Assembly (NCBI GenBank): GCA_004356615.1
Contig: SMWT01000121.1
Span: 1-37,792 of the forward strand
Source: Deltaproteobacteria bacterium
GTDB taxonomy: Bacteria; Bdellovibrionota; Bacteriovoracia; Bacteriovoracales; Bacteriovoracaceae
Length of the DNA: 37,792 bases
Reading direction: 5' to 3'
In this document: piece by piece, positions 1 to 37,792 of the stretch
How the letters are laid out: each line of letters starts with the position of its first letter
How positions within the stretch are numbered: position 1 is the first letter of the stretch
The notes under the pieces: generated by a model
Seen by the model: only the letters and a program-made list of their open reading frames with translations
Databases searched by the model: none
Told to the model about the DNA's origin: nothing
Position numbers and translations under genes: made by a program

Positions 1-149
1 CTTTCCATAGCGCCGCCTTTTTCTTTGACGGCGGTGATGAGTTGATCAAAATTTTCTACGGAACTTTCCTTTTTGGTGCTGACTTTCTTAGTAGTTGAAC
101 AACCTATTAAAAAAGTGATGAGAAAAAAAAGATAGATAGTAAATTTCAT
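1..149 (-). CDS. Putative lipoprotein, 3'-truncated by window edge (MKFTIYLFFLITFLIGCSTTKKVS...)
   Basis: Reverse-complement translation from ATG at 149: signal peptide plus lipobox LIGC; AGGAAGG upstream as ribosome site. Not in the ORF track because it runs off the edge. Confidence 0.7.
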   Translation of the reverse strand, partial: MKFTIYLFFLITFLIGCSTTKKVSTKKESSVENFDQLITAVKEKGGAME

Positions 150-599
150 CAAATGGCCTTCCTGAGCGTAATTCGGATTCTCTTCCTAATCGTAAAAACT
201 GTTAGGAAAAATTAGTTATTTCAAAGACCTAAGGGATGTTGCGTTACTTGGAAGTATTTTCCTCATTTAAATGGTTGATTTTATTAATAATGGTGGTTTT
301 GAAAGCTTATCTCCCAGCAGACCAATTCTTAAGTCAGGTACGCTGGGAACGTTTATTTGACCCTTGAGTTAAATGGTTGTTGACATGAACCCTGAAAAGT
401 TGCTATTTCAATTATCAACGAATTTTAAGAGCGAAGCATTAAGGCTGTTAACAATATGCAAGTGCCTGAAATCATATGAGAGACCTTTCGAGTTGATGCA
501 AGGAAAGAAAGTTTTACACAAATCGTTAAAAAACAGTAATTTAGTGATATATAAAATTTAAACATACTAAGTAATTGAATAAAAATAGGGGAATTAATA

Positions 600-992
600 A
601 TGAATGACGTTAGAATCATCAAAAGGTACCAAAACCGTAAGCTCTATGACACTCACCAAAGCTGTTATGTAACTTTGGAAGAGATCGCCCAAATCATCAG
701 AGAAGGGAATGAGATCAAAGTTATTGATAACAAGACAAAAAATGACATCACTTACATGACTCAGATTCAACTTCTTTTTGATCAAGAAAGAAAATCTACT
801 AGAGAAGGTAATGTTAACCTTCTAAAAAGAGTCATCAGATGCACTGAGGGTACCTTTACCGGATACATCAAAGGTCTAGAAGGAACTGAGGAAGCTCCAA
901 AAGCTCCAGTTGAAGAATCTTTCCAAGCTTTTATGGGAAATAACTCAGAAATGAGTACTTCTTCAGTTGAAACACCAAATACATTAAACTAG
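600..992 (+). CDS. phaR: Polyhydroxyalkanoate synthesis regulator DNA-binding domain protein (PhaR-like)
   Basis: RIIKRYQNRKLYDTHQSCYVTLEEIAQIIREGNEIKVIDNKTKNDIT matches the PHB/PHA accumulation regulator N-terminal domain pattern; AGGGGAATTAATAATG start context. Confidence 0.8.
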   Translation: MNDVRIIKRYQNRKLYDTHQSCYVTLEEIAQIIREGNEIKVIDNKTKNDITYMTQIQLLFDQERKSTREGNVNLLKRVIRCTEGTFTGYIKGLEGTEEAPKAPVEESFQAFMGNNSEMSTSSVETPNTLN

Positions 993-1027
993 TATATAAA
1001 TACTAATTTAACGTCTTTAGGTGGGTA

Positions 1028-1669
1028 ATGCTGAACTCCCTAACAAAATTTAAAAAATATTCACTGGCCTTCTTTTTGATGGCCAGTTTTATTTGTGCGC
1101 CTTCCTTTTCCCAAACCAAAATGGAACAGATGACCACCAGTGACAAATCGCAGGATCTTCCCCCTCCACCAAAAAAGTTTGATGACGATATTCATATCCA
1201 TTCTCTAGGACTTGGTATTGGTCAGGCCTATTTGACTGGAGATTTTGATGATCATGGGGCAAGTGACCTCTCTTGGGACGTGCTTTACAATTACTCTGCC
1301 AGCCACTCTTTTGATCTGCTGATGAACCTTCATACCAATTCTTACAGTCAAGGTAGCCAAGAGGTATCCCTTTTTGCTCTGGCCGCCTCGATAAAAGGAA
1401 AGTTTTTTCACTTTGATAATTTCATTCCCTTTGTTTTAGGAGGAATGGGATTGTACGCGCCCAAAATTAGAAGTGGGTCTTATGAATCCGAAAGAAAAAT
1501 TGCCTTTGGACTAAATGCGGGGGCCGGACTTGATCTTAAGCTGAATCGACACTTTAGAATCGGTGGCCTATTTCAATTTCATAATCCTTTTGATGTGCAA
1601 CCAGAAAATGGGCCAGAAATTAGCGGGGCCTACTACAAACTACTGTTCACAACCTTTTACTCTTTCTAA
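1028..1669 (+). CDS. Exported outer-membrane beta-barrel-like protein
   Basis: N-terminal signal peptide (LAFFLMASFICAPSFSQ); alternating amphipathic segments; terminal FTTFYSF aromatic C-terminus typical of OM barrels. Confidence 0.6.
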   Translation: MLNSLTKFKKYSLAFFLMASFICAPSFSQTKMEQMTTSDKSQDLPPPPKKFDDDIHIHSLGLGIGQAYLTGDFDDHGASDLSWDVLYNYSASHSFDLLMNLHTNSYSQGSQEVSLFALAASIKGKFFHFDNFIPFVLGGMGLYAPKIRSGSYESERKIAFGLNAGAGLDLKLNRHFRIGGLFQFHNPFDVQPENGPEISGAYYKLLFTTFYSF

Positions 1670-1671
1670 TC

Positions 1672-2469
1672 GTGAATAAAAGAATTTTTATCATTACAGG
1701 CAAAGGTGGTGTCGGGAAAACTATTTTTTCCCTGGCATTAACTAAATATCTTAGATCCAAGGGACAAAAGGTCCTCTATAACCATTTTGACCAAGACCCT
1801 CCAAGTAGTCTTTGCGACTCTTTAGATATTCCAGTTCTAAAGCTTGAAGAAGAAGAAAGTTTAAAGGTCTACCTTGGCAAAAAACTACATTCTAAAAATT
1901 TAGGTTCCTGGGTGATTAAGGTGCCTTTTTTTCACTCCCTTTTTAATATTATTCCGGGACTTAACAACCTGGTAATTTTAGGACACCTAATTGATAAACT
2001 AAGGGATGATCCAGAGCTAATCATAGTGCTAGATTCTCCCTCTTCAGGTCATGTATTAACCCTTTTTGAAACGACTAGGAATTTTAAAAAGATTTTCAAG
2101 ACCGGCCCTTTGGTGGAAGATATCTATAAAATAAATAAAATGACCAAAGATCCAGAGATTTTAAAGACCATTATTTTATTTTTGCCCACTTTGATGGCCT
2201 TAAATGAAGGGCTCGAACTGGAGAAGAAAATAATCTCCCTAGATTATCCTCCACCCCAGCTAGTCATGAACAACTCTTTTTATTACCGCTTAGGGGAACA
2301 TAAAGGTTTACCCGAGTTTCTACAACACAAAATCAAGCTAGAAGAGCAGGTGATTAATTGGTATAAAAAGAATCTGGGCAATCTAGAAAATTCCATTCCT
2401 CATGTTTTTGAAGAAAAGGCCAAAGACATTGTGGAAAAAATAACTCCATATATGGAGGCCCTTTTATGA
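1672..2469 (+). CDS. ArsA/Get3-like ATPase subunit 1
   Basis: GTG start; deviant Walker A GKGGVGKT; LDSPSSGHVLTL switch II-like motif; 4-nt overlap with the next gene. Confidence 0.75.
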   Translation: MNKRIFIITGKGGVGKTIFSLALTKYLRSKGQKVLYNHFDQDPPSSLCDSLDIPVLKLEEEESLKVYLGKKLHSKNLGSWVIKVPFFHSLFNIIPGLNNLVILGHLIDKLRDDPELIIVLDSPSSGHVLTLFETTRNFKKIFKTGPLVEDIYKINKMTKDPEILKTIILFLPTLMALNEGLELEKKIISLDYPPPQLVMNNSFYYRLGEHKGLPEFLQHKIKLEEQVINWYKKNLGNLENSIPHVFEEKAKDIVEKITPYMEALL

Positions 2470-3476
2470 TCCCAGGTAAAAAGCTTGAAATCTTTTGTGG
2501 AACAGGTGGAGTGGGAAAAACCACTTTGGCCACTTCCCGAGCGGTTAAACTAGCAAGCATGGGGCGAAAAGTTCTTTTAATCACCATCGATCCGGCCAAA
2601 CGACTAAAAGAAATTTTAAAGTTATCAGAAGCGCGGGCGGGAACTGTTGAGACCGTCAGATCCTCGACTCATTTGAATATGGAGGAGGATTTTTCCTTTG
2701 ATGCTCTCCTTATGTCTCCGCGCGAGACCTTTAAGCGAATGGGCGGGGAAAAGGTCTTGGAAAATCCTATCTTAAAAGTCCTCACAAGACCTAATGGTGG
2801 CATGAATGAAATCCTGGCCTTGGTGGAAGTGGACTATCAATTATCTCAAAATAAATATGAAACCATCATTTTAGATACACCTCCAGGCCAACATTTTATT
2901 GATTTTTTGGAGTCCTCCAAAAAGATAAAGCTCTTTTTTAAAAAGATTTACCTAGATATATTTAAGCATCTAAAATCTGGCGGGAAAAAGTCAACGTTTT
3001 TCACCTCCTTGGTATCCACCGGAATTAATAAATTACTGGATCTCCTAGACAGTGTTACCGGCGCCCACTTTGTAACTGAATTTATTGAAACCATAGGAAT
3101 CGTCTACAACAATAAGGACGATTTTATTAAGGCCCTAGAGGTCCAGGAAACCTTAAGAAACAAAGAACTCTCCAATTGGTTTTTGATCTCCTCAGTTGAT
3201 CATAAAAAAATTACCGAGGCGGCGGAAATGAAGGCCAAAGCAGCATCTTTCCTGCATGAAGATAACTACTTTGTTATAAACCGCAGCTGGTCCCCATACC
3301 TTGCCAAGTGGCATCCCCAAGAGGAAGAAATGGCAAAAATTAGGGCCACTCTGTGGAATAGAGAGAGGGAAATTATGGACTTTGCGGAAAAAAACTATAT
3401 AAATATCCTACAGTTTGGCGAAATATTCAGCCTACTTCCTGAGGATCAGGTTTGCCAGCTGGCAAAGAGTTGGTAG
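2466..3476 (+). CDS. ArsA/Get3-like ATPase subunit 2
   Basis: P-loop CGTGGVGKTTLATS, switch I-like TIDPAKRL, LDTPPGQHFIDFLES; ATGA coupling with upstream paralogue. Confidence 0.8.
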   Translation: MIPGKKLEIFCGTGGVGKTTLATSRAVKLASMGRKVLLITIDPAKRLKEILKLSEARAGTVETVRSSTHLNMEEDFSFDALLMSPRETFKRMGGEKVLENPILKVLTRPNGGMNEILALVEVDYQLSQNKYETIILDTPPGQHFIDFLESSKKIKLFFKKIYLDIFKHLKSGGKKSTFFTSLVSTGINKLLDLLDSVTGAHFVTEFIETIGIVYNNKDDFIKALEVQETLRNKELSNWFLISSVDHKKITEAAEMKAKAASFLHEDNYFVINRSWSPYLAKWHPQEEEMAKIRATLWNREREIMDFAEKNYINILQFGEIFSLLPEDQVCQLAKSW

Positions 3477-3487
3477 AGGAGAAAGTA

Positions 3488-4873
3488 ATGCTACAAGGCG
3501 CAAAAGCTAATATTCTAGAGGTTATCGGAAATACCCCCATCGTTAAATTAAATCACGTGGCATCAGGCGTGGAATCTGAGATTTATGTCAAGTTAGAATA
3601 TATGAATCCTGGTGGTTCTATTAAAGAGCGAATTTGTGCTTATATTCTAGATAAGGCGGTTAAAGACGGACTTTTAAAACCAGGGGGAACTATCATTGAA
3701 GGGACCTCGGGAAACACCGGAATAGGACTTGCCATGTATGCTGCCGTTCATGGATATAAATGTGTTTTCGTTCTGGCGGATAAACAATCAAGAGAAAAAA
3801 TAAACAATCTTAGGGCCTTTGGCGCCCGAGTGGTTATTTGTCCCACCAATGTGGAACCGAAAGATCCAAGAAGTTATTATAGCGTGTCCGAGAGACTTTC
3901 CCAGACTATTCCCAATTCTTATTACGTAAATCAATACGAAAACCTTTGGAATACAGAAGCTCATTACAGCAGCACGGGGCCGGAAATTCTTGAACAAACC
4001 GGAGGAGAATTTGATGCCTTCGTGGCCACTGTTGGAACCGGGGGAACAATTACTGGAGTTGCTAAATATTTAAAAGAGAAAAAACCCACAATCACCACCG
4101 TTGGGGTTGATTGTGAGGGTTCAATTCTCGCCCACTACGCTGCAACGGGTGAGATGATACAGGCCCATACCTATGTACTTGAGGGCATTGGTGAAGACTT
4201 CATTCCCGGAAACTATGATTTTGATGTTATCGATAAATGGGAAGTCGTCGGAGACAAGGAATCCTTTATTATGACCCGAAAGCTTCTTAGTAAAGAGGGA
4301 ATATATACCGGGGGCTCCGGTGGTGGAGCGGTTGTCGGCGCTATCAAATATGCAAAGACTTTAAAAGAACCCCAAAAAATTCTAGTTATTCTTCCTGATT
4401 CAGGAAACAGATATACCTCTAAGATATTTAACGACGATTGGATGAGTGATAATGGCTACACCACTCCATCTTTTAACGTAACCTTAGAAGAGCTGATCTC
4501 TGCTATTGGCAAAGATAGAGAGGAGCTAATTACCATTAAGGATAACACCACGGTGGGAGAGGCCATTGAGCTAATGAATGAAAAAGCGCTATCTCAACTT
4601 CCCGTTACGAGTAATGGAACAATTAATGGTGTGGTCACTGAAAGAGTTTTACTTAAGCCGATATTAGATGGTGAGCTGGCGCCAAGCGATCCCGTAACCC
4701 TGGCCTATGATGATAAATTTAAAATTGTAGATTGTGGCGAGCTCCTTTCCAATGTTTCTGATACGCTAATAAACAATAGAGACATTTTACTGGTTACCAG
4801 AAAAGACCAGGCGCTAACCATTCTAACTAATATCGACGTCCTAAGATTTGTTTCAGAAAAGCAAAATTATTAA
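3488..4873 (+). CDS. cbs: Cystathionine beta-synthase / cysteine synthase family PLP enzyme with C-terminal CBS domains
   Basis: VIGNTPIVKLN, GGSIKERI, EGTSGNTGIGLA, GTGGTITGVAKYLKE and a C-terminal CBS-like region. ORF track begins at a TTG (3452); ATG 3488 with GAGGAG upstream is the better start. Confidence 0.85.
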   Translation: MLQGAKANILEVIGNTPIVKLNHVASGVESEIYVKLEYMNPGGSIKERICAYILDKAVKDGLLKPGGTIIEGTSGNTGIGLAMYAAVHGYKCVFVLADKQSREKINNLRAFGARVVICPTNVEPKDPRSYYSVSERLSQTIPNSYYVNQYENLWNTEAHYSSTGPEILEQTGGEFDAFVATVGTGGTITGVAKYLKEKKPTITTVGVDCEGSILAHYAATGEMIQAHTYVLEGIGEDFIPGNYDFDVIDKWEVVGDKESFIMTRKLLSKEGIYTGGSGGGAVVGAIKYAKTLKEPQKILVILPDSGNRYTSKIFNDDWMSDNGYTTPSFNVTLEELISAIGKDREELITIKDNTTVGEAIELMNEKALSQLPVTSNGTINGVVTERVLLKPILDGELAPSDPVTLAYDDKFKIVDCGELLSNVSDTLINNRDILLVTRKDQALTILTNIDVLRFVSEKQNY

Positions 4874-4883
4874 AGGCATATTA

Positions 4884-6020
4884 ATGAAAATAGGTACCAA
4901 AGTTATTCATGTAGGAAATAAACCGGATAAGGAAACCGGTGCCGTTATCCCTCCTATTTTTCAAACTTCAACCTTTGCTCAGAAGTCTCCCGGAGTGCAC
5001 AAAGGTTATGAATATACCAGGAGTCACAATCCCACGAGAACCAGACTAGAAGAGTGTTTGGCCTCCCTAGAAAATGGGAAATACGCCCTGGTTACCTCCT
5101 CAGGAATGGCCGCGGAAATGCTTATCATGCATGCAATAAAACCCGGTTCAACAGTTCTTTGCGGGGATGATGTCTACGGGGGAACCTATAGATTATTTAC
5201 GACCGTTTTCCACCAGCTTCACAATTTTATTTTTATTGATACTACCGATACTAAAAAGGTCGCTGCCGCCATTAAAGAGCACAATCCGGATATGCTATGG
5301 CTTGAAACGCCAACCAATCCCACCTTAAAGATTTCTGACTTGAAAAAATTGTCTGCCATGGCCAAAAAGGCGAAAGCTAAAGTTGTTGTGGATAACACCT
5401 TTATGAGCCCTTATTTTCAAAGACCACTGGAGCTTGGAGCAGATATTGTTCTGCATTCCCTGACCAAATATTTAAACGGCCACTCTGATGTGATTGGTGG
5501 TTGTTTAATTTTAAGAGACAAAAAACTCTACGATAAATTATGGGTGCTACAAAATTCCATCGGGCCCAGTCAATCCCCTTTTGATTCATGGTTAGTTCTA
5601 AGGGGTTTAAAAACCCTAGGTGTCAGGATGGAAAGACACCAGGAAAATGCTTTTAAAATTGCAAAGTATTTAGAAAAACACCCTAAAGTTGAAACTGTCA
5701 TCTATCCCGGACTGAAATCCCATCCCCAGTATAAAATCGCCAAAGCTCAAATGTCAGGGTTTGGCGGGATGATTAGCTTCTATATTAAAGGAGGGCCAAA
5801 AGAATCTCGTGCCTTCTTAAAAAAGGTCAAACTATTTATTCTGGCGGAAAGTTTAGGGGGAGTTGAAAGCTTAATTGAGCATCCAGCAATTATGACTCAC
5901 GCTTCAATCCCTAAAAAAGTTAGAGACGATCTCGGTATCACTGACAACCTAATCAGACTTAGTGTGGGAATTGAAGATGCCTCTGATTTATTAGAGGATC
6001 TAAAAAAGGCCCTGGGCTAA
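4884..6020 (+). CDS. Cystathionine gamma-lyase/gamma-synthase family PLP enzyme
   Basis: TKVIHVGNKPDKETGAVIPPIFQTSTFAQ, YTRSHNPTR, SGMAAEM, LHSLTKYLNGHSDVIGG (PLP lysine). Start moved to ATG 4884. Confidence 0.85.
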   Translation: MKIGTKVIHVGNKPDKETGAVIPPIFQTSTFAQKSPGVHKGYEYTRSHNPTRTRLEECLASLENGKYALVTSSGMAAEMLIMHAIKPGSTVLCGDDVYGGTYRLFTTVFHQLHNFIFIDTTDTKKVAAAIKEHNPDMLWLETPTNPTLKISDLKKLSAMAKKAKAKVVVDNTFMSPYFQRPLELGADIVLHSLTKYLNGHSDVIGGCLILRDKKLYDKLWVLQNSIGPSQSPFDSWLVLRGLKTLGVRMERHQENAFKIAKYLEKHPKVETVIYPGLKSHPQYKIAKAQMSGFGGMISFYIKGGPKESRAFLKKVKLFILAESLGGVESLIEHPAIMTHASIPKKVRDDLGITDNLIRLSVGIEDASDLLEDLKKALG

Positions 6021-6613
6021 AAGGATTCTGAAGGTGTGGCCTGCTCAGTTTCTATAACAGGTTCCTCTATCTTTTCTACCACTTCTTCAACTCTTCCTGG
6101 AAAAATCTCTTTTGAGTCTGGACTGTAGATTGTTCCTTCTCTTAGATATCCCTGAAGTAGCATGTAAAGACAATAAACCTTCCCATGATCGGAGGACAAA
6201 TCCTCTTTAAGTCCTTTGGCAAAAATTAATCCCTCATCGAGAATTAATTTTTCAAGTTCTTTTAATTGTTGGCAATAAATATTACCCACCACATCTGATG
6301 TATAGGGAGGGCAGCTTCCTTTTCTTTTATAGATATCAACTGCACCTGTTCCATATTTTATATGTACCGGAAGGCGGCAAATATCTATGGACCATTTTTT
6401 CTTTAAAAACTCCCATTTCTTACTTTCAATTTCTAAAACACAATAGTTTTTAGAAATTGAAAGCGTATTTTCAAGAAGTCCTAAAGGTTTTGCCTTATGG
6501 GAGACTGTCGTTTCAAATCCGTTACCCAAACAAGCGGTATCGCTAAATCCAAAAGCAATTCCTGGAATAAGAACAAAAATTAAAAATTTAAATTTGAAAA
6601 ATAACATTTTCAT
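6017..6613 (-). CDS. Hypothetical exported Cys-containing protein
   Basis: Signal peptide-like N-terminus (FLIFVLIPGIAFGFSD); several Cys; no family recognised. Confidence 0.55.
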   Translation of the reverse strand: MKMLFFKFKFLIFVLIPGIAFGFSDTACLGNGFETTVSHKAKPLGLLENTLSISKNYCVLEIESKKWEFLKKKWSIDICRLPVHIKYGTGAVDIYKRKGSCPPYTSDVVGNIYCQQLKELEKLILDEGLIFAKGLKEDLSSDHGKVYCLYMLLQGYLREGTIYSPDSKEIFPGRVEEVVEKIEEPVIETEQATPSESF

Positions 6614-7628
6614 CTACCTCTACTAAAATTATGGCGGCATCGGCCGGTAAAAACTTTTTCTTAAGATTTCGCTTTAACTCAAAAAAGAGCTCATCCAAAG
6701 CTTCTCTTGGAGTCAGCAGTCTTAGCTCATTTAACTTATTGGTCAAATCCAATTTGGGGTTTAACTGCTTAAAACTTTCCATGGCCCCGGAGGAAAGAAT
6801 TAAAAACCTCTCACCTCTTTCCAATTTGATATTAAATGGTTTTAAATCATCAAAGGTTGATCTGACTATTTCCTTATCACCTTTAAAATAGAAAAAACAA
6901 TCAGAAATATTAAGGCCCGAAAAACTCAAGGTTTTTAAATCAATTTGTCCCAGGAAAATTTCTTGTCCATCTTCTGGGTTTAAACTTTTCACGAATTCTT
7001 CTAGTTTTGGAAGATCATATTTTGTTTGTTCCCAATGCTTAAAATGATCTAAGAAATTATTTGAGCCTTTATAGGTTTTGGTCCTATTCCAAATGATCAG
7101 TGACTCTAAAGAAACATTTATAAAATCAAAGAACTCCCCGCCCTGAGACATGCCTGAGGCGAATTTGACATAAATATTCACACCACTATTTTTAGAAGAT
7201 CTAAGAGGGACCAGTTTTTCAAAAGTTTTTTTTATAATATCTAGCTGTGAGGAGGTCCGCGCCCTTAGGTTTTTTACTTTTTCCTCTATCTTTTCCAAAT
7301 CCTGGGTCTTTTTTTTAATTCCTAAAAATTCCCTAATTAAAGGAATCTGGAGTTTGAGTTCCTTGTCTAGATCTAGTAGTCCAAAAATAAGTCTATTTTC
7401 TTCTATGGACCGCTCCAATTCTTGAGTATCGGTTTCAAGGGGGGAATAGGCCAAAAGAACAGGCCCCCCCCCATCTGGAATTATACCCGGATATAAAACG
7501 ATCAAACTCGCATCCGTCGTAAGAGTATAGGAAATAATTTCCAGTGCAGAAAAATCTGGAATTTCTTTAAGAGGACTTAAGAACTCTCTTACTCTATTGC
7601 CCTGTTCAAGGATTGCAAGTACCACCAT
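6588..7628 (-). CDS. Degenerate SpoIIE/PP2C-like serine phosphatase-type protein
   Basis: Order GMSQGGEFFDFINV ... GERFLILSSGAMESFKQLNP ... DAAIILVEVDE resembles the SpoIIE series GGDxxD ... LxLYTDGxxE ... DDxTLVVV. ORF track runs to a TTG at 7733 overlapping the divergent gene; ATG 7628 is my preferred start but is uncertain. Confidence 0.5.
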   Translation of the reverse strand: MVVLAILEQGNRVREFLSPLKEIPDFSALEIISYTLTTDASLIVLYPGIIPDGGGPVLLAYSPLETDTQELERSIEENRLIFGLLDLDKELKLQIPLIREFLGIKKKTQDLEKIEEKVKNLRARTSSQLDIIKKTFEKLVPLRSSKNSGVNIYVKFASGMSQGGEFFDFINVSLESLIIWNRTKTYKGSNNFLDHFKHWEQTKYDLPKLEEFVKSLNPEDGQEIFLGQIDLKTLSFSGLNISDCFFYFKGDKEIVRSTFDDLKPFNIKLERGERFLILSSGAMESFKQLNPKLDLTNKLNELRLLTPREALDELFFELKRNLKKKFLPADAAIILVEVDENVIFQI

Positions 7629-7714
7629 GCTCTTAAGGATATCAAAGTCGATTCTGGTAAGGCCAACCCCAACCGTAGCCGATAGGTAAACATAAATTAA
7701 ACCCGAGTAAAAAT

Positions 7715-8434
7715 ATGGGAAAAAGCACTCCAAAAAATATTATTTCTATCACCGACTTAACTCTTATAAAACAAAGTGAAGAGATTCAAAACCTCAAGGA
7801 CCAGCACAGGAAAACCTGTGAAATGGCAGTTAGGACCATCCTGCAGGCACTTGACGCAAAAGACCATTACACCTACAACCACAGTACTAGAGTCGCCTGG
7901 TACTCCCTAAATCTAGGGCGGGAAATGGGATTTAAGGAAAAGGAGCTATATGACCTGGAAATGGCCGGTCTATTCCACGATGTTGGGAAGATAGGAACTC
8001 CAGACTCTGTTTTAAATAAGCCTACCAGATTAAATGAAGATGAATTTGAGATTATGAAGGAACATCCAGTAAAATCTGCTGAAATTCTTGAAGGATTTAA
8101 AGATTTTAAGATCATAGCCAAAATAGCCAAGCACCATCATGAAAGATTTGATGGAAGAGGCTATCCTGATGGCCTAAAGGGAGATGAAATTCCCCTTTTC
8201 TCCCGGATCATTCTTATTTCTGACACTTTTGATGCCATGACCTCTAGTCGCCCCTATCGCAAGGGCCTATCCAATAAAATTGCATATGAAGAATTGGATG
8301 AGTTTTCAGGCTCACAATTTGATCCAGAACTAGTGAAATTTTTCATCAAGGCAATGAAAAAAGAAGAACAAAAAAATGAATCTACCTTCTTTTTAAAAAT
8401 AGTCGATAAAAATTTTGCTAAGAAAGCTGCCTGA
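7715..8434 (+). CDS. HD-GYP domain phosphodiesterase-like protein
   Basis: HDVGKIGTPDSVLNKP...EHP...KHHHERFDGRGYPDGLKGDEIPLFSRIILISDTFDAMTSSRPYR. Confidence 0.9.
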   Translation: MGKSTPKNIISITDLTLIKQSEEIQNLKDQHRKTCEMAVRTILQALDAKDHYTYNHSTRVAWYSLNLGREMGFKEKELYDLEMAGLFHDVGKIGTPDSVLNKPTRLNEDEFEIMKEHPVKSAEILEGFKDFKIIAKIAKHHHERFDGRGYPDGLKGDEIPLFSRIILISDTFDAMTSSRPYRKGLSNKIAYEELDEFSGSQFDPELVKFFIKAMKKEEQKNESTFFLKIVDKNFAKKAA

Positions 8435-8435
8435 T

Positions 8436-9272
8436 TTATTTACAAAAATCAGTTTTTAGATTGGTGTTTATAAAATTGGTCTGGATAATTCGACAATCAT
8501 TTTCATTTTTATATACGTCTTTTGTAAAGCACTCAAATCCCTTGCCATTTTCCTTGGCCCATTTGAGGTTATCCCTGCAGGCAAAATAAGAGTTTTTATC
8601 TACACATGCCCAATGCTTACCTTTGCAATTATAGACTAATCCTCGACCCACTTCATCGTAAGTGGGTGGATCAACATACTCGGCCGGCCCTTTTAATTCC
8701 TCTTCTGTAGGCGCACCAATTTCTTCCACAATCTTTTCCACTTCTTTGGCCAGTTCCTGAGTTTCTTGTTTAGGTGTTGGGGGTACTGAGCTTATATCTC
8801 TTTTCACCGTTGCTTCAGGTTCTTTCACTAATGCGGGTGGTTGGACCTGAAGAACTGGTTTGGGTGCCTCTACCTTTTTAGCAGGTTTTTCTACCTGCTC
8901 TTTCTTGGCGACTTTTTTCTTGGGTGCTTTTTTAGGTTTAGAGGCCTTTTTCTTTTTGGCCCTAGTCTTTTTGACGGGTGCTTTAGGCGCATCTCCTGAA
9001 TCTTTAGTCATTTCATCAAAGGCGAAAAAGGCCACAACAATGCCAGCAGCAATTTTAATATAGAGACCTTTTTTCTTCTTGGCGGCGGCCTCTTCATCTT
9101 CCTCTTCTTCTTCTTCCTCGTCCTCTTCTTCACTTGCTTTGGTTTTTACTTCGACTTCTTCCCCTTCTGGGGTTTCCTCTGCTTCGACTTCTTCTATTTC
9201 AACATCTTCCTTTTTTCCAAAAGGAATCAGATCCATGATTTTTTCTTTTAGGGAGTTTAAGTCTAATTTCAT
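8436..9272 (-). CDS. Single-pass membrane protein with acidic N-terminus, Lys/Ala/Pro-rich TonB-like linker and Cys-containing C-terminal domain
   Basis: EEEDEEEEEEEDEE, then AAAKKKKGLYIKIAAGIVVAFFAF (TM), then APVKKTRAKKKKASKPKKAPKKK, then six C-terminal Cys. Confidence 0.65.
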   Translation of the reverse strand: MKLDLNSLKEKIMDLIPFGKKEDVEIEEVEAEETPEGEEVEVKTKASEEEDEEEEEEEDEEAAAKKKKGLYIKIAAGIVVAFFAFDEMTKDSGDAPKAPVKKTRAKKKKASKPKKAPKKKVAKKEQVEKPAKKVEAPKPVLQVQPPALVKEPEATVKRDISSVPPTPKQETQELAKEVEKIVEEIGAPTEEELKGPAEYVDPPTYDEVGRGLVYNCKGKHWACVDKNSYFACRDNLKWAKENGKGFECFTKDVYKNENDCRIIQTNFINTNLKTDFCK

Positions 9273-9346
9273 ATACAGGTCTTATCGAAAAAAAACGATT
9301 TTAATTAAATAATAAAAGCATAATTATTTAAAAACAAAGGATATTG

Positions 9347-10462
9347 CTATAGTATAAACTGGTCAAGTAATAGCGATGGGGAAAAGGGCCTCTTCCCTAT
9401 AGAAATCTTATCCCATATTTTTTGTGCCATAACATTAATCTCTGCAAGCGTTTCCCCAGATACAAAGAAAGAAGAAAATAGGCCATCTTGAGGTGAAAGG
9501 GGAATGACCCCTTTCTCATTTTGATAAAGTAAAGTTGTCAATTGCTCTAATCTAGCAGCAAAGTTTTCACATGGTGATAGATCTTTGGTCGCGAAATTCA
9601 AAAATATCCCTACTCCACCCGGAGACAGAAAGGCCCTTAGCCGGTTAATAAAAAGGCCAAAGGATTTACGGTAATTTACTTCAACTAAAGGGTAATACTT
9701 AATCTGATTTTCTTCTTTATACAAAAATGAATCAATTTGAATTAAACCCTCTGCCCCCTTTTTAAGGTATAGGTCATAAATCTTATGCTGGGCATCCCAT
9801 ATTACGTCTCTATTAAATCCCCATTTTTTTTCGATAAAGTTAAAAAGATCATTAAAATCTTTATAAACTATGCCTCCTTTAAATTTTCCATCCTTAGAGT
9901 TTAAATTCCAAAGAACTTCGACTTCACTCTGGCCAAATATAAACCCAAGATCCATCAAACGCCTAAAATAAGGGGCCATAACAAGGGATCGTTCATTTAA
10001 TCTATTTGAAAGTTTTTTTTTATTAAAATTTTTAAGCGATAGGATCAAGCTATTATTTCCCGCGGCCAAATAGGGATCCCTTATAAAATAATCCCTATCA
10101 GGATTACTTTTTAAGATTTTTTCAATATCTTCAATATTTTTTACTTCCCTGACCCCTGTGGGACAAAACCCATTTTCCTGGGCAATTTCAAGGGCGGTAA
10201 TTTTAGAATTTAACACTCTACTTTTTTCACTCAGTTCCCCCCACCAATCTTTTGGATTTAGGTCTCTAGGAGAAAGCTCAGGAATTTCAAGTCCGAGATG
10301 CTTTAAAAACTCAAGATAATCTTTTGGATAGTCTCTGATATTTTTAAGTTTTTTACCCTCAAAAAAGAAATAGATGTATTCAAATTCCTTATTAAAACTT
10401 GTTTTGCTCTCAAGCTTATAAAGCTCAGGCTCAAAATCTATATTTACAAAGTCACTGGACAT
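9347..10462 (-). CDS. ATP-grasp-like protein
   Basis: GLIQIDSFLYKEENQIKYYPLVEVNYRKSFG resembles the ATP-grasp metal-binding E-x-N segment; overlaps the upstream ferritin-like gene by 11 nt. Confidence 0.55.
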   Translation of the reverse strand: MSSDFVNIDFEPELYKLESKTSFNKEFEYIYFFFEGKKLKNIRDYPKDYLEFLKHLGLEIPELSPRDLNPKDWWGELSEKSRVLNSKITALEIAQENGFCPTGVREVKNIEDIEKILKSNPDRDYFIRDPYLAAGNNSLILSLKNFNKKKLSNRLNERSLVMAPYFRRLMDLGFIFGQSEVEVLWNLNSKDGKFKGGIVYKDFNDLFNFIEKKWGFNRDVIWDAQHKIYDLYLKKGAEGLIQIDSFLYKEENQIKYYPLVEVNYRKSFGLFINRLRAFLSPGGVGIFLNFATKDLSPCENFAARLEQLTTLLYQNEKGVIPLSPQDGLFSSFFVSGETLAEINVMAQKIWDKISIGKRPFSPSLLLDQFIL

Positions 10463-11270
10463 CCTCTCTCCGATTAAAAATCCTGTTTTCTTCGCGATAA
10501 TTTTTTATCTTCTCCACAAAAGCGGGATCAAAACCTAAATCTCGTCGAACCTGGGCATTAAAATGGATCCCCTTAGATCTAGAAGGTGAGAGATTTTCAG
10601 GCAAAAGAGATTTATAATAATCAAATAATTCCTGATCCTCTTTCCACTTATCCAAAAATTTCAGGCCTAGTTTTACGTGGGAAACTTCATCCTCAAAAAT
10701 CGCTTGCATAATCTTAGCGGAATCAAAGTCATGAACTTCACTAAATACTTCACGGTAAAAAAGGCAAAAGTCCAAATTTGCTGTTTCAAAAGTAAGAGAC
10801 ATTACTGCCAAGAATTCTTCCTTCGTATCCAAATACTTCATCTGTTTCCAGAAGAAATCATTTAACGGATAGTCACCAAACTCCACCCCAAGATCACCCA
10901 TTCTTTCAAGATACATTTTTAAATGTTTTTGCTCGTCTTTTAAGGCCGAAAGAACACCAGATTTTAGTTTCACATCATCCTTACTCTCAGTTGGAAACTT
11001 AAGCAAAAAGGCGGCCATCATCTCAATCGCTAAGAGTTCATGATTGGCAAAGAAGTGGAGCGCCATGCCTCTTTTTTCATTTTGATGAAACTGAGAGACT
11101 TTGGGGAATTTTAATTTCTCACTGGAAAACTTGAGTTGATTAGATCTTGCCGGACTGTCGGGAATGCTCTCGCCTTTCCCTAATTTAAATGAAGATCCCT
11201 CGAAGGAAGCTAGTTTATCAGCTAAGCTTGAGCTGCATAAAATATTTCGCGCAAAGTTTTCTGGCGTCAT
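10452..11270 (-). CDS. DUF455-like ferritin-fold diiron protein
   Basis: Candidate diiron ligands in order: ANHELLAIE, DEQKH, TFETANLD, EDEVSHV. Confidence 0.7.
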   Translation of the reverse strand: MTPENFARNILCSSSLADKLASFEGSSFKLGKGESIPDSPARSNQLKFSSEKLKFPKVSQFHQNEKRGMALHFFANHELLAIEMMAAFLLKFPTESKDDVKLKSGVLSALKDEQKHLKMYLERMGDLGVEFGDYPLNDFFWKQMKYLDTKEEFLAVMSLTFETANLDFCLFYREVFSEVHDFDSAKIMQAIFEDEVSHVKLGLKFLDKWKEDQELFDYYKSLLPENLSPSRSKGIHFNAQVRRDLGFDPAFVEKIKNYREENRIFNRREDVQ

Positions 11271-13834
11271 CGTCGTCGTCTTTTTTTAGATGGCCTTCCT
11301 TTTCCTTCAATTTTTTTTGGAGGGCCCCTTCTATTCCTTGAAAATCTTCGTTGCTTAAAACAGTCTTCACAAATTGCAAACTTGGAATATTCCTGCAATT
11401 TTTTGCCGCAACTATTGCAAGTGGGAACGATTTTATCAGAAAGCAGATCGTTCAGTCTTTCAATCGCCTTTCCTTTATTTTCTAAAAGGAGTTCATCATC
11501 AAATTCAAAATGTTTATTATTAAAGTGCCGTGAGAGCCACTGATACAGTTCCACACATTTTATAGAAGTCTCTAAATAATCAATATCGCCCGAATCTGAA
11601 TTAAGAGGCTCATGGAGGATTGGGCCTCCTCTTACAAAGTGATTTAAGATCCAAACATAATATTGAACATGCTCTAGGAGTCCTAAATTTACCGGGGCAC
11701 AGGCAAAACCAAAAATTTCTGAGGAACTAAGTATACTTTCTGAATCGGCATTTTCCACCATTTCTGCCAACTCGATCATCTCTTTTAAATCTACGCAGTA
11801 AAAGGGTTTTTTAAATTCCATGGTATTGAAGAGTTGGAGGAATTCAGAGAGTTTTAGTACCGGAAGGGCATGCCCCTTAAGCGCATTATTAACCTGGCTA
11901 AAAATATCCAGATCTGGACCTACCATACAATTTATTTTTTGCTCAAGGGTAGATTCCAAAGCATGTTTAATCATGTTAAGTCCATCTTCCACTCGGGTAA
12001 GACAAGATACCTTCCCTTCCGGAAACCTTTGATATCTTCCGGCCCTGCCGGCAATTTGTTTGATCTCACTCTTAGTTAAGACGTATTCTTGATTATCAAA
12101 AAACTTTGAAAGCGTTGAAAAAATTATTCTCTTAATAGGAAGATTCATCCCCATGGCGATGGCATCCGTTGATACCATAACATCGGTCTCACCCTGATCA
12201 AATTTTCTCGCCTGCTCTCTTCTTACTTCAGGACTTAACCTTCCATAAACTACAGATACTTTAAACCCCAGTCTTTCGAGATCCATTTTATACCTAAGAG
12301 CATTTCTTCTAGAAAAAACCACTAAAGCATCATGTTTTTCAAGTTCTCCAACAGTGTAAGTTCTAGGGGAGATGTTTAGATCTGTCATACGCTCATAGTA
12401 CTTTACTTCCAGGGTATCACCGCAGAGATCGACAATTTGTTGGACCAAATCAAGAACTGAAGGGTCTCCACAAATATGGACTTCCTCGGCCATAATATTA
12501 ACCAAGGCCCGGGTCCAGGCCCAGCCTCTTTGAGTATCAGTAATCATTTGAATTTCATCGATTACACAAATATCAAAATTTTCCGCCAAACGGGCCATTT
12601 CAATGGTTGAGGAATAATGAGTTGCCCCTTCTGTTTCAATGACCTCTTCACCGGTTAAAAGAGTTGTCTTAACTCCTCCCGTATTCATTGTATCGTAGAG
12701 CTCACCCGCGAGAAGTCTAAGAGGTGCGAGATAACATCCTTTTTTTGCCTTCATCAGAGTCTTTACCGCAAAGTAGGTTTTACCTGAATTGGTGGGGCCG
12801 GCGTGATAGATAATCTTTCTTTTAAGCGTCCTGGCCAGGGAGTGAATCCAAAACTCTCCTAGATATTCCTGAAGAATCTTTCCGGAGATATCCTTTCTTT
12901 TAAGTATCATCAGGGTATTAAGGAGTTTTTTAAATTCTCTTTCTAGATATTTTTCATTTTTCCAAATATTAGAGGAAAGTTGGCGAAAAAATCGGTTGTA
13001 TTCATTTTCACCTACAAGATCCTGTCTTAATCCTTGTCCTTTAAGGATATCCCTAAAAAATTTCTCTAAGGTACTTGAGTGTTCTTTAGCGAGGGCCGAT
13101 GGGTAAGTAAAATAGTTTTTTACCTGATTTTTCACCTGAGACTCGAGTCTATTAAGAGAGGATTTTTTTAATTTTTTTCTAAATCTAAAAAATAGTTTGT
13201 CGAGATCCTTTTGCAAAGAATAATAAATATTGCTTACCGCCTTGATTCCATCATCAAGACTCTCTTCAATGGCCTCTCTAGTATCTTCGATTTTTTCAAC
13301 ACACTCCTTGTAAAGAGTCTCTCTGATTCTTGATTTATAATCTGCCAAACAAACTCGGCAAAGACAGCTGAGCTCACTAGAAGAGAGATCCAAATAGAAG
13401 TTTTCCTTTAAATTATCTAAATTCTTTTGATGGGCCAATTCTTTTTTTCGCGCCCATTCCTCAAAAGACTCGCTAATCTTTTTAATTAAGTCCTCACCAG
13501 GGTTGCCATCTTCTGCAAAGGCCATTTGGGCCTTCTCAGGGAATAGATAATCATCGAGGAAACAAAGTTCGACAATATATTCCCGCCGGAAAAACTCCCC
13601 TAAAGGCATAAATTCTTTTTCAAAATCAGGAATAAAAAAAGGAAATTTTTTGAAAAACTGCCCTAGCTTGGTTTGTAGCTCGCTCAGAAATTCAAGTACC
13701 ACCTGGGCCTTTTCAATAGATCTGATGAAATCATCTTCTTCGGAAAAGGCGTTCACCTTAATAATGGTTTCGCGTTCCGTCTCTAAATATTCCTTTATGT
13801 CCTGAAAGGGAGGCAGTGGGGGTAAATTCTCCAT
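11267..13834 (-). CDS. SUV3-type (mitochondrial-like) RNA helicase with C-terminal zinc ribbon
   Basis: HAGPTNSGKTYFAVKTL, DEIQM motif II, STDAIAMGMNLP, QIAGRAGR; C-terminal CNSCGKK...CEDCFKQ and a basic tail. Confidence 0.85.
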   Translation of the reverse strand: MENLPPLPPFQDIKEYLETERETIIKVNAFSEEDDFIRSIEKAQVVLEFLSELQTKLGQFFKKFPFFIPDFEKEFMPLGEFFRREYIVELCFLDDYLFPEKAQMAFAEDGNPGEDLIKKISESFEEWARKKELAHQKNLDNLKENFYLDLSSSELSCLCRVCLADYKSRIRETLYKECVEKIEDTREAIEESLDDGIKAVSNIYYSLQKDLDKLFFRFRKKLKKSSLNRLESQVKNQVKNYFTYPSALAKEHSSTLEKFFRDILKGQGLRQDLVGENEYNRFFRQLSSNIWKNEKYLEREFKKLLNTLMILKRKDISGKILQEYLGEFWIHSLARTLKRKIIYHAGPTNSGKTYFAVKTLMKAKKGCYLAPLRLLAGELYDTMNTGGVKTTLLTGEEVIETEGATHYSSTIEMARLAENFDICVIDEIQMITDTQRGWAWTRALVNIMAEEVHICGDPSVLDLVQQIVDLCGDTLEVKYYERMTDLNISPRTYTVGELEKHDALVVFSRRNALRYKMDLERLGFKVSVVYGRLSPEVRREQARKFDQGETDVMVSTDAIAMGMNLPIKRIIFSTLSKFFDNQEYVLTKSEIKQIAGRAGRYQRFPEGKVSCLTRVEDGLNMIKHALESTLEQKINCMVGPDLDIFSQVNNALKGHALPVLKLSEFLQLFNTMEFKKPFYCVDLKEMIELAEMVENADSESILSSSEIFGFACAPVNLGLLEHVQYYVWILNHFVRGGPILHEPLNSDSGDIDYLETSIKCVELYQWLSRHFNNKHFEFDDELLLENKGKAIERLNDLLSDKIVPTCNSCGKKLQEYSKFAICEDCFKQRRFSRNRRGPPKKIEGKGRPSKKRRRR

Positions 13835-13870
13835 GACCTAATCTACCCCACCTTACTCGAGGCGTAAATG

Positions 13871-15049
13871 CTATTGATCCATCTCGAGAAGATAGCTGAT
13901 ACCAAGTTTTGCAAATTTAACTGCATGCAAGGCCCCATACTCTGATTTATCAAGGGTATCCCTACTAGAGTGGATATGAGGATTAGCATTTCTTATTTGG
14001 GCCTCAAAGGGAAAGGAGGCGGTAAATCCGGCCTGATTCCAAGAGGCGTGATCAGAGCAGGCATACCCACATCTGCCATAACTCCAGGTGGCCCCCACAT
14101 AGCGATCAATCAGTTTGGCCAAGAATCTATTTTGTTCACTTGAGGTAAAATCTGAAACCAAGGTGATATCATTGTTTGAGCCTTTGTAATTGGTCATATC
14201 AAATTGAATGACTCCTATCACATCTCGGCCTTTTAAAGAGTTGGCAACATCCCTTGACCCTCTAAGGCCAACCTCTTCAGCAGCGTAGGAGATAAACTTT
14301 AAAGTCCTTTGGGGTTTATAATTATTAGCTACCACCAACCTTATAAGCTCAGTGATAACGGCTATTCCCGAGGCATTGTCATCGGCACCGGGTGCCCTAT
14401 TGTCTTGTCTTCGCCCATACCTAGAGCCGGAGATGGAATCTCCATGGCCACCAAAGACGATAATCTCCCCAGGAGTTTTACTACCTTTAATGGTAAGGAT
14501 GACACTTGATTGCCTCCAGCTATGTTTGAACTCTTTAACCGAGATATCATTTCTTTTCTTAGTTAGTTTAGTCCAATAAGATTTGATCCATCTTTGCGAG
14601 GCCAGTCCTGTCTTGTTTTTATAGTGACGATTGGGATAGCTCGATAATTTTTCAATAACTTCAATTATCTTTTTTTCATCCACCTGCCCAAGATAGCTAG
14701 AAACTAAATCTTGCCGGTTAATGGAATAATCAACGAATAAAGAATCTTTTTTTAAAACGGGTTCAAAAACATTTTTGGCATCAGAGTAACTCTCATGAAA
14801 CATGAATCCACCACAACGATGAAACTCACTGTGCATAACTTCTGATATTTTTTCAATATCTGCTTTATTGACTTCCACAACAGCAACTTTGCCATCAGAC
14901 TTAGGTACGTATGAGATAAACTTTTCTTTTTTCAAAATAGATAAAGTATCAGCATCAACTGAGATAAAGACTTTTTCTGGGGTGCTGGCAAAGGCATTGC
15001 CTGCCATAAAAAGTAAAATAAGAATCAATTCTTTTAAAGGGAAAAACAT
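13871..15049 (-). CDS. Secreted M28 family zinc aminopeptidase
   Basis: Signal peptide; GGHGDSI, GADDNASGIAVI, AAEEVGLRGS, CSDHASW motifs of the M28 family. Confidence 0.85.
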   Translation of the reverse strand: MFFPLKELILILLFMAGNAFASTPEKVFISVDADTLSILKKEKFISYVPKSDGKVAVVEVNKADIEKISEVMHSEFHRCGGFMFHESYSDAKNVFEPVLKKDSLFVDYSINRQDLVSSYLGQVDEKKIIEVIEKLSSYPNRHYKNKTGLASQRWIKSYWTKLTKKRNDISVKEFKHSWRQSSVILTIKGSKTPGEIIVFGGHGDSISGSRYGRRQDNRAPGADDNASGIAVITELIRLVVANNYKPQRTLKFISYAAEEVGLRGSRDVANSLKGRDVIGVIQFDMTNYKGSNNDITLVSDFTSSEQNRFLAKLIDRYVGATWSYGRCGYACSDHASWNQAGFTASFPFEAQIRNANPHIHSSRDTLDKSEYGALHAVKFAKLGISYLLEMDQ

Positions 15050-15118
15050 CCTGTCCTCCTAGTTTTGTAACTCCATTTTACCAAGACTGAGACGCTCCGA
15101 GTCTAAAAATTGCTTACA

Positions 15119-15124
15119 TATAAT
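15119..15124 (+). promoter_or_regulatory. Candidate -10 (TATAAT) upstream of the nitronate monooxygenase-like gene
   Basis: Exact TATAAT in a 5' intergenic region, but no good -35; an imperfect dyad sits just upstream. Confidence 0.35.
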
Positions 15125-15195
15125 GCGACGCATTTGTAGCTTTTCTTTTGACGGGACAGAGGATAATATTTTGCCAAAATTACGGGAGAGCTAAA

Positions 15196-16224
15196 TTGAT
15201 TAATACCTGGTTAACTGAAACTTTTAAGATCAAATACCCCATCATCATGGCACCTATGTTTCTCATCTCCAACAAAGAGATGTTAATTGAAGCGGCCAAG
15301 GCGGGAATCATGGGATGTGTTCCAGCGCTGAATTGGCGAACTGAAGATGAATTCAAAGAGGATATGCTCGATCTTAAAAAAAATATCACGGGGCCTTTTG
15401 GTATTAACCTCATTGTAAATAAATCCAATATTAAATTAAAAAAGCAACTGGATGTCTGCCTCGAAATAGAACCTGACTTTATTATTACAAGTCTTGGAAG
15501 CCCGGAACAGATTATTAAAAAATTTAAGGATAAAAAAACCAAAATCCTTTGTGATGTAGTGGATTTGAATTACGCCCTAAAAGTTGAAAAACTCGGCGCT
15601 GATGCCGTTATCGCCGTCAACTCAGGGGCAGGTGGACACGCGGGGCCTGTTCCCGCCAGCGTTTTAGTACCAAAGCTAGTTAAAGGCCAAGTCCTTCCGG
15701 TTATCTCCGCTGGAGGGATTGGAACAGGGGAAGGCCTACTATCAGTATTAACTCTTGGTGCTGGTGGCGCATCTATTGGGAGTCCCTTTATCGCCGCGAA
15801 AGAAAGTCCGGTAAGCAAAGAATACAAAAATGCATGTGTTAAATATGGTGCCGAAGATATCGTTCTCACCACAAAAATATCAGGTACGCCTTGTACTGTT
15901 ATCAATACCCCTTACGTAAAAAAAATTGGTACCAAACAAAATGCCGTTGAGTCTATGCTCACAAAAAATAAAATGCTTAAAAAATATATAAAGATGCTGA
16001 CCTGGTATATGGGAACTAAGGCCATCGAAAAGGCCGCCTTTAGTGCCACTTATAAAACGGTATGGTGTGCAGGTCCATCTATTGAATTTACCAATGAGGT
16101 AGAAGCAGTATCAGATATTGTTGAACGAATGATCAGCGAATATGATAGGGCCTTTAAAAATCTAAAGGCCCTAAGTCCTTTTAATGGGGAAGTAAACCAC
16201 CCCGTTTCAAAAGGGCATGTGTAG
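15196..16224 (+). CDS. Nitronate monooxygenase / 2-nitropropane dioxygenase family
   Basis: KYPIIMAPM, GGHAGP, ISAGGIGTGEGLLSVLTLGAGGASIGSPF. TTG 15196 preceded by GGGAGAG fits the conserved N-terminus; the ORF track start is 15148. Confidence 0.8.
   Translation: MINTWLTETFKIKYPIIMAPMFLISNKEMLIEAAKAGIMGCVPALNWRTEDEFKEDMLDLKKNITGPFGINLIVNKSNIKLKKQLDVCLEIEPDFIITSLGSPEQIIKKFKDKKTKILCDVVDLNYALKVEKLGADAVIAVNSGAGGHAGPVPASVLVPKLVKGQVLPVISAGGIGTGEGLLSVLTLGAGGASIGSPFIAAKESPVSKEYKNACVKYGAEDIVLTTKISGTPCTVINTPYVKKIGTKQNAVESMLTKNKMLKKYIKMLTWYMGTKAIEKAAFSATYKTVWCAGPSIEFTNEVEAVSDIVERMISEYDRAFKNLKALSPFNGEVNHPVSKGHV
16146..16173. terminator. Perfect 11-bp inverted repeat, candidate terminator or mRNA-end hairpin inside coding sequence
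   Basis: TAGGGCCTTTA - AAAATC - TAAAGGCCCTA; 8 nt beyond the stop of the minus-strand M3 peptidase gene. Confidence 0.5.
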
Positions 16225-18220
16225 AGGGCTTTCTTCCTCTAAATTTTTCATATAATTCCATAGGATGTTCAGTTCCACCTTTTGATAAAATATTTTCTTT
16301 AAAGCTATCCGCTACTTCTGGATTAAAGATTCCCTTTTCCTTAAAAAGTTCAAAGGCATCTGCATCTAAAACTTCTGCCCATTTATAGGAATAATAACCT
16401 GAGGAATATCCGCCAGCAAAAATATGAGAAAAGGAGACACTGGTATTAACCCCTTCAACAGCAGGAAAAAGCCTAGTGGGCTCACTAACCTCTCTTTCAA
16501 AGGCATCCACATTATCTATCCCTTTAGGGTCATCCTTATGCCAGGCCATATCTAGCCTTGCAAGGCCCGCCTGTCTAACTGATGCACAACCTTCAAAAAA
16601 ACTAGCACTATCTTTTATTTTTTTAATTAACTCTTCAGGAATTTTTTCACCAGTTTTGAAGTGTTCGGCAAATAGATCTAAACATTCTTTTTCAAATGCC
16701 CAGTTTTCCATAATTTGCGAAGGAAGCTCAACGAAATCCCAAAACACATTAGTTCCTGAGGTTGAGCTATAACTACAATGTGAGAGCATTCCATGTAGAG
16801 AGTGTCCAAATTCGTGGAATAGGGTGGTCACCTCATTAAATGTTAAGAGCGAAGGTCTATCCCCACTTGGTTTGGTAAAATTACAAACAATTGAGATATG
16901 TGGCCTTTGGTCAACGCCATCTTTTGTCTTTTGATCCCTAAAACTTGTCATCCATGCTCCGCCTCTTTTCCCTGGACGAGGAAAAAAGTCAGCATAGAAA
17001 ACGCCCATGTGCTTACCACCTTTATCAGTGACATCAAAGACTTCCACATCTTGGTGATAAACAGCAACACCATCAACTTTTTTATAATTTAGTCCGTACA
17101 ATTTATGGGCAACATCAAAAACTCCCTGAAGAACTTTTTCCAGCTTGAAATAAGGCCTTAGCATTTCATCATTAATATCAAAGTTTTCTTGTTTGAGTTT
17201 TTCCTTCCAGTAACCAAAATCCCATGATTGAAGAGTTTCCGGGCCACCATTTGCTTTAGCGTACTCACTTAGCTGGACAAGCTCCTTTTTAGCAGCAGGT
17301 CTAGCATAAGAAAGCATTTCATCCAGAAAATTCATCACGGTTTTAGTATCGCCGGCCATCCGCTCTTCTAAAATAAAATCGGAATGAGAATTATAGCCGA
17401 GTAGTTGGGCCCTAACGTATCTTAGGTTGACCAACTTTTTCACGATTTCTTTGTTATCATTTTTTCCGTTTTTAAAACCCCTAGAACCAAAAGCAATGGA
17501 TAGTCTCTTTCTAAGGTCTCGGTTATCAGCATAGGTCATAAAGGGGATGTAACTTGGATAATCAAGAGTTAGGAGCCATTGTTTTTCGTAACCTTTTTCC
17601 TCCGCCATATGAGCGGCAGATTCTATGTAGGACTCCGGACAACCTTTAAGATCATCAATATTGGAAAGGATCAGCTCAAAGCTATTGGTATCATTTAAAA
17701 TGTGGTCGCCAAATAGAAGTCCCAGACTTGATAGCTCTTTGTCTAATTCCCTTAACTTTTCTTTATCTTCATGGGAGAGAAGAGCGCCATTTCTTTTAAA
17801 GTCTTTATAGGTTTTTTCAAGCAGCATTTTCTGCTCAAGACTGAGATCTGCTTCTTCCATTTTTTCAAATACTGCCTGGACTTTTTTAAAGAGCCCCTCA
17901 TCTAAAATGATATCATTTCCAAACTCGGTAACTAGGGGAGAGAAATCCTTCGCTAGCTTCGTGAGTTCATCATTGGTTTCGGCAGAGTGAAGATTAAAAA
18001 ATACTCCTGAAATGGTATAGACTCTTTCGGAAGCGTTTTCCATCGCCACGATGACATTATAAAAGTCAGGTTCATCGGTGTTATCTTTAATGTTATTTAT
18101 ATCTTCTTTGGCCTTTTTAATGGCCTCTTTAATAGCGGGTAAAAAATGTTCATTTTTTATTTTGTCGAAAGGGACGGTTTCAAATTTAGTATCAAACTTC
18201 TCCAACAAGGGATTCATCAC
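16181..18220 (-). CDS. M3 family metallopeptidase (oligopeptidase A / Dcp-like)
   Basis: LFHEFGHSLHGMLSHCSYSSTSGTNVFWDFVELPSQIMENWAFE with HExGH zinc motif. Confidence 0.9.
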   Translation of the reverse strand: MMNPLLEKFDTKFETVPFDKIKNEHFLPAIKEAIKKAKEDINNIKDNTDEPDFYNVIVAMENASERVYTISGVFFNLHSAETNDELTKLAKDFSPLVTEFGNDIILDEGLFKKVQAVFEKMEEADLSLEQKMLLEKTYKDFKRNGALLSHEDKEKLRELDKELSSLGLLFGDHILNDTNSFELILSNIDDLKGCPESYIESAAHMAEEKGYEKQWLLTLDYPSYIPFMTYADNRDLRKRLSIAFGSRGFKNGKNDNKEIVKKLVNLRYVRAQLLGYNSHSDFILEERMAGDTKTVMNFLDEMLSYARPAAKKELVQLSEYAKANGGPETLQSWDFGYWKEKLKQENFDINDEMLRPYFKLEKVLQGVFDVAHKLYGLNYKKVDGVAVYHQDVEVFDVTDKGGKHMGVFYADFFPRPGKRGGAWMTSFRDQKTKDGVDQRPHISIVCNFTKPSGDRPSLLTFNEVTTLFHEFGHSLHGMLSHCSYSSTSGTNVFWDFVELPSQIMENWAFEKECLDLFAEHFKTGEKIPEELIKKIKDSASFFEGCASVRQAGLARLDMAWHKDDPKGIDNVDAFEREVSEPTRLFPAVEGVNTSVSFSHIFAGGYSSGYYSYKWAEVLDADAFELFKEKGIFNPEVADSFKENILSKGGTEHPMELYEKFRGRKPSTHALLKRGGLLPH

Positions 18221-18257
18221 TTGGCTCCTTTATAAAATTGTAGGGTTTAGAAAAAAA

Positions 18258-18779
18258 TTAATTGGCCGGAAGGTATTTATCTCCAATTTGGCCATCAAGA
18301 AAATCTTTTGCGCTGTTAAAATTGCAAAGATCTAGTGAGGTTTTGAATTTTAGACTACCTTGTTCCGTATTTTCACAGTTACATGCAATCTTTTTCATAA
18401 ACTCAAAGAACTTAAAACCTGTCTCATGGCTCAAAAGATGTTCCATCTGACAAGAGTCAAATTCGGCAGTAGCTTCATCCACTCCCACAAAGTCTCTTAG
18501 AAAATAAAAAAGAAGAGTTCTCGAAGATAATATTCGATGAACTTCCATGTGACCTGCATCGGTGAGTACTAAAAACTTGCAATCTTCTTCTTCTTGGACC
18601 AAATCTTTTTTCTTAAGACTATTTAAGGCGGTAGAAACAGAACCTTTGGTGAGGTTAAGTTCTTTTGCAATATCGGTGACCCTGGCAAATCCTCTCCCTT
18701 CCTTTAACTTATGGATGGTTAGGAGGTAGTGAACCATTGAGTGGGATAAATTATGAATGCCTTTAATTTCTTTTTCCAT
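18258..18779 (-). CDS. DtxR/MntR-type metal-dependent transcriptional regulator
   Basis: Winged-helix segment RVTDIAKELNLTKGSVSTALNSLKKKDLV and metal-site-like DSCQMEHLLSHET. Start moved to ATG 18779; the track ORF overlaps the divergent gene. Confidence 0.75.
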   Translation of the reverse strand: MEKEIKGIHNLSHSMVHYLLTIHKLKEGRGFARVTDIAKELNLTKGSVSTALNSLKKKDLVQEEEDCKFLVLTDAGHMEVHRILSSRTLLFYFLRDFVGVDEATAEFDSCQMEHLLSHETGFKFFEFMKKIACNCENTEQGSLKFKTSLDLCNFNSAKDFLDGQIGDKYLPAN

Positions 18780-18962
18780 ACGCCTGCGTTTATACCAAAG
18801 AACCGAAATAGGGTCAAAATTTGCCTGAATATTTGTAAAAAGGTTAACTGATTCATGTGTTAAGTGATTGAATTTGCTCAATATCAAAATTAGTACTATT
18901 ACTGGCCCACCAAGATTTCTAGAAGTGGTAAAATAATTAGTAGGTATTTTCTGGAAAATCAT

Positions 18963-20669
18963 ATGAAATATAAAATTATCCTTCCTCTTATTTTCTCTCT
19001 TGGGGCCTTCGCCCAAGTCATTGAAACCTATGGCCCCGACGATCAGGCGCTGACCGATGAAGACCACAAACTATCCCAGGAATTTATCCATGAGGGCATC
19101 GCTCAAAAGGTACTGCAAGAGGAATGCGAGGGGATGGAAGAAGAGTGTAAAGGACAAGATGACGATGGAAGATTTCTTGGTATTCCCAACCAAATGATCG
19201 AACTCATTGGACAGGCCTACTCCATGCTCTCCGGTGGGATCATGGGCCAGCTTAAATTGTCAGAAAAATCCCTCGCCGCTGCCCGGGAAAAAGATCCCAT
19301 GGCCAAAGATAGCAAACCTGATTATTGCTCAAAAATTCCCATGGCCACTAATCTTCTGGCACAATTTAAGCAAACCAGTGAGCAAAAAAACCTCAAAGAT
19401 CTTCCTGCTGAAGGTGAGACGGTTCAAAGGCAACAACTTTTAAAGGCCGCTGCATCTCATAAGTCTAGATCTGAGACTTCCGCCATTCAAGCGGGTGGTT
19501 ATGGAGTCACATCAGCATGTTATGTGGGAATGATAGCCGCCGGTGGAGTGGCCATATCTGCAGTTGCGGTCAAGCTTCCCGCCTCTGCCTTGCTGACAGC
19601 TTTTTACACCACCAATGCTATTAGACAGAAAAAAATTGCTAACCGGGTTAAAAAGATCGCCGATAAAATGCCCGGGAGAGGATATTGTAATCCTATCACT
19701 GAAAGACAATGTTACTGCGATACCTATAAGGAACTTAAAAAAGATCAAGAAAAACTCGCTGAAGAAAATAAGAAAAACTTAGAGGCCACCCGATCTGCAA
19801 ACATCAAAGAAAAAAGTACTGGTGAAAAAATTGGAAGCTTCTTTGGGATCGGTAAAAAGAAAAAACAACACGTTGATAAAGTGGTCATCATCGACGAGGG
19901 TGGAGCGGCCAAATACTGCATGCCTCAACTTCATGGTAACAATGTCGCAGATGATTCCATCAGGGTGTCCTGTCTCGATGAAAAGATGAGACTCGATCCC
20001 TTTTGTCATTGTAAAGGCAGAAACACCTGTTACGACACTGAATATATGAAATTTGCTGCTGATATAACCCCAGAGATGTTTGCCCAATCTGGTCTCACAG
20101 ATTTTAGATCTATGACCAGAGGTGAGCTTATTGGGGGCAGAGTTGGCTCAGCAAGCTTTGGCAGAAACGCCATAAGAAATAAATCCCTGGCCAAACAATA
20201 TGCCTTAAAAAATCCTTATAAAGGAAATCTTTCAGCAGATGCCATGGCCCGAGCAAAAATGGCGGAAGACACTTTTGGCATTCCAAAAGAATTGGCCGCC
20301 CAACTTACCTCAAGACCTATTACCGCCCAAGACCGGGAAAATGGAAAAAGATTAATGGCGGGATCGACCGGTAGTAAGAAAGGAAAAATGACCACCAAAG
20401 GGCCAGAGGGTAGAACGGTTCGAACCCTCACTTTTAAACCTCAAAGAAAAAAACAAAGGCGAGTTACCAGGGCCAAATCAGGAAGCAGCACCAAACTGCA
20501 AAGGGGTAAGGCCTCAAGCTCTGGTGATGTGATGAAGTTTGCCCGGAGGGCCCAGGCCAAGGCACAAATAGAAACTCGAAAAGGCCGAAATATCTTTCAC
20601 ATTATCTCCAGAAGATATCAGCTGAGTGGCCACAAGAGATTGACCCCGGCAAGGGATGAACTAGACTGA
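18963..20669 (+). CDS. Exported Cys-rich hypothetical protein
   Basis: Signal peptide MKYKIILPLIFSLGAFAQV; 12 Cys in the mature part; internal hydrophobic segment; basic C-terminal region. Confidence 0.6.
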   Translation: MKYKIILPLIFSLGAFAQVIETYGPDDQALTDEDHKLSQEFIHEGIAQKVLQEECEGMEEECKGQDDDGRFLGIPNQMIELIGQAYSMLSGGIMGQLKLSEKSLAAAREKDPMAKDSKPDYCSKIPMATNLLAQFKQTSEQKNLKDLPAEGETVQRQQLLKAAASHKSRSETSAIQAGGYGVTSACYVGMIAAGGVAISAVAVKLPASALLTAFYTTNAIRQKKIANRVKKIADKMPGRGYCNPITERQCYCDTYKELKKDQEKLAEENKKNLEATRSANIKEKSTGEKIGSFFGIGKKKKQHVDKVVIIDEGGAAKYCMPQLHGNNVADDSIRVSCLDEKMRLDPFCHCKGRNTCYDTEYMKFAADITPEMFAQSGLTDFRSMTRGELIGGRVGSASFGRNAIRNKSLAKQYALKNPYKGNLSADAMARAKMAEDTFGIPKELAAQLTSRPITAQDRENGKRLMAGSTGSKKGKMTTKGPEGRTVRTLTFKPQRKKQRRVTRAKSGSSTKLQRGKASSSGDVMKFARRAQAKAQIETRKGRNIFHIISRRYQLSGHKRLTPARDELD

Positions 20670-21034
20670 TGAAACTTCCAATTCTACTCTATGATGAAAA
20701 ATGTCCACTTTGCCTAAGGTTTAAACAGGCCTTTGAAAGAGTCCCCGGAGCGTCCAAAGTAAATATTATCTCTATTTATAACGAGGAAGTTTTTAAAAAT
20801 TTTCCCCAGATTAATCCCGAAGCGGCCTTTCAAGAGCTGCACTATCTAGACGGAGAGGGAAAGGTTTATGGTGGAAAAGATGCCCTTACCCAGCTCATGG
20901 TGGAGTTTCCCCTGGTTAAAAAGTTTGCCTGGTTAATTGAAAGCAATATGGGCCAAAAGGCCTTAACCTACTTTAATCAGGTGGCCAAAAACTACCGCGA
21001 GCGGTTGATTAAAGACTGCATTAATTGTAAATAA
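20669..21034 (+). CDS. DCC family thiol-disulfide oxidoreductase-like protein (DUF393)
   Basis: PILLYDEKCPLCLRFKQAF with CxxC; TGATG overlap with the upstream stop. Confidence 0.75.
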   Translation: MKLPILLYDEKCPLCLRFKQAFERVPGASKVNIISIYNEEVFKNFPQINPEAAFQELHYLDGEGKVYGGKDALTQLMVEFPLVKKFAWLIESNMGQKALTYFNQVAKNYRERLIKDCINCK

Positions 21035-21035
21035 G

Positions 21036-21058
21036 ATACCTCAACCAGAGGTATTTAT
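21036..21058 (+). promoter_or_regulatory. Hairpin overlapping ribosome-binding site and start of the GT2 gene
   Basis: ATACCTC-AACCA-GAGGTAT, extendable by ATAA/TTAT with one bulged G; GAGG is the presumed SD for ATG 21057. Confidence 0.45.
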
Positions 21059-21782
21059 GCTCCCATATGAAAAAACTGTCATTTTAATTCCCACTTACAA
21101 CGAATCCGATAATGTTGAGCGAATGGCCCGTACCATCCTTAAGTCCTATCCTAAAATTTCACTTTTGATCATCGATGATGGTTCTCCTGATGGAACAGGA
21201 AATATTGTAAAAACGCTCCAAAAAGAATACCCAGGCCTTCACCTGATGGAGCGAGCTGGAAAAGCGGGTATTGGCAAGGCCTATATTGCGGGCTTTAAAT
21301 GGGCGCTAGAAAAGGGTTATGATTTTGTTTTTGAAATGGACTGTGACTTCTCTCACAACCCTGAGGATATCCCAAGGCTGCTTGAGGCCACCACAAATAA
21401 TGATTTGGTTATCGGCTCAAGATATATCAATGGCATCTCCATCGTAAACTGGCCGTTTAAAAGATTGCTTTTATCTTATGGTGCTTCCATCTACACCAGG
21501 TTTATAACCAGAATTCCCATTAGAGATACCACGGGAGGATTTAAGTGTTTTACCAGAAAAGCACTAAAGACTTTAAACTTTGATAAGATTATCTCCAATG
21601 GCTATTCCTTCCAATTAGAAGTTAATTATAAAATATGGAGTAAGGGTTTAAGAATAAAAGAAGTCCCCATAATTTTTTATGAAAGAAGAGATGGACAATC
21701 TAAAATGGATAAAAACATCGTCCTTGAGGCCATCTTTGCGGTTATTTTCCTTCGACTTAAAAAAGTCTTCGGAACTCTCTAG
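21057..21782 (+). CDS. Polyprenol-phosphate mannosyltransferase-like family 2 glycosyltransferase
   Basis: VILIPTYNESDNV, IIDDGSPDGT, EMDCDFSHNPEDIP, VIGSRYI, DTTGGFKCFTR. Confidence 0.85.
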   Translation: MLPYEKTVILIPTYNESDNVERMARTILKSYPKISLLIIDDGSPDGTGNIVKTLQKEYPGLHLMERAGKAGIGKAYIAGFKWALEKGYDFVFEMDCDFSHNPEDIPRLLEATTNNDLVIGSRYINGISIVNWPFKRLLLSYGASIYTRFITRIPIRDTTGGFKCFTRKALKTLNFDKIISNGYSFQLEVNYKIWSKGLRIKEVPIIFYERRDGQSKMDKNIVLEAIFAVIFLRLKKVFGTL

Positions 21783-22369
21783 CGCTCCAAGGAAGCACGG
21801 GAAAAAATATTTCGATTATACGGGTTCCAAACCATCAAAAATAAAAACCAGCTGGCGCTGAATTTAAAGATTTCCCAACCATTAGGCCAAAATGGCAGTA
21901 GTGCGGAAATTCCAAATAATATAATCTGAAAAGTCTTAGGAACTGGGAGGGCCAATTTATCAATTATCTTCTTTCCCTGGGCGGAAAATTTATAAAGTAG
22001 TTTTGTTAAAAGGTAATAAACCGTAATTACGGTTACTAAATCCCCTCTAAAGTTTCCGGTATAGACTTTTTTAAGCTCATCCAGGCCCCAAAATACATTT
22101 AAGAGGGAAAAGATAAAAAAGAGCACTCCCTGCAAAATCATAGAGTAACAAAATCCATCTAGCCTAAAAGGCCGAAGCAGAAAGGCCCGGTATACATATA
22201 AAAGGCCACATAAAAACATGGCCAGGAAAGTAGGCCAGGGAAGTATTAATAAATAATAATCTTTAAAAATCTGAGGATAATTCTCAGAACCCCACATGCC
22301 TAAAAAAATTAGAAGCAAAATGATGGGATAAAAAAATTTTTCGGCAGGCGCCAACTTAAAGTCTTTCAC
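21779..22369 (-). CDS. Hypothetical multi-pass membrane protein
   Basis: Several hydrophobic segments; no family recognised; overlaps rpiB start by 14 nt. Confidence 0.6.
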   Translation of the reverse strand: MKDFKLAPAEKFFYPIILLLIFLGMWGSENYPQIFKDYYLLILPWPTFLAMFLCGLLYVYRAFLLRPFRLDGFCYSMILQGVLFFIFSLLNVFWGLDELKKVYTGNFRGDLVTVITVYYLLTKLLYKFSAQGKKIIDKLALPVPKTFQIILFGISALLPFWPNGWEIFKFSASWFLFLMVWNPYNRNIFSRASLER

Positions 22370-22793
22370 CTAAATCCTCAAAAAGGGCCAAACGCTCACT
22401 ATGCCTTCCACCTTCAAATTCGGCCTTAAACCAGGCACCGGCAATATCTTTTAACTGATCTGAAGTATTAATTCTCCCACCTAGGCACAAGACATTGGCA
22501 TTATTGTGCTGAATTGAGAGTTCTGCCTCTTTAGGAGACCGGCAAAGGGCCGCCCGGATACCACTATATCTATTGGCGGCCATAGAGACGCCGATTCCTG
22601 AGCCACAGATTAAAATGCCCTTGATATTTTCACCAAGAACAACCTTCACCAGTTTTGTGGCAAAATCTGGGTAATTACAACGCTTTGAAGAATAAGTCCC
22701 AACGTCTATGACTTCATGGGACTCTTCAAGATATTTTTTTAGTTCTTCTTTGGCCTCAAAGGCCGCATGATCGCATCCAAGAATAACTTTCAA
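22356..22793 (-). CDS. rpiB: Ribose-5-phosphate isomerase B
   Basis: GCDHAAFEAKEELK, DVGTYS, GILICGSGIGVSMAANRYSGIRAALC, NNANVLCLGGR. Confidence 0.93.
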   Translation of the reverse strand: MKVILGCDHAAFEAKEELKKYLEESHEVIDVGTYSSKRCNYPDFATKLVKVVLGENIKGILICGSGIGVSMAANRYSGIRAALCRSPKEAELSIQHNNANVLCLGGRINTSDQLKDIAGAWFKAEFEGGRHSERLALFEDLGERL

Positions 22794-22802
22794 GGAAAAC
22801 TC

Positions 22803-24104
22803 CTAGTATCTGTAGTGCTCTGGTTTATAAGGACCTTCTACTTTCACACCAATATAGTCTGCTTGCTCTGGAGTAAGGGTCTCAAGTTCTGCACCAACTT
22901 TCGCTAAGTGCAGATGGGCCACTTTTTCATCCAAGTGTTTTGGAAGAGTGTAAACTTTTCTCTCGTAGTTATCAGATTTCGTCCAAAGTTCAACTTGCGC
23001 CATTACTTGGTTAGTAAACGAGTTGCTCATAACAAACGAGGGATGCCCGGTGGCACATCCAAGGTTAACCAGTCTTCCTTCAGCTAAAAGAATTAATTTT
23101 TTTCCATTGGGGAATGTGTACTCATCAACCTGAGGCTTGATGGTAGTTTTAGTAATCCCATCTCGGCCTAAGCTGGCCACATCAATCTCATTGTCAAAAT
23201 GACCAATGTTACAAACGATGGCACCATCTTTCATGGAGTCCATATGGTCTTGATTAATCACTTTAAAGTTTCCGGTAGTGGTTACAAAAATATCACCGAT
23301 TTTAGCGGCATCTTCCATTCTTCTAACTTCATATCCTTCCATTGCAGCTTGAAGAGCACAGATTGGATCGATCTCAGTAACAATTACTCGACCACCTAAT
23401 CCTTTAAAAGACTGGGCCGAACCTTTGCCAACATCACCGTAACCGGCAACCACACAAACTTTCCCAGCGATCATGGTATCAGTTGCTCTTTTGATCCCAT
23501 CAACTAGGGATTCTCTACAACCGTAAAGGTTGTCAAATTTAGATTTGGTAACCGCGTCGTTTACGTTGATGGCCGGAACCATCAACTTGCCACTTTTTTG
23601 CATTTCAATCAGACGGTGAACACCGGTAGTGGTCTCTTCAGATATCCCTTTTACTACTTCCATCATCTGGGGATATTTTTCATGCATAATAAGCGTGAGG
23701 TCTCCCCCATCATCTAGGATCATGTTTGGCCCTTTTCCATCTGGCCAATTGATTGTTTGCTCTACACACCACTCGTATTCTTCTTCCGTTTCACCTTTCC
23801 AGGCAAAAACAGGAATTCCAGAAGCTGCCATGGCCGAGGCCGCGTGATCTTGGGTAGAAAAAATATTACAGGAGGACCATCTAACTTCGGCCCCAAGTTC
23901 AATGAGGGTTTCAATTAAAACCGCAGTCTGAATAGTCATATGAATACAACCAGCTATTCTTGCGCCCTTAAGGGGTTGTTCACCTTTTAATTCTTCTCTA
24001 ACTGCCATCAACCCCGGCATTTCCGCTTCAGCGATCCTAATTTCTTTTCTTCCCCAATCGGCCAAAGAAATATCCTTTACTTTATAATCCTCAGCTTCAC
24101 TCAT
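22803..24104 (-). CDS. ahcY: Adenosylhomocysteinase
   Basis: [72 protein letters not shown], terminal HYRY. Confidence 0.96.
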
Positions 24105-24145
24105 TGCTGTCCCCCATAAAATTTATTTAGTTAAAACTGTCCAAA

Positions 24146-24174
24146 TTTATAACATTTGAAAGACTTACCAACAA
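24146..24174 (-). promoter_or_regulatory. Candidate sigma70-type promoter for ahcY
   Basis: Minus strand TTGTTG - 17 nt - TATAAA, about 45 nt upstream of the ahcY start. Confidence 0.4.
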
Positions 24175-24237
24175 GGATTGATTGTTATCCCGCGGGATAT
24201 TAAAATGATTACAAGGACTATTACGCAAGGCATAAAT

Positions 24238-25194
24238 ATGGGTACTTTTACCAATCTTACTACTAACGAGGCCAATGAAATCCTCTCCCTTTATGGGCTT
24301 GGGCCTTTGGAATCCATGAAGGCCCTGGGTCTTGGAATATCTAATTCCAACTTTAAAGTTAAGCTTAAAGACAGATTCATTCTTTTAAAAGTATCTGATG
24401 ATAAGGGGGAGAAGGAGCTTATCGGGGAGCAAAAAATCCTTCATTATCTAAAAGCGAAAAAATTCCCCTATTCCATCTGTCCCATCCCATTAACCAGTGG
24501 TGAAACCATCTATCATTACCAGGGAATGATCGGGGCCATATTTGAATTCTTAGAAGGTATTCCTCCAGGCCCCTCTGATGATACTTGCTATGAAATAGGC
24601 CAGGTCCTAGCGCTTCTTCATTCTCTAAAAAAAGATCAGTGCTTTTTAGAGCTTAGGCCTCATGAAGAGGTTGGATTTGGTGCCACCGAAGTGATAGATT
24701 ATATAAATCAAAAAAATTGCCCAGAGGATTTCAAGGAGCTTTTCCATAAAATTTTTCCTGACAGTTTACAAGGCTGGCAGGGTGAGAAATTTGCTGAGGG
24801 AGTAATCCATGGTGATCTCTATTATGACAATACCCTTTTTCACAATAATCGCTTAAACGTAGTCCTGGATTTCGAACAATCGGGGCGAGGAAAGCTCCTT
24901 TTTGATATTGGCATCTCCATTTCCGGCACCTGTTTGGAAAAGGGAACTATTGGACTTAGATTGATAGATTCCTTCCTTATGGGGTATGAGTCCATCAGAC
25001 CTCTCCCAAAAGCAGAAAAAGAGTATCTGAACCAGGCCATACTATTAGCACTCTTTTCCATTGCCCTTTGGCGAATAAAGAGATTTAAAGAGGGAAACCT
25101 AGATCGTTCTCGAGAAGACAGTTACCAGGAATTACTATCGCGAGCGCTAACTTTTTTTAACCTGCTGGAATACCTAAAAAATGAGCAAAGCTAA
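24238..25194 (+). CDS. Homoserine kinase type II / APH-fold phosphotransferase
   Basis: LGISNSNFKVK, VIHGDLYYDNTLF (Brenner-like), VVLDFEQSGRGKLLFDIGISI. ATG 24238 preferred over the track start 24178. Confidence 0.65.
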   Translation: MGTFTNLTTNEANEILSLYGLGPLESMKALGLGISNSNFKVKLKDRFILLKVSDDKGEKELIGEQKILHYLKAKKFPYSICPIPLTSGETIYHYQGMIGAIFEFLEGIPPGPSDDTCYEIGQVLALLHSLKKDQCFLELRPHEEVGFGATEVIDYINQKNCPEDFKELFHKIFPDSLQGWQGEKFAEGVIHGDLYYDNTLFHNNRLNVVLDFEQSGRGKLLFDIGISISGTCLEKGTIGLRLIDSFLMGYESIRPLPKAEKEYLNQAILLALFSIALWRIKRFKEGNLDRSREDSYQELLSRALTFFNLLEYLKNEQS

Positions 25195-26374
25195 ATATTT
25201 CGCCTCCTGCCCTACCCAATTAGAACCACTTTTAATCAAAGAAATTAAAGAGTTCGAACTTAGTGATATAAAAGAAGAACGTGGGGGAGCTTCCTTTACT
25301 GCCACAGAAAAGGAAATAATACAGTTTATCCTTCGTTCTAGAATAGCTAGCAGGGTCTTCAAACATCTAACTGAATTTTCTATTAAAAACGAAAAAGACC
25401 TCTACGAGAAGGCGTTAGAGTTTCCCTGGGACCTGGTCATGACTCCCAAACAAACGCTAAAAATCAAAGCTGTCCTCGACCAAAATGCCCAACAGGGTTT
25501 TAAAAGTGGGCTGTATTTATCCCAACTTTTAAAAGATGCTCTGACTGATAAGCTTAGAGAAAAGTTTGGCGAAAGGCCTAGTGTCGATACAAAATACCCC
25601 GACAATCTTTTTCTCCTGCGAATCTCTCAAACTGAAGATGAAAAATACTTTGTTAATATCCTGCTTGATCTAGTAGGGACTCCCCTTTCCAACCGCTTTT
25701 ATAGAACAGGTCATCACCTAGCACCTCTTAGAGAAAACCTTGCTGCTGCCCTGGTGCTTCTCACCGACTGGGATCCAGAAAAAGATATTTTTATTGATAG
25801 CATGTGTGGCAGTGGAACCATTTTAATTGAAGCGGCAATGATTAAGGGAGGAATTGCTCCAACATATTTCCGTCTCTTATCCACCAAACATGCATTTGCC
25901 TTCCAAAAACAGCTCTGGTTTACAGAATCTTTAAATAATTTTTATCTAAGTGAAATAGATAAGGTTAAAAAATCCTCCAAGAAAGGTTTGGATGATCTGC
26001 ACACCCATCAATTTTTTGGTTTTGATATCGAAGCGGCCAATATAGAAATTGCTAAAAATAATCTTCGAGCTGCCAAACTTGATAAAATCGTAAAATTAAA
26101 AAGGCTTGATTCCACCAGACTTTTGCCCCCAGGTGATCCTCCAGGAGTTATCATTTGTAATACTCCCTACGGTGAAAGAATTGGAGAAAAGAAATACCTG
26201 GAACAGGTTATCTACAACTACGGGGAAAATTTAAAGAAAAACTTTTCCGGTTTTCGCGCTTACTTACTAACTGTGAGAGATCTCAGGAAAAAAATCTCTC
26301 TCTCTACTTCCAGTAGAGTATCGCTTAAAAATGGCAACCTTGATTGTACCTTGGTTCGCTATGACCTCTATTGA
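25181..26374 (+). CDS. rlmL: THUMP-containing class I rRNA methyltransferase (RlmL-like)
   Basis: YFASCPTQLEPLLIKEI, FYRTGHHLAPLRENLAAALVLLTDW, DSMCGSGTILIEAAMI, GFDIEAANIEIAKNNLRAA, ICNTPYGERIG. Confidence 0.8.
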   Translation: MSKAKYFASCPTQLEPLLIKEIKEFELSDIKEERGGASFTATEKEIIQFILRSRIASRVFKHLTEFSIKNEKDLYEKALEFPWDLVMTPKQTLKIKAVLDQNAQQGFKSGLYLSQLLKDALTDKLREKFGERPSVDTKYPDNLFLLRISQTEDEKYFVNILLDLVGTPLSNRFYRTGHHLAPLRENLAAALVLLTDWDPEKDIFIDSMCGSGTILIEAAMIKGGIAPTYFRLLSTKHAFAFQKQLWFTESLNNFYLSEIDKVKKSSKKGLDDLHTHQFFGFDIEAANIEIAKNNLRAAKLDKIVKLKRLDSTRLLPPGDPPGVIICNTPYGERIGEKKYLEQVIYNYGENLKKNFSGFRAYLLTVRDLRKKISLSTSSRVSLKNGNLDCTLVRYDLY

Positions 26375-27189
26375 AACCTATCAGCGATCTTAATGGCAAA
26401 TTGCGGGCTTGAATATTTCATTAAAGCAGTGGGATTTACAATTTTGTCATCATGTTTTGATGAGCGGGAAAAGAAATAGTTGGATACCTGAGAATCCTTT
26501 AAAAAGATGGTATGCCCTTTCTCAGCAAACTTACGCGTAATAAACTTGGAATCGAGAAAACAGATTTCTCTAATCATAAAATTATTATGGATATAGATGA
26601 TAATGCAATAATCGCTTAATTGAACTAACGACCTTCTAATCTTCACACCTTTCGGGGAGCTAAAATCTGCCCAATGGACCTTAACTTCGGCCGTCTTACC
26701 ATCTAACTTAAAATCAAAACCACGTTGAGAAGTAGACTTTTTTTGATAGAGGCCGAAAATTATCCGCGCATACCACTCTCCAAGTTGCACTGGGAGATTT
26801 TTGCCATTTAACAAAATTTTGTTTTCTCGGAGATTTTTAAAGGCCTTATAAATACTTTCGATGGAATCAAATATTGATTTGTTCTCGGGAATTTTTAATA
26901 TGGTCATCTTGCTAGAGCTTGCCGTGCCTAACTTTCGGGCAAACTTTCTCTCATACCATTTAGTAAAGGTATCACTGCCAAAAAAATCGATCGATTGGTA
27001 TACGAAGCCAAGTCCAAGCAAATCAACTGGACTATTCAAGTTTTCAAATTTCTTTTTTAACAAGGAAAAAGGGGCATACTCTAAGGCCGTAGGACCTTGT
27101 ACATAAAAATCTTCTTTAAAGTAGTTCGAGCTTCCCTGATTTTCTTTAGAAAATTCCCCTATTTCCTTATAAAGGTCTTCAAGTTTCAT
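26368..27189 (-). CDS. Hypothetical protein with possible PD-(D/E)XK nuclease-like core
   Basis: GEWYARIIFGLYQKKSTSQRGFDFKLDGKTAEVKVHW: helix Glu, then GxD, then ExK. Confidence 0.45.
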   Translation of the reverse strand: MKLEDLYKEIGEFSKENQGSSNYFKEDFYVQGPTALEYAPFSLLKKKFENLNSPVDLLGLGFVYQSIDFFGSDTFTKWYERKFARKLGTASSSKMTILKIPENKSIFDSIESIYKAFKNLRENKILLNGKNLPVQLGEWYARIIFGLYQKKSTSQRGFDFKLDGKTAEVKVHWADFSSPKGVKIRRSLVQLSDYCIIIYIHNNFMIREICFLDSKFITRKFAEKGHTIFLKDSQVSNYFFSRSSKHDDKIVNPTALMKYSSPQFAIKIADRFQ

Positions 27190-27230
27190 TTAAATTCCCA
27201 TAATCCTTGGAAATCATAGCACTTAATACT

Positions 27231-28931
27231 TTAAATCTCTAATTTTGTGAGACCTTCGGGAAAATTTAAAACGCACTGAGAAATTGAAGTATTCCTCACT
27301 AGGTAATGCGCACAAAAGACTTTGAAATCCATTATCTTGGATAGGTAAAACCCTTTTTGCTCATCGCTTCCATCTTTTAGAAGTCGCTGTGCCTCTAAGG
27401 CATGCCTTAAAAGAATCCAAGAAACGATAAGATTTCCACAGTACGTCAAAAAGTCGGTGGAGTGCTCTAAAACCTGATCAACTTTTCCCTTTTGGTAGCA
27501 TTCGGTAAATCTGGCCAAAATCTCTTGGACCTTTTCCATATTTTTCTTCATTAAATTGGTTTCGTTTTGCCACTCAGCAGGAATATCTTGCGCCAAAGTG
27601 GCCATGATTTTCTTACCTAATTTGCCAAATTCCTTTCCCTCATCTTTGAAAATTTTTCGCATTACAAAATCAAGCGCCTGAATGCCATTGGTTCCTTCAT
27701 AGATGGTAGCAATTTTAGCATCTCTTACAAATTGCTCAATTCCATATTCACTACAATATCCATAACCACCGTGAACTTGAACCGCATCTACACAAACTTC
27801 AAAACCAGCATCGGTACAATATGCTTTGCAAATAGGTGTAAAAAGAGCAATCTCAGCTTCTGCCTCAGGATTATCAAATAAATCTGCGGTATAAAGAACT
27901 AGTCCCCGCATTCCCCGAGACATGGCCCGCATTTTAAGTAACATTCTTTTTACATCGGGAAGATCAATTATACTTTTTCCAAATTGCTCTCTCTCTCTGG
28001 CGTATTGAATTGAAAGAGAAGTGACCAAGTTCGCCTGGGCCTCACCTTGTAGCCCACAGAGAAGTCTTGCCTCATTCATTATTAAAAACATATGAGACAT
28101 GCCTTTAAACTCTTCGCCAATGAGATATCCTTCACAACCTCCATTTTCACCAAAGGTAAGCTCACAGGTTGCCGAACCATGGATGCCCATTTTTTCTTCA
28201 ATTTTAGTACATATCACATCGTTAGATTCACCATTTTCTATTTTAAAACGGGGGACGATAAAAAGGGATATCCCCTTTACCCCTTCTGACGCTCCTGGAG
28301 TTCTGGCCAAAACCATATGGATATTATTTTCAAAGAGATCACTCTCCCCGGAGGAGATAAATATTTTAACTCCATTAATTTTATATTTTCCGTCCTCGGT
28401 TGGCGTGGCGGTAGTTCTTGTTGCGCCCACATCACTTCCCGCTCCGGCCTCGGTTAAGCACATGGTACCGCCCCAGGTTCCATCCATCATCTTGGGAATA
28501 TAAAGCCTCTTTTGCTCATCGCTTCCTAGCATTTTGATACAGTTTAGAGTTCCTTTGCTTAGTCCGGGATACATGGAAAAGGAGACATTTGCTCCTACAT
28601 AAAAAGACTGGCAGGCCATATAGGTTGCGGTAGTGGCGGGCATTCCCTCCCACTCTTCTTCCATGCCAAGGGCAAACCACCCATTTTCATAAAATTTCTG
28701 CTTAGCGGCCAGGTAGGATTTAGGAACCCTTACCTGACCTTCCACCATCTTGACCCCGACTCGATCACCATCTTCTCTCGTGGGAAAAATTTCATTTTTG
28801 GTAAAACGGTCAAACTCATCGATAATGGCGCGTAAATCTTCTTCAGCATAATCCGGTTTTAAATCCTGAACTTTAAGCATGTTAAACAGGTTAAAATAGA
28901 CATCTTCCAAATCAGTTTTGTATTCGGCCAT
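27231..28931 (-). CDS. Acyl-CoA dehydrogenase family protein
   Basis: MCLTEAGAGSDVGATRTTA, GVKIFISSGE, REREQFGKSI, QVHGGYGYCSEYGIEQFVRDAKIATIYEGTNGIQALD. Confidence 0.93.
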   Translation of the reverse strand: MAEYKTDLEDVYFNLFNMLKVQDLKPDYAEEDLRAIIDEFDRFTKNEIFPTREDGDRVGVKMVEGQVRVPKSYLAAKQKFYENGWFALGMEEEWEGMPATTATYMACQSFYVGANVSFSMYPGLSKGTLNCIKMLGSDEQKRLYIPKMMDGTWGGTMCLTEAGAGSDVGATRTTATPTEDGKYKINGVKIFISSGESDLFENNIHMVLARTPGASEGVKGISLFIVPRFKIENGESNDVICTKIEEKMGIHGSATCELTFGENGGCEGYLIGEEFKGMSHMFLIMNEARLLCGLQGEAQANLVTSLSIQYAREREQFGKSIIDLPDVKRMLLKMRAMSRGMRGLVLYTADLFDNPEAEAEIALFTPICKAYCTDAGFEVCVDAVQVHGGYGYCSEYGIEQFVRDAKIATIYEGTNGIQALDFVMRKIFKDEGKEFGKLGKKIMATLAQDIPAEWQNETNLMKKNMEKVQEILARFTECYQKGKVDQVLEHSTDFLTYCGNLIVSWILLRHALEAQRLLKDGSDEQKGFYLSKIMDFKVFCAHYLVRNTSISQCVLNFPEGLTKLEI

Positions 28932-29029
28932 TAAAATCCCTCGTAAAAAATATATAGTTCCAGATATAAATAAAAATAAGCTGGAAAACTAGTTTCAATG
29001 CACTATTAATAACTTATACTTACCAAATT

Positions 29030-29653
29030 ATGTTGATTCCCATTCTTCTAGGTCTGCTGACCGGTTATATAATGTGTATTCCAATTGGCCCCTTAAATAT
29101 TTTGGTTTTTAACACCAAACTGAAAAGAGGAATGGCACCGGCCATGGCCATCGCTATAGGCGGTGCCATAATGGATTTCATTTACTTTTTTATCATTCTC
29201 TCAGGTCTCTCACTTTTCACTATAAACCCCCAGGTTACTTATGGATTTCAAATTTTTGGCACAGTTATTTTATTTATACTGGGAATCAAGGAAATATTTT
29301 TTGTCCATGTGGATCTGAGGGAGCGCCCCAAATACAATAAAAAGTTTGGATCAAAAAGTTTTTTACTCCTTGGTATTTTAATTTATGTGGGCAATCCCAC
29401 CATGTTTTTTTCCTTATCCACTTTGTGTGCTTTCATAAAATCATTTGCTTTTTTCCCCAGCACCTTGGCAAACAACGCTATCTTTTCCCTGTTTGTGGCA
29501 CTTGGTTCAATCCTTTGGTTCTACACTCTGGTGGTAATCATTGAGAAGTTTGAGCATAAAATTACCAAACCTTTAATGATAAGAATCAATCAATTCTGTG
29601 GCATTCTTATTGTCTTTTTAAGCTTTTATCTGGGTTTTAAAACCCTCACCTAA
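29030..29653 (+). CDS. LysE family transporter
   Basis: GLLTGYIMCIPIGPLNILVFNTKLKRGMAPAMAIAIGGAIMDFIYF; multi-pass hydrophobicity. Confidence 0.75.
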   Translation: MLIPILLGLLTGYIMCIPIGPLNILVFNTKLKRGMAPAMAIAIGGAIMDFIYFFIILSGLSLFTINPQVTYGFQIFGTVILFILGIKEIFFVHVDLRERPKYNKKFGSKSFLLLGILIYVGNPTMFFSLSTLCAFIKSFAFFPSTLANNAIFSLFVALGSILWFYTLVVIIEKFEHKITKPLMIRINQFCGILIVFLSFYLGFKTLT

Positions 29654-29709
29654 GAGATTGCCAAAATTGGCGCATTCGGTATAAATTATTAGAGAAATGT
29701 TAACGCAGG

Positions 29710-31521
29710 GTGGATCCATTGTCATTTTTTGTGCAGACCTCAATCTCTATAGGTATTCAGATTTTAATCGGACTCTATTTCCTGGCCGATATTTTTCTAA
29801 GTTATAACACCCCCATAACTCCCATTGATCATTACTATTTTATCATTTATTCCTTTGGTATCTTTTTAATCATAAGGGCCTTTTTATTTTTTCCGTATCT
29901 ACTTTTAAAAAAAATTAAACCTATAGTCGCAGGAATTTTCATCTCCCTATGTGAGTCGCTTTTAATATTCCTATCCATTATCGATAACATTGTATTTTTT
30001 AATCAAGGCCTGCATTTCTACGACAGTCATGTACTACAATTTTTAACCAATCCTAATTGGAACCGTGAGGTTCAAATTACCTGGATTGCTTGGGTCTCCC
30101 TCATCTCTATATTTTTAGTACTTTTTATTTTTCAACTGGGACTTTTTAAAATTCTTAATGAAAGGTTGAACAAACCCTCCATCAAAAAGTTAACTATCCC
30201 CTCCATGATCACAGTTGGCCTATTCCTAACCCTGTCTAATGTTTATGGTTATCAAAATTACTTTCCCAAAAAAGGAGAGATTCTAAATTCCTTTCCTTTC
30301 TATAACATCATCTACGACTCTCCTGGGCAGGAGCCTCTAGAGGTAAGATATAAATATCAAAAAGCGGATATAGATAAAAAGGAAAATCAACATATCTTCC
30401 TTTTAATGGCCGAATCTCTGCGAGCAGACGCCTTCACTCCTGAGTTAATGCCCCTAGTAAGCAAATTTGTGGAAAGGAATGGATGCTTTGTTTCCCCTAG
30501 GCATTACTCTGGAGGACATACCACAGAAAATGGCATCTTTACCTCATTTTACGGATTAAACGGGTATCACTTCCAAAATTTCAGGGCAAAAAGTCTGCCA
30601 TCACCGGGACTTACATTTTTAAAAGAGGGAGGTTTTGAAATTCTCGGCGGATCGGCCTCGTCCCTTAGGGATTTTAACGGGTTGGGTTTTATTTTTGGGA
30701 TCTTTGATCAGTTTAAGCAATTTTTAGGGCGTGACGTTTATAACGATGATCTAGATATGGTTAACTGGGCCTTGGAAACAGTAGATTATAACAAATCTCA
30801 ATTTATGTTTTTATTTTTCAACAGCACCCATCACAACTACCACTATCCGCCAGAATTTGAAATATATAGGCCGGTGGTGGAAAAAGATTTTAATCATTTA
30901 AAAATTGCAGGAAAACCCCATTTGCAACAGCAGTTTTTCAATAAATATAAAAATAGTGTCCGTTATGTGGACCATCTATTGGCAAAATTTCTAAGAGAGG
31001 CCCTGGAAAAGACTAATGAGAAATCTATTATCGCCATTGCTGGAGATCATGGAGAAGAGTTTTGGGAAGAAGGCTTTCTCGGCCATAGTAATACCAATTT
31101 TATAAACCCTAAGATCCAAGTTCCTTTTATAATTTGTGATTTAAGTAAGAAATTAAAAAACCATTCTGTGAAATTAACTTCTCATGTGGATATTTTTCCT
31201 ACAATATTAACCCTGCTCTATCCTGATAAGGATTGGTCAGCATACTTTGATGGGGGAGATATTTTCACCCCGCAAAACACCCCCTATAAAGTGGTGACCC
31301 CTCCCCTATTTCCCTATAAGAAAAATAAAATATGTCTGATTACAAAAGATAAAAAATATTGGTTCAAAAAAAGCGGTAAAAAGCTCCATCAGCTTAAACC
31401 CTATAAAATCACTGACCTTGAAGATAAAGTTACCACGGATAGTGACGGGGTAATGAAAGTGTTACTTGAAAGATTTTCAAAAGATGTCTATAGATATTTG
31501 GCCCCGGCCTCAAAGCTTTAA
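29710..31521 (+). CDS. Membrane-anchored sulfatase/alkaline-phosphatase superfamily protein (YejM/LTA synthase-like)
   Basis: N-terminal TM helices; MAESLRADAF, HYSGGHTTENGIFTSFYGLNGYHF, IAIAGDHGEEFWEEGFLGHSN. GTG start. Confidence 0.75.
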   Translation: MDPLSFFVQTSISIGIQILIGLYFLADIFLSYNTPITPIDHYYFIIYSFGIFLIIRAFLFFPYLLLKKIKPIVAGIFISLCESLLIFLSIIDNIVFFNQGLHFYDSHVLQFLTNPNWNREVQITWIAWVSLISIFLVLFIFQLGLFKILNERLNKPSIKKLTIPSMITVGLFLTLSNVYGYQNYFPKKGEILNSFPFYNIIYDSPGQEPLEVRYKYQKADIDKKENQHIFLLMAESLRADAFTPELMPLVSKFVERNGCFVSPRHYSGGHTTENGIFTSFYGLNGYHFQNFRAKSLPSPGLTFLKEGGFEILGGSASSLRDFNGLGFIFGIFDQFKQFLGRDVYNDDLDMVNWALETVDYNKSQFMFLFFNSTHHNYHYPPEFEIYRPVVEKDFNHLKIAGKPHLQQQFFNKYKNSVRYVDHLLAKFLREALEKTNEKSIIAIAGDHGEEFWEEGFLGHSNTNFINPKIQVPFIICDLSKKLKNHSVKLTSHVDIFPTILTLLYPDKDWSAYFDGGDIFTPQNTPYKVVTPPLFPYKKNKICLITKDKKYWFKKSGKKLHQLKPYKITDLEDKVTTDSDGVMKVLLERFSKDVYRYLAPASKL

Positions 31522-33599
31522 TCACTTATTTTTTTACCTATCAAGGTTGGTACCGAGAAAATCCCTATAATAACACCAAATCCCAGGGCAATAGCGAGTG
31601 TTATGCCAAATTCTCTGATGGGAAGAAAGCCATAAGTACCAAAGATTAAAAAAGAAAAAATCAGCAAGATAGAACTGGCAAAAATGGGCGTTATGGTTGT
31701 TTTAAAATAGTGATCAAAGGTCTCGCCTTTTCTAAGGTTATAGACAAGATGGATACCAGTGTCGACGATTAACCCTAGAGATATACTAAAAGTCATTACG
31801 GTCGCAATATTTAAAGAAATCCCCAACAGATACATACAGATTAGAGCAGCAGATATGGGTAAAATATTAATCAATAAAAAGACAGGTATAATCTTTAAAT
31901 CCCGGAAAAGGATTGCACTTAGAATGCATATAACAAACAAGCTCAGCAAAATACTTTTTCCAAGCACCTTGATAAGAGCATTTTGTGATTTCATCAAGTT
32001 AAAATATATCCCATTAATTTTAACTTTATAGGGTAATTCCTTAAAGGATTTCTCCACTGCTTTAATACTGCTGAAATAGGATTTCGTACCCGAGGGAACT
32101 CCCATTAGGGTAATTCTATAGAATTTTCCCGCAGGGTAATCCGCCAAAATTTCCTTTTTAATATTGGCCTTAAGTGCTTTATAGGGCCACTTCAAGAGCG
32201 GTAACCTGTTCTCTCCTGAGTAAAAATAATTGGCCTCGCGGACAAAAGTATTGGAAGAAAGAATTTGATATTTTTTCTCAAGCCCTATTTCTACCTTCTC
32301 AATGGCCTGTAAATCTTTCAAGGTAAAAATATTTGGGGCATTGGATATTAAGATCTCCATAAGGGGGATGCCAAAAACCTTCCGGCCCAACTCTTCCATA
32401 CTGGTTTTTATTCCCGCTTCTGGTGGAAAAAATTCTGTGGCATCCGTTTTAATCGGTATCTTTCTAACAATTAGAAGGGCCGTGAGAATCAAGACGGTAG
32501 AGAAAATGGTTATAGTTTTTAGGGAGAATTGTTTTTTAAAAAGATCCCGATACTTATAAATATAGGGATATCTCAAATGCTCCAGTGAATGTCCTACCAG
32601 AGTTAAATACACCCATAAAAAAGTTAGCATTGATGAAAAGAGTAAAGAGAGGACACATAAAATAGAAAACTGCCGTATTACTTCTATCTCGCTTATGAGA
32701 AGAGATCCAAAACCTATACAAGTTGTCACTAACATTAAAAGAATTGGTTTCCCTTTTTTTAAAATGGCAGTCTTGACTGAATTTTCTTCCATAGAGGAAA
32801 AAAATAGATGGAAGGCCAAGGAGAGATTAATAACAAATACCAAAAGGGGAACAATAGATGTCACTAGATTTAGCTGTCCGTATAAAATCTTAATGATGGA
32901 CATACTTATAAAAAGAGAACAAAAAGCTGGAATGAAGGTAGACAAAAGCCCCCAGACACTTCTTGTGAAGATAAAACAAAAAATGAAGGCAAAAGCAAAC
33001 ATCGAAGGAATCAGCTTGTACTTAATTCCATTAGAGTAATCATTTAAAAGATAGTTAATAAATGGTAATCCGCCGAGTCTTAATTTATGTTTAGTAAAAT
33101 ATTCATCAGAAATTATAGAGCTAATTAGCTTTTTTATTTTTAACGAATCCCAGGAAGGAGAAAACATAGTCAAAAATGCCAGATGATCTTTCCCATATAA
33201 CTTAAACTGAATATTCTCATTTGCTGCTAAAAAACTCTTAATATTTTCTAATTTATTTCTTTTTATCACTTTTTCGTAAATATCAAAAAAGGTTAAAAAC
33301 TGGACTTCTGGAAATTTTTTTCTAAGCTTATCAACCTCAATATTAAATTTTTTATAATCCACCTCACCAGGGCCGCCAGGAAAACTAATTTTAGAAAGAA
33401 GGATTTTCTTCTCTGCAAAATGACTACTGAAATCTTGATACAATCTAAAATCGCTCTTTTTTAAAAATAAGTTTTCTGAATTGACTTGCTCCAACCCTCG
33501 GGAGAAAAAAACCATCGATAAATTTAGGGATAAATATAAAATGATCCCTAAAAATCTGTAGAATGCTTCCTTGCTATGTGCCATAATTTCTTTGCTCAA
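31518..33599 (-). CDS. RND/MMPL superfamily exporter-like membrane protein
   Basis: Two repeats of multi-helix hydrophobic blocks with periplasmic domain; ISLGLIVDTGIHLVYNLRKG and PIRECFGITLAIALGFGVIIG-like terminal segment. Confidence 0.8.
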   Translation of the reverse strand: MSKEIMAHSKEAFYRFLGIILYLSLNLSMVFFSRGLEQVNSENLFLKKSDFRLYQDFSSHFAEKKILLSKISFPGGPGEVDYKKFNIEVDKLRKKFPEVQFLTFFDIYEKVIKRNKLENIKSFLAANENIQFKLYGKDHLAFLTMFSPSWDSLKIKKLISSIISDEYFTKHKLRLGGLPFINYLLNDYSNGIKYKLIPSMFAFAFIFCFIFTRSVWGLLSTFIPAFCSLFISMSIIKILYGQLNLVTSIVPLLVFVINLSLAFHLFFSSMEENSVKTAILKKGKPILLMLVTTCIGFGSLLISEIEVIRQFSILCVLSLLFSSMLTFLWVYLTLVGHSLEHLRYPYIYKYRDLFKKQFSLKTITIFSTVLILTALLIVRKIPIKTDATEFFPPEAGIKTSMEELGRKVFGIPLMEILISNAPNIFTLKDLQAIEKVEIGLEKKYQILSSNTFVREANYFYSGENRLPLLKWPYKALKANIKKEILADYPAGKFYRITLMGVPSGTKSYFSSIKAVEKSFKELPYKVKINGIYFNLMKSQNALIKVLGKSILLSLFVICILSAILFRDLKIIPVFLLINILPISAALICMYLLGISLNIATVMTFSISLGLIVDTGIHLVYNLRKGETFDHYFKTTITPIFASSILLIFSFLIFGTYGFLPIREFGITLAIALGFGVIIGIFSVPTLIGKKISD

Positions 33600-33652
33600 A
33601 CTTTTGTATTAATGTTATAGAAATAATTTTAACTTAGGCCCTGGAGAAATGC

Positions 33653-35185
33653 ATGAACTCAATTAAAGGACTTAGCAAAAAAGTTCTTCTGGTAGTATTG
33701 GATGGCTTTGGTATTAACCCGGATTCACCCAAAAATGCCATCAAAGCGGCCCAAACACCTCATTTTGATAGCTTGTTTTATCAGTACCCCTATACCACCA
33801 TAAATGCCTCTGGGATTTATGTAGGCCTTCCTAGGGGAATCATGGGAAACTCCGAAGTCGGACATATGAACTTAGGAGCAGGAAGACCTATTACTCAAGA
33901 TTTAGTTCGCATAAACGAATCTATTAAAGATAACCATTTTGAAAATCTTCCTCCGCTTAAAGAGCTCATTGAAAAATCGAAGGCGGGCAATGGCCGAGTC
34001 CATCTTTTAGGTCTTTTATCTGATGGAGGTGTTCATTCCCATATAGATCATATTGAAGAAATTATTAAAATCTTAAATAAAAATGGACTTAAAGTTTTCC
34101 TACACGCCTTTATGGATGGACGAGATACTCCCCCACAAAGTGGAGGAACCTATGTAGAAATAATGAATAAAATAGAAGGTTTCAATTTTGCATCCATGCA
34201 GGGAAGGTCACTTGGAATGGACCGGGACAGACGTTGGGAAAAGATTAAAAAGTCCTATGACACCCTAATTGGCAAGGGAGACATTACGGGTGACTCTCCT
34301 ATGGAGTACTTAAAGTCAGAATATAAAAAGGGAATCCATGATGAGTTTTTAACTCCTGTACTCTTTAATACAGATTTTGCCATCGGAGAAAATGACAGTG
34401 TCTTTTTTGTGAACTTTAGACCTGACAGGGCAATTCAAATAACTCTTGCCTTTACCCTTCCAGATTTTAGCGAATTTGAAAGATCTGTTATGCCCCGTTA
34501 TTTCCTTTGTATGACTCCTTATGTGGATGATGAGGTTAAGCTTCCCATCCTTTTTGATAAAGAAAAGCTAAAGGGAACTCTGTCAGAGTATTTATCTGAA
34601 AAGGGGATCAAGCAGTTTAAAATCGCAGAAACCGAAAAATATGCCCACATCACCTTCTTTTTTAATGGGGGCAAAAAAGATACCTTCCCGGGAGAGGATC
34701 ATTTTTTAATTCCCTCTCCAAGAGAAGTATCCACTTATGATCAAAAACCGGAAATGAGCGCTCTGCTTATTTTAGATAAGCTAATTGAAATACTGAATCA
34801 GGATAAATATGAATTTATCCTGGTTAATTTTGCCAATTCAGACATGGTTGGACATACCGGCAATTATGAGGCGGCAGTATCGAGTATTGAAATTCTCGAC
34901 CATTGCATAGGTGAGCTAATGAAAAAGTGTGAAGAGAAAAATATCTCACTTCTCCTTACTGCTGATCATGGCAACAGTGATCAGATGGCCCATCATGATG
35001 GAACTCCCCATACCGCCCACACCACTGCTTTGGTACCTTTTTCTCTCTTTCATAGTTCCCTAAAAGATAAAACGCTGAAGGTGGAAGAAGGAGACCTTGC
35101 CTTAAAAGATGTGGCCCCCACCATTGTTGAGATAATGGGTTTACCAAAACCTAGTATATTTTCAGGAAAACCTATTTTTAAATAG
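33653..35185 (+). CDS. gpmI: 2,3-bisphosphoglycerate-independent phosphoglycerate mutase
   Basis: VLLVVLDGFGIN, GIMGNSEVGHMNLGAGR, HAFMDGRDTPPQSG, TADHGNSDQM. Confidence 0.96.
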   Translation: MNSIKGLSKKVLLVVLDGFGINPDSPKNAIKAAQTPHFDSLFYQYPYTTINASGIYVGLPRGIMGNSEVGHMNLGAGRPITQDLVRINESIKDNHFENLPPLKELIEKSKAGNGRVHLLGLLSDGGVHSHIDHIEEIIKILNKNGLKVFLHAFMDGRDTPPQSGGTYVEIMNKIEGFNFASMQGRSLGMDRDRRWEKIKKSYDTLIGKGDITGDSPMEYLKSEYKKGIHDEFLTPVLFNTDFAIGENDSVFFVNFRPDRAIQITLAFTLPDFSEFERSVMPRYFLCMTPYVDDEVKLPILFDKEKLKGTLSEYLSEKGIKQFKIAETEKYAHITFFFNGGKKDTFPGEDHFLIPSPREVSTYDQKPEMSALLILDKLIEILNQDKYEFILVNFANSDMVGHTGNYEAAVSSIEILDHCIGELMKKCEEKNISLLLTADHGNSDQMAHHDGTPHTAHTTALVPFSLFHSSLKDKTLKVEEGDLALKDVAPTIVEIMGLPKPSIFSGKPIFK

Positions 35186-35209
35186 AGCTTTTACGGGTAA
35201 AATTTTTCC

Positions 35210-36187
35210 ATGCCTAGATTTAAAACTATTGGAATTTTAACTAGTGGGGGCGATTGCCCAGGAATGAACTGCTCTATCCGCGCCGTAGTTCGAACTGCCT
35301 TAGGTGAAGGTATCAAGGTTAAGGGTATCATTGGTGGGTACGCTGGAATCTTTAAGGAAGATATAATTGAGATGTCAGCGTCCTCAGTGGGAAATATTCT
35401 CCAAAGAGGTGGGACCATCTTAAGATCTAGCCGATGTCTGCAGTTTCACGAGAAATCAAAGCGTAAAAAGGCCTATCAAATTTTAAAAAAGCATGGCATT
35501 GAGGCCTTAGTGGTAATGGGTGGTAACGGAACTTTTGCTGGGGCATATGTTTTCTACCAAGAACATAAAATACCCATAGTTGGCATTCCCGGAACCATTG
35601 ATAACGATATCCAGGGAACTGAATACTCTATTGGCTTTGATACTGCTATCCAGACGGCCATGGAGGCAGTGGATAAAATAAGAGATACTGCTTTTTCCCA
35701 TGATCGCAATTTTTTAGTGGAAGTTATGGGACGGAAATCTCCCGCCATCGCTTTAAAAGTCGGAGTTTGTTCTGGGGCGGAAAATATCATTTTCAATCCC
35801 GAGGAAGAAGATCTGGCCCATATAGTACAAGATATTAAAAGGGGTATAAAAAGAGGTAAAAAATCCTCCATTATCATTGTTGCCGAAGGCGAGAAACCCG
35901 GCCTTAGCTATGCCATTCAGGGTGAGCTTAAAGAAAAATTTGGCATTGAATCAAAAGTCTGTGTTCTAGGCCATATCCAAAGGGGGGGAAGCCCTACCGC
36001 CTTTGATCGCTTTATGGCATCTAAGATGGGCTTTACTGCAGTAAAGGCCTTAGTGGAAAAAAAATATCCCACAGTCACCGTATATAAAAATGGAAGGGTT
36101 ACTCTCGCTCCATTAAATAAATGTCTAGAAACCAAAAAAAGACCTAATAAGGATGCCCTAGAAATAGTCCGCGCCCTTTCCATCTAA
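35210..36187 (+). CDS. pfkA: 6-phosphofructokinase
   Basis: ILTSGGDCPGMNCSIRAVV, GIPGTIDNDIQGTEYSIGFDTA, EVMGRKS, VLGHIQRGGSPTAFDR. Confidence 0.93.
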   Translation: MPRFKTIGILTSGGDCPGMNCSIRAVVRTALGEGIKVKGIIGGYAGIFKEDIIEMSASSVGNILQRGGTILRSSRCLQFHEKSKRKKAYQILKKHGIEALVVMGGNGTFAGAYVFYQEHKIPIVGIPGTIDNDIQGTEYSIGFDTAIQTAMEAVDKIRDTAFSHDRNFLVEVMGRKSPAIALKVGVCSGAENIIFNPEEEDLAHIVQDIKRGIKRGKKSSIIIVAEGEKPGLSYAIQGELKEKFGIESKVCVLGHIQRGGSPTAFDRFMASKMGFTAVKALVEKKYPTVTVYKNGRVTLAPLNKCLETKKRPNKDALEIVRALSI

Positions 36188-36637
36188 GAAATAGCAATTT
36201 AGAGTTTTCATGCCATCTTCACTGGTAATCGAGCTATGTACTAGTGGTATCTCTCTCGCAATTATTTTGTGGATTCTTTCACATCCCCCTGTCTTTGAAT
36301 CACAAAAACTTCCATGTTTTTTATCACAAGCTATTTTTAACTTGGCCCCACTACCATTTTGACAAACGACTTGTTCATTTTCCTGATCGATAAAACTTTT
36401 TATCAAGCTGCCACCTGATTTTTCTTGGCAAAAATCATTTATCTTAACGGCAACTCCCATACAATCAAGTGTTATGCTATTTTTAACTTCAATTATAGGC
36501 GCAGGGCTTATGCCTTTAAAGCGGCATACTCGAGCGTACTCAAACTTTTTATCCTGGGGATCTATTATTTTGATTTCTTTAATTTTAGCTAAAAGGCCGG
36601 TGGAATAAAATAAAAGGACAAGACTTAAAAGCTTCAT
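36158..36637 (-). CDS. Exported Cys-rich hypothetical protein
   Basis: Signal peptide MKLLSLVLLFYSTGLLAK; nine Cys; TAATG coupling to the upstream gene. Confidence 0.55.
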   Translation of the reverse strand: MKLLSLVLLFYSTGLLAKIKEIKIIDPQDKKFEYARVCRFKGISPAPIIEVKNSITLDCMGVAVKINDFCQEKSGGSLIKSFIDQENEQVVCQNGSGAKLKIACDKKHGSFCDSKTGGCERIHKIIAREIPLVHSSITSEDGMKTLNCYFLDGKGADYF

Positions 36638-37383
36638 TAAAAGGGAAGAGAGTATTTGATTTGGATCTGCAGGTCATCCTGGCGATCTTTCAGAAAATTT
36701 TCATAAGTGATCTTGGCCTCCATATCAGGAATAATCTCTCTTTGGATTTCTGCCAGTATGGTTTTACCTAGAATATCGTAGTTTATCTTTGAATCTATAC
36801 CTAGTGCCTCAATGTGCTTGGAAGTCTCAACATAGGCCTGTCCACTGATCTCTGCTCGAACCTTTAAATCAACCCAAGGGTTTTGCAAATAGATCATCCC
36901 ATACCCTTGCAGAGGTCTTCCTTTAAATCTGATCCGTACATCTTCTGAAAAATTAATTCGTATTTTAGGATTTAGCGCTTTCTTGGCCTTGGCCAGTTTT
37001 CTAACGGTAGACCCCGCCTTGGATTTTCTCGCCTCTTCAGAGAGTCTTCGATCAAGATATTTAAAATAGTATTTGGCCAAATATTTGGATTTTTCTTTTT
37101 TGGTAACTTCAATTCCTCGAAGTCCCCAATCTTTAGCAAATTTTTCTCGTTCTTCCCAACCTCTAAAGGTATTTTTCATATCATTTAAAATACCCCCTTC
37201 ATCATCGTCTTGGGTAAACCTAATCCATATCTGTTCAATTTTTGTTTTATATTGGGCAGGGGCCACTTCAAAGTCATCACTTGGAAAATAATTGGCAGGA
37301 GCTCTTCCTGCAAATACAGGTTGGCATAGGACGATTAGAATTCCTACAACTACAATGTGTTTAAATTTTCCCAAGTTTTTCAT
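36637..37383 (-). CDS. Exported hypothetical protein
   Basis: Signal peptide (FKHIVVVGILIVLCQPVFAG); GGAAAGGATA ribosome-site-like sequence; C-terminal LQIQIKYSLPF is compatible with an envelope protein. Confidence 0.6.
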   Translation of the reverse strand: MKNLGKFKHIVVVGILIVLCQPVFAGRAPANYFPSDDFEVAPAQYKTKIEQIWIRFTQDDDEGGILNDMKNTFRGWEEREKFAKDWGLRGIEVTKKEKSKYLAKYYFKYLDRRLSEEARKSKAGSTVRKLAKAKKALNPKIRINFSEDVRIRFKGRPLQGYGMIYLQNPWVDLKVRAEISGQAYVETSKHIEALGIDSKINYDILGKTILAEIQREIIPDMEAKITYENFLKDRQDDLQIQIKYSLPF

Positions 37384-37420
37384 CTGTCGATATCCTTTCC
37401 AACAGAGAGGGGTTTTAAAT

Positions 37421-37426
37421 ATTATA
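37421..37426 (-). promoter_or_regulatory. Candidate -10 (TATAAT) for the 37383 gene
   Basis: Exact TATAAT on the minus strand about 38 nt upstream of the start; weak -35 (TTTAGT) at 17-nt spacing. Confidence 0.4.
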
Positions 37427-37573
37427 ACCTCAATTGTTGGATAACTAAAAATATTCCATCTTTATAAGTGCATAAGGCGTGCCAAAATCCGTATCTAATA
37501 ACGAGTACTTATATGATATGATGTGTCTATTTTTTGTACAACTGGCAGAAATAATTAGGCAATCTTAATGATT

Positions 37574-37792
37574 TTAGTCATTTATAAGATCTTGGGTATT
37601 TTCCACTAATGAGTTTAAAAGTTTTCTCGTCCGTGCATCTATTTCCATATTTTTGGTTTGCGACTTCAAGGCCTTAACAAAAGCATTGGCAGTCATGCCT
37701 CTACCTTTGCTCACCACCAATCCACCATTTTTCAGGATCTTGCGAAGCTCGGCACGTTTGATGATTTTTCCCCGACAAATTTCCTTCTCTAA
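37574..37792 (-). CDS. C-terminal fragment of an unknown CDS, 5'-truncated by window edge
   Basis: Open frame from the edge: LEKEICRGKIIKRAELRKILKNGGLVVSKGRGMTANAFVKALKSQTKNMEIDARTRKLLNSLVENTQDLIND stop. Absent from the ORF track. Confidence 0.55.
   Translation of the reverse strand, partial: LEKEICRGKIIKRAELRKILKNGGLVVSKGRGMTANAFVKALKSQTKNMEIDARTRKLLNSLVENTQDLIND

Follow-up and report, generated by a model that had tools for sequence, protein, structure and literature searches.

The window, by which we mean the whole 37,792-nt stretch of DNA that was analysed, contains three minus-strand open reading frames in an overlapping run, each with an ATG start and with its coordinates confirmed. 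The first gene of the run encodes an SUV3-type DEXQ-box RNA helicase of 855 aa (11267..13834), and it is followed by the genes for a predicted DUF455 (PF04305) ferritin-like diiron protein of 272 aa (10452..11270) and an ATP-grasp ligase-like protein of 371 aa (9347..10462), the first and second halves of a putative functional pair. The helicase stop overlaps the DUF455 start by 4 nt (11267..11270) and the DUF455 gene overlaps the ATP-grasp gene by 11 nt (10452..10462), exactly as an earlier sequence-only reading of this DNA had reported; the second of these boundaries is also the joint at which the two proteins are fused in other families of the phylum. A good Shine-Dalgarno sequence precedes the start of the ATP-grasp gene (CGGAGAGAGG-ATG), and inspection of the start region revealed none upstream of the DUF455 gene, as expected if that start is reached via translational coupling. 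In a survey of 23 Bacteriovoracaceae loci with named records, using mechanical longest-ORF starts, the gap between the SUV3 and DUF455 genes was -35 to +12 nt in 22 loci and 850 nt in the remaining one, and that between the DUF455 and ATP-grasp genes ranged from -32 to +26 nt at every locus. Since these gaps are kept across the 23 same-family loci, the tight spacing is not due to chance. The run forms part of a longer block that is syntenic across the family and made up of M28 peptidase, SUV3, the pair, the 8436 gene and an HD gene.

All three proteins had been assigned to families from the letters alone, and profile searches upheld the first two assignments while returning no Pfam family for the third. 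The helicase scores 208.8 bits against DEXQc_Suv3 (cut-off 27) and 55.2 bits against Helicase_C (cut-off 23.5), falls below the SUV3_C cut-off (16.2 versus 27 bits; all Pfam), and matches solved SUV3 structures with E=6e-74 (phmmer). On these profiles the 855-aa protein is classed as a bacterial SUV3-like helicase and not as a mitochondrial-type SUV3.

The DUF455 protein exceeds the gathering cut-off of PF04305 by a wide margin (149.8 versus 34.3 bits), and its AlphaFold model (pLDDT 93.9) predicts a bundle of long helices. The ferritin-like four-helix ligand pattern E, ExxH, E, ExxH is present, with a predicted diiron site made up of H77-E78, E83, E113xxH116, E162 and E195xxH198 (codons 77-198, 10677..11042, minus strand), in which the metal ligand of helix A is predicted to be E78 or E83. 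The ordered HE / EQKH / FE / EDEVSH ligands proposed earlier stood up to comparison in all but one residue: when 89 DUF455 proteins in four groups were compared, E78, E83, E113, H116, E162, E195 and H198 were 100% conserved throughout, and H77 was 100% conserved in the groups linked to an ATP-grasp protein, with Ile taking its place in the solo subfamily. The window protein therefore retains a complete ferritin-type diiron ligand set. In a phylogenetic tree, the ATP-grasp-linked DUF455 proteins form one clade (support 100/100) separate from the solo ones, which exist without an ATP-grasp partner in Bdellovibrionaceae. In other families, solo DUF455 genes often lie beside YebC.

From its ligands, we read the likely chemistry of the DUF455 protein as that of an oxygenase and not of a ferroxidase or peroxidase. 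The nearest fold to the model is that of aldehyde-deformylating oxygenase (ADO; E=7e-3), although fold matches are weak overall. These matches also take in bacterioferritin and Dps-like proteins, and EncFtn-like and ferritin profiles score weakly for DUF455 proteins, as would fit a rubrerythrin- or Dps-like protein for iron storage, ferroxidation or peroxide scavenging that is tied to the ATP-grasp protein only by stress regulation. We consider such a role very unlikely, given that the closest profile and fold matches of DUF455 are to an oxygenase, that DUF455 is directly fused to an enzyme domain, and that it co-occurs near-obligatorily with the ATP-grasp protein in two phyla, as described below.

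No Pfam or NCBIfam model scores above its cut-off for the third protein, and its relatives give only weak ATP-grasp profile scores. Its ATP-grasp fold, which had been guessed from a single motif, is now backed by an AlphaFold model (pLDDT 92.4) for which Foldseek returns 337 PDB matches at E<=0.001, with only ATP-grasp proteins at the head of the list. The best of these is the peptide ligase 8ynd (E=4.9e-14), which the family profile A5 matches weakly by sequence (E=0.0025). The model also matches SAOUHSC_02373 with E=4e-12, and one relative of the window protein matches 7r8p by sequence (E=0.018). We take SAOUHSC_02373 of S. aureus (PDB 7r8p/7r8q) to be LdmS (Pederick et al. 2022, as cited in PMC13338154).

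The LVEVNYR segment, singled out in the sequence-only reading as ATP-grasp-like, proved to hold the conserved ExN metal-binding motif of the fold (E261-V-N263-Y-R265; 9668..9682, minus strand). N263, R265 and D244 are invariant in 69 of 70 relatives, the other one being gapped, and position 261 is E in 65 of the 70 and D in 4. K87 is also conserved, and the position of R128 is occupied by K in most relatives. The phosphate-binding Lys/Arg, the Asp and the ExN metal ligands of the superfamily are thus all present, so that the modelled partner combines an ATP-grasp fold with the residues of the nucleotide and metal site. PurK is a near fold match, and the family profile A5 matches it with E=6e-5. 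A phosphoribosyl or PurK-like role was rejected, as purine context was not found. PurK being a near match, it should be noted that ATP-grasp enzymes in general may also function as kinases or carboxylases. Relatives lacking a DUF455 portion in the matched stretch are present on Bacteroidota and Streptomyces replicons, and the ligase fold is therefore by itself no sign of an oxygenase partner.

The link between the two proteins is drawn from their genomic distribution. At ten loci, DUF455 (N-terminal) and ATP-grasp (C-terminal) domains are fused as a single uninterrupted ORF of 594-802 aa; these loci come from other families of the phylum (f2, f9, f11, f14, f22 and f26), at least six besides that of the window, and matches within a 721-aa frame of genome G358 indicate a possible seventh (f27). 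Among 129 genomes of the window's own family, 98 have both partners, 28 neither and 3 only one; of these three discordant genomes, one is explained by a paralogue and in one the partner was recovered by a finer search. In four genomes (G040, G056, G061 and G127) the synteny of the block is kept and the pair is absent as a unit. The two genes are unlinked in a second phylum, which is probably Chlamydiota, and yet they co-occur there: of 234 genomes, 70 have both, 146 neither and 18 are discordant (Fisher p=4e-39, uncorrected for ancestry; the co-occurrence tests in both phyla ignore shared descent). Incomplete assemblies may account for some of the 18 genomes in which one partner stands alone. 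Whether adjacent, fused or unlinked but co-occurring, the DUF455 and ATP-grasp proteins are by these comparisons evolutionarily linked. Synteny of the whole block, from M28 peptidase to HD gene, holds throughout the family, as it would if the three genes were neighbours by conserved synteny in one family and nothing more. For the pair, this explanation is refuted by the fusions and the unlinked co-occurrence, alongside the joint presence and absence of the genes, and we give it hardly any credence.

The helicase behaves differently. It is found in 120 of 129 genomes of the family and in 3 of 240 other genomes of the phylum, is kept without the pair in 20 family genomes, and was detected in none of the 28 second-phylum pair carriers tested. 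Fusions in other families also occur with no SUV3 gene beside them, and in one distant genome (G330) an SUV3-type gene lies head-to-head with the fusion gene. The coupling of the helicase to the two small genes, put forward in the sequence-only reading, thus loses ground both outside the family, where the small genes are conserved together without it, and inside, where 20 genomes have SUV3 and lack the pair, even though its adjacency to the pair in 89 of 89 family cases with both on one contig favours that proposal. The helicase is a stable operon neighbour within the family only, and elsewhere the pair does not need it. It was accordingly rejected as a required part of the functional unit, since the distributions of SUV3 and the pair separate in and outside the family. 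In Bacteriovoracaceae it would be co-transcribed with the pair and do a separate job, and conserved synteny without a functional link is the best account of its adjacency. Anti-phage defence was also considered and set aside: PADLOC models, from which two or more components would be required, gave generic helicase matches only, and none for the DUF455 or ATP-grasp proteins.

With helicase coupling unsupported, the RNA modification that had been suggested on the example of MiaE is unsupported too. In an RNA-centred operon, the helicase would open RNA, the DUF455 protein would hydroxylate a tRNA or rRNA base in the manner of MiaE, and the ATP-grasp protein would attach a further group. The overlapping genes, the unbroken adjacency within the family, the head-to-head gene in G330 and the YebC neighbours of solo DUF455 proteins all speak for such an arrangement, but the G330 helicase is divergent (about 35% identity) and differently oriented, SUV3 is missing from all 28 second-phylum carriers tested and nearly so from the phylum outside the family, and it persists without the pair in the 20 genomes noted above. 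Moreover, MiaE was not matched by DUF455 at E<=1 in Pfam or among the 50 best fold matches. We therefore hold an RNA-centred role to be quite improbable.

By comparison of these distributions, the DUF455 and ATP-grasp proteins make up the predicted functional unit, with the helicase not included. We favour, with a probability of roughly 60%, a two-component system in which a diiron O2 enzyme and a ligase-like ATP-grasp enzyme act successively on one substrate, the helicase being separate. This agrees with the second option of the sequence-only reading, in which oxygenase and ligase form a pathway to which the helicase is unrelated; the helicase-independence of the pair supports this option. 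The DUF455 protein would carry out an O2-dependent oxidation of the substrate (hydroxylation, desaturation or C-C cleavage), while the ATP-grasp protein, in the manner of L-amino-acid ligases, would convert a carboxylate to an acyl phosphate and then link it with an amine; the shared small substrate would probably be an amino acid or short peptide. A more tentative proposal, to which we give somewhat less than even odds, is that a ferritin-fold DUF455 diiron oxygenase, dedicated to an ATP-grasp amide ligase and often fused with it, thereby serves to make some novel amino-acid-derived product (a cofactor, a signal, or a modification of proteins or lipids) in both predatory Bdellovibrionota and Chlamydiota-like bacteria.

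Alternatively, the ATP-grasp protein might, like RimK, attach an amino acid to a side chain or terminus of a protein, with the DUF455 protein hydroxylating that site. An ATP-grasp fold fused to an oxidase-type domain would suit this arrangement, as would the constant, single-copy, housekeeping-like character of the pair, most loci of which lack biosynthetic-cluster neighbours. However, no target gene accompanies the pair, the closest relatives of known function are ligases of free amino acids, and EF-P, which we tried as a target and rejected, has an identical tip loop (NPGKGSAF) in each of the five sequences recovered, three from pair-minus and two from pair-plus genomes (a small sample, n=5). 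Protein modification of this kind thus seems unlikely, though less so than the other alternatives.

In the open-access papers that were searched we found no published description of a DUF455 and ATP-grasp pair and no function for DUF455; most of the apparent mentions of DUF455 that were inspected referred to families whose names merely begin alike, such as DUF4559 and DUF4551. The two probable enzymes thus represent an undescribed two-part system that recurs, adjacent, fused or merely co-present, in two phyla. DUF455 falls into at least two clades, one of which can now be given a strictly linked partner whose activity, ATP-dependent ligation, is predictable, and the fused proteins supply the complex in fixed stoichiometry, ready for enzymology and structural work, making the question of DUF455 function directly testable. 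Should the product prove to be a metabolite or modification common to predatory and chlamydia-like intracellular bacteria, it would be new biochemistry. The same data caution against counting the SUV3-type helicase as a member of the pair's pathway.

Several known systems resemble parts of this pair. Like LdmS (L-aspartate-L-methionine ligase, NF047900), the ATP-grasp protein has the ATP-grasp fold, with 7r8p/7r8q among its best PDB fold matches, and several of its relatives match the LdmS profile of NCBIfam (E=2e-6 in the second phylum, 8e-8 in Bacteroidota and 9e-5 for the fusions). Unlike LdmS, the window protein itself has no match to that profile, and its relatives reach 21-31 bits against an equivalog cut-off of 475. 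LdmS is not known to have a diiron partner. The Streptomyces ATP-grasp peptide ligases 8ynd and PGM1-type 3wvq (E=3e-10) are the best structural matches, but the window protein is only about 11-14% identical to these enzymes, which serve peptide antibiotic pathways, whereas the pair here lies in no obvious biosynthetic cluster. The DUF455 protein is a member of DUF455/PF04305 (COG2833) with the full ligand set, set apart from the solo members by its ATP-grasp-tied clade, its H77 and its partner. ADO, a diiron ferritin-like oxygenase, provides the closest solved fold and a profile match to DUF455 (E about 7e-3), but DUF455 lies far below the family cut-offs (14.8 versus 28 bits in Pfam and 13.7 versus 222.65 in NCBIfam for a fused homologue, and no profile match for the window protein), and no acyl-ACP reductase is near the locus. 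A like combination of chemistries is seen in the pairs of a heme-oxygenase-like diiron oxidase (HDO) with an ATP-grasp ligase, such as mangotoxin MboA with MboC/MboD (PMC13185094). HDO pairs sit in natural-product clusters and lack the conserved, fused or housekeeping-like character of the present pair, and the partner here has a ferritin/DUF455 fold in place of the HDO fold; the likeness lies in the coupling of a diiron oxidase with an ATP-grasp amino-acid ligase acting on amino-acid substrates.

The functional unit at this locus is the pair formed by the DUF455 and ATP-grasp proteins, whose link is well supported (at roughly 90%). In the window, their genes (11270-10452, 272 aa, and 10462-9347, 371 aa, respectively) follow that of a SUV3-type helicase (13834-11267, 855 aa) on the minus strand, and the ORF coordinates bear out the overlaps of exactly 4 and 11 nt proposed in the sequence-only reading. 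Pfam searches identified a SUV3 DEXQ-box domain (208.8 bits) and Helicase_C in the helicase, with SUV3_C scoring under the cut-off, and DUF455 (149.8 bits) in the middle protein; they placed the third protein in no Pfam family. All three lie in a syntenic Bacteriovoracaceae block (7715-18220) that also encodes an HD-domain protein, a Cys-rich-tail protein, an M28 aminopeptidase, a nitronate monooxygenase and an M3 peptidase, and comparison across the family shows that the variable part is the pair. Downstream of it, 8436-9272, a gene syntenic across the family, encodes an acidic protein, rich in Lys and Pro, that probably has a membrane segment and whose C-terminal domain of ~80 aa is conserved and contains Cys; it matched no Pfam family. 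The host genome is a Bacteriovoracaceae-like draft (1.86 Mb, 161 contigs, 82% complete). Its closest named record, QNFX01000002.1 (L051), carries the full block, and its title, 'Epsilonproteobacteria bacterium', looks wrong; the remaining relatives within the family are named Bacteriovorax, Halobacteriovorax or Bacteriovoracaceae.

Our survey of joint presence and absence spans two phyla, and its counts come from draft genomes, uncorrected for shared ancestry. Within Bacteriovoracaceae, 98 genomes carry both genes and 28 neither; the single genome scored for ATP-grasp alone (G029) has a paralogue, located in a different cluster, and of the two scored for DUF455 alone, one (G068) proved on re-examination to encode the partner. 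Just these two genes are absent from four genomes (G040, G056, G061, G127) in which the surrounding block is intact, as judged from varying subsets of the M3 and M28 peptidase, SUV3, 8436-type and HD genes. In G044 the ATP-grasp gene is still beside SUV3 and DUF455 has moved to another contig (L153:7048-7866); both have therefore been kept despite separation. The relocated gene adjoins genes resembling those of the 2-oxoglutarate dehydrogenase complex.

Among 234 genomes of the second phylum, probably Chlamydiota, 79 encode the ATP-grasp protein, 79 DUF455 and 70 both (Fisher p=4e-39, ignoring phylogeny), and here the genes are unlinked: ATP-grasp adjoins apparent murA, ispF and ddl, and DUF455 sits behind an SH3-domain protein. 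Across loci L184-L213, DUF455 usually follows a conserved protein of ~390-430 aa with bacterial SH3 domains. Elsewhere in Bdellovibrionota, ATP-grasp profile matches sit in 594-802-aa ORFs in which DUF455 makes up the N-terminal 260-300 residues, a fusion seen directly in ten loci from six families (f2, f9, f11, f14, f22, f26); G358 (f27) has both matches within one 721-aa frame, and two further fusions (L138, L139) are interrupted by contig ends. In the DUF455 tree, all ATP-grasp-linked proteins (Bacteriovoracaceae, fusions, second phylum) fall on one side of a 100/100 branch, and solo DUF455s on the other. These solo genes, from other Bdellovibrionota families (L125, L127, L129, L130, L131, L133, L137, L144), repeatedly adjoin a divergently oriented YebC/TACO1-like gene, and SufE-like, RsuA/RluB-like, 6-pyruvoyl-tetrahydropterin-synthase-like and SDR genes are close by (identities assigned by inspecting the sequences). 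These neighbours hint that solo DUF455s have another role, possibly pterin- or translation-related.

The helicase is a neighbour, and the pair is a unit without it. SUV3 occurs in 120/129 Bacteriovoracaceae genomes (20 of which lack the pair), in 3/240 other genomes of the phylum and in none of 28 second-phylum genomes carrying the pair. Within Bacteriovoracaceae, 89 of 98 ATP-grasp genes lie ≤5.5 kb from the SUV3 DEXQ domain, the other nine being on a different contig; because SUV3 is almost always adjacent and the spacing tight, co-transcription there is likely. Against the reading of the helicase as a neighbour stands G330 (L138), the one genome outside Bacteriovoracaceae in which SUV3 linkage was observed, where a divergent SUV3-type gene (~35% identity) lies head-to-head with a DUF455-ATP-grasp fusion, 27 bp apart; that fusion ends at the contig edge.

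Sequence and modelling place the DUF455 protein among the ferritin-like diiron proteins. Its predicted structure (pLDDT 93.9) has long helices at 64-91, 97-126, 150-178 and 182-209, and the predicted ligands E78/E83, E113xxH116, E162 and E195xxH198 are 100% conserved in 89 DUF455 proteins from four groups; its nearest profile and fold matches, weakly, are aldehyde-deformylating oxygenases.

The ATP-grasp fold suggested for the 10462-9347 product was upheld by structure prediction (AlphaFold, alignment of 25 homologues; pLDDT 92.4), the best PDB matches being ATP-grasp enzymes: the peptide ligase 8ynd (E=4.9e-14), SAOUHSC_02373 (4e-12), PurK and PGM1-type 3wvq. A profile including more distant members matched PurK (E=6e-5) and 8ynd (0.0025), and relatives matched the NCBIfam L-Asp-L-Met ligase LdmS (second phylum, E=2e-6; Bacteroidota, 8e-8; fusions, 9e-5). 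Because of these matches, amide-ligase chemistry is the leading prediction. A ligase-type reaction with an amino acid or peptide as substrate is plausible and somewhat favoured. Conserved residues are K87, K/R128 (R in the window, K in most relatives), D244, E261, N263 and R265. Relatives without DUF455 in the matched region, from Bacteroidota and a Streptomyces cluster, are consistent with a ligase able to serve other pathways. On the Streptomyces sp. BB1-1-1 plasmid (L242), a distant relative shares a cluster with genes for radical SAM, Gfo/Idh/MocA and condensation-domain proteins and for an acyl carrier protein. A paralogue of the window's ATP-grasp protein lies in a biosynthetic-looking cluster, where it adjoins a carbamoyltransferase gene (L038:6631-9278, G028) or shares a reading frame with such a gene (L043:7335-9974, G029).

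Most likely, the two enzymes would act in succession on one common, amino-acid-like substrate, the diiron protein carrying out an O2-dependent oxidation and the ATP-grasp protein using ATP to form an amide (or related) bond. A small check of EF-P as a candidate modification target gave no support: the five EF-P proteins recovered, from genomes with and without the pair, all have the tip loop NPGKGSAF. We found no published description of the pair in the open-access literature searched. The same chemistries are combined in natural-product clusters such as that for mangotoxin, where heme-oxygenase-like diiron oxidases are paired with ATP-grasp ligases (PMC13185094). In contrast to those clusters, however, the oxidase here has a different fold, and the pair is conserved, single-copy and, in several families, one polypeptide.
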